64,000 nt of DNA from Arthrobacter castelli DSM 16402 (GTDB lineage Bacteria; Actinomycetota; Actinomycetes; Actinomycetales; Micrococcaceae): contig NZ_AUMN01000008.1 in the NCBI RefSeq assembly GCF_000430705.1, forward strand, positions 1 to 64,000, read 5' to 3'. A model generated the notes under the pieces. That model was not told where the DNA came from. It ran no database searches and saw only the letters and a program-made list of their open reading frames with translations. Below, piece by piece: positions 1 to 64,000 of the stretch (its first letter is position 1; every line of letters begins with the position of its first letter). The position numbers were made by a program, and so were the translations under genes.

Positions 1-1445
1 CGCCCTACTACCACCCCGGGGCCGACGCGCCCGAAATCAAATACCTCACCGAACGCCGCCACAAACTCGGCGGCTACGTCCCCGAACGCCGCGAAGCAGC
101 ATCGCGCGACGGGAGCGCCGCCGGGGACGAGGGCAAGGGTTCGGGTAAAGACGCAGGCTCGATCATTCATTTGCCCGAGGCGAAGTCGTATGAAGCCGCC
201 TGGCGTGGATCGGGCAAGCAGCAGGCCGCGACGACCATGGCGTTCGTGCGGCTGCTCAAGGACCTGATGCGGGACAAGGAATTCGGCAAACGCGTGGTGC
301 CTATCGTCCCCGATGAGTCGAGGACGTTTGGCATGGACGCCTTTTTCCCGACGGCGAAGATTTACAACCCGAAGGGGCAGGACTATCTGTCGGTGGACCG
401 GGAGCTGGTGCTGGCCTACAAGGAATCCGTGCAGGGCCAGATTCTCCATGCCGGGATCAATGAGGCGGGTTCCGTGGCCGCCTTTACCGCCGCCGGTACG
501 TCCTACGCCACTCATGGTGAACCGCTGATTCCGATCTATGTCTTCTACTCGATGTTCGGATTCCAGCGCACCGGCGACTCCTTCTGGGCGGCGGCCGACC
601 AGCTCACTCGAGGCTTCATCATTGGTGCCACGGCGGGGCGAACCACGCTGACCGGTGAGGGTTTGCAGCATGCCGACGGGCACTCGCCGGTCCTGGCGTC
701 CACCAACCCCGCCGTCGTCAGCCACGACCCCGCCTACGGGTATGAACTGGGGCTGATTATGAAGGACGGGCTTGAGCGGATGTATGGTCCGGACTCGGAA
801 GACCGGAACCTGATGTACTACCTGACGGTTTATAACGAACCGATCGTCCAGCCCAAGCTTCCGGAGAACCTGGACGAGCAGGGCGTGCTGGGCGGCATCT
901 ACAAGCTGGCGCCGGCCCCGGACGAGGTCCAGGGCCCCAAGGCGCAGCTGCTGGCCTCCGGCGTCGCCGTGCCCTGGGCATTGGAGGCACAGCAGCTGCT
1001 CGCCGACCACTGGGGAGTTTCAGCCGATGTCTGGTCGGTGACTTCATGGACCGAACTGCGCCGCGACGGACTGGCCGCCGAGGAAGAAGCCTTCCTCGAC
1101 CCCCAGGCCCGGTCCCGTACGCCGTTCGTCACCCGGCAGATGGCCGGCGCGGACGGTCCCATCGTGGCCGCTACCGATTTCATGAAGGCCGTCCCGGACC
1201 AGATCCGCCAGTTCCTGCCCAATGAATTCGCCACCCTCGGCGCCGACGGATTCGGCTTTGCCGACACCCGCGCCGCCGCCCGCCGCTACTTCAAAATCGA
1301 TAGCCATTCCATGGTCGTCCGCGCCCTGGAGATGCTGGCCAAGCAGGGAGAGGTCGACGCCGGCACACCGGCGGCAGCGATGGACAAGTACCAGCTGCTC
1401 GACGTCAACGCCGGAACCTCCGGAGCCGTCGGCGGAGCCGAATAA
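1..1445 (+). CDS. aceE: Pyruvate dehydrogenase E1 component, homodimeric type (3' part)
   Basis: The frame is open from base 3 and encodes the last 480 residues of a protein that usually has about 910, so the 5' half lies outside the window. It is the thiamine-diphosphate decarboxylase of the pyruvate dehydrogenase complex, which makes acetyl-CoA from pyruvate in the cytoplasm. The first residues (PYYHPG, then [16 protein letters not shown]) and the later segments [22 protein letters not shown] and [15 protein letters not shown] are typical of the AceE family. An internal ATG-like start at 171 is not the real start, because homology continues upstream to the window edge. A strong hairpin follows the stop codon. 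Confidence 0.97.
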
Positions 1446-1462
1446 CCGCGCCCCGGTAAAAG

Positions 1463-1501
1463 CGGATCAGCTGCTGGAGACCCATACCAGCAGCTGATCC
1501 G
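1463..1501 (+). terminator. Hairpin terminator after aceE
   Basis: A perfect 15-bp inverted repeat (1463-1477 and 1487-1501) with a 9-base loop begins 18 bases after the aceE stop codon. There is no T-run, as is common for actinobacterial terminators. Termination is inferred from position and stem strength. Confidence 0.75.
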
Positions 1502-1580
1502 TTGGCGTGAAGAATTCCCTCAAGCCACGTTCGAAATGCGAGAGGATGGTGGCAGACAGTTCATCGGGAATGGAGGACGC

Positions 1581-2019
1581 ATGGACCAACCAACAGCCGA
1601 GGACGCCCTGAGAAGGCTCGAACCCCTCGTCGGCGAATGGAGCCTGGAAGCTGGTCCGCCGGACGGTCCTCCATGGCCGGGTAACGCACGCGACACGATC
1701 GAGTGACACGACTCGGGCGCCCACATGGTCGAGCGATCCACAATCGATGGGCTGCGACGCGGCGAACGACACTTACATACGACTTCACTCCGACGAGCGC
1801 GGCATCTGCCGCATCTACCAGATGAGCATCGACGAGCGCGAGTGGAAGCTCTGGCGTGAGGGAGAGCCGTTCCCGCAGCGCTTCACCGCGACGATCAGTG
1901 AGGACGGCAACACGATCACCGGCCGCTGGGAGAAGGCGCCCGACGGTCAAACGTGGCAGATCGACTTCAACTCTCGTCCACCACAGGGTCACGCAGTGGC
2001 GTTAGCGCGCAGTTCGTAG
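1581..2019 (+). pseudogene. Remnant of a small DUF1579-like conserved protein
   Basis: Pieces of one small protein lie in two frames. From ATG 1581 the frame reads DALRRLEPLVGEWSLEA, meets TGA at 1704 where the family normally has Trp (TIE-stop-HDSGAHMVERSTID), and stays recognisable to about 1748. The rest, from GCDAANDTYIRLHSDERG through FPQRFTATISEDGNTITGRW to QIDFN, is in another frame. About ten residues are missing at the junction, and the normal C-terminus is lost after about 1970. One nonsense mutation, one deletion/frameshift and a truncated end indicate a dead gene. The family function is unknown to me; assignment is from remembered family sequences and is only moderately sure. Confidence 0.6.
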
Positions 2020-2320
2020 ACGCGGGCCGCGAAGCGCGTTAGAGATGGTGGCAACGTCGTTCATCTCTCCCACGGTGACGGCTATGACGAAATCGTAGGC
2101 TTCGTCGTTGGAGAGCGTCAGGCGGAATCCGTTTATGTCGAGGAAGGCGATAGTGGCGGCGAGCGCGAGCCTCTTATTTGCCATCGTCCGGCGTATGGTT
2201 GCGCGCAAGCGAATGGAGCAAGGCGGCCGCTTTCTCCTCCAGACCGGCATAACGCGGCAGGTTCTCGTCCAGCACCTGATCGAGCAGTTCGGACCTGCTG
2301 TGATTCTCCACGTCTGTCAT
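2002..2320 (-). pseudogene. doc: Broken Doc (death-on-curing, Fic-fold) toxin gene
   Basis: The C-terminal half of a Doc toxin is present in two frames. The first reads LEEKAAALLHSLARNHTPDDG and then stops at TAA 2176-2174. One base later the second frame continues NKRLALAATIAFLDINGFRL and TLSNDEAYDFVIAV, ending at 2002. Removing one A from the short A-run near 2178 restores the family motif DGNKR. The N-terminal half of Doc, which carries the first helices, is absent, and no Phd antitoxin gene is nearby. The fragment begins with ATG 2320 overlapping the stop of the PHP gene (ATGA), so a 48-residue product could still be translated by coupling. Known family role: kinase of elongation factor Tu. 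This copy should be inactive. Confidence 0.8.
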
Positions 2321-3342
2321 TTGCCGGAAGCCCATTCCAGCAGCCGATCCAACGGCCAGGTGGTGATGATCCGCTCCGCCGGCACGCCGTTTTGGTCCGC
2401 ACGCTGGGCGCCATACTGCAGGAAGTCCAGCTGGCCCGGCGCGTGTGCGTCGCTGTCGATGCTGAACAGGCAGCCCGCATCCAGGGCCAGCTGGATGAGT
2501 TCGTCCGGCGGGTCCTGGCGCTCCGGCCGGGAATTGATTTCGACGGCGACGTTCTGGTCGGCGCAGGCGGCAAAGACCCGTTCGGCGTCGAAGTCCGACG
2601 GCGGACGCTGGCCCCGGCCTCCCTGCACCAGGCGGCCGGTGCAGTGGCCGAGGATATTGGTGTGTGGATCGTGGATACCGCCGAGCATCCGCTGAGTCAT
2701 GGTGCGCCGGTCCGCCCGGAGTTTGGAGTGCACGCTGGACACCACGATCTCCAGCTGCCCGAGGATCGCCGGGGACTGGTCGAGGGTGCCGTCTTCGAGG
2801 ATGTCCACCTCGATGCCGCGCAGCAGGCGGAAGCGGCCGCCGCCGCCGCCGTCGTCGTTGATCCGCTCCACCAGCTCCAGCTGGCTGGATAACCGGTCGG
2901 CACTGAGTCCGTTGGCCACCGTGAGGTTGGGGGAGTGGTCCGTCATGGCCAGATACTCGTGCCCCAGCGACCGCGCGGCGTCGACCATGAGTTCGACGGG
3001 ACTGCCGCCGTCGGACCAGCTGCTGTGGCAGTGCAAATCCCCGCGCAAGGCTGCACGCAACCCGCTGCCGCTGTCGGCCAAAGGAGTTGACGAGCGTTCG
3101 CGCAGATCCGCGAGGTATTCCGGCACTCCGCCCTCGAGTGTCTGGGTAATGACCTCGAAGGAGCGGGAGCCGATGCCCTTCATCTTCTTCAGCCTGCCGT
3201 CTGAGGCGCGGCTGAGCAGTGCGTCGCGGCTTAATCCCTCGATGGCGACGGCCGCCCGGCGGAAGGCCTGGATCTTGAAGGTCGGCGCCAGTTCACGTTC
3301 GAGCCAGAAGGCGATTTCATTCAGCGCGGCGACGGCATCCAT
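2317..3342 (-). CDS. PHP-domain metal-dependent phosphoesterase, PolX-C-terminus type
   Basis: A 341-residue protein. Residues 1-90 form a helix-hairpin-helix region (KKMKGIGSRSFEVI near residue 52), and residues 100-338 form a PHP domain with its metal-binding motifs: DLHCH at 102-106, MTDHS, RGIEVDI, SSVHSKL, ILGHCTGR, VAVEINSRP and SIDSDAHA. This is the layout of the C-terminal part of bacterial DNA polymerase X without the polymerase palm, a stand-alone form that occurs in actinobacteria. The expected activity is phosphoester hydrolysis, possibly 3'-end DNA processing. The real substrate is not known from sequence. The stop codon overlaps the start of the doc remnant. Confidence 0.85.
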   Translation of the reverse strand: MDAVAALNEIAFWLERELAPTFKIQAFRRAAVAIEGLSRDALLSRASDGRLKKMKGIGSRSFEVITQTLEGGVPEYLADLRERSSTPLADSGSGLRAALRGDLHCHSSWSDGGSPVELMVDAARSLGHEYLAMTDHSPNLTVANGLSADRLSSQLELVERINDDGGGGGRFRLLRGIEVDILEDGTLDQSPAILGQLEIVVSSVHSKLRADRRTMTQRMLGGIHDPHTNILGHCTGRLVQGGRGQRPPSDFDAERVFAACADQNVAVEINSRPERQDPPDELIQLALDAGCLFSIDSDAHAPGQLDFLQYGAQRADQNGVPAERIITTWPLDRLLEWASGK

Positions 3343-3381
3343 GTCTACATCTTCCCCGGCCCGTCAACACCGGTACCGGCG

Positions 3382-3930
3382 TTACGCTCCCGGCTGTCCC
3401 GGGTATCCGTACGACGAGTAGCCCTGCGGGCCCTGGCCGTACGGGCCGTATCCGTATTGCTGCGGCGGGTACTCATCAAAACGTGCTCCATCAGGGCTGC
3501 TCGGCAACAGCATGAAGACAAAGATGGCGAGTTGCCCGAAAAAGGGAACGAGGACCAGCAGGTACAAGAGGCCGCTGTATCCTGCGTCGTGCAGGCGGCG
3601 CACACTCACGGCAATGCCGGGAATGATGATGGCCAGGCTATAGAGCATGAGCAGTGCGAGTGGCAGCATGAAGCCGGCTCCAGGTTCTCCCGTGACCGGA
3701 TCGATGCCGGCCACTGCGATGACCACGGCGGCGATGTAGAGGATGGTCTCAATGACGCCGTTGAACAGGAACGACCACCAGTATTCGCTGCGGCTCGCCC
3801 GACCGGAGAAGGTGGCGTACTTCTGGAAGAAGCGTTTGATCCCCGCGCCAAACGAGGCGCCATACAGCGGCTGGCTCAGTGGAACGTCTGCGGCATAACC
3901 GCTCGGGGGAGTCATGCTGGGGTAGGTCAC
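3382..3930 (-). CDS. DUF805 inner-membrane protein
   Basis: I chose GTG at 3930 (182 residues) because an AAAGGG sequence lies six bases before it; an open frame continues to 3969 without a better signal. The DUF805 core contains FSGRASRSEYWWSFLFNGV, followed by three or four hydrophobic segments and the family signature VRRLHDAGYSGL. The C-terminus is a soluble tail rich in Tyr, Gly, Pro and Gln (YGYGPYGQGPQGYSSYGYPG). DUF805 proteins are small membrane proteins of unproven function. The gene is divergent from the BTAD regulator. Confidence 0.85.
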   Translation of the reverse strand: MTYPSMTPPSGYAADVPLSQPLYGASFGAGIKRFFQKYATFSGRASRSEYWWSFLFNGVIETILYIAAVVIAVAGIDPVTGEPGAGFMLPLALLMLYSLAIIIPGIAVSVRRLHDAGYSGLLYLLVLVPFFGQLAIFVFMLLPSSPDGARFDEYPPQQYGYGPYGQGPQGYSSYGYPGQPGA

Positions 3931-4048
3931 GGCGGGCCCTTTCAGAAATAACGATGCGACTACTCCCAAAGGTATGCGACGCCCCCGTTTTCCCGCCAGT
4001 TGCGGGGATGGGGAGTTCTACCCGGAAGCGGATCGATACAATGAAGAG

Positions 4049-5767
4049 GTGAGCGATGACCAGCTCCACATCCGTCTCCTCGGAGGTTTCTCAGTCAATG
4101 TCGGGGACCGGTTCATTGACGAGGGGCAATGGCGGCTGAGGCGTGCTGCCCAGCTGGTGAAAATGCTGGCTCTTGCCCCACGGCACCAACTGTCCCGTGA
4201 GATGGTCATTGAGGCCATGTGGCCGGGCGCCGAACCGGGCCAGGGCATGATTAACGTCCGTAAGACAGCTTTCCACGCCCGCCGTGTACTGGGCATGCAG
4301 GATGGGATCATGCTGGACGATGGCATGGTCAAGCTGGCCCCGGGACATACGGTCGGCACCGATGTGGATGCTTTTACGACGGCGGCACACCAGGCACTGA
4401 TTGAGGACAGTGCGGAGGGATGCCGCGATGCTGCCGCCTTGTACGGCGGGGACCTGTTGCCATCGGACCTGTATGCCCAGTGGTGCGCCGCTGAGCGGGA
4501 CCACTTGCGCTCTTTGTTTCGTGACGTGCTGGCCGGCGGACAGATGTGGGGCCGGCTCGTCAGGGACGAGCCGACCCATGAGCTGGCGCACCGCGAAATC
4601 CTGCGTGCCCAACTGGCCGCGGGTGACCGTGCGGCGGCGATCCGCCAGTTTGAGCAGCTGAGGACCTCACTCCGGGAGGAGTTGGGCGTCTCTCCCGAGC
4701 CAGAGACTGTGGCTCTGTACGAGCAGGTGCTGAGTATGGACGGCCGTGAGTCGCCGACGCCGGCGGACAGGGCGCGGGCCCTTCTCGCCTGGGGAATGGT
4801 TCACTGGCGCCGCGCTGACCTCGACGAAGCGGCCCGTACCGCCGACGAAGTGCGTGCCCTGGCCATCGATGCCCAGTTGCCGCGCGAACTGAGTGAAGCC
4901 AGCGAGTTGATGGGACTGGTTTCCTACGCCCAGGGAACGTGGCAGGCAATGTTCCCCCGCATTTTCCTGGAGAGCGTGACCCACACACCGGCGCTGGCTC
5001 CGTTTATCTTCGACGCCAACATGTGCATGAGCGAGTTTGCGCTCTGCGAGAGGACTGGCACCGCCGACGTCGACAAGCTGGCACGCGAGATGCTCCGGGC
5101 TGGTGCCGGGTTGGAGTCAACGCAAGCCCAGGCGTTGGGCCATCTGCTCAGGGGAGAGGCAGCGCTATTGGCCGGGAAAGACGTTGACCATGTCCGCCAG
5201 GACCTGTTGGTGGCCGCCCGGCTCCATGAAGCGGGGGCATCGGTGACAGGTTGGGCGCTGGCCGTCGAGCGGCTGGCCCAGCTCGACGCCGTCGAGCAAC
5301 GCCGGCGCGATGCGGATCATGGGCACCGGGAGGCACTGCGGATAGCGGAAAGGACCTCGGTGCCGGAGCATCTGCTGCCCTGTATCTATGGCGGCATGAT
5401 CTCGAATGAGGACGACGACGTCGCACTGCAGATTATTGCCGAGGCGGAAGCTGCAACCGAACATCTCACGGTCTGCGACCCGTGTTCCATGGGCTTCCGG
5501 GTCAGCGCCTCTATGGTGTGCTCCCGCACCGGGGAGACGGACCGGGCCCGCGGGTATCTGGCGGAAGCTTCACGGGTCGCCGAAATGTGGAACGGCGGAC
5601 CCTGGCATGCGGCGGTCGATGAAGCCTCCGCAGCCTTGGAACAAGCGCACGGTGCCCCGGCAACTGTTGTCTCTGAGCGTCTGCAGCAGGCCGGTGCCGG
5701 GTTCCTGGCGGCGAACCGGCCACGCGATGCGGCACGCTGCCGCGCAGCAGCCGCGGCGCTTCAATAG
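4049..5767 (+). CDS. BTAD/SARP-type transcriptional regulator
   Basis: From GTG 4049 the protein has 572 residues; the frame is open back to 3974. Residues 5-95 are an OmpR-like winged helix (LLGGFSVNV, then QLVKMLALAPRHQLSREMV and AMWPG). Residues 100-245 are a bacterial transcriptional activation domain with TPR-like helices (AALYGGDLLPSDLY, ELAHREILRAQLAAGDRAAA, SLREELGVSPEPET). The remaining 320 residues are alpha-helical and TPR-like with no recognised sensor. No Shine-Dalgarno precedes GTG 4049, but TACAAT at 4037-4042 ends six bases before it, which suggests a leaderless mRNA. The DUF4242 gene follows at 84 bases and is the likely partner or target. Confidence 0.8.
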   Translation: MSDDQLHIRLLGGFSVNVGDRFIDEGQWRLRRAAQLVKMLALAPRHQLSREMVIEAMWPGAEPGQGMINVRKTAFHARRVLGMQDGIMLDDGMVKLAPGHTVGTDVDAFTTAAHQALIEDSAEGCRDAAALYGGDLLPSDLYAQWCAAERDHLRSLFRDVLAGGQMWGRLVRDEPTHELAHREILRAQLAAGDRAAAIRQFEQLRTSLREELGVSPEPETVALYEQVLSMDGRESPTPADRARALLAWGMVHWRRADLDEAARTADEVRALAIDAQLPRELSEASELMGLVSYAQGTWQAMFPRIFLESVTHTPALAPFIFDANMCMSEFALCERTGTADVDKLAREMLRAGAGLESTQAQALGHLLRGEAALLAGKDVDHVRQDLLVAARLHEAGASVTGWALAVERLAQLDAVEQRRRDADHGHREALRIAERTSVPEHLLPCIYGGMISNEDDDVALQIIAEAEAATEHLTVCDPCSMGFRVSASMVCSRTGETDRARGYLAEASRVAEMWNGGPWHAAVDEASAALEQAHGAPATVVSERLQQAGAGFLAANRPRDAARCRAAAAALQ

Positions 5768-5850
5768 TGACGGAACGGCTGCGGAACGCCCGCTTCCTAA
5801 TGTGGCAGATAGGGGTGAAAGTCATCCCCCAACAGCTCAAGGAGCATGTC

Positions 5851-6102
5851 ATGCCGTTATTTATGGATGTCCACCACAGCGTTCCCGAAGGTGCCGATGC
5901 TACAGCAGTGGCGGGCGCACATGAGGCGGATTTGCGGGTGCAGGAGAAGTACAACACGCGCTATATCAACTACTGGCTCGACGTTGAGGCGGGTAGGATC
6001 TTCTGCCTGGTTGAGGCCCCGGACGCCGAATCGGCCCACTCGGTCCATCGGGAGGCGCATGGTCTGGTGGCAGACGAGATCTTTGCCGTCGAACAAGGCT
6101 GA
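5851..6102 (+). CDS. DUF4242 domain protein (SCO4226-like)
   Basis: An 83-residue protein starting at ATG 5851, preceded by AAGGAG eight bases upstream; the frame is open further back but the family begins here. It contains MPLFMDVHHSVPEG, then YINYWLDVEAGRIFCLVEAP and HSVHREAHGLVADEI, typical of DUF4242. These are small ferredoxin-like-fold proteins related to Streptomyces SCO4226, which has been described as a nickel-binding dimer. His-rich positions (VHHS, HREAHG) could bind metal. It follows a BTAD regulator gene. Confidence 0.85.
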   Translation: MPLFMDVHHSVPEGADATAVAGAHEADLRVQEKYNTRYINYWLDVEAGRIFCLVEAPDAESAHSVHREAHGLVADEIFAVEQG

Positions 6103-6195
6103 AAGGCAGGCAAGATGGCCCATACCTGCAACGTTGGGGAAGGAGGAATGCCCCGCTGGGCGGCGGACTGCCCTAAGGCAGGAGAGCCGCCGCCG

Positions 6196-6369
6196 TCAGC
6201 GGCGGATGAGCCGGAGCAACATGCTTGGCAGGGTGGAAATCCTGTCCCGGTAGGACGTGCGTGCGGAATCGGACGCCGCGGGAAAGTGGAAATCCGGGTC
6301 CGCGACGCCGCTGCCGTAGCAAATCGGTGCTGTGGACCGGCTGGCCTTGGAATCTGTTGCAGTCACCAC
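6196..6369 (-). CDS. Small protein of unknown function, 57 aa
   Basis: A short frame with an excellent ribosome binding site: AAGGAGG lies five bases before GTG 6369 and eight before a second GTG at 6366. The peptide has a central segment SGVADPDFHFPAASDSARTS and ends with the basic stretch SMLLRLIRR. I do not recognise a family. Upstream, 6385-6440 is AT-rich against the GC-rich background and could hold its promoter. A GC-rich stem-like stretch lies downstream at about 6150-6200. Confidence 0.45.
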   Translation of the reverse strand: MVTATDSKASRSTAPICYGSGVADPDFHFPAASDSARTSYRDRISTLPSMLLRLIRR

Positions 6370-6507
6370 AACCGCCTCCTTCAATTGTCAGTACTTTTTA
6401 TCGGTTTCAGGATACGGAATAATTATATTGCTATATGAAAAGCATAAGATGGCCGCGGGGTGGGGTCAAGGGTTTCCGGGTGGCAGTTAAAGAATTCTGC
6501 CGTACTG

Positions 6508-6570
6508 TTGACATCAGCTGTGTGATCAGGCTTACAATGATTGCGAAATAAAAATTCCACCATACAGAAA
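6508..6570 (+). promoter_or_regulatory. uraD promoter with IclR-type operator
   Basis: TTGACA at 6508-6513 and TACAAT at 6533-6538 are separated by 19 bp, a good but slightly long sigma-70-like promoter. Downstream of the expected start site, 6555-6570 reads TTCCACCATACAGAAA. This matches the motif found before the malic enzyme, hyi and iclR genes. A repressor bound there would block early transcription. Confidence 0.55.
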
Positions 6571-6651
6571 CATCGAGTCAAGTCGGATGCGTCCGAGGGT
6601 AAGGGTGTTCAGCGTCTGAGGTGGATGAAGCACGACCGAAAGCTGACACCC

Positions 6652-7146
6652 ATGACCCTGAAGTCTTTCAACGAAGCCACCGACGACGAAGCGCGACAGA
6701 TGCTGCGCCCTTGTGCGGACATTCCCCGCTGGATCAACGAGATCACCGCCGTCCGCCCCTTCGACAGCGAAGCCGCCCTGCTGCAGTATGCCGAGCAGGC
6801 GGCCCCCGACTGGACCGCCACGGAAATCGACGGGGCGCTGGCCCACCATCCGCGGATCGGCGAGCGTGCCGAGGGCGCCAGCGCCGAGGCATCGCATTCC
6901 CGCCGCGAGCAGGCCGGCGTTTCCTCCTCGGACGAAACAGCGCAGCAGCTCATCGCTGGAAACCACGCGTATGAGGAGAAGTTCGGTCGGGTCTTCCTGA
7001 TTCGTGCCGCCGGCCGCAGCGCCGAAGACATCCTGGCCGCCCTGCAACAGCGGCTGGAAAACACCCCTGAACAAGAATTGCCGATCATCGCGGGACAACT
7101 GCGCGAGATTGCGGTTCGGAGACTGGAAGGAGTCCTGGCCGAATGA
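6652..7146 (+). CDS. uraD: OHCU decarboxylase
   Basis: A 164-residue 2-oxo-4-hydroxy-4-carboxy-5-ureidoimidazoline decarboxylase, which produces S-allantoin as the last step of urate oxidation. The family signature HHPRIGER near residue 65 carries the catalytic His; NHAYEEKFGRVFLIRAAGRS is the conserved C-terminal block. ATG 6652 was chosen because family homology begins at MTLKSFNEA. ATG 6625 in the same frame is possible and would add nine residues. The stop overlaps the uraH start (ATGA), so the two are translationally coupled. Confidence 0.95.
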   Translation: MTLKSFNEATDDEARQMLRPCADIPRWINEITAVRPFDSEAALLQYAEQAAPDWTATEIDGALAHHPRIGERAEGASAEASHSRREQAGVSSSDETAQQLIAGNHAYEEKFGRVFLIRAAGRSAEDILAALQQRLENTPEQELPIIAGQLREIAVRRLEGVLAE

Positions 7147-7481
7147 GAAGCCACATCACCACCCACGTGCTCGACACAGGCACCGGCAAACCGGCTGCCG
7201 GAGTTTCAGCCAGCCTGGAAGTTTCGACGGCGGAGGGCTGGCAGCAGATTGCCGACGGCGCCACCGACGGCGACGGCCGGATCAGCAGTTTCGGCCCGGA
7301 GCAGCTCCAGGCGGGAACCTACCGGATCGAATACGAGAGTGGTGAATACTTCGCCCGAACGAATACTGACACCTTCTTCCCTACGGTGACGTTGACGTTC
7401 TCGCTCGACGATCCGTCGCAGCACTACCACGTGCCGCTGTTGCTCAGTCCATTCGCCTATTCCACCTACCGAGGAAGTTGA
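7143..7481 (+). CDS. uraH: 5-hydroxyisourate hydrolase (transthyretin-like)
   Basis: A 112-residue protein that hydrolyses 5-hydroxyisourate to OHCU, between uricase and UraD in the pathway. It begins with the conserved HITTHVLDTGTGKPAAGV and ends with the diagnostic tetrapeptide YRGS after YHVPLLLSPFAYST. No signal peptide is present, so it is cytoplasmic. The start codon overlaps the uraD stop, and uricase begins two bases after the uraH stop codon. Confidence 0.97.
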   Translation: MRSHITTHVLDTGTGKPAAGVSASLEVSTAEGWQQIADGATDGDGRISSFGPEQLQAGTYRIEYESGEYFARTNTDTFFPTVTLTFSLDDPSQHYHVPLLLSPFAYSTYRGS

Positions 7482-7482
7482 A

Positions 7483-8418
7483 ATGACCACCATGACACCC
7501 GAAGAGACATCGCAGACCGGAACCGGCCGCATCGTCCTGGGCCAGAACCAGTACGGCAAGGCCGAAGTCCGCCTGGTGAAGATCACCCGCGACACCGACC
7601 GCCACGAAATCGAGGACCTCAACGTCACCTCGCAGCTGCACGGTGACTTCACGGCAGCCCACAGAGATGGGGACAACTCACGCGTCGTCGCCACTGATAC
7701 CCAAAAGAACACAGTTTACGGCCTGGCGCGGGACGGCGTCGGCTCGCCGGAAGCGTTCCTGCTCCGGCTCGCGGACCACTTCACCACCAGTTTCGACTGG
7801 ATCAGCGGCGGCCGCTGGGAAGCGGAACAGTACAACTGGAACCGCATTAACGACCACGACCACGCCTTTTCGAAAGACCCGTCGGAAGTGCGCACTGCGG
7901 TGCTGCTGGTCGATGGCGACGAGAAGCAGATCGTCGCCGGGCTGCAGGACCTGACGGTGTTGAAGTCGACCGGCTCGGAATTCCACGGTTTTCCCCGCGA
8001 CCGCTACACCACGCTGAAAGAAACCACCGACCGGATCCTCGCCACCGATGTCACCGCGCGCTGGCGTTACAACCGTGCCGACGTGGACTTCAACGGCGTC
8101 TATGCCAGTGTCCGCAACATCCTCCTCGATGCCTTCGCCAATACGCATTCCCTCGCCCTGCAGCAGTCCATGTTCCAGATGGGCAAGCAGGTGCTCCAGG
8201 CGCATCCCGAGATCGAGGAAATCAAGATGTCGCTGCCGAACAAGCACCACTTCCTGGTCGACCTGGAACCGTTCGGGCAGGACAACCCCAACGAAGTGTT
8301 CTTCGCGGCCGACCGGCCATACGGGCTGATCGAAGCGACCGTGGAGCGCGAACGCCCGGCGGAGGCAGCCGGCGATACCGCAGCGAAAATCTGGGACAAC
8401 ACCCCGGGCTTCTGCTAA
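7483..8418 (+). CDS. Urate oxidase (uricase)
   Basis: A 311-residue cofactor-free uricase that oxidises urate with O2 to 5-hydroxyisourate. Recognised blocks are GRIVLGQNQYGKAEVRLVKI at the start, ATDTQKNTVYGLA (containing the active-site Thr), FHGFPRDRYTTLKET, RWRYN and SLPNKHHFLVDL, and the C-terminal DRPYGLIEATV. Length is normal for the family. It forms one operon with uraD and uraH. AGGAAG precedes ATG 7483. Confidence 0.97.
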   Translation: MTTMTPEETSQTGTGRIVLGQNQYGKAEVRLVKITRDTDRHEIEDLNVTSQLHGDFTAAHRDGDNSRVVATDTQKNTVYGLARDGVGSPEAFLLRLADHFTTSFDWISGGRWEAEQYNWNRINDHDHAFSKDPSEVRTAVLLVDGDEKQIVAGLQDLTVLKSTGSEFHGFPRDRYTTLKETTDRILATDVTARWRYNRADVDFNGVYASVRNILLDAFANTHSLALQQSMFQMGKQVLQAHPEIEEIKMSLPNKHHFLVDLEPFGQDNPNEVFFAADRPYGLIEATVERERPAEAAGDTAAKIWDNTPGFC

Positions 8419-8457
8419 CAGGCTCCTGCTAACAGGCCGGTGTTCAACAAAGAATGA

Positions 8458-8487
8458 CGGCCGGGACGCCGGCACGCGTCCCGGCCG
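8458..8487 (+). terminator. Hairpin between uricase and permease genes
   Basis: A 12-bp GC-rich stem (8458-8469 with 8476-8487, loop of six) sits in the 95-base gap before the permease. It may attenuate transcription or protect the upstream mRNA. No T-run follows. A direct repeat of CTGCTAACAGG lies just before it, around the uricase stop codon. Confidence 0.5.
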
Positions 8488-8513
8488 CGCTTAGCCGACG
8501 TGGAGGTCAGCTA

Positions 8514-10082
8514 ATGAACGCAGCAAGCGCTACGAACAACAATTCTAAGCCACAACGGGCACAGCGGCAGCAGCAGCGGCCCGAGGACGAGCGGCTGCCC
8601 GTAGGCAAAACGTTCGCCTATGGACTGCAGCATGTCCTGACCATGTATGGCGGCATCATCGCTCCGCCGCTGATTATCGGTTCCGCGGCGGGAATGGGAT
8701 CAGCCGAGCTCGGCGTGCTGATTGCCTCATGCCTCTTCGTCGGGGGCGTGGCAACTGTCCTGCAAACCGTGGGGATCAAGTTCTTCGGCTGCCAGCTTCC
8801 GCTGGTGCAGGGGACATCCTTCGCCACCGTTGCCACCATGCTGGCCATCGTCCAAGGCGACGGCGGTATCCGGGCGGTGTTCGGAGCGGTACTTGGCGCC
8901 GCCGTCATCGGCCTGGCGATCGCCCCGTTCTTCGCCAAGATCGTCCGCTTCTTCCCTCCGGTGGTGACCGGCGTCGTCATCACCACGATTGGCTTGACCC
9001 TGATGCCGGTGGCGGCCGACTGGGCGATGGGCGGCGATGCCGAGGCCGACGGCTACGGGAGCATGGCCAACATCGGCCTTGCCGCCATTACGCTGGCCAT
9101 TGTGCTGCTGCTGAGCAAAGTCGGCAACGCGGCCATTTCGCGACTGTCCATCCTGATCGCACTGGTGCTCGGCACATTGATCGCCGTCGCGTTGGGTATG
9201 GCGGACTTCTCCGACGTGCCGGAGGGCCCGATCTTCGCATTCCCGCAGCCCTTCGCCTTTGGTTTTCCGGTCTTCGATGTCGCCGGCATCATTTCGATGA
9301 CCATTGTGATGCTGGTGATCCTGACGGAGACGACGGCGGACATCCTCGCCGTGGGCGAGATCGCCGGCACTAAGGTCAACTCCCGCCGGATTGCCAACGG
9401 CCTCCGCGCCGACATGCTTTCCAGCGCGATCGCCCCGATCTTCAACACCTTCTCCCAGAGCGCCTTTGCCCAGAACGTGGGCCTGGTGGCCATCACCGGA
9501 ATCAAGAGCCGCTTCGTGGTCACCGCCGGTGGGCTCATCCTGGTGACGCTGGGTCTGCTTCCGGTCCTCGGCCGGGTCGTGGCGGCCGTGCCGATGCCGG
9601 TGCTTGGCGGTGCGGGGGTGGTGCTGTTCGGCACGGTGGCTGCCAGCGGTATCCGCACGTTGTCCAAGGTTCAGTACAAGGACAATATGAACCTGATCAT
9701 CGTCGCTGCGTCGCTGGGTTTTGGCCTGATTCCGGTCGTGGCCCCGGCTTTCTACGATTCCTTCCCGGCCTGGTTCTCCACCATCTTCCACTCCGGCATC
9801 AGCTCGGCGGCGGTGATGGCGGTGCTGCTGAATCTGCTGTTCAACCACCTGAAGAGGGGCAACAGCAAGGACTCATCGGTGTTTGTGGCCAGTCCGGAGC
9901 GGGTGGTCCTCGATGCGGAACTGAAGTGCCTGAAGGAAGGCGACCGGTTCGAGGATGGAAAGCTGATCGACTGCGACGGCGTCGAGGTCCCGATTGTCAG
10001 CGCGGAAGAAGCCAAATCGGAACCGGTCGGGACTGTTCAGGAAGAGCCCGGGCGTGCACGGGGCCGGGAACCGGCCCGGTAA
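8514..10082 (+). CDS. NCS2-family urate/xanthine permease
   Basis: A 522-residue transporter of the nucleobase:cation symporter-2 family, expected to import urate or xanthine across the cytoplasmic membrane. ATG 8514 has GGAGG seven bases upstream; an in-frame ATG at 8454 lacks this. Features include TFAYGLQHVLTMYGGIIAPP, the motif AFAQNVGLVAITGIKSR (the QN-G-T type signature), LTETTADILAVGEI with the conserved Glu, and about 12-14 hydrophobic segments. The hydrophilic C-terminal tail (about 60 residues) is rich in Glu and Lys. Uricase-operon context favours urate. Confidence 0.92.
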   Translation: MNAASATNNNSKPQRAQRQQQRPEDERLPVGKTFAYGLQHVLTMYGGIIAPPLIIGSAAGMGSAELGVLIASCLFVGGVATVLQTVGIKFFGCQLPLVQGTSFATVATMLAIVQGDGGIRAVFGAVLGAAVIGLAIAPFFAKIVRFFPPVVTGVVITTIGLTLMPVAADWAMGGDAEADGYGSMANIGLAAITLAIVLLLSKVGNAAISRLSILIALVLGTLIAVALGMADFSDVPEGPIFAFPQPFAFGFPVFDVAGIISMTIVMLVILTETTADILAVGEIAGTKVNSRRIANGLRADMLSSAIAPIFNTFSQSAFAQNVGLVAITGIKSRFVVTAGGLILVTLGLLPVLGRVVAAVPMPVLGGAGVVLFGTVAASGIRTLSKVQYKDNMNLIIVAASLGFGLIPVVAPAFYDSFPAWFSTIFHSGISSAAVMAVLLNLLFNHLKRGNSKDSSVFVASPERVVLDAELKCLKEGDRFEDGKLIDCDGVEVPIVSAEEAKSEPVGTVQEEPGRARGREPAR

Positions 10083-10135
10083 ACGCTCCGGATGGAGCCC
10101 GGCCTCGGATGCGCCCCGGCCGAGGACCTCCGAGC

Positions 10136-10292
10136 GAGAATGCTCCGCTTTGGGACAATTTGCCGCCGGCGCCGGTGGCAGGATGTCCCAAAGCGGAGCA
10201 TTCTCCGCCCTCGTGGCCCGGAGGATGTCCATCTGCTGCGTTTCGGGACTTTGTATCCAGCGCGCCGTGGATGACAAGTCCCCGTTGGAAGC
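10136..10292 (+). repeat. Composite palindromic intergenic repeat, copy 1
   Basis: Module 1 is a perfect 22-bp inverted repeat (10136-10157 and 10184-10205) around an inner GC-rich near-palindrome (GCCGCCGGCGCCGGTGGC). After 29 bases, module 2 (10235-10292, 58 bp) follows. Both modules recur, in reverse orientation, at 36883-37036. The element lies between convergent genes (permease and mannosidase), so it may also act as a two-way terminator. No ORF or transposase is associated. Confidence 0.85.
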
Positions 10293-10325
10293 GGACAGGG
10301 CAGTCACCATTCTGCGCCGCGCCTA

Positions 10326-13300
10326 TCAGGGGCGCGGGCCCGCGTGGTGGAACCGGAGGGTGACCAGCTGGAACGGCCGCAACCGCAATGTCAGGGTTTC
10401 CGCCTCCAACCAATCGGCGTCGATGGTGCGTTCCAGCAGGTCCGTGGCGGACACGGAGCCGTAGTCGAAATTGGGGGAGACCATCGCTTCGGCGCGGCCG
10501 CCGTGCGCTTCGTACAACCGGACGACGACGTCGCCGCTGCGGTCTTCGGCGAGCTTCACCGCTTCGACCACGACGGCAAGATTATCCACGTGGATAAGCG
10601 GTTCCAGCCCGGGCGGGTCCAGCTCGGGCGCTCCGACATTCGATATCTGGCGCAGCGGAAGGTTGAGCCTGTAGCCGTCGCTAATCGCGTCCGCAATACC
10701 TGCCGCGGGCCGCACCGAGAACCGGAAGTGGTGCAGGCCCTGGTCTGATCCCGGATCCGGAAAGAGCGGGGCACGCAGCAGGGACAGACGCACGGTGGTG
10801 CAGGTGCCGCCGTCGTGCGCATCCCGGCTGATGTCGTAACCATAGGTGGAATCATTCGCCACGGCCACTCCGAATCCCGGTTCAGTCACGTGCACCCAGC
10901 GGTGCGCGACCGTTTCAAAGCGGGCCTCATCCCAGGACGTGTTCGCGTGAGTGGGCCGGTGGATGTGCCCGAACTGGATCTCCGACGTGGCCCGGTCCGC
11001 ATGGACATCGAGCGGGAACGCCAGTTTCAGCATCTTCTGCCGCTCGTGCCAGTCCACGTCCACGGAGAGGTCGACGGCGGATCCGTCCGGGCTGAGGCCA
11101 ATCCATTCGGTGAAGCTGGAGCTACCGAAGGACCGTTCGATACGCAGTCGCTGCCCTTCCTGGACCACTGAACACTGTCCGCTGAGGTCCCGGACGTTGA
11201 ACTTGTAGTGTGCGTCGATGTCCCAGGCGTCCCACTGGTTGGGGGTGTCGCGGAACAATTGGAACAGGTTTCCGGGCTGGCCGGCAGGTATGGTTTCCCG
11301 GCCCGTGACCCGGTCGATGAGGGAGGTGAACTGCCCTGCGTCATTGATAGTCAGGCTGAGTTTTGCACTTGAAAGCTGCCACCCGTCATCGGTCCGGGCC
11401 AAGGTGTTGTTTGCAAAGTCGGGGTGGCCGGCGCCCATGGCCGGAACGCCGTCGAGCATGTACGGGCCGGCGTTCAGCATGGCGGCTCCGGTTCCGGATC
11501 CGAGCACAGCGCGGACTGACCGTTCGATGATGGTCTCAAGCCGGGCTGCGACGTCGGCGTAGTTCCGCTCCGCCTCCTGATGGACCCAGGCGATCGATGT
11601 CCCGGGCAGGATGTCGTGGAATTGCTGCAGTAGCACGGTCTGCCAGGTGCGCTCCAGTTCCGCATACGGGTACTCGGCCCCGCACCGCACGGCCGCCGTC
11701 GTCGCCCATAATTCCGCCTCCCGCAGCAGGTGTTCGCTGCGCCGGTTGCCCCGCTTGGTCCTCGCCTGGCTGGTGTACGTGCCGCGGTGGAACTCGAGGT
11801 AGAGTTCGCCGGACCAGACCGGCGCCTGCGGGTATTCGGCCTCGGCGGTGGAGAAGAACCGTTGAGGACTGGACAGTTCGACGGCGGGGGAGCCTTCCAG
11901 CGATCGGGTCCGGGCGGCCGCAGCCAGCATTTCCCGGGTCGGTCCGCCGCCGCCATCGCCCCAGCCGAAGGGCACCAGCGACGTGTTTGCGAAGCCCTTT
12001 TCGCGATACTGCCGTTGGGCCAGGGCCAGTTCGGCGCCGGACAGCTGCGCGTTGTAGGTGTCCACCGGCGGGAAATGGGTGAAGACCCGGGTGCCGTCGA
12101 TGCCTTCCCAGCGGAAGGTGTGATGCGGCATCACGTTGGTCTCGTTCCAGGAAATCTTCTGGGTCAGGAACCAGCGGGACCCGGCCGCGGCCACGATCTG
12201 CGGCAGCGCGGCCGAATAACCGAAGGAGTCCGGCAGCCACACGTCCAGCGGCTCGACACCGAAATTCTCCAGGAAGAACCGCTTGCCGTGCACGAACTGC
12301 CGCGCCAGCGCTTCGCCGCCGGGCAGGTTCGTGTCCGACTCGACCCACATGCCGCCGGCGGGGACGAACTGACCGGTCCGGACCTTTTCGGCGACCCGGG
12401 CGAAGATATCGGGATAGCACTCCTTCAGCCACGCATACTGCTGGGCGGACGACGCCGCGAAGACGAAGTCCGGATCGCTGTCCATCAGGTCGACCACATT
12501 GGAAAACGTGCGCGCCACCTTGCGGACCGTTTCGCGCACCGGCCAGAGCCAGGCGCTGTCGATATGGGCGTGCCCGACGGCGTGCATCCGGTGGCCGCTG
12601 GTGTATGCGGGGGAGGCGAGGACACCCGAGAGGCAGTCACGCCCGGCCGCAGCGGTTCCGGACACGTCGTCGGGATCCACCGCGTTGACCGCCCGCTCGA
12701 GTGCGCGCAGGATTTCGTGCCGGCGCGGCAGCTCCACCGGCAGCTCATGCATCAGCCCATTCAGGGTCCGGAAGTCCTGCACCAGGTCCCACACCGGCAC
12801 ATCAAGCAGGGCGATGTCCGCGCTGCGGAACGTGTACAGCGGGTCATTCCCCGCCGTGGCCTTGTCGCCCAGTGGCGTGGGCGCGAAGGAGAAATCCTTG
12901 ATCACGTCCGGGTTGGAGGCCGCCTCCAAAAAGAGTTCGAATGGCTCCCCGGGGCCGGCGTCGAGCGGAATCCACTGATTGCGCGGCTCCAGGGCTTTGA
13001 GGACCGTTCCGTCGGACCGGTACACCATGCCCTCTGCCTGGAAGCCCGGTGTGCCGGCGGTGAATCCCGGGTCCAGCACCACCTCAGGCCGGCTGCCGCC
13101 GCCGGCGTCGTTCCACTGCGGCACGGTGCCGGTGATTCTGAACCACACCGTGCCCCACGGAGCACCCCACGGTTCACCGGTCTTGAAGGGCCGGAAATCC
13201 TGCCCGGATGCCTCCGCGAACGGCACCGGTTCGCCCGGGCAGTCCCAGGCGGCCAACGTCAGCGGCTGCGGATCCCGCCAGATGTTCGGGGCGAGACGCT

Positions 13301-13352
13301 CGGCCATGAAACGGTCGATCCGGGCTTCGACCAGGTTCCGATTGTCATGCAT
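10326..13352 (-). CDS. Alpha-mannosidase, glycoside hydrolase family 38
   Basis: A 1008-residue GH38 enzyme, the usual length. The catalytic domain shows HAVGHAHIDSAWLWP (zinc-binding HxD), GGMWVESDTNLPGGEAL, DVWLPDSFGYSAALPQI with the nucleophile Asp, and FGWGDGGGGPTREML. The C-terminal beta domains follow from about residue 640. There is no signal peptide, so it is probably cytoplasmic and acts on imported mannosides. It is divergent from a TetR gene, but the TetR operator lies beside the TetR start and not clearly in this promoter. Confidence 0.95.
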   Translation of the reverse strand: MHDNRNLVEARIDRFMAERLAPNIWRDPQPLTLAAWDCPGEPVPFAEASGQDFRPFKTGEPWGAPWGTVWFRITGTVPQWNDAGGGSRPEVVLDPGFTAGTPGFQAEGMVYRSDGTVLKALEPRNQWIPLDAGPGEPFELFLEAASNPDVIKDFSFAPTPLGDKATAGNDPLYTFRSADIALLDVPVWDLVQDFRTLNGLMHELPVELPRRHEILRALERAVNAVDPDDVSGTAAAGRDCLSGVLASPAYTSGHRMHAVGHAHIDSAWLWPVRETVRKVARTFSNVVDLMDSDPDFVFAASSAQQYAWLKECYPDIFARVAEKVRTGQFVPAGGMWVESDTNLPGGEALARQFVHGKRFFLENFGVEPLDVWLPDSFGYSAALPQIVAAAGSRWFLTQKISWNETNVMPHHTFRWEGIDGTRVFTHFPPVDTYNAQLSGAELALAQRQYREKGFANTSLVPFGWGDGGGGPTREMLAAAARTRSLEGSPAVELSSPQRFFSTAEAEYPQAPVWSGELYLEFHRGTYTSQARTKRGNRRSEHLLREAELWATTAAVRCGAEYPYAELERTWQTVLLQQFHDILPGTSIAWVHQEAERNYADVAARLETIIERSVRAVLGSGTGAAMLNAGPYMLDGVPAMGAGHPDFANNTLARTDDGWQLSSAKLSLTINDAGQFTSLIDRVTGRETIPAGQPGNLFQLFRDTPNQWDAWDIDAHYKFNVRDLSGQCSVVQEGQRLRIERSFGSSSFTEWIGLSPDGSAVDLSVDVDWHERQKMLKLAFPLDVHADRATSEIQFGHIHRPTHANTSWDEARFETVAHRWVHVTEPGFGVAVANDSTYGYDISRDAHDGGTCTTVRLSLLRAPLFPDPGSDQGLHHFRFSVRPAAGIADAISDGYRLNLPLRQISNVGAPELDPPGLEPLIHVDNLAVVVEAVKLAEDRSGDVVVRLYEAHGGRAEAMVSPNFDYGSVSATDLLERTIDADWLEAETLTLRLRPFQLVTLRFHHAGPRP

Positions 13353-13435
13353 GGTTATCCCTTCATCGCCCCGCCCGGGCGACTGGACTTTCCTGCATCA
13401 TACGCAGAGGTCGGAAAATCATAGCCAAACAGAGT

Positions 13436-13450
13436 TGTTAGTGACTAACA
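13436..13450. promoter_or_regulatory. TetR operator palindrome
   Basis: TGTTAGTGACTAACA is a perfect 15-bp palindrome (centre 13443), eight bases before the TetR start codon. It is the expected type of site for autoregulation of this TetR-ABC operon. Confidence 0.65.
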
Positions 13451-13457
13451 TATTGGC

Positions 13458-14051
13458 ATGAGCAAGTCCCGCCGCACCCGGGCAACAATACAGTCAGCCG
13501 CCCTCGATCTGTTTCTGGAAGAGGGGTATAACGCCACCACGGTGGAACGCATTTCGGTCGCTGCCGGGGTCTCCCACATGACCTTCTTCCGCTACTTCCG
13601 GTCCAAGGACGGCGTCCTGCTCGACGATCCCTACGACCCTGCCATCGGCGCCGCAGTGGAAGAACAACCAGGGGAGATGGTTCCGCTCGAAAGGGCATGT
13701 CGGGGCATCCTTTCGGCCTGGTCCGACGTCGCCGAAGAAGATCTGGGCGACGTGCGCAAGCGGATGAGCATTGCCGTCGGGCATCCGCAATTGCGGGCGC
13801 GGATGTGGGAAAACAACCTGGCAACGCAGCACGTGATCGCCGAAGCCTTGCGGACCACCGGCGTGGCACGGCTGGAGGCTGAGGTTGCCGCGGGCGCGTG
13901 TATGGGAGCGCTGTTGGTGGCCCTCATTGATTGGGCAACGGCCGGCGAAGGCGGGATAGGGGAGCGGATTCAGCTTGCCATGTCCCAGCTGATCCCGGAT
14001 TCCGACGTCAGCGGCCGGGTCACCCGCGGAATCGCGCAGGAGCTGCCATGA
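13458..14051 (+). CDS. TetR-family regulator of the downstream ABC exporter
   Basis: A 197-residue TetR protein. The N-terminal helix-turn-helix is clear (TIQSAALDLFLEEGYNATTV, then VSHMTFFRYFRSKDGVLLDD). The C-terminal ligand-binding domain resembles the fatty-acyl/drug-sensing TetR type. The stop overlaps the start of the ABC ATPase gene (ATGA), so the regulator, ATPase and permease form one operon. A palindrome directly before the gene suggests self-repression relieved by an exported compound. Confidence 0.92.
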   Translation: MSKSRRTRATIQSAALDLFLEEGYNATTVERISVAAGVSHMTFFRYFRSKDGVLLDDPYDPAIGAAVEEQPGEMVPLERACRGILSAWSDVAEEDLGDVRKRMSIAVGHPQLRARMWENNLATQHVIAEALRTTGVARLEAEVAAGACMGALLVALIDWATAGEGGIGERIQLAMSQLIPDSDVSGRVTRGIAQELP

Positions 14052-14782
14052 ACCCGGCAGCGGATCCAGTGGTGCAATGCATCAACGTGGGCAAGCACTT
14101 CGGATCTATTCCTGTCCTGGAAGACATCAACCTGGACGTCCTCGGCGGCAAAATCCACGCCTTGGTGGGTCTGAACGGGGCGGGAAAGACCACGCTCATG
14201 CGGCTGCTGCTGGGAATGAGCGGTGCTGACCAGGGCAGTGTCAGCATCGATGGCCGGGACCCCCGCACGATGCCGGCTCGTCACTGGAGCAATACCGGTC
14301 ATCTGGTGGACGCGCCGCTGGCCTACCCGGAACTGACAGTCATGCAGAACCTGCAGTTGGCGGCCCGGTTGGCAGGGCATCCGCGCCGGGAAGCGAACGC
14401 CGCCTCCCGCGAACTGGCCGGCGCCCTGGCACTGACGCAGTGGGCTGCGACGCCTGCCCGGAGACTCTCCTCGGGCAACCGGCAACGCCTTGGCCTGGCG
14501 GCTGCACTGATCGGCCGGCCCCGGCTTCTCATCCTGGACGAGCCCACTACTGCGCTTGACCCCGCGGGCGTGATGCTTGTGCGCAAGCTGCTGCTGCATC
14601 GGGTGCGCGCAGAGGGGGCGGCCGTCTTCGTGTCGAGCCATCATCTCGATGAAGTGGCAAGATTGGCGGACCGGATCAGCATCATGAATGGTGGACGTTT
14701 GATTGGCACCTTGGACCCGTCGGCCACGGACCTTGAGAGGCAGTTCTTCAATGCCGTATACGCCGATCAGGTACGGCAATGA
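14048..14782 (+). CDS. ABC exporter ATP-binding protein
   Basis: A 244-residue ATPase of the ABC-2 exporter type. ATG 14048 overlaps the TetR stop; the frame is open upstream but homology begins here. Walker A is GLNGAGKTTL, the signature is the variant LSSGNRQRLGLA, Walker B is LLILDEPTTALDP, and the switch His is in SSHHLDE. The short length matches ATPases that pair with a separate permease. The permease gene overlaps its stop by four bases. Confidence 0.93.
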   Translation: MNPAADPVVQCINVGKHFGSIPVLEDINLDVLGGKIHALVGLNGAGKTTLMRLLLGMSGADQGSVSIDGRDPRTMPARHWSNTGHLVDAPLAYPELTVMQNLQLAARLAGHPRREANAASRELAGALALTQWAATPARRLSSGNRQRLGLAAALIGRPRLLILDEPTTALDPAGVMLVRKLLLHRVRAEGAAVFVSSHHLDEVARLADRISIMNGGRLIGTLDPSATDLERQFFNAVYADQVRQ

Positions 14783-15561
14783 GCCCGTGGGAGCAGCTGC
14801 GCGCAGCCTTGGCGGTCGAATGGCTGAAGTTCCGCAACAGCCGTCCGGTGTGGGTCAGCTGCATCTTCCTGGTGCTTGGGGTGACCGGCATGTCGGTGCT
14901 GACGCTTGGCGCCATTGCCGGGAGCAACCCTCTGCTGGCCGCAAAGGCGCAGGCAATCGCAGGTCCGGGCGGCTGGGCCGGACTCTTTGCCGCGGCCAAC
15001 ACTATCGTCTCGGTTGGCGGACTGCTCGGATTCGGAGTGGTCGCCGGTTGGAGCTTTGGCCGTGAATTTACTGACCGGACCATCGCCGGCCTCTCGGCCC
15101 GCCCGGTATCACGGGTCGCGGTCGCTGCAGCCAAGCTGGTGATCCTGACGGTCTGGCCGGTATTCGTCGCGGCGCTGCTGGTCCCGGTGCTGCTCGCCGC
15201 GGGAGTCCTATTGGGGATGGGAGGGATCAACGCCGTGGTGCTGGCGATGGCGGGGAAGGCTGCGGTGATCACCGTTCTGTCGGGGCTGCTGGCCCTGCCC
15301 TGCGCGTGGGCGGCAATCCTGGGCCGCGGTTATCTCGCCGCAATCGGCACGATCATTGCCATCGTCCTCGCCGCGCAAATGGCTGTTATGGCGGGCGCCG
15401 GTGGTTGGTTCCCCTTTTCGACGCCGGGGCTGTGGGCGGCACGGATGGATGCCGGCGTCGGCCCCGTCATGACGGTGCAGTTGCTGCTGGTTCTGCCCCT
15501 TGCAGCGCTGGCGGCAGTGTTGACCTTGCGCTCATGGCAGAGGCTTGATCTGTCAAGATGA
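14779..15561 (+). CDS. ABC-2-type exporter permease
   Basis: A 260-residue membrane protein with six predicted membrane segments, coupled to the preceding ATPase by an ATGA overlap. It has the usual ABC-2 start (WLKFRNSRPVWVSCIFLVLG) and a conserved FGREFTDRTIAGLSARPVSR block between the second and third segments. The substrate cannot be told from sequence; drug, lipid or peptide export are all possible. Confidence 0.88.
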   Translation: MSPWEQLRAALAVEWLKFRNSRPVWVSCIFLVLGVTGMSVLTLGAIAGSNPLLAAKAQAIAGPGGWAGLFAAANTIVSVGGLLGFGVVAGWSFGREFTDRTIAGLSARPVSRVAVAAAKLVILTVWPVFVAALLVPVLLAAGVLLGMGGINAVVLAMAGKAAVITVLSGLLALPCAWAAILGRGYLAAIGTIIAIVLAAQMAVMAGAGGWFPFSTPGLWAARMDAGVGPVMTVQLLLVLPLAALAAVLTLRSWQRLDLSR

Positions 15562-15619
15562 CGACGACGGCAGGCGGCACACAGCCAGCCGCCCGCCGTC
15601 ATCGTGCTCGACTGCGTCG

Positions 15620-17275
15620 TTATGCCTCCAAATCGCGGTTCCGGAAGGCCAGCGTTCCGGCGGCGGTCAGCGCGATGGCCACCACGGACATCCACACCAG
15701 CGGCGCCGCCTCAAGCTCAGCCCCGGGAACCTGCGGGACCAGCCCGAACGGTTCGGCGTCGAGCACGGCCTCTGGAAGGTTGAGGACCGGCCCGTACAGG
15801 CCAATCAGGATGGACCCGACGAGGAGGATCCAGACCCACCAGACCCCGGCCCGGAGCACGCCATAGGCCAGCACGGCGAGGCCGGCAAAGCAAAGCACAA
15901 TCGGCCAGTAGGCCAGCGATGCAACCGTGAAGTCCCATGCCAGTGACATTTCACCGATTGAAGCACCCGCGCCGAGGCCGAGTCCAAAGCCGGAAACCAG
16001 CAGTAAGACAGCGGAGCTGACCGCGGTCACCGCAAACGTGCTCAGCAGCCAGTGCGGCCGGGTTATGTCGGTGGCCAGCACGGCGCCGGTTCGCCCTTCG
16101 GTTTCCTCCTTGCGCATCCGATTCACGGACACGACCGCGAAGACGGCAACGCCCATAGCGAAGAAGCCCAGGAACGACGCCATCGTCTGGCGCAACAGGT
16201 CCCCGCCGCTGCCGCCGCCAAAGACCTCGGCCAGCTGCGGCTGGGATTCGAAGCTGTCCACTATTCCTTGCCCCAGGGACCCGGTCAGCAGACCGGTGAG
16301 GAACAGTCCCACGGCCCAGCCAAGGATGCTTCCGCGTTCCATCCGCAGCGCCAGCCCGGCCGGATGCACCAGAGCCGGAGTCGCATTCGCCCGGCCCCGC
16401 TTCGCGGCCATCAGCCCGGCTCCGACGTCGCGCCTGCCGGCGAGCAGGAATGCAGCAACCAACAGGACGGCCGTCAGCGCGATGCACAACAGCAGCGGCC
16501 ACCAGCGCAGGTCCACGAACGCCCGCGTTTGCTGCGTCCATCCGATGGGGGAGAGCCAGGACAGGAAGCTTCCGCCGATCTCCTGTGCATCGCCAACACC
16601 GCGCAGCACATAGGCCAGCCCCAACACAGCCCCGGCCATTCCCGACGCGGCGCGGGCGTGCTCGCTCAGCTGGGCCGTCACCGCGGCGACGGCGCCGAAC
16701 ACCAGTCCGGCCAGCCCGACGCCGGCTCCGATGGCCAGCGAGTCGGCCACTGCCAGATCGTTGGCTATCAGCGCCGCCGACAGCAGCGCCCCCATGGCGA
16801 TGTTGGCCACGGCCAGCGTGATGAGGGCCGCGGTCAGTGGCGCGTGGCGGCCGACGACGTTTGCCCTGATCAACTCGGCGCGGCCCGTCTCCTCTTCATC
16901 CCGCGTATGGCGGGTGACCAGGAAAATGGACATCAGCGCCGAGGCCACGGCAAGCCAGCCGAGCAGTTCGTTGGAGACCATGGCGCCGAACGTGTAATTG
17001 TCCAGCCCGTATCCGGGACCGGCCATCATGGCTCCGGCCGGTTCTTTCATGATGGCCGCGCGCGTCTGCAGGGCCGCTGGATCCGGATAGGCGATGGGAA
17101 TCACCACCAGGAAGTAGCCGATTGTGCCGCCCAGCGCGATGGCCCACACCGGAATCTGTATCCGATCGCGGCGCAGAGCAAACCGCGCGAGTCGGCCGGT
17201 TCCCGTCAGGGACCCGCCGCCATCGGCCCGGTGGCTGCGATGGGCTCTCCGCGGCGCCGTCATCGTGGCGCTCAT
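15620..17275 (-). CDS. ABC exporter permease, polyketide-antibiotic type
   Basis: A 551-residue protein with about 12 membrane segments, like two ABC-2 permease halves joined. Conserved features are [36 protein letters not shown] between the first segments, and [20 protein letters not shown] in the second half. This double permease type is found with a DrrA-like ATPase in actinobacteria and is often annotated as an exporter of polyketide antibiotics. The start codon overlaps the ATPase stop by four bases. It is convergent with the 14779-15561 permease. Confidence 0.88.
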
Positions 17276-18186
17276 GATTGTTCACCTCCAGCGGGCACTG
17301 CGTCGGCGGAGCCGTACTGATGGACAAAGAGCTCCTCGAGCGTGGGCGGAGTGCTGATTAGTGAGCGGATGCCCAGTGGCAGCAGGTGTTCCATAGCGGT
17401 CGGCAGCGCATCGTCGTCGACGGTGAACATCACCCGGCCGTCGTCACGCCGCACATCGTGGACGCCGGACAGGCGCTCCACCGAGGTGGCGTCGCCGTCG
17501 CACACTACCGTGATGGACGTGCGGCGCAGGTGGCGCAACTCGGCGAGGGTGCCGCTTTGGACCGCGTGGCCCTGGCGGATGATTGTCACCTTGTCGCACA
17601 GCGTTTCGACCTCGGCCAGGATGTGGCTGGACAGCAGAACAGTACGCCCCGCCCGCTTGGCCTCGCCGATGCAGTCCTGGAAGACCAGCTCCATCAGCGG
17701 ATCCAGTCCCGACGTCGGCTCATCGAGGACCAGCAGTTCGACGTCGCTGGCCAGGGCCGCGATCAAGGCCACTTTCTGCCGGTTGCCCTTCGAATATGAG
17801 CGGGTCTTCTTGGTCGGGTCCAGGTCGAAACGCTCCAGCAGGTTCTGCTTGCGGGCCTTGTCGACGCCGCCGCGCAGGCTGGCGAAGTAATCGATCGCTT
17901 CCCCGCCGGTGATCTTGGGCCACAAATTCACGTCCCCGGGCACATAAGCCAGACGGCGGTGCAGGCCGACGGCCTTGGTCCACGGATCCTGGCCGAACAC
18001 CCTGACGGCGCCGGCGTCGGCGTGCAGCAGTCCCAGCAGCACACGAATTGTTGTCGATTTCCCTGCACCATTGGGGCCAAGGAAACCGTGGACCTCGCCT
18101 GGTTCCAGCCTCAGGTCCAGATCATCAAGGGCACGCACGGATCCGAACGACTTGCTCAGGTTGCGCACGTCAATAACAGCAGACAT
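17272..18186 (-). CDS. ABC exporter ATP-binding protein, DrrA-like
   Basis: A 304-residue ATPase; ATG 18186 has AAAGGTG upstream, and a start at 18204 would add six residues. Walker A is [16 protein letters not shown], the signature is [16 protein letters not shown], and Walker B is [15 protein letters not shown]. The C-terminal 80 residues form the DrrA-type accessory domain. It overlaps the 551-residue permease and is preceded by a TetR gene on the same strand, so the three form a drug-efflux operon. Confidence 0.93.
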
Positions 18187-18207
18187 GGGAAACACCTTTT
18201 CCACGAT

Positions 18208-18891
18208 TCAGGGTTTTGCGGGTTGTCCGGAGGCTTGGTCGTCTCCCGGCGGATCTGTCACGTACATCAGGTAGGCGTCCAGCATTGCCCTGTCCTTCAT
18301 CAGCCCCTCTGTGTAGACTTCGGCCGTCGGCAGCCCGTTCCGCTGAATGTAGCCGTGCAGGACTGCGGCGAAATCCGAGGGGTCGTCCGGCGGGTTCAGC
18401 GCAGCGTCGAGCATGAGGGCGCCAAAACCCTGGATTGTCAGGAAACGCGCGCGGGCTTTCTCGTCCCGTGACGGAATGATGGTTCCCGCGGCCACGCCGT
18501 CGGTGATCCATTCCTCCGCGTCTGTCACAAAGTGGTCGATGAATGACTTGGCCAGCTTGCCCCCGGACTGCAAGCTGCGCAGGGCGTAACCAACCAAAGG
18601 CGCAGACTCCTCGACGGCGGCCATGGCCGACAGCATCTGGTGGACGGACCCCCGGGTGACGCCGTGCTCCTTTTGCTCGCGGATTTTTCCCAGCACATGC
18701 TCGTCACAGGACTGCCGAAGCCCTTCCTTGGAATCGAAGTGGTGCAGGATCAGCCCGGGGCTTACCCCGGCAGCTTCGGCGATTGCCCGCACACTGGTGC
18801 GGAATCCATGCCGGCCAAACAGGTCGATGGCGGTATCCCGCACCCGGGCACGGGTGCTTAGATCCCCGCGGTTATCGCTGCCTGGTTTCAT
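18208..18891 (-). CDS. TetR-family regulator of the DrrA-like exporter
   Basis: A 227-residue protein starting at ATG 18891 (AGGA just upstream). ATG 18906 is an alternative but would lie inside the operator palindrome. The helix-turn-helix spans TRARVRDTAIDLFGRHGF and IAEAAGVSPGLILHHFDSK. The ligand domain is of the type often found beside DrrAB-like exporters. It ends 21 bases before the ATPase start. Confidence 0.92.
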   Translation of the reverse strand: MKPGSDNRGDLSTRARVRDTAIDLFGRHGFRTSVRAIAEAAGVSPGLILHHFDSKEGLRQSCDEHVLGKIREQKEHGVTRGSVHQMLSAMAAVEESAPLVGYALRSLQSGGKLAKSFIDHFVTDAEEWITDGVAAGTIIPSRDEKARARFLTIQGFGALMLDAALNPPDDPSDFAAVLHGYIQRNGLPTAEVYTEGLMKDRAMLDAYLMYVTDPPGDDQASGQPAKP

Positions 18892-18905
18892 TGATCCTGA
18901 ACGCA

Positions 18906-18933
18906 TGTTTAATATGCTAAACACGTGTTCAGC
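18906..18933. promoter_or_regulatory. Overlapping operator palindromes for TetR 18208-18891
   Basis: Two inverted repeats overlap. TGTTTA...TAAACA spans 18906-18923, and GCTAAACACGTGTTCAGC spans 18916-18933 with one mismatched pair and CACGTG in its centre. They lie just upstream of the TetR start, where a repressor site is expected. Confidence 0.6.
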
Positions 18934-18978
18934 GTTTCGCAATAGGCGGCGCCGAGCCTGGAATTGACGCCGTCGGGC

Positions 18979-19338
18979 CTAAATAATGAAGCTGAACAGG
19001 GTGACAGCAATGCAGATCAACAGCATGCCGCTGGCATTGACGAACAGGTTCCGGCCGAAATCCCGGGCGCGGATGTGCATCCCGATCGCCAGGACGAAGT
19101 ACAGAATGAGCGCGGATCCGGTCAGCAGGCCCAGCCCCGGAATCCAGATACCCGCCGTGAGTCCCGCGGCAGCGGCGAACTTAATGACCGGCATCATCCA
19201 CCACCACTTGCGGGGGAACTTCACGTCGTCGAAGCAGTCGCGAATGAATGCCACCGGGCCCAGGCACATTACTGCATCGACGACTTGGATCAGGGCGAGC
19301 ACGACGACGGGCCACAGCGGGTCGGGGATGATCGGCAT
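18979..19338 (-). CDS. DoxX-like membrane protein
   Basis: A 119-residue protein with four hydrophobic segments: VVVLALIQVVDAVMCLGPV, PVIKFAAAAGLTAGIWI, LLTGSALILYFVLAIGMHI and LFVNASGMLLICIAVTLF. The motif HIRARDFGRNLF and the four-helix layout match DoxX-like proteins (DUF4395/DoxX_2 type); the exact subfamily is uncertain. It follows a TetR gene by nine bases on the same strand, so the two are probably co-transcribed. Confidence 0.75.
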   Translation of the reverse strand: MPIIPDPLWPVVVLALIQVVDAVMCLGPVAFIRDCFDDVKFPRKWWWMMPVIKFAAAAGLTAGIWIPGLGLLTGSALILYFVLAIGMHIRARDFGRNLFVNASGMLLICIAVTLFSFII

Positions 19339-19347
19339 GTCTATTCC

Positions 19348-19926
19348 TTACGCATTATCGAAGCGGGCGAGTTGCCATGCGATCTGCTGGCGGAATGACG
19401 CCGTCGCTTCATCAAGAGTGGCCGCGCTGCTCACCCAGGCAACAAGCGCGTGGATGTAGAGCCCGAAGAGGGCCTCCGCCATCCGTGCGGCGTCATTTTC
19501 AGGCGCGAGGGGGTGCCGGTTCGAAATGTCCCTGGCAACCAGGGTGTTGAAGTCCCGCGCCTGGGAGCCGAGCGCCGGGTGCCCCCGGGCAGCGGGGGAA
19601 AGCAGGATCCGCCCGTAGGAGCGCGCCAGTTCCGGCACGCTGGCGTAAAAGTCGAAGTAAGGCTTGTAGTGGTGCCACACCGCGTCGACGGCGGTGGCGT
19701 CCTGGCGGGGAGAAGGCTCCATGTGCTCGGCGATTGCAGTTTCGAACAGTGCCAGGAGCAGCGTCTCCTTGCCGCCGAAATTCATCACCGTTCCGGTTGC
19801 TACATTCGCCTTCGTGGCAATTTGGCGAACCGTTGTCGACTCGTACCCCTGGTCTTGGAAAAGGCGCCACGTCGCCTCCCTGACGTCCCGGAGGCGTTTG
19901 TCCCGCTGTTCGGCCCGTACGCCCAT
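19348..19926 (-). CDS. TetR-family regulator upstream of DoxX-like gene
   Basis: A 192-residue TetR protein. The helix-turn-helix is RDVREATWRLFQDQGYESTT plus RQIATKANVATGTVMNFGGK; the aromatic YFxxF of most TetR proteins is replaced by MNFGGK. The C-terminal domain is of the TetR/AcrR C-terminal type. Two perfect 12-bp palindromes lie within 35 bases upstream of the start codon. It probably represses itself and the DoxX-like gene. Confidence 0.9.
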   Translation of the reverse strand: MGVRAEQRDKRLRDVREATWRLFQDQGYESTTVRQIATKANVATGTVMNFGGKETLLLALFETAIAEHMEPSPRQDATAVDAVWHHYKPYFDFYASVPELARSYGRILLSPAARGHPALGSQARDFNTLVARDISNRHPLAPENDAARMAEALFGLYIHALVAWVSSAATLDEATASFRQQIAWQLARFDNA

Positions 19927-19935
19927 GACCCTCCT

Positions 19936-19960
19936 TGAACGCGTTCAGTGAACATGTTCA
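19936..19960. promoter_or_regulatory. Tandem operator palindromes for TetR 19348-19926
   Basis: TGAACGCGTTCA (19936-19947) and TGAACATGTTCA (19949-19960) are perfect 12-bp palindromes one base apart, so their centres are 13 bp apart. A weaker related ATTCAGTGAAT lies near 20008. This is a good candidate for cooperative TetR binding. Confidence 0.65.
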
Positions 19961-20073
19961 ACATAGTTCCTGGGACGGTGCAGGTCAATGGCCTGAAGGG
20001 GCTTCATTCAGTGAATAAGCCGAACGTCCGGTCGAGCTTTATGCGTCCGACCCGCAGGAACGGATCGGGCCGT

Positions 20074-20841
20074 TCACTCGCCGGCGACGGAACGGTTCAG
20101 CTCCTTGGAGATCGCCTGGGCGGCATCGGTGAGGGCCGGGACGGCGCGCGCGGCGAAGGACTCATCGACGCGGGCGACCGGACCGGAGGCGGAGATGGCG
20201 GTGGGGGTGGGTGCATCCGGCACGGCCATGGCGAAGCAGCGCACGCCCAGTTCCTGTTCCTGCTCGTCGATGGAGTAGCCGCGCTCGCGGATCTTCCCCA
20301 GTTCACTGATCAGGTCTTCGACGTCGCCAATGCTCTTATCGGTGTGGGTCGGCATGCCCACCCGGCCCACGATGCCACGGACGACGTCGTCGCTGAGCTG
20401 GGCGAGCATCGCCTTGCCGACGCCGGTGTCGTGGGTGTGCGCGCGCCGGCCCACTTCGGTGAACATCCGCATGGAGTGCTGTGAGGGAACCTGTGCGATG
20501 TAGACGACCATGTCGCCGTCGAGTACTGCCATGTTGGATGTTTCGCCGAGTTCATCCACCAGGTCGCGCAGCTGCGGCATCGCCAGTGCGCCAAGCTGCT
20601 TGTTGGCACCTTCGCCCAGTCGGATCAGCCGGGGGCCGAGGGCGTAGCGGCGGTTCGGAAGCTGTCGGGCATATCCCCGGGCGACGAGCGTGCGGAGCAG
20701 CCGGTGAATAGTCGGCAGCGGGAGGTCTGTGGAGGAGGACAGCTCACTGAGTGTGACTTCGCCGCCGGCGTCCGTGATTAGTTCCAATAGCTCGAAAACC
20801 CGCTCGACAGACTGGACGCCGCCGGAAACTCGTTCGGCCAT
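20074..20841 (-). CDS. IclR-family regulator of purine/glyoxylate catabolism
   Basis: A 255-residue IclR protein. The N-terminal winged helix includes TLSELSSSTDLPLPTIHRLL and ALGPRLIRLGEGA. The C-terminal effector domain has DTGVGKAMLAQLSDD and GYSIDEQEQELGVRCFAMAV, with a glyoxylate/allantoin-regulator (AllR-like) appearance. It is divergent from the malic enzyme, malate synthase, DUF6986 and allE genes. Similar 16-bp motifs at its own promoter and before the malic enzyme, uraD and hyi genes suggest that it controls all three pathway blocks. The effector (perhaps glyoxylate or allantoin) is inferred from the family. Confidence 0.92.
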   Translation of the reverse strand: MAERVSGGVQSVERVFELLELITDAGGEVTLSELSSSTDLPLPTIHRLLRTLVARGYARQLPNRRYALGPRLIRLGEGANKQLGALAMPQLRDLVDELGETSNMAVLDGDMVVYIAQVPSQHSMRMFTEVGRRAHTHDTGVGKAMLAQLSDDVVRGIVGRVGMPTHTDKSIGDVEDLISELGKIRERGYSIDEQEQELGVRCFAMAVPDAPTPTAISASGPVARVDESFAARAVPALTDAAQAISKELNRSVAGE

Positions 20842-20874
20842 GTGACTCTTCCCCTATGCTTTGTGACAACTTTA

Positions 20875-20890
20875 ATCCGTGGTGCGGAAA
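20875..20890. promoter_or_regulatory. IclR-type operator before the iclR gene
   Basis: ATCCGTGGTGCGGAAA fits the 16-bp motif seen at 6555, 20969 and 30464 and has inverted TCCG/CGGA arms. It lies 34 bases upstream of the iclR start codon on the minus strand, consistent with autoregulation. Confidence 0.55.
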
Positions 20891-20941
20891 TCTACACCCT
20901 ATCCTAGTTCCATGATCCGGAATGGAGAAGTGCTTTCCGGG

Positions 20942-20984
20942 TTGTATTTCCGTAAGTCAGATAATAATATCCATAATACGAAAA
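20942..20984 (+). promoter_or_regulatory. Promoter and IclR-type operator for malic enzyme operon
   Basis: TTGTAT at 20942-20947 and TAATAT at 20965-20970 are 17 bp apart. The motif ATCCATAATACGAAAA (20969-20984) overlaps the -10 box and start site. Two weaker resemblances to the motif lie upstream, around 20933 and 20948. The region is AT-rich compared with its surroundings. Confidence 0.55.
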
Positions 20985-21042
20985 AGAAGCACAGCGGCTG
21001 ACTGCAGTAGCTGCATTCAGTGAACGCTTATGAGGAGGATTT

Positions 21043-22434
21043 ATGGCGAGCCCCAGCCCCGGACACTCAATCACCCTTCGCGTGAAGGCGCCGTCGAGCT
21101 TTACGGCGACCACGGAGCTGGCTGCCGCCGTTGGTGCGGCCGGTGCGGCGATTACGGCCCTCGACGTGGCCGAATCCCGCCACGACAGCATCATCGTCGA
21201 CGTCACCTGCAACACGGTCAATGATGAGCACGGCGAGGAAGTGCGCGATGCCCTCGATGCACTCGATGGGATCAGCGTCGTCAAGGTCAGTGACCGCACC
21301 TTCCTGATGCATCTGGGCGGCAAGCTCGAGGTGATGCCCAAGGTCGCCCTGCGCAATCGCGACGAGCTCTCCCGCGCCTACACGCCCGGCGTCGCGCGCG
21401 TCTGCCGGGCCATCGCCGACCACCCCGAGGACGCCCGCCGGCTCACCGTCAAGCGCAATACCATCGCCGTCGTCACCGATGGCTCCGCTGTGCTGGGACT
21501 TGGCAATATTGGCCCCGCCGCCGCGCTGCCGGTGATGGAAGGCAAGGCCGCGCTGTTCAAGCAGTTCGCCAACGTGGACGCCTGGCCGGTCTGCCTCGAC
21601 ACCCAGGACACCGAGGAAATCATCAGTATCGTCAAGGCGCTGGCCCCGGTCTACGGCGGCGTGAACCTTGAAGACATCGCGGCGCCGCGCTGCTTCGAAA
21701 TCGAGGACCGGCTGCGCGAAGAGCTGGATATTCCGGTCTTCCACGACGACCAGCACGGCACCGCGATCGTCACCCTGGCGGCGCTGGAGAATGCGTTGCG
21801 CGTGGTGGACAAGAAGATCGAGGATACGGCGATCGTCGTGTCCGGCGTCGGTGCGGCCGGACATGCCATCATCCAGCTGTTGAAGGCTCAGGGAGCCACG
21901 AACATCATTGCCTGCGGTCGCGAAGGCGCTATCCATAAGGGCCAGCAGCACTCTGATCCGCACCGCCAGTGGATTGGCGAACACACCAACCAGCAAGAGT
22001 TCAGCGGCTCGCTGCACGAAGCCATGGCCGGTGCTGATGTCTTCATCGGCGTCAGCGCTCCCGATGTGCTCGGCGAAGAGCAGATCAAGGCGATGGCCGA
22101 CAACGCCATCGTCTTCGCCATGGCCAATCCGGACCCGGAAGTTGATCCGCTGGTGGCCGCCCAGCATGCCGCCGTCGTCGCCACCGGACGCAGCGACTTC
22201 CCCAACCAGATCAACAATGTGCTGGCCTTCCCCGGATTCTTCCGCGGGCTGCTTGATGCCAGCGCCACCGACATTACGACGCCGATGCTGACCGCCGCTG
22301 CGGACTCCATCGCCCGGCGGGTGGAGCCCGGTGAGCTCAACGCCAGCTACATCATTCCCAGCGTCTTCGACCCGCACGTAGCGGCCGACGTCGCCTCCGC
22401 AGTTGCGGAAGCCGCCGGCCAGTCCAAGGAGTAG
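21043..22434 (+). CDS. NAD(P)-dependent malic enzyme with N-terminal ACT domain
   Basis: A 463-residue enzyme that decarboxylates malate to pyruvate. Residues 1-85 look like an ACT regulatory domain (HSITLRVKAP...). The catalytic part has SRAYTPGVARVCRAIA, NTIAVVTDGSAVLGLGNIGP, KQFANVDAWPVCLDTQD, FHDDQHGTAIVTLAAL and VVSGVGAAGHAI (dinucleotide binding). Its place directly before malate synthase suggests that it turns malate made from glyoxylate into pyruvate. GAGGA precedes the ATG. Confidence 0.93.
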   Translation: MASPSPGHSITLRVKAPSSFTATTELAAAVGAAGAAITALDVAESRHDSIIVDVTCNTVNDEHGEEVRDALDALDGISVVKVSDRTFLMHLGGKLEVMPKVALRNRDELSRAYTPGVARVCRAIADHPEDARRLTVKRNTIAVVTDGSAVLGLGNIGPAAALPVMEGKAALFKQFANVDAWPVCLDTQDTEEIISIVKALAPVYGGVNLEDIAAPRCFEIEDRLREELDIPVFHDDQHGTAIVTLAALENALRVVDKKIEDTAIVVSGVGAAGHAIIQLLKAQGATNIIACGREGAIHKGQQHSDPHRQWIGEHTNQQEFSGSLHEAMAGADVFIGVSAPDVLGEEQIKAMADNAIVFAMANPDPEVDPLVAAQHAAVVATGRSDFPNQINNVLAFPGFFRGLLDASATDITTPMLTAAADSIARRVEPGELNASYIIPSVFDPHVAADVASAVAEAAGQSKE

Positions 22435-22439
22435 TCCAG

Positions 22440-24038
<1,599 letters not shown>

Positions 24039-24040
24039 GC

Positions 24041-25342
24041 ATGAGTGCAGCCGCAGATCCCGCCACCACCTCCGGCACTGCTTCTGCCACGGCATTCCGT
24101 CCGGAAGACTATGCCGCGCTCGATGAGGCGCTGGCGGAGACCGACGAGCTGTTGGCGCGTGCCTACCCCGGCGACGACGGTTCCCGCCAGCCCGTGCACA
24201 CCGTGTACGTGCCGGCGGACAAATACGAACCGTCGCTGCCGGGTGCCTGGGGCACCGAGGCGCTGGCCGCCGTCGAACAGGCCGGGGGCATGGAGGCACT
24301 GTGCCGTAACCTCGGGTTCGACGACCGTCTGACCTCGCGGATCGCGTCCAAGGCGTCCGCGAAGCTGGGCGCCGAGCCGGTTGAGGATCTGCGGCTGGAC
24401 TTTGAGGACGGCTACGGACACCGGCCCGACGACGAAGAGGACGCCGACGCCGTCCGCGCCGGCCGGCTGGTCGCCGAGGCGGTGCAGGCCGGCACCGCTC
24501 CACCCTTCGTCGGGATCCGGTTCAAGTGTTTCGAGGCGGATACCCGCCGTCGCGGGCTGCGCACGCTTGACCTGTTCGTCAGCACGCTGGCCGAGGCGGG
24601 CTCTTTGCCGGACGGGCTGGTGCTGACGCTGCCCAAGGTCAGCACCGCGGCGCAGGTCGAAGCCATGGTCGCTGCCTGCCGCCGGCTCGAATCCGCCCAC
24701 GGGCTGGATGAGGGCCGGCTGCGGTTCGAGGTGCAGATGGAAACTCCGCAGCTGATCCTGGCCGCGGACGGCACGGTGCCGGTGGCCCAGTTGTTGCACC
24801 GCGGCGCCGGCCGGATCACCGCGCTGCACTACGGCACCTATGACTACAGCGATGCGCTGCAGATCGCGGCTCAATACCAGTCAATGGAGCATCCGGCCGC
24901 GGACTACGCCAAGGAGGTCATGCAGGTCGCCGTGGCCGGCACCGGGGTGCGGCTTTCCGACGGGTCCACCAACATCATTCCGGCCGGCTCCGACGAGCAG
25001 AAGCAGCAGGCCTGGCAGCTCCACGCCCGGTTGGTCCGCCGGCATCTGGAACGCGGCTACTACCAGGGCTGGGACATGCATCCGGCCCAGCTGCCCACGC
25101 GTTTCCTGGCCACCTATGCCTTCTACCGGCAGGGGTGGGAGGCGGCCGCACGCCGGCTGCACAACTATGTGCACCAGGTGGCTTCCGAGGTGATGGATGA
25201 ACCGGCGACGGCGCGCGCGCTGGCCAGGTTCGCCCACCGGGGGCTGCTCTGCGGGGCGGTCTCGGCCGCCGAGCTGGATTCCGACGTCGGCATCAGTGAA
25301 GCCGAGTTGTTCGCGCTGGCCCATCCTAAAGCCGCGCACTAA
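24041..25342 (+). CDS. DUF6986-family aldolase/citrate-lyase-like protein
   Basis: A 433-residue protein beginning two bases after the malate synthase stop codon; the frame is open far upstream but only by chance within aceB. It belongs to the HpcH/HpaI/CitE phosphoenolpyruvate-like TIM-barrel superfamily. DLRLDFEDGYG near residue 115 and LRFEVQMETPQLI carry the expected acidic metal ligands; ITALHYGTYDYSDAL and GWDMHPAQLPTRF are family-specific blocks. No reaction is established for DUF6986 to my knowledge. Position in a glyoxylate/ureide operon suggests that it cleaves or forms a C-C bond with glyoxylate or malate-like acids. Confidence 0.8.
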   Translation: MSAAADPATTSGTASATAFRPEDYAALDEALAETDELLARAYPGDDGSRQPVHTVYVPADKYEPSLPGAWGTEALAAVEQAGGMEALCRNLGFDDRLTSRIASKASAKLGAEPVEDLRLDFEDGYGHRPDDEEDADAVRAGRLVAEAVQAGTAPPFVGIRFKCFEADTRRRGLRTLDLFVSTLAEAGSLPDGLVLTLPKVSTAAQVEAMVAACRRLESAHGLDEGRLRFEVQMETPQLILAADGTVPVAQLLHRGAGRITALHYGTYDYSDALQIAAQYQSMEHPAADYAKEVMQVAVAGTGVRLSDGSTNIIPAGSDEQKQQAWQLHARLVRRHLERGYYQGWDMHPAQLPTRFLATYAFYRQGWEAAARRLHNYVHQVASEVMDEPATARALARFAHRGLLCGAVSAAELDSDVGISEAELFALAHPKAAH

Positions 25343-25435
25343 TCTGCGCCGGAGCCGGTAGTTTCGGGCGGCTGGCCGTCGGGCGCCAGTCCGCCAGGGG
25401 GCCGGCCTTCGGGCGCATCATTCGAGAGGAAACCC

Positions 25436-26257
25436 ATGGCTGATACGCGTTACTACGCCCCGCACGGCGGCTTGCCGCCGCAGACCGATTTGTTGACCGA
25501 CCGGGCAATGTTCACCGAGTCTTATGCGGTGATTCCGCGCGGGACGATGAGCGACATTGTCACCAGCAACTTGCCGCATTGGGATAAGACGCGGCTGTGG
25601 GTGCTGGCGCGGCCGCTGTCCGGCTTCGCCGAAACCTTCTCGCAGTACATCATGGAGGTCTCGCCCGGCGGTGGCAGCACCCGTCCCGAATCCAATCCCG
25701 AGGCCGAGGGCGTGCTGTTCCTGATGGAAGGCACCCTGGCGCTGACCCTGGGGGGTGAGCAGCACACGCTGGAGCCGGGTGGGTATGCCTTCATCCCGCC
25801 GTCGTCGCAGTGGACAGTGGCCAACGACGGCGACGAGCCGGCCCGGTTCCACTGGGTGCGCAAGGCGTATGAAGCCGTCGACGGGATCGATGCGCCCGCC
25901 GCGTTTGTCACCAACGAGAAGGATGTCGAACCCGTCGCCATGCCGGACACCGATGGCGCCTGGAAGACCACCCGGTTCGCCGACCCGGCAGACCTGTCGC
26001 ACGACATGCACGTCAACATCGTCACCTTCGAACCCGGTGGCACCATCCCGTTCGCCGAAACCCACGTGATGGAGCATGGGCTCTACGTGCTGGAAGGCAA
26101 GGCTGTGTACCGGCTGAACCAGGACTGGGTGGAAGTGCAGGAAGGCGACTTCATGTGGCTGCGCGCCTTCTGCCCGCAGGCCTGCTACGCCGGCGGACCT
26201 TCGAAATTCCGCTACCTGCTGTACAAGGACGTGAACCGCCAGGTGAAGCTGGGCTGA
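25436..26257 (+). CDS. allE: (S)-ureidoglycine aminohydrolase
   Basis: A 273-residue bicupin that releases ammonia from (S)-ureidoglycine and gives (S)-ureidoglycolate. The two cupin repeats are visible: EVSPGGGSTRP...GVLFLMEGTLALTLGG and VTFEPGGTIPFAETHVMEHG with YVLEGKAVYRLNQDW. The Mn ligands are expected in ETHVMEHG and the following Glu/His. Length is normal. It is the last gene of the operon that begins with malic enzyme and follows DUF6986 by 93 bases. Confidence 0.95.
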   Translation: MADTRYYAPHGGLPPQTDLLTDRAMFTESYAVIPRGTMSDIVTSNLPHWDKTRLWVLARPLSGFAETFSQYIMEVSPGGGSTRPESNPEAEGVLFLMEGTLALTLGGEQHTLEPGGYAFIPPSSQWTVANDGDEPARFHWVRKAYEAVDGIDAPAAFVTNEKDVEPVAMPDTDGAWKTTRFADPADLSHDMHVNIVTFEPGGTIPFAETHVMEHGLYVLEGKAVYRLNQDWVEVQEGDFMWLRAFCPQACYAGGPSKFRYLLYKDVNRQVKLG

Positions 26258-26267
26258 GGTGGCTTGT

Positions 26268-26369
26268 CCGAGCCCCGCTGCCGCGAAAACGGTCCCGCGC
26301 CGCGAAAACGGTCCCGCGCCGCGAAAACGGTGGTGCCCACCGCCATTTTCGCGGCCGAGCCCCGCTGCC
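26268..26369 (+). repeat. Tandem 19-bp repeats with hairpin, flanked by 15-bp direct repeats
   Basis: CCGAGCCCCGCTGCC occurs at 26268-26282 and again at 26355-26369. Between them lie two exact 19-bp units (26281-26299, 26300-26318) and a third, diverging unit (26319-26335). The third unit pairs with 26336-26354 to form a 17-bp imperfect stem. It is located between allE and the convergent SDR-like gene. Confidence 0.8.
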
Positions 26370-26487
26370 AGCAGATCCTGCCCGGCGGGCAGCGCCCGGC
26401 AGCCGCCGTCGTCGTTATTTGGGGCGGCGTAGTCACCGGGGCCCCAGCCTTCAGGGCGCCTGAGGCATCAAACGTCGTCCGGAGCAG

Positions 26488-27141
26488 TCATGCCACGCTG
26501 ATGGCGTCCTCGATTGGTGTATCGCCGTTATTGAACGCGATGAAGCGACCGGCGGTTTCCGGCTTGTCCAGCACGAAGGCTGCAACGCGGGCAACATCCT
26601 CGCGGCTGATCTTATTGTCGGCAGGCTCCGGCGCGGCTTCGATCAGCCCGTTGCCGACGTCTTCAGTGAGCATGCCGGGGCCGAGAATGGTCCATTCCAG
26701 GTACGTGCCGCGCAAATAGTCGTCAGCCGCGGCCTTGGCTTCTGCGTAATCGAACAGCGCCTCACTTTCCGGAATGCCATGGTCGTTCCTGGAGCCGATG
26801 AAGGACACCATCACGTAGCGCCGCACGCCTGCGTTCTGCGCTGCGTCCATGGAGCGGATTGCGGCATCGCGGTCCACGGCGTACGTGGCGGCAGTGCCGC
26901 CGCTGGCGCCGGCACCGGCCGACCAGACCACCGCGTCGTGTCCTGCGATGAGCTCGGCGATTTCGTCGGTCGAGAGGTGTTCGACGTCGGCGACAACCGG
27001 CGTCGCACCCGTAGACTCCACGTCGCTGCGATGGTCTGGATTGCGGAACAACGAACTGACCTGGTGGCCGCCGTCGGACAGCATCCGGGCCAAATGCATG
27101 GCAACTTTTCCGTGCCCTCCGATAATGGCAATCGTTGACAT
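26488..27141 (-). CDS. NAD(P)-binding SDR-like protein (NmrA/YwnB type)
   Basis: A 217-residue Rossmann-fold protein; ATG 27141 has GGAG six bases upstream and starts directly with the nucleotide-binding strand IAIIGGHGKVAMHLARML. The motif GGHGKVA and later ISREDVARVAAFVLDKPETA are typical of atypical short-chain dehydrogenases (NmrA-like, NAD(P)H-binding). A Tyr-x3-Lys pair is seen in YAEAKAAADDY. The substrate is unknown. It is a single-gene unit between allE and the GlxA-type regulator. Confidence 0.85.
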   Translation of the reverse strand: MSTIAIIGGHGKVAMHLARMLSDGGHQVSSLFRNPDHRSDVESTGATPVVADVEHLSTDEIAELIAGHDAVVWSAGAGASGGTAATYAVDRDAAIRSMDAAQNAGVRRYVMVSFIGSRNDHGIPESEALFDYAEAKAAADDYLRGTYLEWTILGPGMLTEDVGNGLIEAAPEPADNKISREDVARVAAFVLDKPETAGRFIAFNNGDTPIEDAISVA

Positions 27142-27247
27142 AGTGACTCCTTCCGTCGTCGTCACTCTCACCGTAGACAGGTGGAGCGCGACGTCCGTGA
27201 CACTTCCGCCAAGAGCTGAGTGGGACTGCGGCGAAAGCGGAGCATGG

Positions 27248-27285
27248 CATTTAGCGGGCGTCGCCAACATTTAGCGGGCGTCGCC
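27248..27285 (+). repeat. Two 18-bp direct repeats
   Basis: CATTTAGCGGGCGTCGCC occurs at 27248-27265 and 27268-27285, a period of 20 bp. The repeats are in the gap between the SDR-like gene promoter and the 3' end of the GlxA-type regulator gene. No function is apparent. Confidence 0.7.
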
Positions 27286-27337
27286 GGCACTTTAGCTGTA
27301 CTTAGCCGGGTCGCAGCCCTTGGCAGGGGCGTCGTCG

Positions 27338-28315
27338 TTATGCCGGCTGCTCTGCGCTGTTGGCAGCCGCGCCGCGGAAGGTGCGCCGGTAAGCTGCGGG
27401 GCTGGTGCCCAACGCCCGATTGAAATGGTGGCGCAGCAGCACGGCCTGGCCGAACCCGGCCTCACGGGCGACCTCGTCGATGCTCAGCTGTGTCTCCTCC
27501 AACAGCGTCTGGGCCCGGAGGATGCGCTGGGAGTTAACCCAGGCTGCCGGCGTCGTCCCTGTTTCCGCGCGGAAACGCCTGGCGAACGTGCGGTCGGACA
27601 TGTGCACGCGGGCCGCAAGTTCATTGACCGAAAACTCCTGGTCCAGGTTGACCGCCAGCCAGACCAGCAGGTCTTCCATGGTGTCGCCGGCGCGCGCGGG
27701 GATTGGGCGGTCGATGTATTGGGCCTGCCCGCCGTCCCGATGCGGAGGAACCACCATGCCGCGGGCAATCGCGGTGGCAGCCTTGGCACCGAACTCCCGA
27801 CGGATCAGGTGCAGGCAGGCGTCGATGCCGGCCGCCGAACCTGCGCTGGTGATGATGTTCCCGTCCTCGACGTAGAGCACGTTCTCGTCGACCCGGACCC
27901 CGGGGTAGGTCGCGGCGAACTCGGGCGAGTGCATCCAATGGGTGGTGGCGCAGCGTCCGTCGAGCAGGCCCGCTTCCGCCAGTGAGAACGCCCCGGTGCA
28001 CACCGACACCAACCGGGCGCCGCGTGCTGCCGCGGCCTGCAGCTGGTCAATAACGACGGCGGGCAGCGGGGTGCGGTTATGAGGAGCCATGATGACCAGG
28101 TCGGCATCCGCTGCCGCGGTCATGTCCTGGTCCACCTGGACGGAGAAACCCATCTCTGTGGGCACCGGGCCCGGGGTGGCGGTGCAAATGCGGAAATCGA
28201 ACTCCGGAAGGCCGACGTCGAGCCCGGAACGGTCCCAGCCGAACACCTCGCAGATGATGCCGAACTCGAAGGGGGAGAGACCGGGAAGGGCAACGACGGC
28301 CACGGATTTCAACAT
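27338..28315 (-). CDS. GlxA-family AraC-type transcriptional regulator
   Basis: A 325-residue protein with a DJ-1/PfpI-like amidotransferase domain (residues 1-195; RLVSVCTGAFSLAEAGLLDG around the nucleophile-elbow Cys) and a C-terminal AraC helix-turn-helix pair (LAARVHMSDRTFARRFRAET, then SIDEVAREAGFGQAVLLRHH). Family members regulate amine, arginine or glycine-betaine catabolism; the target here is unknown. A TGGCA...TGCCA inverted pair in the upstream region (about 28325-28360) may be its operator. Confidence 0.9.
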   Translation of the reverse strand: MLKSVAVVALPGLSPFEFGIICEVFGWDRSGLDVGLPEFDFRICTATPGPVPTEMGFSVQVDQDMTAAADADLVIMAPHNRTPLPAVVIDQLQAAAARGARLVSVCTGAFSLAEAGLLDGRCATTHWMHSPEFAATYPGVRVDENVLYVEDGNIITSAGSAAGIDACLHLIRREFGAKAATAIARGMVVPPHRDGGQAQYIDRPIPARAGDTMEDLLVWLAVNLDQEFSVNELAARVHMSDRTFARRFRAETGTTPAAWVNSQRILRAQTLLEETQLSIDEVAREAGFGQAVLLRHHFNRALGTSPAAYRRTFRGAAANSAEQPA

Positions 28316-28476
28316 ACAACCAGTATGGCAGAAAATTAGCGTAGAGGGTCATTTATGCCACTGTTTCTTCGCGGGCGATGGATCGATGATCGATACATGG
28401 AAGCCGCCGGAGCTCATCCGGGCCCGGCCGCTGCCAGGAATCCCGACCCATCGTTTCAACCGTCCAAGGAATTGCC

Positions 28477-28752
28477 ATGTCACTGCTGCTGGTCATCATC
28501 GCGGCTGTCGCCGCACTCATCTACATCGGAAGAATGTTCACCCCTGTCGGGAAACGGAAGCCGATGGTCCGTTCGCCTCGGGAAATTGCCCGCGCCTTCT
28601 GGAAGGGGGTGGGTGTCGTCTTTGCCCCGAGTCCCGTGGATCAGGTGCTCGATTCGTTTGACCGGGACATGGTCTCCCGCCGGCCAGGCGCTGTAGGCGG
28701 GGAGGCGGTCGCGTCCAGCCGGACACTCCAGACCCGCCTGAATAATTTCTAG
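28477..28752 (+). CDS. Small single-pass membrane protein of unknown function
   Basis: A 91-residue protein with AAGGA seven bases before ATG 28477. Residues 1-18 are hydrophobic (SLLLVIIAAVAALIYIG) and form a membrane anchor or uncleaved signal. The rest is basic and soluble, with PREIARAFWKGVGVVFAPS and SFDRDMVSRRPG. I do not recognise a family. Codon use and a good ribosome binding site support it as real. Confidence 0.55.
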   Translation: MSLLLVIIAAVAALIYIGRMFTPVGKRKPMVRSPREIARAFWKGVGVVFAPSPVDQVLDSFDRDMVSRRPGAVGGEAVASSRTLQTRLNNF

Positions 28753-28854
28753 CGTGGCGACGATGCCCCCGCTGGGTGATCGGAACTCGCCGGTCAACTC
28801 GTGAATCGCGCTGGCCAGGGAGAACCGGCGTCGAACTGCGAACGCTCGACCCCA

Positions 28855-28966
28855 TGGACTATGCCGTTCCCTAAGGGTTCGCCGGTTGCTACGGACGATT
28901 CCTTAGGTGAGGCCTGATTCTGGTTAGCGGAGCGGCGAACCCTCAGGGAGCAACCACTTCTGTGCA
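28855..28966 (+). repeat. 112-bp structured direct repeat, copy 1
   Basis: This element and the one at 30145-30256 have the same length and about 88% identity. Inside it, 28866-28884 and 28933-28951 form a 19-bp inverted repeat with two mismatches, and CCTAAGG is paired with CCTTAGG. The right half contains degenerate 20-21-bp subunits built on ATTC...AGGGAG. The two copies flank the nuclease-like gene at 29074-30021. The rest of the 28753-29073 gap shows nothing else clear. Confidence 0.85.
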
Positions 28967-29073
28967 CACGTCGGGGCGCCGTTTCGCCGGGTTCATGTCG
29001 AGGCCGTTGGGGTTATCCACATACAGAGGCGGTCCATTCCAATGACGGCGGGCTGCAGGGCAGACTTGAATGC

Positions 29074-30021
29074 ATGTCGTCACATCAGCAGATCCCCGGC
29101 CGCAACAAGCTGTGGCTCACTTTCGAGCTGAAAGACCGGGGGCTGACCGAACTCCGAATCCGGGAGATGGTTTCATCCAGTCAGCTGATCCGGGTGCGGC
29201 GGGGCTGCTACGCGGATGGCCCATGGTGGAGGGGGCTGGTGGATGACGACGCGCGGGCGGTTCAAATTCTCCATGCACACTTGCGGGCGATGGAAACGGT
29301 CGGGGTATTGGACGGTGCATACAGTCATACATCAGCGGCGCGGGTGCATGGTGTGTATTTGTGGCGGCCGGATCCACTGATCCACATTTCCAGGCCTTCC
29401 TCTGGGTCTCCCACGAGTCATGCCGCGGATGTGCGGAGCTATAAGGCAATGGTCCCGCCGTCTGAGGTGACCTGGAATTCTGGTCTGCCCGTTACCTCCC
29501 TGGAGCGGACTGTCGTGGATTGTTCTCGGATCTTCGCCTATCAATCTGCGCTGATTGCTGCAGAGAGCTCGTTCTGGATGGGGGCAGATCGCGAACTCGT
29601 TGACTCCGTGCTCAGTAGGATGCGTGGATTCAAGGGAATCGCCAGGGCCCGGCAGGTGATGGCGAACGCCAGTTCGTTATCCGAATCGCCCGGTGAGACT
29701 CTGGCCCTTGATTCGATTCGCGCAATGCGGATTCCTGTTCCAGAGCAGCAGCTGCGGGTTGAAACCAGGAACGGACCGCACCGCCTGGACTTCGCATGGC
29801 GCGAGCACAAGGTGGCTCTGGAATTCGACGGCAGGAGCAAGTACTTCGATTACGCCCCCACCAATGAAGTGCTGTTCCAAGAGCGGCGTCGTGAGAAGGC
29901 TTTGATCGAGGAAGGGTGGACCATTATCCGAATCGAATGGGCCGACCTGTTCCGTGAGGTTGAACTGAGGGAGCGGATCATGAGGGCGCTGCTGAAGAAT
30001 CGCATGGGTATGAGCGCCTGA
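29074..30021 (+). CDS. AbiEi-like N-terminus with DUF559/Vsr-like nuclease domain
   Basis: A 315-residue protein. The N-terminal 60 residues form a winged-helix of the AbiEi antitoxin type (LRIREMVSSSQLIRVRRGCY). The middle resembles the AbiEi C-terminal region (VLDGAYSHTSAARVHGVYLW and SLERTVVDCSR). The C-terminal 90 residues are a PD-(D/E)XK-like domain related to DUF559 and very-short-patch repair nucleases: HRLDFAWREHKVALEFDGR gives the D...E-F-D-G motif, followed by RREKALIEEGWTIIRIEW. The AbiEii toxin gene is absent. Function is not established; a DNA-cutting or defence-related role is inferred. The gene is enclosed by 112-bp direct repeats. Confidence 0.75.
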   Translation: MSSHQQIPGRNKLWLTFELKDRGLTELRIREMVSSSQLIRVRRGCYADGPWWRGLVDDDARAVQILHAHLRAMETVGVLDGAYSHTSAARVHGVYLWRPDPLIHISRPSSGSPTSHAADVRSYKAMVPPSEVTWNSGLPVTSLERTVVDCSRIFAYQSALIAAESSFWMGADRELVDSVLSRMRGFKGIARARQVMANASSLSESPGETLALDSIRAMRIPVPEQQLRVETRNGPHRLDFAWREHKVALEFDGRSKYFDYAPTNEVLFQERRREKALIEEGWTIIRIEWADLFREVELRERIMRALLKNRMGMSA

Positions 30022-30144
30022 GTATTTTGCTGCGGGGGACCTTCGGGGGCCTTCGGGAACGTCGGCGCGCTGCAGGGCACCAAAAGCCGCTCAAAAATCG
30101 TGGGATTGGTGCCCGCTGAATCGGGGTGGTTGGCGCTTCCACTG

Positions 30145-30256
30145 TGGACTATGCCGTTCCCTAAGGGTTCGCCGGTTGCTAGGGACGATTCCTTAGGGGA
30201 GGCCAAATTCTGGTCAGGGGAGCGGCGATTCTTTAGGGAGCAGCCAATTCTGTGCT
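30145..30256 (+). repeat. 112-bp structured direct repeat, copy 2
   Basis: Same orientation and length as 28855-28966, with about 13 differences. Its right half shows the degenerate subunits best (ATTCCTTAGGGGAG, ATTCTGGTCAGGGGAG and ATTCTTTAGGGAG). It begins 124 bases after the nuclease-like gene. No transposase or ORF lies inside it. Confidence 0.85.
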
Positions 30257-30277
30257 CATGGCGGGCCGATCACGCCG

Positions 30278-30361
30278 GGTGCCGTGCGTGGACCGATGCT
30301 GGGCGGGTGCCGTGCGTGGACCGGTGCTGGGCGGGTGCCGTGCGTGGATCGATGCTGGGCG
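30278..30361 (+). repeat. Three tandem 28-bp repeats
   Basis: Units start at 30278, 30306 and 30334 and read GGTGCCGTGCGTGGAYCG followed by RTGCTGGGCG. Only single-base changes separate the units, and a degenerate fourth follows. The array sits between the 112-bp repeat and the hyi promoter and is non-coding. Confidence 0.85.
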
Positions 30362-30413
30362 GGCGTCGTGCCTTGGTGAGGGTCAGGTGGCGAACAGGTC
30401 GCCCCGCGAGGGG

Positions 30414-30479
30414 TTGACGCATCCCGCCACTCGTCCTAGTATTTTCATAAAGCAAAAGACAAACTCCACAATATGGAAC
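30414..30479 (+). promoter_or_regulatory. hyi promoter with IclR-type operator
   Basis: TTGACG (30414-30419) and TAGTAT (30437-30442) are 17 bp apart, close to the sigma-70 consensus. CTCCACAATATGGAAC at 30464-30479 is a near-palindrome matching the motif before uraD, malic enzyme and iclR. It lies about 15-30 bases after the expected start site, a repressor-like position. Confidence 0.65.
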
Positions 30480-30510
30480 TAAACGCGAAGTCGAACAAGG
30501 AAGAGATCTC

Positions 30511-31308
30511 ATGTCCTACACCGTGAATTGCTCCATCCTCCTCACCGAGCTGCCGTTGCTGGAGCGCCCGGCGGCCGCGAAGGCCGCCGGTTTTGACGCC
30601 GTCGAGTTCTGGTGGCCATTCCCCACTTCAACGCCCAGTGCGGAAGAGATCGCCGAATTCGAGAAGGCGATTACCGACGCCGGTGTGCAGCTGACGGGGT
30701 TGAACTTCAATGCCGGAGATATGCCCGGTGGCGAACGCGGCCTTGTCTCCTGGCCCGCCCGCAGCCAGGAATTCCGCGACAATCTCGAGGTCGTCGCAGG
30801 AATCGGCGAACGGCTCGGTTGCAAGGGGTTCAATGCGCTGTACGGGAACCGGGTCGAGGGATCCAGCCCAGAGGAACAGGACGCGCTCGCCGTCGACAAC
30901 CTGGTGCTCGCCGCAGAGGCTGTCGCCCCTATCGGCGGCACCGTGCTGGTGGAACCGGTCAGCGGCGCCGACGCCTACCCGCTGAAGACGGCCGCCGAAG
31001 CCGTCGCCGTGATCGAGAAGGTCAAGGCCCGCGGAATCACCAACATCGCCCTGCTGGCAGACTTCTTCCATCTGGCGGTCAACGGCGACGACGTCGCAAC
31101 GGTGATTCAGAACCACGCCGCCGAATTCGGCCACGTCCAGATCGCAGACTCTCCCGGACGCGGCGCTCCCGGCAGCGGTGACCTGCCGATCCACGAATGG
31201 ATCGAAACCAGTCGCAGCCTCGGCTACACCGGACCGGTCGGCCTCGAGTATAAGGCTCCGCAGGAATCCGCATTCGATTGGGCCGCAACCGGAGCAGCCG
31301 CCAAATAG
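30511..31308 (+). CDS. hyi: Hydroxypyruvate isomerase
   Basis: A 265-residue TIM-barrel protein of the AP-endonuclease-2/xylose-isomerase-like fold that interconverts hydroxypyruvate and tartronate semialdehyde. Typical parts are AAGFDAVEFWWPFPT, GLNFNAGDMPGGERGLVSWP, VLVEPVSGADAYPLKT and GHVQIADSPGRGAPGSGDLP, with the metal ligands Glu, Asp, His and Glu. It is the first gene of the hyi-glxR-gcl-glycerate kinase-allB operon. AAGGAAGAG precedes the ATG. Confidence 0.95.
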   Translation: MSYTVNCSILLTELPLLERPAAAKAAGFDAVEFWWPFPTSTPSAEEIAEFEKAITDAGVQLTGLNFNAGDMPGGERGLVSWPARSQEFRDNLEVVAGIGERLGCKGFNALYGNRVEGSSPEEQDALAVDNLVLAAEAVAPIGGTVLVEPVSGADAYPLKTAAEAVAVIEKVKARGITNIALLADFFHLAVNGDDVATVIQNHAAEFGHVQIADSPGRGAPGSGDLPIHEWIETSRSLGYTGPVGLEYKAPQESAFDWAATGAAAK

Positions 31309-31417
31309 GGCGGGACGCTCCCGGCGACCACCGCGCAGCTACACCCCAGATCACCGCGCAACCCCGCAAACACAGCGCAGCCTCAGGCAGCCACCCACAC
31401 TTCGAAAAGGACACATC

Positions 31418-32317
31418 ATGGCAAACGTTGCATTTATTGGACTCGGCATCATGGGACTGCCAATGGCGGTCAACCTCGTCAAGGCAGGCCACCAGGTCAC
31501 CGGCTACAACCGCAGCCCGGCGAAGGTGGACAAGTTCGTCGCCGACGGCGGCAAGGGGGCCAGCACCGTGGCAGAGGCAGTGAAGGAGGCCGACGTCGTC
31601 ATCACCATGGTTCCTGACAGCCCGGATGTCGAGGCGGTAGTCACCGGCGACGACGGCATCTTCGCCAACGCGAAGCAGGGCGCGCAGTGGATCGACTTTT
31701 CCACCATCCGCCCCGACGTCGCCGGCCAGCTGGCCAAGGACGCGGCGCAGGCAGGGCTCAAGCCCCTTGACGCCCCGGTCTCCGGCGGCGAAGCAGGCGC
31801 CATCGACGGTGCGCTGTCCATTATGGTCGGCGGCGAGACGGCCGACTTCGAGGCCGCATCGGACGTGTTCGACGCCGTCGGCAAGACCGTCGTGCACGTC
31901 GGCCCGTCCGGCTCCGGCCAGACCGTCAAGGCCGCCAACCAGCTGATCGTCGCCGCCAACATCGAGGCTCTCAGCGAAGCTGTCGTCTTCCTTGAGGCCT
32001 ACGGCGTCGACACCGAAGCGGCATTGAAGGTGCTCGGCGGAGGGCTTGCAGGCTCCAAGGTGCTGGACCAGAAGGGCCAGAAGATGCTGGACCGCTCGTT
32101 CGATCCCGGATTCCGCCTGCAGCTGCACCACAAGGACCTGAACATCGTCACCTCCGCCGCCCGCGAAGCCGGAGTGACCATCCCGCTGGGCGCCGTCGTC
32201 GCGCAGCTGGTCGGTTCCATGGTCAACCAGGGCGAGGGCAGCCTCGACCACTCCGGACTGTTCAAGCTGGTCGAACAGCTGTCCGGACGCGACGAGAACA
32301 GCCCCGACAAAGACTAA
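31418..32317 (+). CDS. glxR: 2-hydroxy-3-oxopropionate (tartronate semialdehyde) reductase
   Basis: A 299-residue beta-hydroxyacid dehydrogenase that reduces tartronate semialdehyde to D-glycerate. ATG 31418 has AAAGGA upstream; the frame is open back to 31178 inside hyi but only by chance. The N-terminal Rossmann motif is VAFIGLGIMGLPMAVNLVKA. PVSGGEAGAIDG is the substrate loop, and the catalytic Lys is in GSGQTVKAANQLIVAAN. It follows hyi by 109 bases. Confidence 0.95.
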   Translation: MANVAFIGLGIMGLPMAVNLVKAGHQVTGYNRSPAKVDKFVADGGKGASTVAEAVKEADVVITMVPDSPDVEAVVTGDDGIFANAKQGAQWIDFSTIRPDVAGQLAKDAAQAGLKPLDAPVSGGEAGAIDGALSIMVGGETADFEAASDVFDAVGKTVVHVGPSGSGQTVKAANQLIVAANIEALSEAVVFLEAYGVDTEAALKVLGGGLAGSKVLDQKGQKMLDRSFDPGFRLQLHHKDLNIVTSAAREAGVTIPLGAVVAQLVGSMVNQGEGSLDHSGLFKLVEQLSGRDENSPDKD

Positions 32318-32357
32318 TCCGGCGCCGTGCCGGCCACCACTTTCATAGGAGATTCCC

Positions 32358-34136
<1,779 letters not shown>

Positions 34137-34143
34137 GAATCCT

Positions 34144-35388
34144 ATGCGGGTTGTCATTGCACCGGACAAGTTCAAGGGATCGCTGACCGCACCGGACGTG
34201 GCAGACCACCTGGAGGCGGGTCTGCTCACGGCGCTGCCGGAGCTGGACGTGGTGAAGGCACCAATGGCCGACGGCGGCGAGGGAACCTTGGACGCTGCCG
34301 TCGGCGCCGGTTTCACCCTCCACTACACGGAGGTGGCCGGTCCGACAGGGGAGCCGATCCAGGCCGCGGTTGCGATCCGCGGCACCGAGGCCGTCGTCGA
34401 AATGGCAGCTGCCTCCGGGCTCGCTGTACTGCCCGGTGGGGCGCCGGCGCCGCTCGAAGCGACCAGTCTGGGCGCCGGCCAGCTGATCCGTTTCTGCCTC
34501 GACGCGGGATGCCGCCGGATCATCCTCGGCGTCGGCGGCAGCGCCGGAACCGACGGCGGCGCAGGACTGCTGACAGGCCTGGGCGCCCGGATGCTCGACG
34601 CCGACGGCGGTGAACTGCCCGGCGGGGGAGCCGCCCTGGCGGGACTGCACCGGATCGACCTGGCCGGCCTGAATCCCAGGATTGCCGAGGTGGAAATCAT
34701 CCTGGCCTCCGACGTCGACATCCCGCTGCTTGGCGCAGCGGGCGCGGCGGCGGTCTTCGGCCCGCAAAAGGGGGCCACCGACGACGACGTTGCCGAACTG
34801 GACGCTGCGCTGGCCCGTTTCGCTCTGGTGCTGGCCCGGAACGCCGGCCCCGCCGCCGTCGGACACCTCAATGCTCCGGGTGCCGGGGCTGCCGGAGGAG
34901 TGGGCTACGCGGCCATGGCAGTGCTGGGTGCCGAGCGCCGGGCCGGGATCGACGTTGTGTTCGAGCTGGCCGGACTCGGTTCTCTTCTGGCGGATGCCAC
35001 CTTGGCGATCACCGGTGAAGGCAGTCTTGATGAGCAGTCGCTGATGGGGAAGACGCCGCTGGGCGTGGCACAGGCCTCGGCCGCCGCGCAGGTACCGGTC
35101 GTCGCAGTGTGTGGCCGGAGTGGTTTGGAGAGCGACCAACTTGAGGCCGCCGGCTTTCGCCGCACCTACGCCTTGACCGAATTTGAACCGGATATCGAGC
35201 GGTGCAGCTCTGAGGCGGGTCCGTTGCTGGAGTGGGTGGGCAGGACCGTAGGCACAGCCCTGGCCGCCGGGCAACTGGCGCCGTTGTATCCTGACCGGCA
35301 ACTGTCGTCGGCGGTCTCATCCGCACAGTCACACCCGGCCTCCTCCGATGGCAGACTTATAGTAAACACAGAAGGGCAGAGCGCATGA
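34144..35388 (+). CDS. Glycerate kinase, GarK/GlxK family
   Basis: A 414-residue kinase that phosphorylates D-glycerate and so delivers glyoxylate carbon to glycolysis. Family blocks are MRVVIAPDKFKGSLTAPDVA, KAPMADGGEGTLDA, ILGVGGSAGTDGGAGLL, LASDVDIPLLGAAGAAAVFG and LAITGEGSLDEQSLMGKTPL. It is about 30 residues longer than usual because of a C-terminal tail (SSAVSSAQSHPASSDGRLIV). The stop overlaps the allB start (ATGA). Confidence 0.95.
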   Translation: MRVVIAPDKFKGSLTAPDVADHLEAGLLTALPELDVVKAPMADGGEGTLDAAVGAGFTLHYTEVAGPTGEPIQAAVAIRGTEAVVEMAAASGLAVLPGGAPAPLEATSLGAGQLIRFCLDAGCRRIILGVGGSAGTDGGAGLLTGLGARMLDADGGELPGGGAALAGLHRIDLAGLNPRIAEVEIILASDVDIPLLGAAGAAAVFGPQKGATDDDVAELDAALARFALVLARNAGPAAVGHLNAPGAGAAGGVGYAAMAVLGAERRAGIDVVFELAGLGSLLADATLAITGEGSLDEQSLMGKTPLGVAQASAAAQVPVVAVCGRSGLESDQLEAAGFRRTYALTEFEPDIERCSSEAGPLLEWVGRTVGTALAAGQLAPLYPDRQLSSAVSSAQSHPASSDGRLIVNTEGQSA

Positions 35389-36770
35389 GTACCACCAATA
35401 CAACAGCCTCCGGCGCGCCGGACGCGCCCGGAACTGCACAGGATTTCGACTTGGTGATCCGTGGCTCGAAGGTCATGATCGCCGAGGGGACGGGCCCCCT
35501 TGAAGTGGGAATTCGCGACGGGGTCATCACGTCTGTGGAACCCCTTGGCGCGGATTTACAGGGCGGCGAAGTGATTGAGCTCGCTCCCGACGAAACGCTG
35601 ATCCCCGGACTGGTCGACTCCCACGTCCACGTGAATGAACCCGGCCGGACCGAGTGGGAGGGCTTCGCCTCCGCAACCCGTGCGGCCGCTGCAGGTGGCG
35701 TGACCACCATCATCGACATGCCGTTGAACAGCATCCCCCCGACAGTGAACACCGAAGCGCTCGCGGTGAAGCGTGACGCCGCGCGGGACCAGGCCTTCGT
35801 CGATATCGGATTCTGGGGCGGGGCTGTGCCCGGCAACACTGCGGACCTGCGCGAGCTGCACGACGACGGGGTTTTCGGCTTCAAGTGTTTCCTGCTGCAC
35901 TCCGGCGTGGACGAGTTCCCGGCGCTGGAGGTGGACGAGATGGAAACGGACATGGCCGAACTGGCTCGCCTCGATTCGCTGATGATCGTGCACGCCGAGG
36001 ATGCGCACACCGTCGAAACCGCGCCGCAGGATTTCAGTAACGAATACGCCTCGTTCCTGGCCTCCCGACCGCGGGATGCCGAAAACCTGGCGATCGCCGC
36101 AGTGATTGAGCGCGCCCGCCGCACAGGTGTCCGCGCGCACATCCTCCATTTGTCGTCGTCGGACGCGTTGCCCCTTATCGCCGAGGCCAAGCGCGACGGC
36201 GTCAAAATCACCGTGGAAACCTGCCCGCATTACCTGACGCTGACCGCCGAAGAGGTGCCGGTCGGTTCCACTGCGCACAAGTGCTGCCCGCCGATCCGAG
36301 AAGGCGACAACCGGGAACAACTGTGGCAGGGGCTGCAGGACGGAACCATCGACTGCATCGTCTCGGACCATTCGCCCTGCACCGTGGAGTTGAAGGATCT
36401 GGACACCGGCGACTTCGGAACTGCCTGGGGCGGGGTTTCCTCGTTGCAGCTGGGGTTGTCGCTGATCTGGTCCGGCGCCCGCGAACGGGGCATTCCGCTG
36501 GAGCAGGTGGTGGAGTGGATGTCGGCGCGGCCGGCCGCGCTGGCCCGGCTGTCCCGCAAGGGCGGCCTGGCGGTGGGCAAGGACGCGGACCTCGCGGTGG
36601 TGGCTGCGGACGACTCGTTCGTCGTCGATGTGAACAAGCTGCACCACAAGAACGCGATCAGCCCGTACGAGGGACGGTCGCTCAATGGCCTGGTGCGGCG
36701 CACATACCTGCGGGGGCAGGCGGTTGATGGCGCGGCGCCGACGGGAGAACTGATCCGCCGGGAATCGTAG
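35385..36770 (+). CDS. allB: Allantoinase
   Basis: A 461-residue cyclic amidohydrolase that opens allantoin to allantoate. The metal centre is visible: DSHVHVNEPGRTEWEGF, the carboxylated Lys in DGVFGFKCFLL, HAEDAHTV, HILHLSSSDALPLI, TVETCPHYLTLTAEEVPVG and CIVSDHSPC. GVTTIIDMPLNSIPPTVN separates allantoinases from dihydropyrimidinases. It is the last gene of the operon and overlaps the glycerate kinase stop. A composite repeat lies 113 bases downstream. Confidence 0.97.
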   Translation: MSTTNTTASGAPDAPGTAQDFDLVIRGSKVMIAEGTGPLEVGIRDGVITSVEPLGADLQGGEVIELAPDETLIPGLVDSHVHVNEPGRTEWEGFASATRAAAAGGVTTIIDMPLNSIPPTVNTEALAVKRDAARDQAFVDIGFWGGAVPGNTADLRELHDDGVFGFKCFLLHSGVDEFPALEVDEMETDMAELARLDSLMIVHAEDAHTVETAPQDFSNEYASFLASRPRDAENLAIAAVIERARRTGVRAHILHLSSSDALPLIAEAKRDGVKITVETCPHYLTLTAEEVPVGSTAHKCCPPIREGDNREQLWQGLQDGTIDCIVSDHSPCTVELKDLDTGDFGTAWGGVSSLQLGLSLIWSGARERGIPLEQVVEWMSARPAALARLSRKGGLAVGKDADLAVVAADDSFVVDVNKLHHKNAISPYEGRSLNGLVRRTYLRGQAVDGAAPTGELIRRES

Positions 36771-36882
36771 GAGCCGGGCCCTGCCTTTGGGGATCCGCTA
36801 TGGGGGCCACCGGGGGCCTTCCGGAACTTGCGAGCCCCGGGAACCTTCCGAACCGCGCTGAATCCGCGCGAACGGGCATTGT

Positions 36883-37036
36883 GCTTCCATCGAGGACTTC
36901 ACATCCAGGGCGCGCTGGAAGCAGAATCCCGAAACGCAGCTAAATGAGTTCGGGCCCCTGGGGAACTGAAGAATGCTCCGCCTTGGGACTTAAGGCCACC
37001 GGCGCCGGTGGCAATTTGTCCCAAGGCGGAGCATTT
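36883..37036 (-). repeat. Composite palindromic intergenic repeat, copy 2
   Basis: This is the reverse-oriented partner of 10136-10292. Module 1 has an 18-bp perfect inverted repeat (36972-36989 and 37018-37035) around a perfect 18-bp inner palindrome (36995-37012). Module 2 is 36883-36940, 58 bp as in copy 1. The arms of the two copies differ at a paired position (CTTTGG/CCAAAG against CCTTGG/CCAAGG), so pairing is kept. Again it lies between convergent genes, allB and bcp. Confidence 0.85.
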
Positions 37037-37040
37037 TGTC

Positions 37041-37128
37041 GAGGTGGGTCCGCCTGTTTCGGGAGGTGGGTCCGCCTGTTTCGGGAGGTGGGTCCGCCTG
37101 TTCCGGGAGGGGGGTCCGCCCGTTCCGG
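37041..37128 (+). repeat. Four tandem 22-bp repeats
   Basis: Units begin at 37041, 37063, 37085 and 37107. The first two are identical (GAGGTGGGTCCGCCTGTTTC then GG), and the third and fourth carry one to three changes. The array begins five bases after the palindromic repeat and ends 42 bases before the bcp stop codon. It is non-coding. Confidence 0.9.
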
Positions 37129-37169
37129 CGGCGGATCCTGGATGTCCGGGGCCGGCGCCCCGGCCGGGC

Positions 37170-37640
37170 CTACTTCACGCCGAGGGCGGACTTAAGTTCC
37201 GCGACGTGGCCTTCGGCATTGACGTTGTACTGGGCGAACTCAACCTTGCCGTCTGAATTCAGCACCACCGTGGACCTGATGGTTCCGGTGAACGTTTGGC
37301 CGTTGAATTCCTTATCGCCGTAGGCGCCCCACGCCTTGGAGACGGCAAAATCCTCATCCGAGAGCAGGGGGAATGCCAGTCCATGGTTGCTGCTGAAGGA
37401 TTCGAGTGAATCCGGGTCGTCGGGGGAGATGCCCAAAACGCTGTACCCGGCGCCCTGCAGCGAAGCGAGATTGTCGCGGAAGTCGCAGGCCTCGGTGGTG
37501 CATCCCGGTGTCTCGGCCTTGGGGTAGAAATAGACGACGACGCTGCGGCCACGGTATTCGTCCAGGTCCACCGGCACGCCGTGGGCATCCGGCAGGCTGA
37601 AGGATTCAGGGACGTCGCCCGGGGACAATTGCGTGCTCAT
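37170..37640 (-). CDS. bcp: Thioredoxin-dependent peroxiredoxin, BCP/PrxQ type
   Basis: A 156-residue peroxiredoxin that reduces hydrogen peroxide and organic peroxides in the cytoplasm. The active site reads VVYFYPKAETPGCTTEACDF: the peroxidatic Cys follows TPG and the resolving Cys is five residues later, the PrxQ arrangement. STVVLNSDGKVEFAQYNV is the C-terminal family block. An AT-rich stretch (37660-37710) upstream probably holds its promoter. Confidence 0.96.
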   Translation of the reverse strand: MSTQLSPGDVPESFSLPDAHGVPVDLDEYRGRSVVVYFYPKAETPGCTTEACDFRDNLASLQGAGYSVLGISPDDPDSLESFSSNHGLAFPLLSDEDFAVSKAWGAYGDKEFNGQTFTGTIRSTVVLNSDGKVEFAQYNVNAEGHVAELKSALGVK

Positions 37641-37786
37641 AGTCAGCCTCTTTCCTTTGACATTTTCGTAGCTTGAAAAGTGAGTATTGCGTTATGGAAA
37701 TTTTACGTGGTGATGACGGGCTCCTCAACCGACATTACAAGGCGCAGCGCCACCGGGCAGCATCATCCACGGCATACCCAGCGAAA

Positions 37787-37839
37787 TAGGGAACGTCAAC
37801 GTTTCCTAATTGGAGTAAACATAGGCTACCCTTACTAAA
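37787..37839 (+). promoter_or_regulatory. Dual operator: 22-bp palindrome plus DtxR/IdeR-like iron box
   Basis: TAGGGAACGT-CA-ACGTTTCCTA (37787-37808) is a palindrome with one mismatched pair. Exactly 12 bp later, ATAGGCTACCCTTACTAAA (37821-37839) resembles the actinobacterial iron box. The same pair with the same 12-bp spacing is found at 44282-44334 before the siderophore uptake operon. Iron-dependent repression is inferred. Confidence 0.65.
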
Positions 37840-37871
37840 GTTTGTCCCGTATTCGAACCGAGGAGCTCCCG

Positions 37872-38966
37872 TTGCCGCGTTTCCGTTTGCAGGGTGTCGT
37901 TGCCACCGCTGCCGTAGCACTGTTGTCCCTGTCCGCTTGTTCCACAGGCCCGGCCGGCGGAACCACCGAAGGTGGCGCTGAAGATACCCAGAGCACATCG
38001 GCCAATCCTGACGCCTTCCCGGTGACCATCGAGCACAAGTTCGGGAAGACCACCATTAAGGAGCAGCCCGAACGTGTGGCCACGGTCTCGTGGGTGAACG
38101 CCGATGTCTCCCTTGCGCTCGGCGTCGTTCCCGTTGGGATGCCGCTGCAGGAATGGGGCGGTAACGAGAACAAGTCGACCCCATGGTTCGACGCCAGGCT
38201 GGCCGAAATGGGCGTCACCGAGACGGCTCAAGGTGAGGGTAGTGGTCCGAAAGCCGCCGGGATTGCCATGTATTCGGAGGCTGACGGAATCAATTTCGAA
38301 GGCGTTGCCAAGACCACTCCGGACGTCATTCTGGCCGCCTACTCCGGCTTGACCAAGGAAGACTACGAGAAGCTGTCCAAGATCGCCCCGGTGGTCGCCT
38401 ATCCCAAGGTTGCCTTCGGTACGCCGTGGCAAAAGACGACGACGATGATCGGCAAGGCCCTCGGCAAGCCCGAGCAGGCGGAACAGCTGGTTGAGGACAC
38501 CGAAAAGCTGGTCCAGACAGAGGCCGCGAAGTACCCGGCCATCGAAGGCAAGACATTCATCTACGGAAACCTGGAGCCGAATAGCGGCACCGGGATGAAT
38601 ATCTACACCTCCAAGGACAACCGGTCTCGGTTCCTCACCAGCCTGGGTATGGAGATGGCTCCGGTGGTCCGGAAGGCCGAGGAGAAGAGCGGCTTCTACC
38701 TGCAATGGTCCGCCGAGCGCGCCGATGAACTGAAGTCGGATATCTTTGTCACCTGGGTTCCGGGTGAGAAGACCAAGCAGGCGATCAAGGCGGACCCGCT
38801 GCTGGGCCAGATACCGGCGATCAAGAATGACGCCTTGGTGGCAGACTCGGACAATACGCTGACTCTCGCTATCTCTGCGGCTTCGCCGTTGAGCCTGCCG
38901 TGGGCGCTCGACGAGTTCCTGCCGCAGTTGGGCGAAGCGGCCAAGGCGGCCGAGAAAGCCAAGTAG
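37872..38966 (+). CDS. Iron-siderophore ABC transporter substrate-binding lipoprotein
   Basis: A 364-residue lipoprotein that captures ferric siderophores outside the membrane. TTG 37872 is chosen because AGGAG lies six bases upstream and gives a normal signal peptide (PRFRLQGVVATAAVALLSLS) ending in the lipobox LSAC with Cys23. The frame is open to 37842. The mature part has the FepB/FhuD-like pattern PERVATVSWVNADVSLALGV, KTTPDVILAAYSGLTKEDYE and KLSKIAPVVAYPKV. Its permease and ATPase partners are probably the operon at 44370-47567, which shares the same promoter architecture. Confidence 0.92.
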   Translation: MPRFRLQGVVATAAVALLSLSACSTGPAGGTTEGGAEDTQSTSANPDAFPVTIEHKFGKTTIKEQPERVATVSWVNADVSLALGVVPVGMPLQEWGGNENKSTPWFDARLAEMGVTETAQGEGSGPKAAGIAMYSEADGINFEGVAKTTPDVILAAYSGLTKEDYEKLSKIAPVVAYPKVAFGTPWQKTTTMIGKALGKPEQAEQLVEDTEKLVQTEAAKYPAIEGKTFIYGNLEPNSGTGMNIYTSKDNRSRFLTSLGMEMAPVVRKAEEKSGFYLQWSAERADELKSDIFVTWVPGEKTKQAIKADPLLGQIPAIKNDALVADSDNTLTLAISAASPLSLPWALDEFLPQLGEAAKAAEKAK

Positions 38967-38979
38967 GCCCAGCACCTGC

Positions 38980-39888
38980 TCAACCGCCCGGCGTCGTCTC
39001 CGGCGGATCGAATATCCACGGTTCGGTCGACAGGGCTTCCGGGCTGAAGGCCCCCAGCGCACGGTCCAGCGGCCCCGCCGGCAGGCCGGTCGATCGCAGC
39101 ATCGCGTCCCGCACGTTGGCGGTGTCCCACCCGGCGAGCCGCAACGAATCAAGGGTCACGGCACCATCCCGCTTCGCCAGCCGGCGGTGATGGGTGTTCA
39201 ACACCAGTGGCACGTGCGCATAATCGACCGAGGGCAGGCCCAGCAGCGATGCCAGATACGCCTGCCGCGGGGCCGAGGTGAGCAGGTCGTCGCCGCGGAC
39301 CACCTGATCGACGGCCTGTGCCGCGTCGTCGACCACCACGGCGAGGTTGTAGGCCGGTACGCCGTCATTGCGGCGCAGCACAAAATCGTCGACGGCGCCA
39401 GTCACCGCTCCGTGCAGCTGATCCGTAATGCTGAACTCGGCAACCCCGGCACGCAGCCGCAACGCGGCCGGCCGGTCCCGCCGTCGTCGTTCCCGTTCAC
39501 TGGCGGTGAGATTCCTGCAGGTGCCCGGATAGGCCCCGGCGGGAGCATGCGGTGCGCTGGGCGCCTCGGCGATTTCGGCGCGCGTGCAGAAGCACTCATA
39601 GACCAGGCCCGCGTCGGCGAGCCGGACAATGGCATCCTGATAGAGACCCCGCCGCGCTGTTTGCAGCACTGGATTACCATCCCATTCCAGCCCGACGGCG
39701 GCCAGATCGGCCAGCTGCCGCTCGGCGAATCCTGTCCGGGAGCGGTCGAGATCTTCCACGCGGACCAGGAACGTCCGGCCGGTACTGCGGGCGAACAACC
39801 AGGCCAGGATGGCTGTGCGCAGATTGCCCACATGCAAGTCTCCCGACGGGCTGGGGGCGAAACGTCCCGCGGCTGATAATGGAGGCAC
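38980..39888 (-). CDS. gluQ: Glutamyl-Q tRNA(Asp) synthetase
   Basis: A 302-residue truncated glutamyl-tRNA synthetase paralogue without an anticodon-binding domain. GRFAPSPSGDLHVGNLRTAI carries the HIGH-like motif (HVGN), and LAKRDGAVTL is the KMSKS-like loop. A zinc site is indicated by ECFCTRAEI and AYPGTC. The family attaches glutamate to queuosine in tRNA(Asp). It is convergent with the siderophore-binding lipoprotein gene, with 13 bases between them. Confidence 0.93.
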   Translation of the reverse strand: MPPLSAAGRFAPSPSGDLHVGNLRTAILAWLFARSTGRTFLVRVEDLDRSRTGFAERQLADLAAVGLEWDGNPVLQTARRGLYQDAIVRLADAGLVYECFCTRAEIAEAPSAPHAPAGAYPGTCRNLTASERERRRRDRPAALRLRAGVAEFSITDQLHGAVTGAVDDFVLRRNDGVPAYNLAVVVDDAAQAVDQVVRGDDLLTSAPRQAYLASLLGLPSVDYAHVPLVLNTHHRRLAKRDGAVTLDSLRLAGWDTANVRDAMLRSTGLPAGPLDRALGAFSPEALSTEPWIFDPPETTPGG

Positions 39889-39978
39889 CTGACTCAGGGT
39901 AGTGCAGAGCGCCGCACCCTTGCGCCAGTCACCCGCTTCGGCGAAGACTGGGAAGACCGCAGTTGTGGAGGAGGAATT

Positions 39979-40419
39979 GTGGCGGATAGGAAGCGGATCG
40001 GTCCGAAGGACTTGGAGATCGATTTGTCAGAGGGAGAGCCGCAGCAGCTTTATCGGTGGTTTCTGGTATGTCTCCTCTTCGGCCGCCCGATCCAGCAGGA
40101 GATCGCGGCGGAAGCCTATCGGCACCTGATCGATGAAGGGTTCAACTCACCGGAAAAGTTTGATGATATTGAGCGTGAGCCGCTGCGGAAGTTGCTTGAC
40201 GAGGCCAGGTACGCCCGGTATGACTATGCGGCGGCCGATCAATTGCACGAGGTTATGGCCCGCGTGGTTGACGACTACAGCTCCGTGGACCAGATGGTTA
40301 AGGGCGCGGACTCCTCGGATGAGTTGCGGAAACGGCTGATGGCACTCAAGGGTGTCGGTGAGAAGACCGCTGGCATTTATGTGGACGCGTTGCCGGAACG
40401 ATGCATCGGAACCCTCTGA
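39979..40419 (+). CDS. Helix-hairpin-helix (EndoIII-like, 'DNA methylase') family protein
   Basis: A 146-residue protein from GTG 39979, preceded by GGAGGAGG. It matches a conserved small family often labelled DNA methylase although no methyltransferase motifs are present: LSEGEPQQLYRWFLVCLLFG, GRPIQQEIAAEAYRHLIDEG, and a helix-hairpin-helix ALKGVGEKTAGIYVDAL at the end. The fold is that of HhH-GPD DNA glycosylases, but the catalytic Asp/Lys region is missing, so a DNA-binding role is likelier than base excision. The C-terminal tail (PERCIGTL) ends abruptly. Confidence 0.7.
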   Translation: MADRKRIGPKDLEIDLSEGEPQQLYRWFLVCLLFGRPIQQEIAAEAYRHLIDEGFNSPEKFDDIEREPLRKLLDEARYARYDYAAADQLHEVMARVVDDYSSVDQMVKGADSSDELRKRLMALKGVGEKTAGIYVDALPERCIGTL

Positions 40420-40467
40420 CAGGAGAGACGATGCCGGAATGAAGTGCCGTGGATAAGGAGATTTGTA

Positions 40468-40971
40468 ATGGACGCCATTGACGTCTTGCTGGAGGCATAC
40501 GGGCGGATCCCCGGGCTGGTCCATGGTGCGGCCAAGGGGCTGGAGCGGGCGGACCTTCACGTCCGCCCGGACGGTTCGGGCAATTCGATCGCCTGGCTGA
40601 TCTGGCATTTGACCCGGGTCCAGGACGACCACATTGCCGATGCCGCCGGCACGGAACAGCTGTGGACCGCGGAGGGTTGGATGGGCCGTTTCGACCTGCC
40701 GCTGGAGCCGGGCGATACCGGGCACGGGCACAGCAGCAGCCAAGTATCGTCGGTGACCGTCGACTCACCGGAAGTGCTGCTGGAGTACTACAACGCGGTG
40801 CACCGGACAACTGTCAATTACGTGCAGCAATTGAGCGCCGAAAATCTCGACGAGGTGATCGACGCCTCGTGGGATCCGCCGACGACGCTCGGAGTCCGGC
40901 TGGTATCGGTGATGCAGGACTGCGTGCAGCACGCCGCGCAGGCCGCATACGTCCGCGGATTGCTGAGCTAG
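40468..40971 (+). CDS. DinB-like (mycothiol-transferase fold) protein
   Basis: A 167-residue four-helix-bundle protein. ATG 40468 has AAGGAG eight bases upstream. The three metal-binding His positions of DinB/DUF664 proteins fit IAWLIWHLTRVQDDHIAD and the late MQDCVQHAAQAAYVRGLL. Such proteins are metal-dependent thiol transferases that use mycothiol in actinobacteria. The reaction here is unknown. Its stop codon overlaps the convergent MerR stop by four bases. Confidence 0.85.
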   Translation: MDAIDVLLEAYGRIPGLVHGAAKGLERADLHVRPDGSGNSIAWLIWHLTRVQDDHIADAAGTEQLWTAEGWMGRFDLPLEPGDTGHGHSSSQVSSVTVDSPEVLLEYYNAVHRTTVNYVQQLSAENLDEVIDASWDPPTTLGVRLVSVMQDCVQHAAQAAYVRGLLS

Positions 40972-41603
40972 CTTCGGCCTGCTTCGGACCTGCCCGCGGT
41001 GCCGTAGGCCTGGATACTTGCCGAGGTCTGGGCCAAGGCCAGCATCCGCACCAGCAGCGTGCTGTATTGATGCACGCCGACCGCCACAGTGAGGACGGCC
41101 TGGTCGCGGTTGCCGGTGTCAGTGATGGTGGATATATCCTGCCGGGCGACGGCGTCGACGGCCTCGGCATAACTTTCGAGCAGATCCGGACGGATTTCGA
41201 GGCCGAGCGATTCCATCTGGCTCAGCTGGGCATTGAGTCCCTGCCGGGCGTCCGTGTGGACATCGGGCCAGCTCCGGGATTGGACGACGGCGGCGGTCAA
41301 CGGATGCTCTTTGGTCTCCGCGAAGTCGTATCCGAGCACCAGCGACTGGGTCTTGCCCAGCAGTTCAGCGAAGTCCAGTTGGGGATCGTGGATCAGCTGT
41401 ATCAGCGTACGGACCTTGCCGATGCTCAGCCCCACCACGTCGCGCAGCGAGTGGATCAAGCGCAGCCGGAGCAGATGCTCGTCGCCGTATTCGGCGAGCG
41501 TCGCATGCCGGGAGCGGCCCGGTTGCAGGAGTCCTTCCCGCAGGTAGTACTTGATGCTGGCTGCGCTGATGCCTGCTTGCCTGCTGAGCTCTTTCAGTTG
41601 CAC
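40968..41603 (-). CDS. MerR-family transcriptional regulator
   Basis: A 211-residue regulator starting at GTG 41603, with GGAG five bases upstream; the frame is open to 41684. The MerR helix-turn-helix is QLKELSRQAGISAASIKYYL, followed by REGLLQPGRSR and a dimerisation helix. The large C-terminal domain (about 140 residues) has no Cys cluster, so it is not a metal sensor of the classical type. It is divergent from the DUF2306-like membrane protein gene, with an operator-like palindrome between them. Confidence 0.9.
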   Translation of the reverse strand: MQLKELSRQAGISAASIKYYLREGLLQPGRSRHATLAEYGDEHLLRLRLIHSLRDVVGLSIGKVRTLIQLIHDPQLDFAELLGKTQSLVLGYDFAETKEHPLTAAVVQSRSWPDVHTDARQGLNAQLSQMESLGLEIRPDLLESYAEAVDAVARQDISTITDTGNRDQAVLTVAVGVHQYSTLLVRMLALAQTSASIQAYGTAGRSEAGRS

Positions 41604-41703
41604 TGAGTCTCCGATACGTCCACTGGGCTTGTGTTGCCGCGGTTGTCGTGAATCCACCCGTCGGATAGCGGGCCGGGGATCCACTATCTTGCTTTACTCC
41701 GTT

Positions 41704-41720
41704 GGATAGTGATTCTATCC
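41704..41720. promoter_or_regulatory. Operator palindrome between MerR and DUF2306-like genes
   Basis: GGATAG-TGATT-CTATCC is an inverted repeat with perfect 6-bp arms, ending eight bases before ATG 41729. A half site (GGATAG) lies upstream near 41663. It overlaps a possible -10 (TATCCT, 41716-41721), so it could regulate both divergent genes. Confidence 0.6.
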
Positions 41721-41728
41721 TATTGGTT

Positions 41729-42223
41729 ATGGACCCTTGGACGCCACTCATTGCCGTACATGTCATAGCCGCCAGCTACGTGCTGGTCCTTGGCCCGGTC
41801 AACATCTTCCGGCGAAGGCGGGACCGCATCCACAAGATCATTGGCTTCACTTGGGTGACGGCCATTGTCACTACCTGTGTGCTGAGTTTTTGGATCAGGG
41901 ATGAGGGTCACTTCACCTGGCTGCACGGGCTGTCCCTGTTTACGTTGACCACTGTGTCACTGGGGGTATTCAGCGCCGTCAGGGGCAACATTCCGGCCCA
42001 CCGCGGCAATATGATCGGCAGTTACACGGGAACGTTGATTGCGTTCGGGTTCGCCGCTGCGATTCCCGGGCGGCGGATTCCGGAGCTGATCTCAACCGAA
42101 CCCGCAACGGTGGTGTTCATCGCAGCGTTGATCCTGGTCACAGCTATGGCGTTCGTCTTCACCCTGCGCCGTACCGTGCCGGCCGCCCGGGCGGCGCCGC
42201 GTCCCCGGGTGCATGGGGCATAG
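41729..42223 (+). CDS. DUF2306-like membrane protein
   Basis: A 164-residue protein with four to five membrane segments (PLIAVHVIAASYVLVLGPVN, TWVTAIVTTCVLSFWI, GLSLFTLTTVSLGVFSAV and late LIAFGFAAAIPG / VVFIAALILVTAMAFVF). RRDRIHKIIGFTWV and HRGNMIGSYTG match DUF2306-type proteins. No ribosome binding site precedes ATG 41729; TATCCT ends seven bases before it, so the mRNA may be leaderless. Function unknown; the MerR neighbour suggests an inducible stress or transport role. Confidence 0.75.
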   Translation: MDPWTPLIAVHVIAASYVLVLGPVNIFRRRRDRIHKIIGFTWVTAIVTTCVLSFWIRDEGHFTWLHGLSLFTLTTVSLGVFSAVRGNIPAHRGNMIGSYTGTLIAFGFAAAIPGRRIPELISTEPATVVFIAALILVTAMAFVFTLRRTVPAARAAPRPRVHGA

Positions 42224-42366
42224 CCCTGTTTCGCCGCCTGGCCACTGCGACAGGCTCAGGCGTGGCCCCAGGCTAATCTAAGACTGCTTAGTATATGCTG
42301 GGTTGCAGGCGCCCGCCCCGTCGCGGCGCGGGCGGCTGCACTGCTACTGAAGGAGGGTCGATCGGC

Positions 42367-42627
42367 ATGATTGGCTTCATAATTGCCGGGCTGATTATTG
42401 GCGTCCTGGCGCGGTTGTTTAAGCCAGGCAAGCAGAACCTCGGCTGGATAGCCACCCTGCTGCTGGGATTGGCCGGTTCGGTGATCGGCGGGGGCATTGC
42501 CAGCCTGCTGGGTACCGGCAGCATCTTTGAACTGAACGTGCTCGGCTTCATCGTGGCGGTTATCGCCGCCGTTGCTTTGGTCGGGGTGGCCGAAAGCATC
42601 GCGGGGCGCAAACAAATCCGCAGTTAA
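42367..42627 (+). CDS. GlsB/YeaQ/YmgE-family stress membrane protein
   Basis: An 86-residue protein starting at ATG 42367; a GGAGGG sequence lies 10-15 bases upstream. It has three glycine-rich hydrophobic helices: MIGFIIAGLIIGVLARLFKP, LGWIATLLLGLAGSVIGGG and VLGFIVAVIAAVALVGVAES. This is the transglycosylase-associated (YeaQ/YmgE) family of small integral membrane proteins linked to general stress. The real function is unproven. Confidence 0.9.
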   Translation: MIGFIIAGLIIGVLARLFKPGKQNLGWIATLLLGLAGSVIGGGIASLLGTGSIFELNVLGFIVAVIAAVALVGVAESIAGRKQIRS

Positions 42628-42685
42628 GAGGAGACCGCAGCGGCCGGTTCCAGCGACCAGCCGTCGAGCCGGGGATGATGCAAGG

Positions 42686-43078
42686 CTACTTGCGTTGCCG
42701 GCGGGCCCGGCGCTCCTTGATGCGGACCTGGGTCAGTCGTGCCACCCCGGCAATGGCAACGACGACGGCGCCGGCGACGGCTGCGATCAGCAGAGCCATG
42801 CCCAGCGGGATGGAACCTTCGAGTCCGAAAAACACGATCCTGGCCGGCCCCTGGTTTTGCAGAATGAAGATGATCAGCAGAATCAGCAGCACAATGGAAA
42901 CGGTTGTGGCTGCCCACAGGGCACCGGTCCGCGATCCCTTTGCGGCCGGCTCGTGACGGGCGCGTTCCTGGTCGCCGGACTCTGGCTTGCGGGGCTGTTC
43001 TTTGCCGCCACTGGGAGTCGGACCAGGCTTCTGTCCTGGGATCGGATCCTCGGGCGTTCCTGGTTCCTCGCTCATCAC
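42686..43078 (-). CDS. LapA-domain (DUF1049) membrane protein
   Basis: A 130-residue protein. The N-terminal 50 residues are soluble, rich in Pro, Glu and Lys (EEPGTPEDPIPGQKPGPTPS). Two membrane helices follow (ALWAATTVSIVLLILLIIFI and PLGMALLIAAVAGAVVVAIA) separated by the LapA block LQNQGPARIVFFGLEG, and the end is a basic tail (RIKERRARRQRK). A second ATG three bases on could be the start. Related proteins take part in membrane or lipopolysaccharide-assembly complexes in Gram-negatives; the actinobacterial role is unknown. Confidence 0.85.
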   Translation of the reverse strand: MMSEEPGTPEDPIPGQKPGPTPSGGKEQPRKPESGDQERARHEPAAKGSRTGALWAATTVSIVLLILLIIFILQNQGPARIVFFGLEGSIPLGMALLIAAVAGAVVVAIAGVARLTQVRIKERRARRQRK

Positions 43079-43158
43079 TCTGATTCCCTTCAGCTCAATT
43101 GCTTCTGGACGATAGGCTAACAGGCAGTGTCCTTATTATCTTCGAAGCGGGAGCCGAC

Positions 43159-44220
43159 ATGAGCGAGACGAAGCAGCAAGCCGATACAGACCCCAACAGC
43201 ACCAAGGGGTCCTATGTCACTGGCGGCCAGGAATTCAAGCGGGACACCAACTACATCGAAACCCGGATCACCAAGGACGGGCGCGACGGCTACCCGGTTG
43301 AAGCCGGCCGGTACAGGCTGGTGGCAGCCCGGGCATGCCCTTGGGCCAACCGGACCATTATCGTCAGGCGCTTGCTCGGGTTGGAGGATGCGATTTCCAT
43401 CGGGCTGCCCGGCCCGACCCATGACAAGCGCAGTTGGACATTCGATCTGGATCCGGGCGGCAAGGATCCTGTACTCGGCATTGAACGATTGCAGGAGGCA
43501 TTTTTCAAGCGAGACCCCGACTACCCGCGCGGGATCACGGTGCCCGCCGTCGTCGACATTGCCTCCGGCGCGGTGGTGACCAACAATTTTCCGCAGATCA
43601 CCCTCGATTTCTCCAGTGAATGGACCGGGTTTCAGCGCGATGGTGCGCCGGACCTCTACCCGGAGGACAAGCGCGAGGAAATCGACCAGGTCAATAAGCG
43701 AGTCTTCACCGAGGTCAATAATGGTGTCTACCGGTGCGGATTCGCCGGGTCCCAGCAGGCGTACAACGAGGCTTACGACCGGCTGTTCACGGCCCTGGAT
43801 TGGCTGGAAGACCGGTTGAGCCAGCAACGCTATCTGGTCGGTGACACGATCACCGAGGCTGACGTGCGGTTGTTCACCACTCTGGCCAGGTTCGATCCCG
43901 TCTACCACGGGCATTTCAAATGCAACCGGACCAAGCTCTCCGAAATGCCGGCGCTGTGGGGCTATGCCAGGGATCTTTTCCAGACGCCCGGATTCGGGGA
44001 CACCATCGACTTTGTGCAGATCAAGCAGCACTACTACATCGTTCACGAGGACATTAACCCGACGCAGATTGTGCCGAAGGGCCCGGACCTGTCGGAATGG
44101 CTCAGCGAGCACGGGCGCGAACAACTCGGCGGGCGCCCCTTCGGCAACGGCACCGCCCCGGGCCCGGTCCGCGAGGATGAAAAGGTCGCCGCCGGCCACA
44201 ATCCGATGTATCCGGCGTAG
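43159..44220 (+). CDS. Glutathionyl/mycothiolyl-hydroquinone reductase (YqjG-type GST)
   Basis: A 353-residue omega-like GST with the xi-class start YPVEAGRYRLVAARACPWANR; the active-site Cys is in ACPW. RDPDYPRGITVPAVVD and TNNFPQITLDFSSEW complete the thioredoxin-like half; NNGVYRCGFAGSQQAYNEAY and RYLVGDTITEADVRLFTTLA belong to the helical half. The family reductively removes thiol groups from hydroquinone adducts; mycothiol replaces glutathione in actinobacteria. ATG 43159 has GGGAG upstream. Confidence 0.92.
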   Translation: MSETKQQADTDPNSTKGSYVTGGQEFKRDTNYIETRITKDGRDGYPVEAGRYRLVAARACPWANRTIIVRRLLGLEDAISIGLPGPTHDKRSWTFDLDPGGKDPVLGIERLQEAFFKRDPDYPRGITVPAVVDIASGAVVTNNFPQITLDFSSEWTGFQRDGAPDLYPEDKREEIDQVNKRVFTEVNNGVYRCGFAGSQQAYNEAYDRLFTALDWLEDRLSQQRYLVGDTITEADVRLFTTLARFDPVYHGHFKCNRTKLSEMPALWGYARDLFQTPGFGDTIDFVQIKQHYYIVHEDINPTQIVPKGPDLSEWLSEHGREQLGGRPFGNGTAPGPVREDEKVAAGHNPMYPA

Positions 44221-44281
44221 CCGGGCGGTGCCCGACGGGCCGCTGCGGGGATGGCTGCCGCGCCGCAGACGTAATGTTAAT

Positions 44282-44334
44282 TAGGGAACGTGGACGTTTC
44301 CTATTAGCCGGTTCCATAGGCTAGCCTTACTTAA
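44282..44334 (+). promoter_or_regulatory. Dual operator of siderophore uptake operon
   Basis: TAGGGAACGT-GG-ACGTTTCCTA (44282-44303), a 12-bp spacer, then ATAGGCTAGCCTTACTTAA (44316-44334), which resembles the DtxR/IdeR iron box at most positions. The layout is the same as at 37787-37839. The two copies are unlike each other in the spacer, so the two motifs are selectively conserved. Confidence 0.7.
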
Positions 44335-44369
44335 GTTCAGATTGTACGGAGCTTGAGGAGGTGCGTGGC

Positions 44370-45524
44370 GTGGCCATTGCCCCGCATACAAAGCGCGATC
44401 CGCACGCGGATACCCTCACGATCCCCTCATCACCGGCGGCACAGGATGAAGCGGTGTCTCCAGTCAGCCCGGCCGGCCCGGCCGGCCCGGCCGTCACGAC
44501 CGCACCGAAGGCCGCCGGCCGCAGCACCAGACGAAGCCATAACGGGCTGAAACTGGCGGCCGCCGTCGTCGTGCTGTTGATCTTCTGTGCCGCCTCCCTG
44601 GCCTTCGGGGCGCGGGCGACCAGCATCGACGTCGTGATTGAGGCGTTGACCAATTTCGACCCGTCCAACGGCGACCATGCAGTGGTCCGCGCCCGGATCC
44701 CCCGCACGATAACCGGGCTCTGCGTCGGCATCGCGTTGGGACTGGCAGGTGCGGCAATGCAGGGCGTGGCACGTAACCCGCTGGCCGACCCGGGGATTCT
44801 GGGCGTGAACTCCGGCGCCGCCTTGGCCGTCGTATTCGCCATCTACTTTTTGGGCGTGACCAATCTGACCGGCTACATCTGGTTCGCCTTCCTCGGCGCC
44901 GCCGTCGCCGCCATCATCGTCTACGCCATCGCCAGCCTCGGTCGTGAAGGGGCGACGCCGGTCAAGCTCGCCCTGGCCGGCGCAGCGTTGAGTGCCGGGC
45001 TGGCATCGCTGATGAACGCCGTCCTCGTCTCCTCAAAAAAGACTTTGGACGAATTCCGCTTCTGGCAGGTGGGATCGATCTCCGGCCGCGACTGGGACCT
45101 GATCCTGCCGGTGATTCCTTTTTTGGCCGCGGGCGTGGTGATCACCATGTTCACCGGCCGGATCCTCAACGGGTTGTCCCTGGGCGACGACGTGGCCCGC
45201 GGCCTGGGGCAGAAGGTGGGGCTGACCCGGGCCATTACGGCCGTCGGCATCGTCATCCTGTGTGGCGGGGCAACGGCGATGGCCGGGCCGATCGCCTTCG
45301 TGGGACTGGTGATCCCGCACATGGTGCGGACCATCTGCGGGCCCGACTACCGCTGGATCCTGCCGTTCTCGGCCGTCGCCGCCCCGCTGCTGGTGATCGG
45401 GGCCGACGTCGTGGGCCGGGTGATCCTGCCGCCGTCGGAGATCCCTGCCGGCATCATGACAGCGCTGGTCGGAGCGCCGGTCTTTATCTGGCTGGTCCGC
45501 CGCCGCAAGCTGGTGTCCCTGTAA
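44370..45524 (+). CDS. Siderophore ABC transporter permease, FecCD family (first)
   Basis: A 384-residue permease. GTG 44370 has AGGAG nine bases upstream; GTG 44361 touches the ribosome binding site and is unlikely. An unusual 60-residue N-terminal extension is rich in Ala, Pro and Ser (SPVSPAGPAGPAVTTAPKAA). The FecCD core shows FGARATSIDVVIEAL, RIPRTITGLCVGIALGLAGA, MQGVARNPLADPGILGVNSG and GPIAFVGLVIPHMVRTICG. It pairs with the next permease for ferric siderophore import. Confidence 0.95.
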   Translation: MAIAPHTKRDPHADTLTIPSSPAAQDEAVSPVSPAGPAGPAVTTAPKAAGRSTRRSHNGLKLAAAVVVLLIFCAASLAFGARATSIDVVIEALTNFDPSNGDHAVVRARIPRTITGLCVGIALGLAGAAMQGVARNPLADPGILGVNSGAALAVVFAIYFLGVTNLTGYIWFAFLGAAVAAIIVYAIASLGREGATPVKLALAGAALSAGLASLMNAVLVSSKKTLDEFRFWQVGSISGRDWDLILPVIPFLAAGVVITMFTGRILNGLSLGDDVARGLGQKVGLTRAITAVGIVILCGGATAMAGPIAFVGLVIPHMVRTICGPDYRWILPFSAVAAPLLVIGADVVGRVILPPSEIPAGIMTALVGAPVFIWLVRRRKLVSL

Positions 45525-46580
45525 ATGACAGCCACTCTGTGCGAGCACCGCCCGTCCGGCGTCGACGCGATCCGCAGCGCGCGGAAGCGCAACTCCCGCC
45601 GCACCCGGATCGTGATCCCGTCGCTGGCCGTCGCCGTCGTCGGGCTCTTCATGGTCAGTGTGCTGCTTGGCTCGTTCACCGTAACCATTCCGGACTTCTT
45701 CCGCCTGCTGGGCGGCGCGGAGATCCCGGGCGCGACCTTCATCGTGATGGAACACAAGCTGCCGCGGGCGGTGATTGCGGTGCTGATCGGCGTGGCATTC
45801 GGAGTCTCCGGCACCATCTTCCAGACCATGCTGCGCAACCCGCTGGCCAGCCCGGATATCATCGGCATCAGCTACGGAGCCAGCGCGTCGGCCGTTTTCG
45901 CCATTGTGGTCTTCGGCGCGGCGGGAGCCACCGTTTCCATCGCGGCACTGGTCGGAGCGCTGGTGGTGGCGGCGGCCATCTATGCGCTGTCCCGGCGCGG
46001 GGGAGTGGCCGGTTACCGGCTGATCCTGGTGGGTATCGGGTTCGCCGCCATCATGACGGCAGTGGTGAACTACCTGATGACCCGTACTGACGTCACGACC
46101 GCGCAGGAAGCCCTGGTGTGGGTGACCGGGTCGCTCAACTCCAGCAACTGGAGCCGGGTCAGTATCCTGGGCGCGTCGCTGGTGCTGCTGCTGCCGATCG
46201 CCACCGCACTGTCCAGGAACCTGCGGGGCCTGGAAATGGGCGACGACGCCGCCGCCGGCCTGGGTGTTCCGGTCGAACGGTCGCGGCTGGGGCTGATCCT
46301 GGTCGGTGTTGCACTGGCTGCGGTGGCGACGGCGGCCGCCGGGCCGGTTGCCTTTATCGCGTTCCTGTCCGGTCCCATCGCCCGCCGGGCTCTGGGCGGC
46401 AAGGCCTCCCTGACTGCAGCTGCGATGGTCGGAGCGCTGATTGTGCTGGCCGCCGACTTCGTTGCCGCAAACATGATCCCAAACGTGTCCTTGCCCGTCG
46501 GTGTGATCACCGGGGCCATGGGCGCACCGTTCCTGCTGTGGCTGCTGGTTTCGACCAACCGCAACGGTACGGCCGGCTGA
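45525..46580 (+). CDS. Siderophore ABC transporter permease, FecCD family (second)
   Basis: A 351-residue permease whose ATG directly follows the previous stop codon. Conserved blocks are KLPRAVIAVLIGVAFGVSGT, FQTMLRNPLASPDIIGISYG, LVWVTGSLNSSNWSRV and AAAGPVAFIAFLSGPIARR. About nine to ten membrane segments are present. It forms a heterodimeric channel with the preceding permease. Confidence 0.95.
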   Translation: MTATLCEHRPSGVDAIRSARKRNSRRTRIVIPSLAVAVVGLFMVSVLLGSFTVTIPDFFRLLGGAEIPGATFIVMEHKLPRAVIAVLIGVAFGVSGTIFQTMLRNPLASPDIIGISYGASASAVFAIVVFGAAGATVSIAALVGALVVAAAIYALSRRGGVAGYRLILVGIGFAAIMTAVVNYLMTRTDVTTAQEALVWVTGSLNSSNWSRVSILGASLVLLLPIATALSRNLRGLEMGDDAAAGLGVPVERSRLGLILVGVALAAVATAAAGPVAFIAFLSGPIARRALGGKASLTAAAMVGALIVLAADFVAANMIPNVSLPVGVITGAMGAPFLLWLLVSTNRNGTAG

Positions 46581-46592
46581 GGAAGGAAGACA

Positions 46593-47567
46593 ATGACCTC
46601 AACCCATACCCTGCAGGCAGAGCAACTGACCTTGGGCTACGACGACCGCACCGTGGTCGACGACCTGACGGTGACGATCCCGACCGGCATGGTCACCATG
46701 ATTGTCGGGGCCAACGCGTGCGGAAAGTCCACGCTGCTGCGCGGGCTGGCGCGGCTGCTGAAGCCGAAATCCGGCAACGTGCTGCTCGACGGCAAGTCCA
46801 TCCATTCGGTACCCACCCGCCAGGTGGCCACGCAACTCGGGCTGCTGCCGCAGACACCGCTGGCTCCCGACGGGATCACGGTCTCCGACCTGGTGGGTCG
46901 CGGCCGGTACCCCCATCAGGGCTGGTTCCGGCAATGGAGCAAGGACGACGACGCCGCCGTCGCCGCCGCGCTCGCGGACACAGACACCCTCGAGTTGGCC
47001 GGCCGGCCGGTGGATGAGCTCTCGGGCGGGCAGCGGCAACGCGTCTGGATTGCCATGGCCCTGGCACAGGAGACCGGGATCCTGCTGCTCGACGAGCCCA
47101 CCACCTTCCTGGACGTCAGCCACCAGGTGGAGGTGCTGGACCTGCTGACCGACTTGAACCACCGCACCGGCACTACGATCGCGATCGTGCTGCATGACCT
47201 GAATCTGGCCGCTCGGTACGCGGATCACCTGATCGCCTTGAAGGATGGCGGTATCGCTGCATCCGGCAAACCCGACGAAGTGGTGGACGAAGACTTGATG
47301 CGGGATGTCTTCGGGATGGATTCGAAGGTGGTGCCGGATCCGGTATCCGGCACACCAATGATTGTTCCGATTGGCCGGCACCGCCTCCGGCCGGGCGGCG
47401 CCGACCCGGGTGGAGAAACCGGTCCGGGTGGAGGTGCCGTTCCGGGTGGAGATTCCGACATGGAAAGAAAGACCGGCCCATCCTCCCCCGCCGACACCGG
47501 CACGCAGGACCATCCGGAAACCGGAGCCCGCCGCCAGGGCACCAACCCAATAGGAGCACATTCATGA
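46593..47567 (+). CDS. Siderophore ABC transporter ATP-binding protein, FecE type
   Basis: A 324-residue ATPase. Walker A is [20 protein letters not shown], the signature is [17 protein letters not shown], and Walker B is [18 protein letters not shown]. The first 265 residues cover the whole family. The extra C-terminal tail of about 55 residues starts with three 6-residue repeats ([18 protein letters not shown] from residue 272), encoded by three 18-bp repeats at 47406-47459. The tail looks disordered. The stop overlaps the next start (ATGA). Confidence 0.95.
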
Positions 47568-48652
47568 CCGCCGCCGTCGACGCCCCGCCGCTGCTTGCCT
47601 TTGAGGTTGAAGTCGCCCGCATCGAAGAGCTGACCCCTGTCTTCCGGCGCATCACGTTTGCCGGCGACTGCCTCAGCCGGTTCAGCCGTGGCCCGGAAGT
47701 CCACCAGCGGGAGGTCCATCAGCGAGGGGCCCACCAGCGGGACCGTTCCAACCTGGACCTGAGGATCAAACTGATGATCCCCTCCAACGGGAACCCGCTG
47801 CCCCGTTTCGACACCCTCGCCAAGGGGTGGTACCAGCAATGGCTGGCCATGGATCCGGAAGTCCGTGGACACATGCGCACCTACTCGGTGCGAAACACCA
47901 GGGTGGACGGCCCGGAGGCCGAACACAACGGCCCCGAAATCGACGTGGACTTCGTCATCCACCTGGACGCCGACGGCCACGGAGGGCCGGCGTCGAACTG
48001 GGCGGCCGGAGCCGAAGTGGGCGACCGATTGACCATTATCGGCCCGAACGAATCCGCGGATACCTATGGAGGCATCGAATGGTCACCGCCCGCCATGGAG
48101 CTCGGCCAGGCCGCCGGGTATGTGGACGAGCTCCATCCGCGCAGCCGCAGGGTGCTCTTTGCCGGTGACGAAACCGCCGTTCCGGCGATCAGCTCCATCC
48201 TCGAGGCGCTCCCGCCCGGCTATACCGGCAATGCCTATCTGGAAGTTCCCACGGCCGCCGACTTTATGGATGTGGCGACTGCATCCGACGTCGAGATCAC
48301 CTGGATCGCCCGCAACGACCGGCAGCACGGGGAAGCCTTATCCGCAGCAGTGCGTGGCGGACGTGGACTGCTCAGTGCAGCCGGAATGCACCACCGGGGC
48401 GAAGAACCCGAAGACGTGGACATCGATAGCACGATCCTCTGGGATACTCCGGCGCTTGCCGGAGAACCCGGCGGTGAGGCGGAGCAGGACACGGCCGCGG
48501 GCGAATCGGAGAACTTCTATGCGTGGATTGCCGGCGAGGCCGGAACCGTCAAGGAACTGCGCCGCTATTTGGTGCGGGATCTCGGTGTCGATCGCCGGCG
48601 GGTGGCCTTCATGGGGTACTGGCGCCGCGGCCGCTCCGAGGGCGGTGCCTGA
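47564..48652 (+). CDS. Siderophore-interacting protein (FAD-dependent ferric reductase)
   Basis: A 362-residue ViuB/SIP-family protein that reduces ferric siderophores in the cytoplasm. Typical parts are [34 protein letters not shown] (FAD binding, RTYSVR), [59 protein letters not shown] (NADPH side) and [15 protein letters not shown] at the end. Three in-frame 15-bp repeats (47699-47743) insert [15 protein letters not shown] into the first beta domain, between FSRGPE and [12 protein letters not shown] second insertion (about 20 residues, [18 protein letters not shown]) precedes the C-terminal block. Confidence 0.95.
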
Positions 48653-48819
48653 CTGCCCGGTCTGACTGGGGGCCTGACTGCACGGCCTGAGTCGTTCGGG
48701 CCGGGAGTAATCCGCGGCCTTCCAGGTACGAACCGTCCATATTTCCCGTTCTGTACTCCCGGCACGAACACCGCCGGCCGACGCGTGCCACCTGCAACCC
48801 CTGGCGCGCCTAGTAATCT

Positions 48820-49596
48820 GTGGTGGTGACATTCGCGAAACGATACGTGGCCCTGGGCGATTCCTTCACCGAAGGCGTCGGTGATCCGGATCCAGGACTG
48901 CCCAACGGCGTGCGCGGCTGGGCCGACCGGGTGGCCGAACAGCTCTGCCGGGCGGATCCGGAGGCCGGCTACGCGAACCTGGCGATCCGCGGCCGCAAGC
49001 TGGCCCGGATCATGCACGAGCAGATCGACGCCGCCGTCGAGCTGCGGCCCACCCTGGTCACCATTTACGCCGGCGGGAACGACATTCTGCGCCCGCAGAT
49101 CGATATCGATCAGCTGATGCAGACCTACGACGACGGCATCGCACGGCTGGCAGCCACCGGCGCCGACGTCGTCATGTTCACCGGCTTCGACGCCGTCGCT
49201 TCGCCGGTCTTCAGCAAGATGCGCGGCAGGACCGCCATTTACAATGAGCTGCTGCGCGAAGTGGCCGATAAACACGAAGCGATGGTCGTCGACTACTGGC
49301 GGTTCGACGAATACAACGACCCGCGCATGTGGGATACGGACCGGCTGCATATGTCCACGGCCGGGCACATCAACATGGCGGCGAAGGTGCTGGACAAGCT
49401 GGAAGCCGAACATGCCATTGAACTGCCGCAGCTTCAGGAACTGGCGCCGGCCGCGCGGCTGGAAGCGCTGAAGGCAGACGCGGCCTGGGTGCGCCGGTTC
49501 GTCGGCCCGTGGGTGGGCCGCCGGTTGCGGGGTGTCTCTTCCGGCGATGCACTCACAGCGCGGTATCCGCAATTGCAACGAGTCGGGGATGGGTAG
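48820..49596 (+). CDS. SGNH/GDSL-family hydrolase
   Basis: A protein of about 258 residues with the GDSL block VALGDSFTEGVGDPDPG (nucleophile Ser), block III AGGNDILRP with the oxyanion Asn, and block V DRLHMSTAGHINMA with catalytic Asp and His. No signal peptide is seen, so it is a cytoplasmic esterase or lipase of unknown substrate. Three GTG codons in a row (48820, 48823, 48826) can serve as start. TAGTAA at 48811-48816 suggests a leaderless transcript starting at 48823. Oligopeptidase B follows after 10 bases. Confidence 0.9.
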   Translation: MVVTFAKRYVALGDSFTEGVGDPDPGLPNGVRGWADRVAEQLCRADPEAGYANLAIRGRKLARIMHEQIDAAVELRPTLVTIYAGGNDILRPQIDIDQLMQTYDDGIARLAATGADVVMFTGFDAVASPVFSKMRGRTAIYNELLREVADKHEAMVVDYWRFDEYNDPRMWDTDRLHMSTAGHINMAAKVLDKLEAEHAIELPQLQELAPAARLEALKADAAWVRRFVGPWVGRRLRGVSSGDALTARYPQLQRVGDG

Positions 49597-49606
49597 GCTG
49601 GGCAGT

Positions 49607-51739
49607 ATGCCCGTAACACCACCCATTGCCCCCAAAGACCCCATCACCCGGACGCATCACGGCCACGAATTCGTGGACAACTACGAATGGCTCCGCGACA
49701 AGGACTCGGAGCAGGTGATCAGCCACCTGAAGGCCGAAAACGAGTACACCGACGCCGTCACCGCGGACCAGGAACAGCTGCGCGACGATATCTTCAACGA
49801 GATCAAGTCCCGGACCAAGGAAACCGATCTGTCCGTCCCGTCCCGGAAAGGTCGCTGGTGGTACTACACCCGCACGGTGGAAGGCGGCCAGCACGCGGCG
49901 TTTTACCGGGTGGCGGCCGACGGCGGGTGGACTCCGCCGGTGATCGAGCCGGGCGTGGCGTTCGACGGCGAACAGCTGCTGCTCGACGGCAATGCCGAGG
50001 CTGAGGGGCAGCCGTTTTTCTCGATCGGGGCATTCACCGTGTCCGAATGCGGCAATTTCCTCGCCTACTCGCTGGACCTGAAGGGCGACGAACGCTTCAC
50101 CATGCGGGTGAAGGACCTGCGCACCGGCGAACTGCTGCCCGACGAAATCCCCGACGTCTTCTACTCGGCCGACTTCAACCTCGACGCCACAGCCGTCTAC
50201 TACACGGTGCTCGACGATTCCTGGCGCCCGTGTGAGATCCGCAAGCACGTGCTGGGTGCGCCGGTGGCGGACGACACCGCCGTCTACACCGACACAGATC
50301 AGGGGATGTGGGTCGGGGTCGACCCGTCCGCCAGCCGGAAATACCTGTTCATCTCATCGAGCTGCAGCGAATACAGCGAAGTCCACATCCTCGATGTGTC
50401 AGTGTCCGACGCCGAGCCGCAGCTGGTACTGAGCCGGGACGCACGGGTGCTTTACGACGTCGAACATGTGGAGCTCGACGGTGCGGACCGCTTCATCGCA
50501 GTGCACAATCATGACGCCGTCAATTCCATGGTCTCGCTGCTCACCCCCGGCGCCCCGCCGCAGGATTGGCGGACAGTGGTGGCCCATTCGCCCACCCGGC
50601 GGATCGACGGCGTTTCGGCGTTGGCCGGCCACCTGCTGCTGGGGGTGCGGGAAGACACCCTGGAGACGGTGAAGATCCTGCCGCTGGCCGGTTTGGGGAC
50701 AGTGGATCAACGCCCCTGGTGGTCGCCGGAATTCGATGAGGAACTGTACTCATGCTCGGCCGGGGCCAGCGCATATGACGCCCCGGTGATCAGGGTCGCC
50801 TACCGTTCCTTTATCACCCCGCCGAGGATTTACGACCTTGGCCTGGCCGGCACTGATGAGTCGCCGCTGGGCGAAGGGGAACTGGCGTTGCGCAAGGAAA
50901 CCCCGGTCTTGGGCGGCTACAACCCCGCCGACTACCAGCAGCGCCGCCTGTGGGCGACCGCCGCCGACGGCACCCGGATACCGGTATCGGTGATCTGCCG
51001 GGCGGGGATGGAGCCGGATGGAACCCATAATGCGCTGATCTACGGATACGGTTCCTACGAAGTCTCCATGGACCCGGAGTTCTCCATTGCCCGGTTGTCG
51101 CTGCTGGACCGTGGCGTGGTGTTCGCCATCGCCCACGTCCGTGGCGGCGGCGAGCTCGGGCGGCCCTGGTATGACGACGGCAAGAAGCTCAACAAACGGA
51201 ACTCATTCACCGACTTCGTGGACTGTTCGCGGTTCCTGCTCGAGGAAGGCTGGGCCGCCGAGGGGCGGCTTGCAGCCATGGGCGGCAGTGCCGGCGGACT
51301 GTTGATGGGGGCGGTGCTGAACCTCGCCCCTCAACTGTACTGCGGCGTCGTCGCGCAGGTTCCTTTCGTGGACACGCTGACCAGCATCCTGGATCCTGAA
51401 CTGCCGCTGTCCGCCCTCGAATGGGAGGAATGGGGCAACCCCATTGAGAGCGCTGAGGTGTATGAGTACATGGCATCCTACTCTCCATACGAGAACGTCC
51501 GCGACGTTCAGTACCCCGCGATTGCAGCCGTGACCAGCCTGCACGACACCCGGGTGCTCTACGTGGAACCGGCTAAGTGGGTGGCGAAGCTGCGCGATGT
51601 TGCCCCCGACGGCGGGCCGGTGGTGCTCAAGACGGAAATGCAGGGCGGACACGGAGGAGCCAGCGGCCGGTACGAGGTTTGGAAGGACCGGGCGTGGGAC
51701 TTTGCCTTCATCCTCGCGTGCTTCGAAGACCGTTCCTGA
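49607..51739 (+). CDS. ptrB: Oligopeptidase B, S9A prolyl-oligopeptidase family
   Basis: A 710-residue serine peptidase that cleaves short peptides after basic residues in the cytoplasm. It has an N-terminal beta-propeller (residues 70-420) and a C-terminal alpha/beta hydrolase. The nucleophile Ser is in AAMGGSAGGLLMGA, the Asp in TSLHDTRVLYVEP, and the His in MQGGHGGASGR. FAIAHVRGGGELGRPWYDDG is the oligopeptidase signature. ATG 49607 lacks a ribosome binding site, but TAGGCT (49594-49599) ends seven bases before it, so the mRNA may be leaderless and separate from the upstream gene. Confidence 0.95.
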   Translation: MPVTPPIAPKDPITRTHHGHEFVDNYEWLRDKDSEQVISHLKAENEYTDAVTADQEQLRDDIFNEIKSRTKETDLSVPSRKGRWWYYTRTVEGGQHAAFYRVAADGGWTPPVIEPGVAFDGEQLLLDGNAEAEGQPFFSIGAFTVSECGNFLAYSLDLKGDERFTMRVKDLRTGELLPDEIPDVFYSADFNLDATAVYYTVLDDSWRPCEIRKHVLGAPVADDTAVYTDTDQGMWVGVDPSASRKYLFISSSCSEYSEVHILDVSVSDAEPQLVLSRDARVLYDVEHVELDGADRFIAVHNHDAVNSMVSLLTPGAPPQDWRTVVAHSPTRRIDGVSALAGHLLLGVREDTLETVKILPLAGLGTVDQRPWWSPEFDEELYSCSAGASAYDAPVIRVAYRSFITPPRIYDLGLAGTDESPLGEGELALRKETPVLGGYNPADYQQRRLWATAADGTRIPVSVICRAGMEPDGTHNALIYGYGSYEVSMDPEFSIARLSLLDRGVVFAIAHVRGGGELGRPWYDDGKKLNKRNSFTDFVDCSRFLLEEGWAAEGRLAAMGGSAGGLLMGAVLNLAPQLYCGVVAQVPFVDTLTSILDPELPLSALEWEEWGNPIESAEVYEYMASYSPYENVRDVQYPAIAAVTSLHDTRVLYVEPAKWVAKLRDVAPDGGPVVLKTEMQGGHGGASGRYEVWKDRAWDFAFILACFEDRS

Positions 51740-51763
51740 CCCTGGCCCGAGTCCGGACACAAC

Positions 51764-51795
51764 GGCGGCGCCGCCGGCCATGCCGGGGCGCCGCC
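51764..51795. terminator. Two-way hairpin between convergent genes
   Basis: GGCGGCGCC (51764-51772) and GGCGCCGCC (51787-51795) form a 9-bp GC stem between the oligopeptidase B stop and the convergent NADP-binding protein stop. Confidence 0.6.
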
Positions 51796-51811
51796 AGGGC
51801 CCGAATGCGGG

Positions 51812-52447
51812 TCAGTCCAGGATGTTGAGACCGGTGGCCCAGTTGAAACTGTCGTAGGCCGAGTTGGCCTGGAGGGCCATCACCAGCAGCTGGAACCCTT
51901 CCAGCTCGCGTGCGTGGTGTAGTCCTCCGACCTCCAGGGGACGCAGTCCCGCATCGCGGACGAAGCCGGACACTTGGGCGCGGGCCTCCTGTGCACCGGC
52001 GATGAAGACGTCCAGCGGCTTGTCACCGGCCTTGCCCTCGGCCAGAGTCGTCGCAAAAGTCGTGTTGAAGGCCTTGACGACCTGGGCGTCGGGCACGAGG
52101 GCGGCGATCTCTTGGGCTGCGGAGCTGTCGGCCGGAACAACCAGGGAGTCGAATGTTTCGAAGTTCACCGGGTTGGAGATGTCCACCAGGACCTTGCCGG
52201 ACAGCACCCCGGCGTTGGTCGAAACATAGTCTTTCGCGCCGTCGAATGGCAGAGCCAGCACGACGACGCCGGCTGCGGGTGTGTCCGCGATGGAGCCGGC
52301 GGACGCACCTGGTCCGAGTTCAGCGGCCAGTTCTGATGCTTTGGCGCCGTCCCGGGCAAGGAACTGTACGGTCTGGCCCGATGCAATTGCACGTGAACCG
52401 ATGCCACGTGCCATGTTGCCGGTTCCAATAATGCTGATGGTGGTCAT
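51812..52447 (-). CDS. NADP-binding protein, NADPH-F420 reductase-like
   Basis: A 211-residue Rossmann protein; ATG 52447 directly precedes the first strand TTISIIGTGNMARGIGSRAI. An in-frame start at 52486 would add a lysine-rich 13-residue leader. It resembles the NADPH-dependent F420 reductase/ProC-like dinucleotide-binding family: VVVLALPFDGAKDYVS, DISNPVNF, QVVKAFNTTFATTL and ELEGFQLLVMALQ. Whether F420 or another substrate is used cannot be told. It is divergent from a MarR gene, its likely regulator. Confidence 0.88.
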   Translation of the reverse strand: MTTISIIGTGNMARGIGSRAIASGQTVQFLARDGAKASELAAELGPGASAGSIADTPAAGVVVLALPFDGAKDYVSTNAGVLSGKVLVDISNPVNFETFDSLVVPADSSAAQEIAALVPDAQVVKAFNTTFATTLAEGKAGDKPLDVFIAGAQEARAQVSGFVRDAGLRPLEVGGLHHARELEGFQLLVMALQANSAYDSFNWATGLNILD

Positions 52448-52546
52448 TGTTTTCTTCTTTCCGAAGAGGTGGTCGAGCAGTTTCACATATCCGTCACTGC
52501 GTCGGCTTCATATACTTGAAGCTACAATCAATCTAGGTGTGTTGCG

Positions 52547-52574
52547 TTGAAGTGTCAAGTGCTTGTGGGATAAT
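52547..52574 (+). promoter_or_regulatory. Promoter of leaderless marR
   Basis: TTGAAG (52547-52552), 16 bp, GATAAT (52569-52574), then six bases to ATG 52581. The expected transcription start is the A of the ATG. TTGA-AGTG-TCAA (52548-52559) overlaps the -35 and could be the MarR operator. A related ACTTGAAG lies at 52514-52521. Confidence 0.65.
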
Positions 52575-52580
52575 CGGGTT

Positions 52581-53057
52581 ATGACTGAACCCCAATGGCT
52601 CACGCCCCGGGAACGCCAGGCCTGGCTGGCCCTGGTGTTCGCCTCAACAGTGGTGCCGGCGGCCATGGACAGCCAGCTGCTGCGCGACGGCAAGGTGTCG
52701 CTGTTCAGCTACAACGTCCTGGCGATGCTCTCTGAGGCGCCGGACCGCGTGTTGCCGATGAGCGAGCTCGCCGCCCGGACCAGCTCCTCATTGTCCCGGC
52801 TGTCCCACGTGGTGAGGAAGCTCCAGGAACGGGGCTGGATCGAGCGCAGCACCAGCGAAGATGATGCCAGGGTGACGACGGCGTATCTGACGGACGAGGG
52901 GATGTCCACCATCCAGGCGCTGGCACCAGAGCATGTACGGACGGTCAGGGAGATGATCTTTGACGGCCTGGGAGAGCAGGATGTGCGTGACCTGGAACGG
53001 GTCGGCAAGAAGATCGTCGGCCGGATCGATCCTGACCATTGGCTGCTGCGCGGCTGA
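52581..53057 (+). CDS. MarR-family transcriptional regulator
   Basis: A 158-residue MarR protein. The winged helix reads LFSYNVLAMLSEAPDRVLPM, SELAARTSSSLSRLSHVVRK and LQERGWIERSTSEDDAR. The terminal helices complete the dimerisation domain. ATG 52581 lies six bases after a good -10 box and has no ribosome binding site, so it appears leaderless. It is divergent from the NADP-binding protein gene and may sense oxidative or aromatic compounds, as many MarR proteins with reductase neighbours do. Confidence 0.92.
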   Translation: MTEPQWLTPRERQAWLALVFASTVVPAAMDSQLLRDGKVSLFSYNVLAMLSEAPDRVLPMSELAARTSSSLSRLSHVVRKLQERGWIERSTSEDDARVTTAYLTDEGMSTIQALAPEHVRTVREMIFDGLGEQDVRDLERVGKKIVGRIDPDHWLLRG

Positions 53058-53364
53058 CCCCGATGGCGCCCGCGGACGGTCGGCCGGGACCGTCCCAAGA
53101 CCTGCTGATGCGGCGGGTGTGAGCTCCGGTGAAGGCTCCTGTGAAGCCAATTGGTCTTATTAGGTGCGCAGAATTAGAATAGACAGGCGTTAAGTTGTGC
53201 AACGCCGTCTGCTGATACCCAACGAGGCAGCCGGGAAGTTGCGCAGGAACCCGTACATACCTAGAATTGAAGGCTGTCGTAGTGGTGGAGTCCACTTCTT
53301 ACGCACCTGATCTTCACCGTCGTCGGCGCGCCAGTGGAACGCAGGCAGTTTGCTGCCCGGGTTC

Positions 53365-53400
53365 CTACGGATAGTCCGTAGTAATAGCGGTGTCATTACT
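53365..53400 (+). promoter_or_regulatory. Overlapping inverted repeats upstream of rpmB-rpmG-rpsN
   Basis: CTACGGA-TAG-TCCGTAG (53365-53381, perfect 7-bp arms) overlaps AGTAAT...ATTACT (53380-53400, perfect 6-bp arms with 9 between). They lie about 85-120 bases before rpmB, a good position for a Zur operator. They do not clearly match the published Zur consensus that I know. The remainder of the 53058-53484 gap is without a supported gene. Confidence 0.45.
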
Positions 53401-53484
53401 GGTGACGGGACGCTCTTAACCGCAACAAGTTTTGCTGAAACTGCGTACTGTGTCATCAGCTACATCAACTACTGGAGGAGAGTC

Positions 53485-53721
53485 ATGGCAGCCCACTGCC
53501 AAGTGACCGGAGCCGAGCCGGGCTTTGGAAACAACATTTCGCACTCGCACCGGCGCACCAGGCGCCGGTTCGACCCGAATATTCAGAAGAAGCGTTACTG
53601 GGTTCCCTCCCTGCGCCGCAATGTGACCCTGCAGGTCTCCGCCAAGGGGATTAAGACCATTGACGCTCGTGGCATCGATACCGTGGTCGCCGAGATCATG
53701 GCCCGTGGGGTGAAGCTCTAA
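53485..53721 (+). CDS. rpmB: 50S ribosomal protein L28, probably zinc-independent paralogue
   Basis: A 78-residue L28 starting at ATG 53485 with GGAGGAG upstream. The sequence [20 protein letters not shown] is typical, but the first zinc motif has only one Cys (HCQVTG where zinc forms have CxxC) and no second Cys pair follows. It therefore looks like the C-minus form that replaces the zinc-binding protein in zinc starvation. It is the first gene of rpmB-rpmG-rpsN, an arrangement usually under Zur control in actinobacteria. Confidence 0.93.
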
Positions 53722-53888
53722 TGGCAAAAGTCCAGGACGTTCGTCCGATTATCAAGCTCAAGTCCACCGCGGGCACCGGTTTCACCTACGTGACCCGGAA
53801 GAATCGTCGTAACAACCCTGACCGTCTGGTCATGAAGAAGTACGACCCGAAGATCCGCAAGCACGTCGAATTCAGAGAGGAGCGCTAA
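53721..53888 (+). CDS. rpmG: 50S ribosomal protein L33, zinc-independent form
   Basis: A 55-residue L33 ([20 protein letters not shown], then [12 protein letters not shown] and [13 protein letters not shown]). It has no Cys at all, so it is the C-minus form that does not bind zinc. ATG 53721 shares one base with the rpmB stop codon, so translation is coupled. Confidence 0.96.
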
Positions 53889-53890
53889 GC

Positions 53891-54196
53891 ATGGCGAAGA
53901 AGTCGAAGATCGCACGCAATGAGCAGCGCAAGATCGTTGTTGACCGCTACGCCGCGAAGCGCCGCGAGCTGAAGAAGACGCTGGTCGACGAGAAGGCATC
54001 GGACGAGGCACGTGAAGAGGCCCGCGTCGGCCTGCAGAAGCTGCCCCGCGATGCTTCCCCCGTCCGGCTGCGCAGCCGCGACCAAATCGACGGACGCCCC
54101 CGCGGGACTTTGCAAAAGTTCGGAATCTCGCGCGTACGGTTCCGCGATATGGCACACAAGGGCCAGCTGCCCGGCGTGACCAAGTCCAGCTGGTAA
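53891..54196 (+). CDS. rpsN: 30S ribosomal protein S14, zinc-independent long form
   Basis: A 101-residue S14. The long, Cys-free type ([20 protein letters not shown], then [20 protein letters not shown] and [14 protein letters not shown]) replaces the short zinc-ribbon S14 in zinc shortage. It follows rpmG by two bases and ends at a strong terminator. Confidence 0.96.
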
Positions 54197-54220
54197 TCCA
54201 GCGGCGAAATCCGCTTCAGA

Positions 54221-54252
54221 AAAGGCGGCGACCATCAGGTCGCCGCCTTTTT
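54221..54252 (+). terminator. Rho-independent terminator after rpsN
   Basis: AAAGGCGGCGACC (54221-54233), a loop of four, GGTCGCCGCCTTT (54238-54250), then more T residues. This is the clearest intrinsic terminator in the window. Confidence 0.93.
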
Positions 54253-54276
54253 CATACCCGATGTGGCACCGCGTTG

Positions 54277-54309
54277 TGCCGCCGGAGTGCCGCCGGAGTG
54301 CCGCCGGAG
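54277..54309 (+). repeat. Three tandem 11-bp repeats
   Basis: TGCCGCCGGAG is repeated exactly at 54277, 54288 and 54299, in the gap between the rpsN terminator and the HU promoter region. The following 54310-54481 stretch is A-rich and probably holds the promoter and a long leader of the HU gene. Confidence 0.8.
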
Positions 54310-54481
54310 AGCTGCCGACGGCCGAAAAACCGGCCAAAACCACGTCATTTGACTGAAAAATCGCTAAAAATGCCTGAATTTGCGCGTCTTTTCCCCTGAA
54401 GCTGGTAGGTTTTTCCAACAGAGGCACTCACATCCGTGCTGTGCTCGCCAGCTGAATAGTTAGAGTCCAGGAGGACAAAAA

Positions 54482-54760
54482 TTGGCTAAGAACCGTAGTG
54501 AACTGGTTTCCGAAGTTGCTGCAAAGGCTGAGACCAGCCAGACTGCTGTGAATTCCGTGCTTGACGCCCTGTTCGAGGTTTTCTCCACCTCGGTTTCCAA
54601 GGGCGAGAAGATCACCATCCCGGGCTGGCTCGCTGTTGAGCGTACGGACCGTGCCGCACGCCAGGGCCGCAACCCGCAGACCGGTGAGACCATCCAGATT
54701 GCCGCCGGCCACAGCGTCAAGCTGACTGCCGGAAGCAAGCTGAAGGCAGCTGCCAAGTAG
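54482..54760 (+). CDS. hup: HU-family DNA-binding protein
   Basis: A 92-residue histone-like protein that bends DNA in the nucleoid. TTG 54482 is preceded by AGGAGG at a good distance. AKNRSELVSEVAAKAETSQT is the helical dimer part, and GRNPQTGETIQIAAGHSVKL contains the conserved beta-arm tip RNPQTGE. It lacks the long lysine-rich tail of mycobacterial HupB, so it is the short form. A palindromic terminator follows. Confidence 0.96.
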   Translation: MAKNRSELVSEVAAKAETSQTAVNSVLDALFEVFSTSVSKGEKITIPGWLAVERTDRAARQGRNPQTGETIQIAAGHSVKLTAGSKLKAAAK

Positions 54761-54775
54761 TCGCAACAGACTCTT

Positions 54776-54812
54776 CGAAAGGGGCGGTGGCCAAGGGCCG
54801 CCGCCCCTTTCG
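54776..54812 (+). terminator. Hairpin terminator after HU gene
   Basis: A 17-bp stem (54776-54792 with 54796-54812, one G-T pair) with a three-base loop lies 15 bases after the HU stop codon. There is only a short T-run within the stem, but the stem is very stable. Confidence 0.85.
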
Positions 54813-54890
54813 CATTTAAGGAGCGGATGTCACGGTGAGAGGCGGCACAGAATTAGCCGATCTTCGAGCTGTAAGTAGAGAATAGTTAAC

Positions 54891-57068
54891 GTGTCAGCAG
54901 TATCCAGCAAGACCGGCCCGGACAATGGACAGCGTACGACGGCGGCAGCGGCGCCTGCCGGAGTCCGCGCGCCCTGGTTGCTGGCCGGCCTGGGCGTGGC
55001 GATTCTCGCGACTACGATTGCCCTGATCTTCTCCGGAGCCGCGGCGGCACGGATCGCCGCTGATCCCGGCGCAGTTGTCCGCTGGGGCCTGCCGCTGGCG
55101 GATGCCGTGCACAATATGGCGATGACGGCAGTGATTGGCTCTCTGGTGTTCGCAGTCATGATCCTGCCCCGAACCGTGGAGAAACGGCGGCGCGGCCCGG
55201 GAGCGGAAACCCACGAGCACCCGGCGTTCAAGCGGGCCATGTTGCTCGCGTCCTGGTCGTCGGTGGTGTGGACTTTGTCGGCCGTCGCCGTACTCGTATT
55301 TACCTTCTCGGACGCCGCCGGGATGCCGGTATCCGCGGGCAAGCAGTACACCAGCGAGTTGCTGTATTTCATGATCGACCTGGAAATCGGGCAGGCCTGG
55401 CTGATCGTGACATTGATTGCCGCCGTGGTCACCACCCTGACGTTCGGCGTCCGCTCGCTGTCCGGGCTCGGGGCCACCGCCGTGCTGGCCACGGTCGCTC
55501 TGGTTCCGATGGCGCTGATAGGCCATTCGGCCAGCGCCGATGACCACATGGGCGCCATTACCTCGCTCGGCCTGCACCTGATCGGCATTTGTCTCTGGGT
55601 CGGCGGCATCATCACCCTGGCCGCGGTGTCCCGGCAGCTGCGCGGCGGACAGCAGCCGGCGCCGGTTGCGGGCTCCGACCCCGGCGCCGACAGCCAGGGA
55701 GAGGTGCCGGCAACGACGGATATTACCGCCGTCGTGCTTTCCCGTTTTTCCACCCTGGCCGGCTTCGCGTTCGTCCTGGTGTTCGCCTCAGGGATCATCA
55801 ACGCCCAAATCAGGCTGGGTGACTGGGGTGCGCTCACCTCCGACTACGGCCAGCTGGTGCTGGTCAAGACGTTCGCCACATTGCTGCTCGGGGCCATCGG
55901 GTTCATGCACCGCCAGTGGGTGCTGCCACAGTTGAACGCCGGATCCGCCAGCCGGGTGATGTCCGCCCGCCGGGCAGTGTGGCAGCTGATCCTCGGCGAG
56001 CTGCTGATCCTGGGAGCCACCGTGGGCGTGGCGGTCGCGCTGAGCCGGACCGCGACCCCGGTTCCCGAGGAGCTGCCTCCCGATGCCACCCCGGCCAGGA
56101 TCCTGACCGACTATCCGCTCCCTCCCGAACTGACCCCCATCCGCTGGCTGACCGAATGGCGCCTCGACTGGCTATGGGTGGCGTTCGCGCTGACGGTAGG
56201 CATTGGATACCTGATCGGCCGGCATAAGGTGGCCCGCCGCGGAGACAGCTGGCCGTGGTTGCGCACGATCAGCTGGATCGTCGGTCTGCTGGCGCTGACC
56301 TACTTCACCTCCGGACCGCCGGCGGTCTACGGCAAGATCCTGTTCAGCGCGCACATGGTGGACCATATGGCGCTGACCATGATCGTGCCGATTTTCCTGG
56401 TGCTCGGCGCGCCGGTGACGCTGGCACTGAAGGCCCTTCCACCACGCGGGGACGGAACCCGCGGGTTCCGGGAGTGGATCCTGGTGATCGTGCACTCGAA
56501 GTTCTCCCGGCTGGTCACCCATCCCATCTTCGTGGCCGTGAACTTCGCGGGCAGCATCATCATCTTCTACTACTCGCCGCTGTTCGGCTACGCCTTGCAA
56601 TGGCACGTGGGTCACGAGTTGATGGTCCTGCATTTCACCATGACTGGGTACCTGTTTGTGCTGTCGCTGATCGGCATCGACCCCATACCCCGTCGGCCGG
56701 CGTACCCGTTGCGGCTGTTGATGCTGCTGGCCACTATGGCCTTCCACGCCTTCTTCGGGGTATCGCTGATGAGCTCGGAGGCGCTGCTGCAGGCCGACTG
56801 GTTCGGCAACATGGGCAGGCCATGGGGCCCGTCCGCGATCGAGGACCAACAATTGGGCGGCGCCATCACCTGGGGGATCGGCGAGATTCCGACCGTCGCG
56901 CTGGCGATCATCGTGGCAATGATGTGGTCGCGCAGTGACGCCCGTGAAATGAAACGTAAAGATCGGGCCGCAGACAGAAATAATGAGGCCGAACTTAGCG
57001 CTTATAACGATATGTTTGCCAGACTGGCTGAACACGACGAAGAGCTTGAGAAGCGAAGGACCAGATGA
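54891..57068 (+). CDS. CopD-CtaG fusion: copper-uptake and cytochrome oxidase assembly protein
   Basis: A 725-residue membrane protein from GTG 54891. The N-terminal half (residues 1-410) is a CopD-like copper transport domain with about eight membrane segments (LADAVHNMAMTAVIGSLVFA, HLIGICLWVGGIITLAAVSR). The C-terminal half is a caa3-type CtaG domain (LLALTYFTSGPPAVYGKILF, SAHMVDHMALTMIVPIFLVL, GHELMVLHFTMTGYLFVLSL) with the conserved His clusters HMVDHM and GHELMVLH for copper. This fusion is common in actinobacteria and supplies copper to cytochrome c oxidase. The stop overlaps the thioredoxin-NHL gene start. Confidence 0.93.
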   Translation: MSAVSSKTGPDNGQRTTAAAAPAGVRAPWLLAGLGVAILATTIALIFSGAAAARIAADPGAVVRWGLPLADAVHNMAMTAVIGSLVFAVMILPRTVEKRRRGPGAETHEHPAFKRAMLLASWSSVVWTLSAVAVLVFTFSDAAGMPVSAGKQYTSELLYFMIDLEIGQAWLIVTLIAAVVTTLTFGVRSLSGLGATAVLATVALVPMALIGHSASADDHMGAITSLGLHLIGICLWVGGIITLAAVSRQLRGGQQPAPVAGSDPGADSQGEVPATTDITAVVLSRFSTLAGFAFVLVFASGIINAQIRLGDWGALTSDYGQLVLVKTFATLLLGAIGFMHRQWVLPQLNAGSASRVMSARRAVWQLILGELLILGATVGVAVALSRTATPVPEELPPDATPARILTDYPLPPELTPIRWLTEWRLDWLWVAFALTVGIGYLIGRHKVARRGDSWPWLRTISWIVGLLALTYFTSGPPAVYGKILFSAHMVDHMALTMIVPIFLVLGAPVTLALKALPPRGDGTRGFREWILVIVHSKFSRLVTHPIFVAVNFAGSIIIFYYSPLFGYALQWHVGHELMVLHFTMTGYLFVLSLIGIDPIPRRPAYPLRLLMLLATMAFHAFFGVSLMSSEALLQADWFGNMGRPWGPSAIEDQQLGGAITWGIGEIPTVALAIIVAMMWSRSDAREMKRKDRAADRNNEAELSAYNDMFARLAEHDEELEKRRTR

Positions 57069-59107
57069 GAACAAACTACCGTGTGCGCGCCTCCGAACTG
57101 GAAGGCCGCGGTTGGCTGAACACCGGTGGAAAGCAACTCACGATAGGCGGTCTGCAGGGCAAAATCGCTTTGCTCGATTTCTGGACCTTCTGCTGCATTA
57201 ATTGCCTGCATGTCCTCGATGAGTTGCGGCCGCTGGAAGAGAAGTACTCCGACGTGCTGGTCACAGTCGGGGTACATTCGCCCAAGTTTGAACACGAAGC
57301 TGACCCGGAAGCGCTGGCTTCCGCCGTCGCGCGTTATGAAATCCATCATCCGGTGCTCGACGACCCCGAACTGGCCACGTGGCAGGCCTACGCCGCCCGT
57401 GCCTGGCCGACCCTCGTCGTCGTCGACCCGGAGGGGTACATCGTTGCCCATCTGGCCGGCGAAGGCCATGCCGACGGGCTGGACTCTCTCATCGATGAGC
57501 TGATCGCCGAGCACGAGGAAAAGGGCACCCTGCACCGCGGCGACGGGCCGTATGTCCCCGCCGAGACGCCGTCGCGGGACCTGCGCTTCCCCGGCAAGGT
57601 GCTGGCGCTGCCCGACGGAAACTTCCTGGTTGGCGACACCGGCCACCACCGGTTGGTCGAACTGGCCCCGGACCTGACAACAGTGGTGCGGACCATTGGC
57701 ACCGGCGAACGCGGCGAGGCCGACGGGGGAGCCGATACTGCCCGGTTCAACGAGCCGCAGGGCCTGGCGCTGCTTCCGGCCGAGGTCCGCGGCCAGGTGG
57801 GGTACGACGTCGTCGTCGCCGATTCTGTCAATCACCTGCTGCGCGGGGTCCGGCTGGATAACGGCGAAGTACGCACCGTCGTCGGCTCCGGTGTGCAGCG
57901 GTTGCTGGACGCCGAGGCCTCACGGCGGACGGCCAAGGAGGCCGACAATGCCGCCGTGCCCGAGCCCGTCGGAGACGCGGCCGCGCATGTCATCGCCGTC
58001 GATGCGCCGGACCCCGCGGCAGGGACCACAGAGCCCGCGGGCGCCGCCGACGGAACCGGGTTCGAGTATCACGCTCCGCGCACTGTCGCGCTGTCATCGC
58101 CCTGGGACGTTCTCTGGTCCGAACAGGCCGGCGCACTGGTGGTCGCGATGGCAGGCGTGCATCAACTGTTCTGCTTCGACCCTGTTGCCGACACGGTTGG
58201 CATTTTCGCCGGAGCCGGTGACGAAGGCCTGCTCGACGGCAGTGCACGCGATGCCTGGTTCGCCCAGCCTTCCGGCCTGGCGCAGGACATCAACGGCAAC
58301 ATCTGGGTCGCGGATTCGGAATCCTCGGCCGTTCGGGTGGTCAGTTTCGTCGACTTCAAGGAGGGGCCTGGTTCCCGTCGGGTCCAGGTGCAGACCGGCG
58401 TTGGCACCGGCCTGTTCGACTTCGGGTTCCGCGACGGCGATGCCGAAGCCGCCCGGATGCAGCACCCGCTGGGTATCGCGGACCTGCCCGACGGCTCCGT
58501 TGCCATTGCGGACACCTACAACGGGGCCGTGCGCCGGTTCGATCCCGTCACCCGGCAGATGAGCACGCTGGCCAAAGGGCTGGCCGAGCCTTCGGACGTG
58601 CTGCTCGACAGCGCCGCCGCTCAGAACGGTGCCGGCGAACCGGTGCTGATTGTGGTGGAGTCCAACAAGCACCGTCTGGTCCGGATCCCCATCCCCAAAT
58701 CAGCACAGAAGGTCGATGAGGGTGCCTCCCGGACTCAACGTCCAAGCACCGACGTCGCCTCCGGCCCGTTTGACGTGACGGTGCGCTTTTCGGCGCCAAC
58801 CGGACAGAAACTCGATGATCGCTGGGGAGATCCCACCCAGTTGAAAATTTCGGCCACGCCGCCGGAGCTGCTCAGCGGGGGCGGCGGCACCTCGGTGGGC
58901 CTGAGTCGCACGGTGACCTTGGCCGAGGGCGTCAGCGAAGGTGTGCTGCACATCGCCGCGCGCGCTGCCGCCTGCGACGGCGAGGAAGGTGGGGAGATTC
59001 CGATGCATGCCGCCTGCCACATGTACCAGCAAGACTGGGGGATTCCAATCAGCCTGAGTGCGGGCGGGGACACGGAGCTGGCCCTGGACCTGCGCGGGCT
59101 GGACTAA
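57065..59107 (+). CDS. Thioredoxin-like domain fused to NHL-repeat propeller
   Basis: A 680-residue protein. Residues 1-150 form a thioredoxin fold with the Cys motif LLDFWTFCCINCLHVLDELR. Residues 170-560 are NHL repeats (FPGKVLALPDGNFLVGDTGH, RFNEPQGLALLPAE, QPSGLAQDINGNIWVADSES, MQHPLGIADLPDGSVAIADT). The C-terminal 110 residues are a beta-rich domain with AACDGEEGGEIPMHAACHMY. No signal peptide is seen. ATGA coupling to the CopD-CtaG gene suggests a redox partner role in copper handling or oxidase assembly; this is an inference. Confidence 0.9.
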   Translation: MRTNYRVRASELEGRGWLNTGGKQLTIGGLQGKIALLDFWTFCCINCLHVLDELRPLEEKYSDVLVTVGVHSPKFEHEADPEALASAVARYEIHHPVLDDPELATWQAYAARAWPTLVVVDPEGYIVAHLAGEGHADGLDSLIDELIAEHEEKGTLHRGDGPYVPAETPSRDLRFPGKVLALPDGNFLVGDTGHHRLVELAPDLTTVVRTIGTGERGEADGGADTARFNEPQGLALLPAEVRGQVGYDVVVADSVNHLLRGVRLDNGEVRTVVGSGVQRLLDAEASRRTAKEADNAAVPEPVGDAAAHVIAVDAPDPAAGTTEPAGAADGTGFEYHAPRTVALSSPWDVLWSEQAGALVVAMAGVHQLFCFDPVADTVGIFAGAGDEGLLDGSARDAWFAQPSGLAQDINGNIWVADSESSAVRVVSFVDFKEGPGSRRVQVQTGVGTGLFDFGFRDGDAEAARMQHPLGIADLPDGSVAIADTYNGAVRRFDPVTRQMSTLAKGLAEPSDVLLDSAAAQNGAGEPVLIVVESNKHRLVRIPIPKSAQKVDEGASRTQRPSTDVASGPFDVTVRFSAPTGQKLDDRWGDPTQLKISATPPELLSGGGGTSVGLSRTVTLAEGVSEGVLHIAARAAACDGEEGGEIPMHAACHMYQQDWGIPISLSAGGDTELALDLRGLD

Positions 59108-59131
59108 CGCCGTCGCGCGCGACACAGCCAG

Positions 59132-60136
59132 CTAGCCAGTAATCGGGGTGACGCTGACGTTGCCGTTGTTCACATTCAGTCGGGCGGTGAACCGGTAGTC
59201 GTGTTCCGCCCGCAGCGGTGAAACGTCGCCGGAGAACGTGTCGATCTTCTTGCTGCGCACCACGGCAGTGCCCTTCAACGGCTTCAGCACCCACTTGTTT
59301 TTGTACGCCTCGATCTGAATCGTGGGGTAGTCAGTGATTTTCCAATTGATTTTCGCGTCGGGCGCCAGGAACGGGGTGCCCGGGTGGGAAAACGGGCACC
59401 CGCTGGGATAGAAGACATCCTGGGTGGCGCACTTGTTCAAGTACTGGCGCAGCTTGGTGCTGACATCGTTGATCAGTTGCTTGGTCGGCTCCGCCGCGAG
59501 TTTCAGCTGGGACGACGACGAGTCCTGCCGGGTGCTGACGGCGACTTCAACGGGCTTTGCCTTGAAGTATTCGGTTTTGTACGAGGCGGAGTACTCTCCG
59601 GGGTAAAAGACGGCGAAACTCGCCTCCCCCTTCGGCAGCCCGACCTTTTCACCGTTGACGGTGGCGTGGTTCCCGTTGACCACCGATGCCGTGACCGTGG
59701 GCAGGGTGCTGGGAACGAAGGCCCATTCGTCGAAGAACAGCCATACGGTGTCCACCTTTTCGAGCTTGAACGAGGTGGTCAGAGTATTGCCATCGACGGT
59801 GTATTCGACCGGGACGGTGACGTGCTGCTCGTCGGAGCTTTTGGCATCCCCAATATTGACGTTGTCGACGTCGTCCATGGCGGCCTTGAGCCCGGGGCCG
59901 TCCAGCATGGCCGGGTTGGCCCCCTCGGGGATGGAGGCCTGCAGCAGGCCAAGAGCCTTGCCGCCTTCGCCGTCGCGCAACGCCTGCAGGTATTGGGCGA
60001 CCTGTTGCTTCGGCCCGTACACGTTGGTGTTGACCAGGAAGATGGTCAGGATGGCAGCCACGATGACCAGTGTCAGCACCAACAGCCAGATGGCTGCTGT
60101 GCGGAGGGCGGCGGAGGTGGAATGCACGCCTGACAC
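59132..60136 (-). CDS. Membrane-anchored protein of unknown function
   Basis: A 334-residue protein with one N-terminal membrane segment (AIWLLVLTLVIVAAILTIFL, residues 14-35) and a large extracytoplasmic part. The first soluble portion resembles an NTF2-like stress domain (KQQVAQYLQALRDGEGGKAL and VPVEYTVDGNTLTTSFKLEK). Two Cys residues in NKCATQDVFYPSGCPF could form a disulfide. The C-terminus is beta-rich (DYRFTARLNVNNGNVSVTPI). No specific function is recognised. It is convergent with the thioredoxin-NHL gene. Confidence 0.75.
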   Translation of the reverse strand: MSGVHSTSAALRTAAIWLLVLTLVIVAAILTIFLVNTNVYGPKQQVAQYLQALRDGEGGKALGLLQASIPEGANPAMLDGPGLKAAMDDVDNVNIGDAKSSDEQHVTVPVEYTVDGNTLTTSFKLEKVDTVWLFFDEWAFVPSTLPTVTASVVNGNHATVNGEKVGLPKGEASFAVFYPGEYSASYKTEYFKAKPVEVAVSTRQDSSSSQLKLAAEPTKQLINDVSTKLRQYLNKCATQDVFYPSGCPFSHPGTPFLAPDAKINWKITDYPTIQIEAYKNKWVLKPLKGTAVVRSKKIDTFSGDVSPLRAEHDYRFTARLNVNNGNVSVTPITG

Positions 60137-60221
60137 GTTACCGTCTTAAGGGTCGGGGGATGCCACCGCCCATGCCGTATTGCGCCGTAATGCGACCAGT
60201 GCCACGTTCCTCCCGGGGAGG

Positions 60222-61490
60222 TTATGAGGCCTGTTGCCCGGATGCGTTGGCTTCGCTGCGGGCGGCTTCGATTTCGTCCTGCCGGTCCTGGATTGCTTCC
60301 TGGGTCAGCGCCGCGCCAGCCTCGGGGTCGCGGGTCAGGCTGTTTCCGGTTTCCGGGTCAAAGAGGTGCACTTTGCGGGTGTCGACCCACAGCTCGGCGT
60401 CGCGTCCTGCCCGAATCCGGCTGGCGGAGTCGAGCGTGACGACAATTTGCGGCTTCAGCTCATCGGCGTCGAGATCCTTGGCCAGCGAGTTGAGCAGATC
60501 CCTCACCTCCGGCGCCGGATCAAAATCCATGTAGCCATACTGCTCATTGCCCAGCCATTCGGTGTGGGTCAGGCGGGTGGTGAATGTCGCCCCGAGCGGC
60601 TTCTTCGCCTCGTCGACCAGTTTGGCGTCTTCGAAGAACTCGGGCCTGATCCCCACCATGACAATCTTCTTGCCTTCGGCCTTGTCCAGCTTGTGCTGCG
60701 GAATCTCCAGCTCGCCCAGCACCGTTTGGAGCTTGCCGTTTTCCACCTGCCCCGGAATGAAGTTCATCGACGGCGAGCCAATGAACCCCGCCACGAAGAT
60801 GTTCGTCGGCTCTTCATACAACTCCCGCGGCGAGGCAATCTGCTGCAGGATGCCTTTCTTCAGCACGGCGACACGGTCCCCGAGAGTCATGGCCTCGGTC
60901 TGGTCGTGGGTGACATAGACCGAGGTGACACCGAGACGACGCTGCATCTGGGAGATCTCCGAGCGCATCTGGCCGCGCAGCTTCGCATCCAGGTTGGACA
61001 GCGGCTCGTCGAACAGGAAGGCGTCGGCTTGCCGGACGATGGCCCTGCCCATGGCAACGCGCTGCCGCTGACCGCCGGACAGATTGGCCGGTTTCCGTTC
61101 CAGATGCTCGGTCAGCTCCAGCGTTGCGGCCGCGGCCTGCACCCGCTTGTTGGTCTCCTCCTCGCTGTGCTTGCCCTTGGCCAGCCGCAGGGGGAAAGCA
61201 ATGTTCTCGTAGACCGTCAAGTGGGGGTACAGCGCGTAGTTCTGGAATACCATGGCCAGGTTCCGGTCCCGGGGCGCCTTGTCATTGACCCGCTCGCCGT
61301 CGATCAGCAACTCGCCTTCGGTGATGTCCTCCAGCCCGACGATCATCCGCAGCAGGGTTGACTTGCCGCAGCCGGAGGGGCCCACCAGGATGATGAATTC
61401 GCCGTCGTCAATATCGATGCTGACGTCGTTGACCGCCGGGAAGCCGTCGCCGTACTTCTTGACGAGATTCTGCAAAGTAATGGAAGCCAT
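60222..61490 (-). CDS. Sugar ABC importer ATPase (MsmK/UgpC/SugC type)
   Basis: A 422-residue ATPase. ATG 61490 was chosen; one three codons upstream also fits. Walker A is [18 protein letters not shown], the signature is [17 protein letters not shown], and Walker B is AFLFDEPLSNLDAKLRGQ, followed by VTHDQTEAMTLGDRVAVL. The C-terminal 130 residues are the TOBE/MalK regulatory domain, and the last 40 residues are an extra Ala/Glu-rich helix. It is the last gene of the importer operon. Confidence 0.94.
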   Translation of the reverse strand: MASITLQNLVKKYGDGFPAVNDVSIDIDDGEFIILVGPSGCGKSTLLRMIVGLEDITEGELLIDGERVNDKAPRDRNLAMVFQNYALYPHLTVYENIAFPLRLAKGKHSEEETNKRVQAAAATLELTEHLERKPANLSGGQRQRVAMGRAIVRQADAFLFDEPLSNLDAKLRGQMRSEISQMQRRLGVTSVYVTHDQTEAMTLGDRVAVLKKGILQQIASPRELYEEPTNIFVAGFIGSPSMNFIPGQVENGKLQTVLGELEIPQHKLDKAEGKKIVMVGIRPEFFEDAKLVDEAKKPLGATFTTRLTHTEWLGNEQYGYMDFDPAPEVRDLLNSLAKDLDADELKPQIVVTLDSASRIRAGRDAELWVDTRKVHLFDPETGNSLTRDPEAGAALTQEAIQDRQDEIEAARSEANASGQQAS

Positions 61491-61541
61491 TGGGTTCAAA
61501 TCCTTCTGTCGTATCGGGATCGGCGGGCGGCGGCCGGGGCG

Positions 61542-62387
61542 TCACCCCTTGACGGCACCTTGAGTCAGGCCTGAAACGATCTGCCGCTGGAAGAACAGCA
61601 CCAGCAGCACAATCGGGATAGTCACGATGATGGCGGCGGCTGAGATCGCCCCGGTCGGTGACTGGAACTGTGAGGCACCGGTAAAGAAGGCCAGCGCTGC
61701 CGGAACCGGCCTCGCCGCTTCTGTGGAGGTCAGCGAGATGCCATAAACGAAGTCGTTCCAGGCGATGAAGAAGGCAATGATCGCCGTCGTGAAGACGCCC
61801 GGTGCTGCCAGCGGCACGATCGCCTTGCGGAAAGCCTGCCAGCTGGTGGCACCGTCCACTTGGGCCGCCTGCTCAAGCTCCCAGGGAATCTGCCGGAAGA
61901 ACGCCGCCAGGGTCCAAATGGAAATCGGCAGCGTCAGCGACAGGTACGGAATGATCAGGCCAATCCAGGTGTCGTAGAGGCCGATATTGCGCCACAGGTT
62001 GAACAGCGGGGTGACAATGGAGATCACCGGGAAGATCGAGACCGCCAGTGCCGTGGTCAGGATCAGCTTCTTGCCTGGAAAGTTCAGCCGGGCGATGGCG
62101 TAGGCACAGAGGGTGGCCAGCACGACGGCGATAAAGGTGGCGATGACTGTAATGCCGATTGAATTCCGCAACGCCGGCAGGAAGAGGTCCTGGGCGGAGC
62201 CGACCAGGATCTGTTCATAGTTCTGACCGGTCCAGTTGGTGGGCAGGAACTTGCCGGATGTCAGGTCGCTCGGGGTCTTGAACGAGGTCGCAAAGATGGA
62301 AGCAACAGGGAACAGCGCGTACAGCAGCACCAGAACGGTGATGACCGTCCACCAGATCTTCTCGGTGCGGGTGGAAGCTCTCATCAC
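61542..62387 (-). CDS. Sugar ABC importer permease, MalG/SugB type
   Basis: A 281-residue permease with six membrane segments. The EAA loop is EQAAQVDGATSWQAFRKAIV, followed by PLAAPGVFTTAIIAFFIAWN. SGLTQGAVKG is the typical MalG C-terminus. It overlaps the stop of the first permease gene by four bases and lies 51 bases before the ATPase. Confidence 0.93.
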   Translation of the reverse strand: MMRASTRTEKIWWTVITVLVLLYALFPVASIFATSFKTPSDLTSGKFLPTNWTGQNYEQILVGSAQDLFLPALRNSIGITVIATFIAVVLATLCAYAIARLNFPGKKLILTTALAVSIFPVISIVTPLFNLWRNIGLYDTWIGLIIPYLSLTLPISIWTLAAFFRQIPWELEQAAQVDGATSWQAFRKAIVPLAAPGVFTTAIIAFFIAWNDFVYGISLTSTEAARPVPAALAFFTGASQFQSPTGAISAAAIIVTIPIVLLVLFFQRQIVSGLTQGAVKG

Positions 62388-63346
62388 TTATCTCCTGTGT
62401 TGCCGGAAAGATCCACTTTGAACAGCTTGATGGCGATGAAGGCGATCAGCAGCACGCAGATGAACAGCAGCACCGAGATCGCCGAGCCCAATCCGATTTC
62501 CAACCTGGTGATGGACGTGCGGTAGGCCAGCAGCGACAGCACCTCCGTGCCGTACTCGCCGTTGGTCATAATGAACACATTGTCGAAAATGCGGAAGGCG
62601 TCAAGCGCCCGGAACAGCACTGCCACCATGATGGCGGCCTTCATGTTCGGGATGATGACCCGCCGCATCCGCTCCCACCAGGTGGCGCCGTCGACCTCTG
62701 CCGCCTCGGTCAGTTCGCCGGGAACCTGGGCAAGCCCGGCGAGGAGCAGCAGTGAGATGAACGGGGTGGTCTTCCAGATTTCGGAGGCCATGATCACAAA
62801 CAGCGCGGTCCAGGTTCCGGCGAACCAGTTGGTGTCTTCGGAGATGAACGGCAACCAGCCGAACCAGGAGTTGATGTAGCCGGAGTTGATATCGAAGGCG
62901 TAGAACCATGCGTAGGCCGAGACCACCGTGATGATGCCGTAGGGGACCAGGATGGCGGTGCGCAGCAGGCCGCGTACAGATTTCAAGGCCTTGTGCATCA
63001 CCAGCGCCAGCGCGAAGCCCAGCACCAGTTCCACGGCGACGGTGATGACGGTGATCAGCAGCGTCACACCGAGGTCCCGCCACCACACGACGTCGGTCAG
63101 TATGGTGATGTAGTTGCCGAACCAGATGAACTGGCTCTCGTCCGGGGCGGTGAGCCGCAGGGAGAACAACGACTCCACGAACGCCTGCAGGATCGGATAC
63201 AGCGTCACGGCCAGCATCACGATGAATGCCGGTCCAGCCAGGTACCAGCCCAGCCGGCGTTCGGCCTTCACCCTGTCACTGTGCACCTGCTTGGGTCGTT
63301 TCTCCGCGGCATGGGCGCCCCGTCTATTCGCGGTTGTACTGCTCAC
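62384..63346 (-). CDS. Sugar ABC importer permease, MalF/SugA type
   Basis: A 320-residue permease. The N-terminal 30 residues are basic and soluble, followed by LGWYLAGPAFIVMLAVTLYP and five more membrane segments. The EAA loop is LTEAAEVDGATWWERMRRVI with IPNMK after it. ATGA overlaps couple it to the binding-protein gene upstream and to the second permease downstream. Confidence 0.93.
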   Translation of the reverse strand: MSSTTANRRGAHAAEKRPKQVHSDRVKAERRLGWYLAGPAFIVMLAVTLYPILQAFVESLFSLRLTAPDESQFIWFGNYITILTDVVWWRDLGVTLLITVITVAVELVLGFALALVMHKALKSVRGLLRTAILVPYGIITVVSAYAWFYAFDINSGYINSWFGWLPFISEDTNWFAGTWTALFVIMASEIWKTTPFISLLLLAGLAQVPGELTEAAEVDGATWWERMRRVIIPNMKAAIMVAVLFRALDAFRIFDNVFIMTNGEYGTEVLSLLAYRTSITRLEIGLGSAISVLLFICVLLIAFIAIKLFKVDLSGNTGDK

Positions 63347-64000
63347 AGCAGCTTCTCCCCTCTGAGCACCGCAAGAATGAATTCCTGTGTCTGAGCCGGC
63401 GTCGTGTCCGGTTCAACGCCGCCCGGCGGCGACCACTCCTGCTGGATTCCGGTGGAAATCTCGTTGTAGTACTCCGTCTGCGGGCGGGGAGCGGCCAGTT
63501 CCAGTGACTTGCGGATGGTGTCCGCCATCGGGAACTGGTCCTCGATCCGCGGATCCTCATAGGCTTGAGAGTTCGACGGCGGGTTGCCATTGGTCAGGAA
63601 ATAGTAGGTCTGGTGCTCCGGCTGGACAATGCATTCGATGGCGTCGAAGGCCAGTTCGGGATGGTCGCTGTTGGCGCCGACGCCGAGGTTGATGCCACCC
63701 AGCGGTGGCGCCGCCGGCCGGTCCGCATGGACCCGCGGCCAGACTGCCCACCCGGTGTCTTCGAGCACTGATTGATCCAACGTTCCAGCCTCGACGGCGG
63801 CGTTCATGGCCGGCCAGACGAACGGATAGTTGACCATGAAGGACCCGGCGTCCGTCTGGAATTGCGTGAGCGAATCATTTTCCGTCGAGGTGGCCAGGCC
63901 CGGACCTCCGAGCCCCTTGTCGCCAATGGTGCCAATGATCCGTGCCGCTTCCCGCCCGGCATCACTGGTCAACCCCAACTCCAGCTCGTCGGCCGGGGCG
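63343..64000 (-). CDS. Sugar ABC importer substrate-binding protein (3' part), LpqY-like
   Basis: The last 218 or so residues of an extracellular sugar-binding protein; the frame is open to the window edge, and the signal peptide lies outside. It has the cluster-1 binding-protein pattern DAGSFMVNYPFVWPAMNAAV, GINLGVGANSDHPELAFDAI and TGIQQEWSPPGGVEPDTTPA, and a C-terminal QEFILAVLRGEKLL. The gene order binding protein, permease, permease, ATPase equals lpqY-sugA-sugB-sugC of mycobacteria (trehalose uptake), so a trehalose-like disaccharide is a reasonable guess. Confidence 0.9.
   Translation of the reverse strand, partial: APADELELGLTSDAGREAARIIGTIGDKGLGGPGLATSTENDSLTQFQTDAGSFMVNYPFVWPAMNAAVEAGTLDQSVLEDTGWAVWPRVHADRPAAPPLGGINLGVGANSDHPELAFDAIECIVQPEHQTYYFLTNGNPPSNSQAYEDPRIEDQFPMADTIRKSLELAAPRPQTEYYNEISTGIQQEWSPPGGVEPDTTPAQTQEFILAVLRGEKLL

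Follow-up and report, generated by a model that had tools for sequence, protein, structure and literature searches.

Dispersed palindromes in bacterial genomes are usually assigned to RAYT transposases or left unexplained. The REPs, as described in passages of PMC2817692, are palindromes of 20–40 bp that occur in more than 100 copies per genome. According to the same passages and to parts of PMC3733652, the RAYT gene is situated between two palindrome copies, cognate palindromes are scattered through the genome, and orthologues of the gene are found in the same context; the palindromes vary by lineage, and one genome may hold several repeat-specific gene sets. Intergenic palindromes are not new as such in Arthrobacter, since a table in the RepRanger paper places Arthrobacter livingstonensis among the genomes rich in predicted REPs (PMC12306157); RAYT occurs 0 times in the text of that paper, and the passage concerned ties the Arthrobacter REPs to no gene.

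Palindromic arrays are also bound by AbiEi-type proteins. The promoters of AbiEi and Rv2827c contain two and four inverted repeats of 23 bp, respectively, to which these proteins bind (passages of PMC7319586), and MTES_1575 is described in part of PMC3710099 as a restriction endonuclease of the Vsr fold. Here, we describe a gene family in which these two kinds of domain are predicted to be fused and which is accompanied by palindromes of its own. With somewhat better than even confidence, we propose that it represents a REP-like system built on a predicted restriction-fold nuclease. Among the matches listed in a search of open-licence papers, no link between this gene family and palindromes was found.

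The DNA analysed, hereafter the window, is a stretch of 64,000 nucleotides from Arthrobacter castelli DSM 16402, belonging to contig C8 of the genome that was searched (4.59 Mb in 49 contigs). The gene under study (29074–30021, + strand), delimited by the open reading frame list and by Pfam and PADLOC profiles, encodes a protein of 315 aa. Its winged helix of the AbiEi type at the N terminus and its middle part (about residues 13–163) are assigned by AbiEi profiles, whereas the putative C-terminal PD-(D/E)XK domain of the Vsr/DUF559/MTES_1575 type (about residues 204–300) is assigned by weak Pfam matches and the alignment of relatives. The window protein matches the PADLOC AbiEi profile at E 1.3e-14, and its matches to the Pfam families MTES_1575, AbiEi_4 and DUF559 are all below the curated cut-offs. 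In an alignment of 43 family members, the PADLOC profile PDLC02228 matches every member, MTES_1575 is found in 38 at E 0.01 or better, AbiEi_4 in 31 and DUF559 in 11. These matches favour the architecture predicted in the initial annotation of this DNA, which had joined an AbiEi winged helix to a PD-(D/E)XK-like domain. Five residues (E208, R237, D239, E250 and G253) do not vary across these 43 proteins, one of which is a member only 24% identical. Omega values of 0.10–0.29 across the 15 close gene pairs tested show that purifying selection acts on the gene.

A search of PDB sequences gave no convincing relative, and an AlphaFold2 model, built from 5 sequences only, reached a mean pLDDT of 37.6, too low for the fold to be judged from it. 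The nearest plasmid and phage proteins are 25–33% identical. In phages, the nuclease domain has a single match (query residues 204–302, 33%), an annotated homing endonuclease of Rhizobium phage RHph_TM61 (MN988561.1, 132561–132833). At the window locus, the four neighbours scanned, with shorter ORFs left out, are an AraC-type regulator, an NAD-binding protein, a hydroxypyruvate isomerase and a 6-phosphogluconate-type dehydrogenase. No AbiEii-type partner is among them, and the absence of such a toxin, as annotated initially, holds in that all four belong to other families.

The gene is enclosed by two copies of a palindromic element, the upstream copy 1 at 28861–28967 and the downstream copy 2 at 30151–30257 (both + strand). 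The repeat reaches over 28855–28978 and 30145–30268, respectively; the two stretches have the same orientation, lie 1290 bp apart and are 87% identical over 124 bp. The second copy was recovered in a whole-genome search at E 2.9e-36, so the repeats are not due to chance. The two equal direct repeats that had been reported around the gene are thus real and, at 124 bp, even longer than had been stated. In copy 1, arms of 17 nt (28868–28884 with 28933–28949) are 94% complementary, and in copy 2 the same arms fold less perfectly, for which the earlier description as 19-bp imperfect arms is a fair one. The subunits of about 20 bp are likewise real, appearing as internal repeats of 19, 21 and 40 bp. 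Directly behind the downstream element, a GC-rich tandem repeat array with a unit of about 28 bp occupies 30276–30371, and by eye several further copies of the element seem to adjoin GC-rich repeats.

A covariance model was built on 8 copies of the element, which align without gaps, and was then run on the genome. It found 10 full-length places, each exactly 107 bp long. By crude gene calls all 10 copies are intergenic (3 convergent, 1 divergent and 6 codirectional), and 8 of them are solo, that is, away from any family member found. The solo copies lie on contigs without any of the five paralogues described below, or about 20 kb (contig C7, the nearest) or 88 kb (contig C14) from one. The expectation that copies would cluster around family genes therefore fails in the window genome. 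Abundance away from such genes, which the initial annotation would have read against its proposal, applies to 8 of the 10 copies; we do not count it as a refutation, because distant solo copies are what a REP-like system predicts. The rule is the flanking pair rather than clustering, and it is visible only with other genomes. By blastn, the element is absent from 196 other family genomes, and the covariance model gave weak matches in 5 other genomes. A plasmid or phage origin of the element was considered and rejected, as no match was found.

The copies of the element fold with long stems and low folding energies, many palindromes in the family lie directly behind coding regions, and in a related lineage (genus g31, see below) the arms covary. 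These features would suit palindromes that are merely strong bidirectional terminators, or structural RNAs, insulating the gene by chance. However, nothing in Rfam exceeds the gathering score for the window element, and neither of its two possible hairpins shows covariation above shuffles in the 8 aligned copies, so that a structured RNA was rejected for this element. Mere terminators would also leave the gene-specific matching of the pairs, the 19-bp motif repeat and the upstream copy unexplained, and we regard this explanation as very improbable. The missing covariation in the window element, in contrast to genus g31, also counts against a REP-like system.

The window genome holds five paralogues of the gene. 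Two of them, on contigs C14 and C7, have matched flanking pairs of their own (flank scores 50 and 38, respectively), the C11 paralogue has a weak flank match (23), and the C1 and C20 paralogues have none. Solo palindromes of these other families are also present. The window itself contains two solos of the C14-paralogue family, with no strand assigned: one at 10136–10205, of the CTCCGCTTTGGGACA type, and one at 36972–37035 (CTCCGCCTTGGGAC), assigned by eye. In the 400 kb of contig C1 examined, a further C14-family solo is found at C1:257043 and two C7-family solos at C1:64216 and C1:230572; some of the C14- and C7-family assignments were made by eye.

The family was then surveyed across genomes. 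At E 1e-60 or better, 121 places were found in 92 of 395 genomes of the bacterial family; 90 of the places were analysed with flanks of up to 1.5 kb (a contig end truncates one locus), the strand of each being set by tblastn. Palindromes within 300 bp of the gene were scored as arm matches out of 30, with a loop of up to 8, and 661 genes from 120 loci, after removal of 7 family members, served as controls. A palindrome score of at least 20 on both sides was reached by 44 of the 90 homologues and by 17 of the 661 controls; flank similarity alone (local score of at least 22) was reached by 62 and 7, respectively. Two-sided palindromes together with matching flanks occur in 42/90 homologues and in 0/661 controls. 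The pattern has exceptions that weigh against it: 46 homologues fall short of a score-20 palindrome on one or both sides (9 of them on both), and palindromes are missing from two orthologues located at the hyi site (L176 and L177).

The pairs are specific to their genes. When 72-bp palindromes were compared for the 44 loci with one on each side, 43 of the 44 within-locus pairs matched (median score 39), against 149 of 946 between-locus comparisons (median score 11). Paired, gene-specific palindromes thus flank many genes of the family. GC-rich Arthrobacter spacers may be rich in palindromes anyway, in which case the pairing would be a coincidence of composition; the background of palindromes scoring at least 22 is indeed about 1 per 15 kb in 982 kb, and there are the 17 controls that score at least 20 on both sides. 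But no control combines this with matching flanks, and the pairs are sequence-specific, so the controls already refute this explanation, whose probability is practically negligible. As an association, the comparison of this nuclease gene and its repeats with RAYT proteins and REPs, first made for the window alone, is strongly supported by the 42 homologues and by the cognate solos elsewhere.

A common plan underlies these palindromes. In the 186 halves of 93 palindromes with a score of at least 22, the match rate is 0.533 at an offset of 19, compared with 0.21–0.34 at offsets 8–18 and 20–27 and about 0.28 in shuffles. Exact 7-mer repeats at 19 bp are found in 44/186 halves and at 18 or 20 bp in 4, while shuffled halves gave 2 such repeats, at other offsets. 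With this 19-bp direct repeat in the halves, a typical palindrome amounts to two direct and two inverted copies of the motif, four in all. The median extent is 68 bp across the family; in the window genome the element measures 107 bp and follows a comparable layout, enlarged by one further motif pair. Downstream palindromes of score at least 22 centre at a median of +41 from the stop codon (n = 48), and upstream ones at −113 from the start codon (n = 45). For 18 palindromes of genus g31 (A2), 62 cells changed on both arms, compared with a mean of 27 in shuffles (0/500 as high), and the covariation score of 0.309 exceeded the 0.117 of the best slid register; since the rows are related, were found with a hairpin-containing model and were centred by self-complementarity, this result leans towards pairing. 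In the genomes G144, G170, G326 and G341 (loci L140–L173), 66-bp palindromes of the form AGAAACGGCCC...GGGCCGTTTCT have arms that are highly variable yet still paired.

Between the upstream palindrome and the gene, 60 of the 90 homologues carry a TTNTCCACA box, and TCCACA is found at −55 to −58 in 58/90 homologues but only 2/661 controls. In the window, this is the TTATCCACA box at 29013–29021 (+ strand), whose TCCACA starts about 57–58 bp ahead of the start codon. The TTATCCACA box may resemble the actinobacterial DnaA box, and the TTNTCCACA box may mark a replication-linked promoter. The TTNTCCACA box is also present at the C1 paralogue, which has no palindromes.

The position of the upstream palindromes, with the TTNTCCACA box between palindrome and gene, would also be expected if they were operators. 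According to this explanation, an AbiEi-like protein is autoregulated, the upstream palindrome represses its promoter, the other copies are regulatory or decoys, and the nuclease has its role at other places, in defence for instance. The AbiEi profile in all 43 aligned members agrees with it, and the binding of AbiEi and Rv2827c to inverted repeats in their promoters (passages of PMC7319586) makes recognition of the palindromes plausible under the REP-like reading and supports the operator reading too. However, a matched copy stands downstream of the gene as well, the identity of the copies extends beyond the motif over the whole element (87% over 124 bp), the copies in the window genome fall in all intergenic classes, and at a conserved locus both flanking copies change in step, something that requires copying from one site to another. 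Operators alone are therefore rather unlikely in our judgement. The downstream copies, the whole-element identity, the concerted change and the invariant residues of the predicted nuclease speak for more than an operator.

The concerted change is best seen against the position of the gene, which is largely conserved. Of the 90 family loci, 34 form one cluster linked by common left and right neighbours, so the unit as such is not obviously mobile, and the gene was not seen to hop; the mobility envisaged in the initial annotation is thus not supported for the gene unit. It had also been stated that the unit interrupts a purine/glyoxylate gene set. The gene does lie there, but the word interrupts has to be softened, as an orthologue (54–57%) occupies the corresponding position, immediately ahead of hyi, in 5 of 80 named loci. 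Among these 80 loci, the nearest relative by hyi is Arthrobacter sp. H14, with 87% protein identity.

In the syntenic cluster only the palindromes were compared, as whole flanks are confounded by neighbouring coding sequence. Both palindromes are present at 21 of the 34 loci. The two palindromes of a locus match each other in 21/21 cases, while between loci only 74/210 comparisons match, and by sequence the palindromes split into four groups (15, 4, 1 and 1 loci) with no connection at the match threshold. To judge from these sequences, the gene stayed in place while both of its flanking palindromes were rewritten together. Such a concerted change requires copying between sites, and we consider it the strongest hint of an active process. 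A special coevolution of winged helix and palindrome was not borne out: in a test that used whole flanks and was thus confounded by neighbouring sequence, the partial correlation with palindrome divergence was 0.11 for the winged helix and 0.27 for the nuclease domain. As the winged helix tracks the palindromes no better than other domains do, this goes against a simple one-domain recognition code.

Palindromes also differ in presence between relatives. In the hyi-glxR and glxR-gcl spacers (loci L018–L097), several unrelated palindrome families of 60–70 bp come and go between related Arthrobacter genomes. Among these presence/absence cases no copying event was caught and no target duplication was visible, which counts against our proposal, and the relatives' spacers that were compared gave no clean insertion junctions with target duplications. 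A further alternative is a homing-type selfish nuclease, which would cut a solo palindrome on another chromosome, whereupon the gene with its flanking copies would enter by repair. The gene does sit between two copies of the presumed target, and the nuclease domain resembles the homing endonuclease of the Rhizobium phage (33% over 31% of the query). But gene positions are largely conserved, as the 34-locus cluster shows; among loci compared unsystematically, no site was solo in one genome and gene-bearing in another; and both flanking copies are intact, so the target would remain cleavable. We find homing quite improbable.

Two palindrome types were followed across genomes. The first, the TCGACGGTTCCCTGC type, was searched in 24 genomes. 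Single TCGACGGTTCCCTGC matches occur in all 24, and specificity lies only in arm pairs spaced 43 bp apart; these are present in 6 genomes (G009, G354, G370, G372, G373 and G374), while the remaining 18 have none. The pattern TCGCCGGAACGGTGC likewise has matches in 24/24 genomes among the matches listed. For G372, the flanking palindromes that were fetched belong to a type other than TCGACGGTTCCCTGC, and in G376 and G308 the flanking palindromes are of the TCGACGGTTCCCTGC type, yet no exact 43-bp pair is found. Reading of 14 stretches revealed 15 solo palindromes in 5 genomes with no homologue beside them; one, in G373, is 3.5 kb from a family gene. Thirteen of the 15 lie between called ORFs and 2 inside crude ORF calls. 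Some solos recur next to one and the same gene across several species (L313, L319 and L322), and part of the solo spread is therefore old, a point against the proposed system. At L314 (G354:C6:459000-469500), a 348-aa ORF (MVDPKVWKG...) is present twice, 5.5 kb apart, each copy adjoining a single TCGACGGTTCCCTGC motif.

The second type, the CCAACT family, was first met as a hyi-glxR intergenic repeat that only some of the relatives possess, and it was chosen blind to any gene. Its strict pattern gave 15 sites in Arthrobacter sp. B6, 14 of which are solos, and between 0 and 10 in each of 7 further genomes. We scanned 26 distinct sites for family genes, namely 14 of the 15 from B6, 6 from G402 and 6 from other loci matched by the pattern. 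One site adjoins a homologue (E 9.5e-27, 24% identical), and this gene has a CCAACT palindrome on both sides, scoring 29/30 each. A family gene beside one site in 26 would be no great rarity; one with matched copies on both of its flanks would be. Cognate solo palindromes are thus dispersed in the same genomes as the genes.

How the REP-like system might work can be outlined as follows. The AbiEi-type winged helix would recognise a short motif that is repeated in its palindrome, and the four motif copies, two direct and two inverted at 19 bp, would let several protomers assemble, with the element of the window genome offering a further motif pair. The Vsr/DUF559-type domain may then nick or cut DNA at the bound element or at an extruded hairpin, and repair or recombination would copy the element to new intergenic sites and homogenise existing copies, while the gene stays put between two cognate copies. 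The upstream copy probably doubles as an operator, by analogy with AbiEi biochemistry. We infer recognition and dispersal of the element by the protein from the organisation described above. A wider reading, on which we are evenly divided, is that Arthrobacter and its relatives harbour a large, unrecognised REPtron-like class, in which an AbiEi winged-helix/Vsr-fold nuclease that is inherited in place, and of which a genome has several orthogonal paralogues, recognises its own palindrome of four motifs, spreads it between genes and stands in for the HUH transposase of classical REP systems.

If the protein does spread or homogenise palindromes, this would be a second, independent solution to the biology of REPs, and a likely job for many genes of a family that resembles orphan AbiEi antitoxins but is accompanied by matched, dispersed palindromes of its own. 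Since a single genome contains several orthogonal pairs, each a control for the others, the recognition code lends itself to direct testing.

Among known systems, the AbiE type IV toxin-antitoxin systems share the AbiEi-type N-terminal region and the binding of inverted-repeat arrays by AbiEi proteins. At the window locus, however, no AbiEii is found among the scanned neighbours, the C-terminal half is nuclease-like, and the element is also downstream and dispersed. The Vsr/DUF559/MTES_1575 nucleases, including homing endonucleases, are similar in the C-terminal domain and its conserved acidic residues, whereas in the present family this domain is joined with an AbiEi winged helix and accompanied by cognate palindromes. 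Like MITEs, these palindromes are short, dispersed, non-coding and mostly intergenic. In contrast to MITEs, inspection by eye revealed no terminal inverted repeat belonging to a known transposase, no target duplication was visible, and the gene that goes with the palindromes encodes a predicted nuclease and lies between copies of the element itself.

The closest likeness is to REPtrons. The window gene lies between two cognate palindromes, as do 42 of the 90 homologues, and cognate palindromes are dispersed between genes, in 10 copies in the window genome. The differences concern size, number and enzyme. Palindromes of the family span a median of 68 bp (107 bp in the window) with motifs 19 bp apart, instead of 20–40 bp, and there are 10 copies in the window genome and at most 15 strict-pattern sites in 8 other genomes, instead of more than 100. 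A RAYT was sought in the window genome and rejected: Y1_Tnp (PF01797, IS200/IS605 group) has 0 matches there, and the same search was positive in 5 of 14 control genomes. In place of a Y1/HUH transposase, the predicted enzyme is an AbiEi winged helix joined to a Vsr/PD-(D/E)XK nuclease. The organisation is thus REPtron-like but the machinery is not, for which reason we rate the system as a new kind; it looks like an independent reinvention of the REP/RAYT arrangement with an unrelated enzyme.
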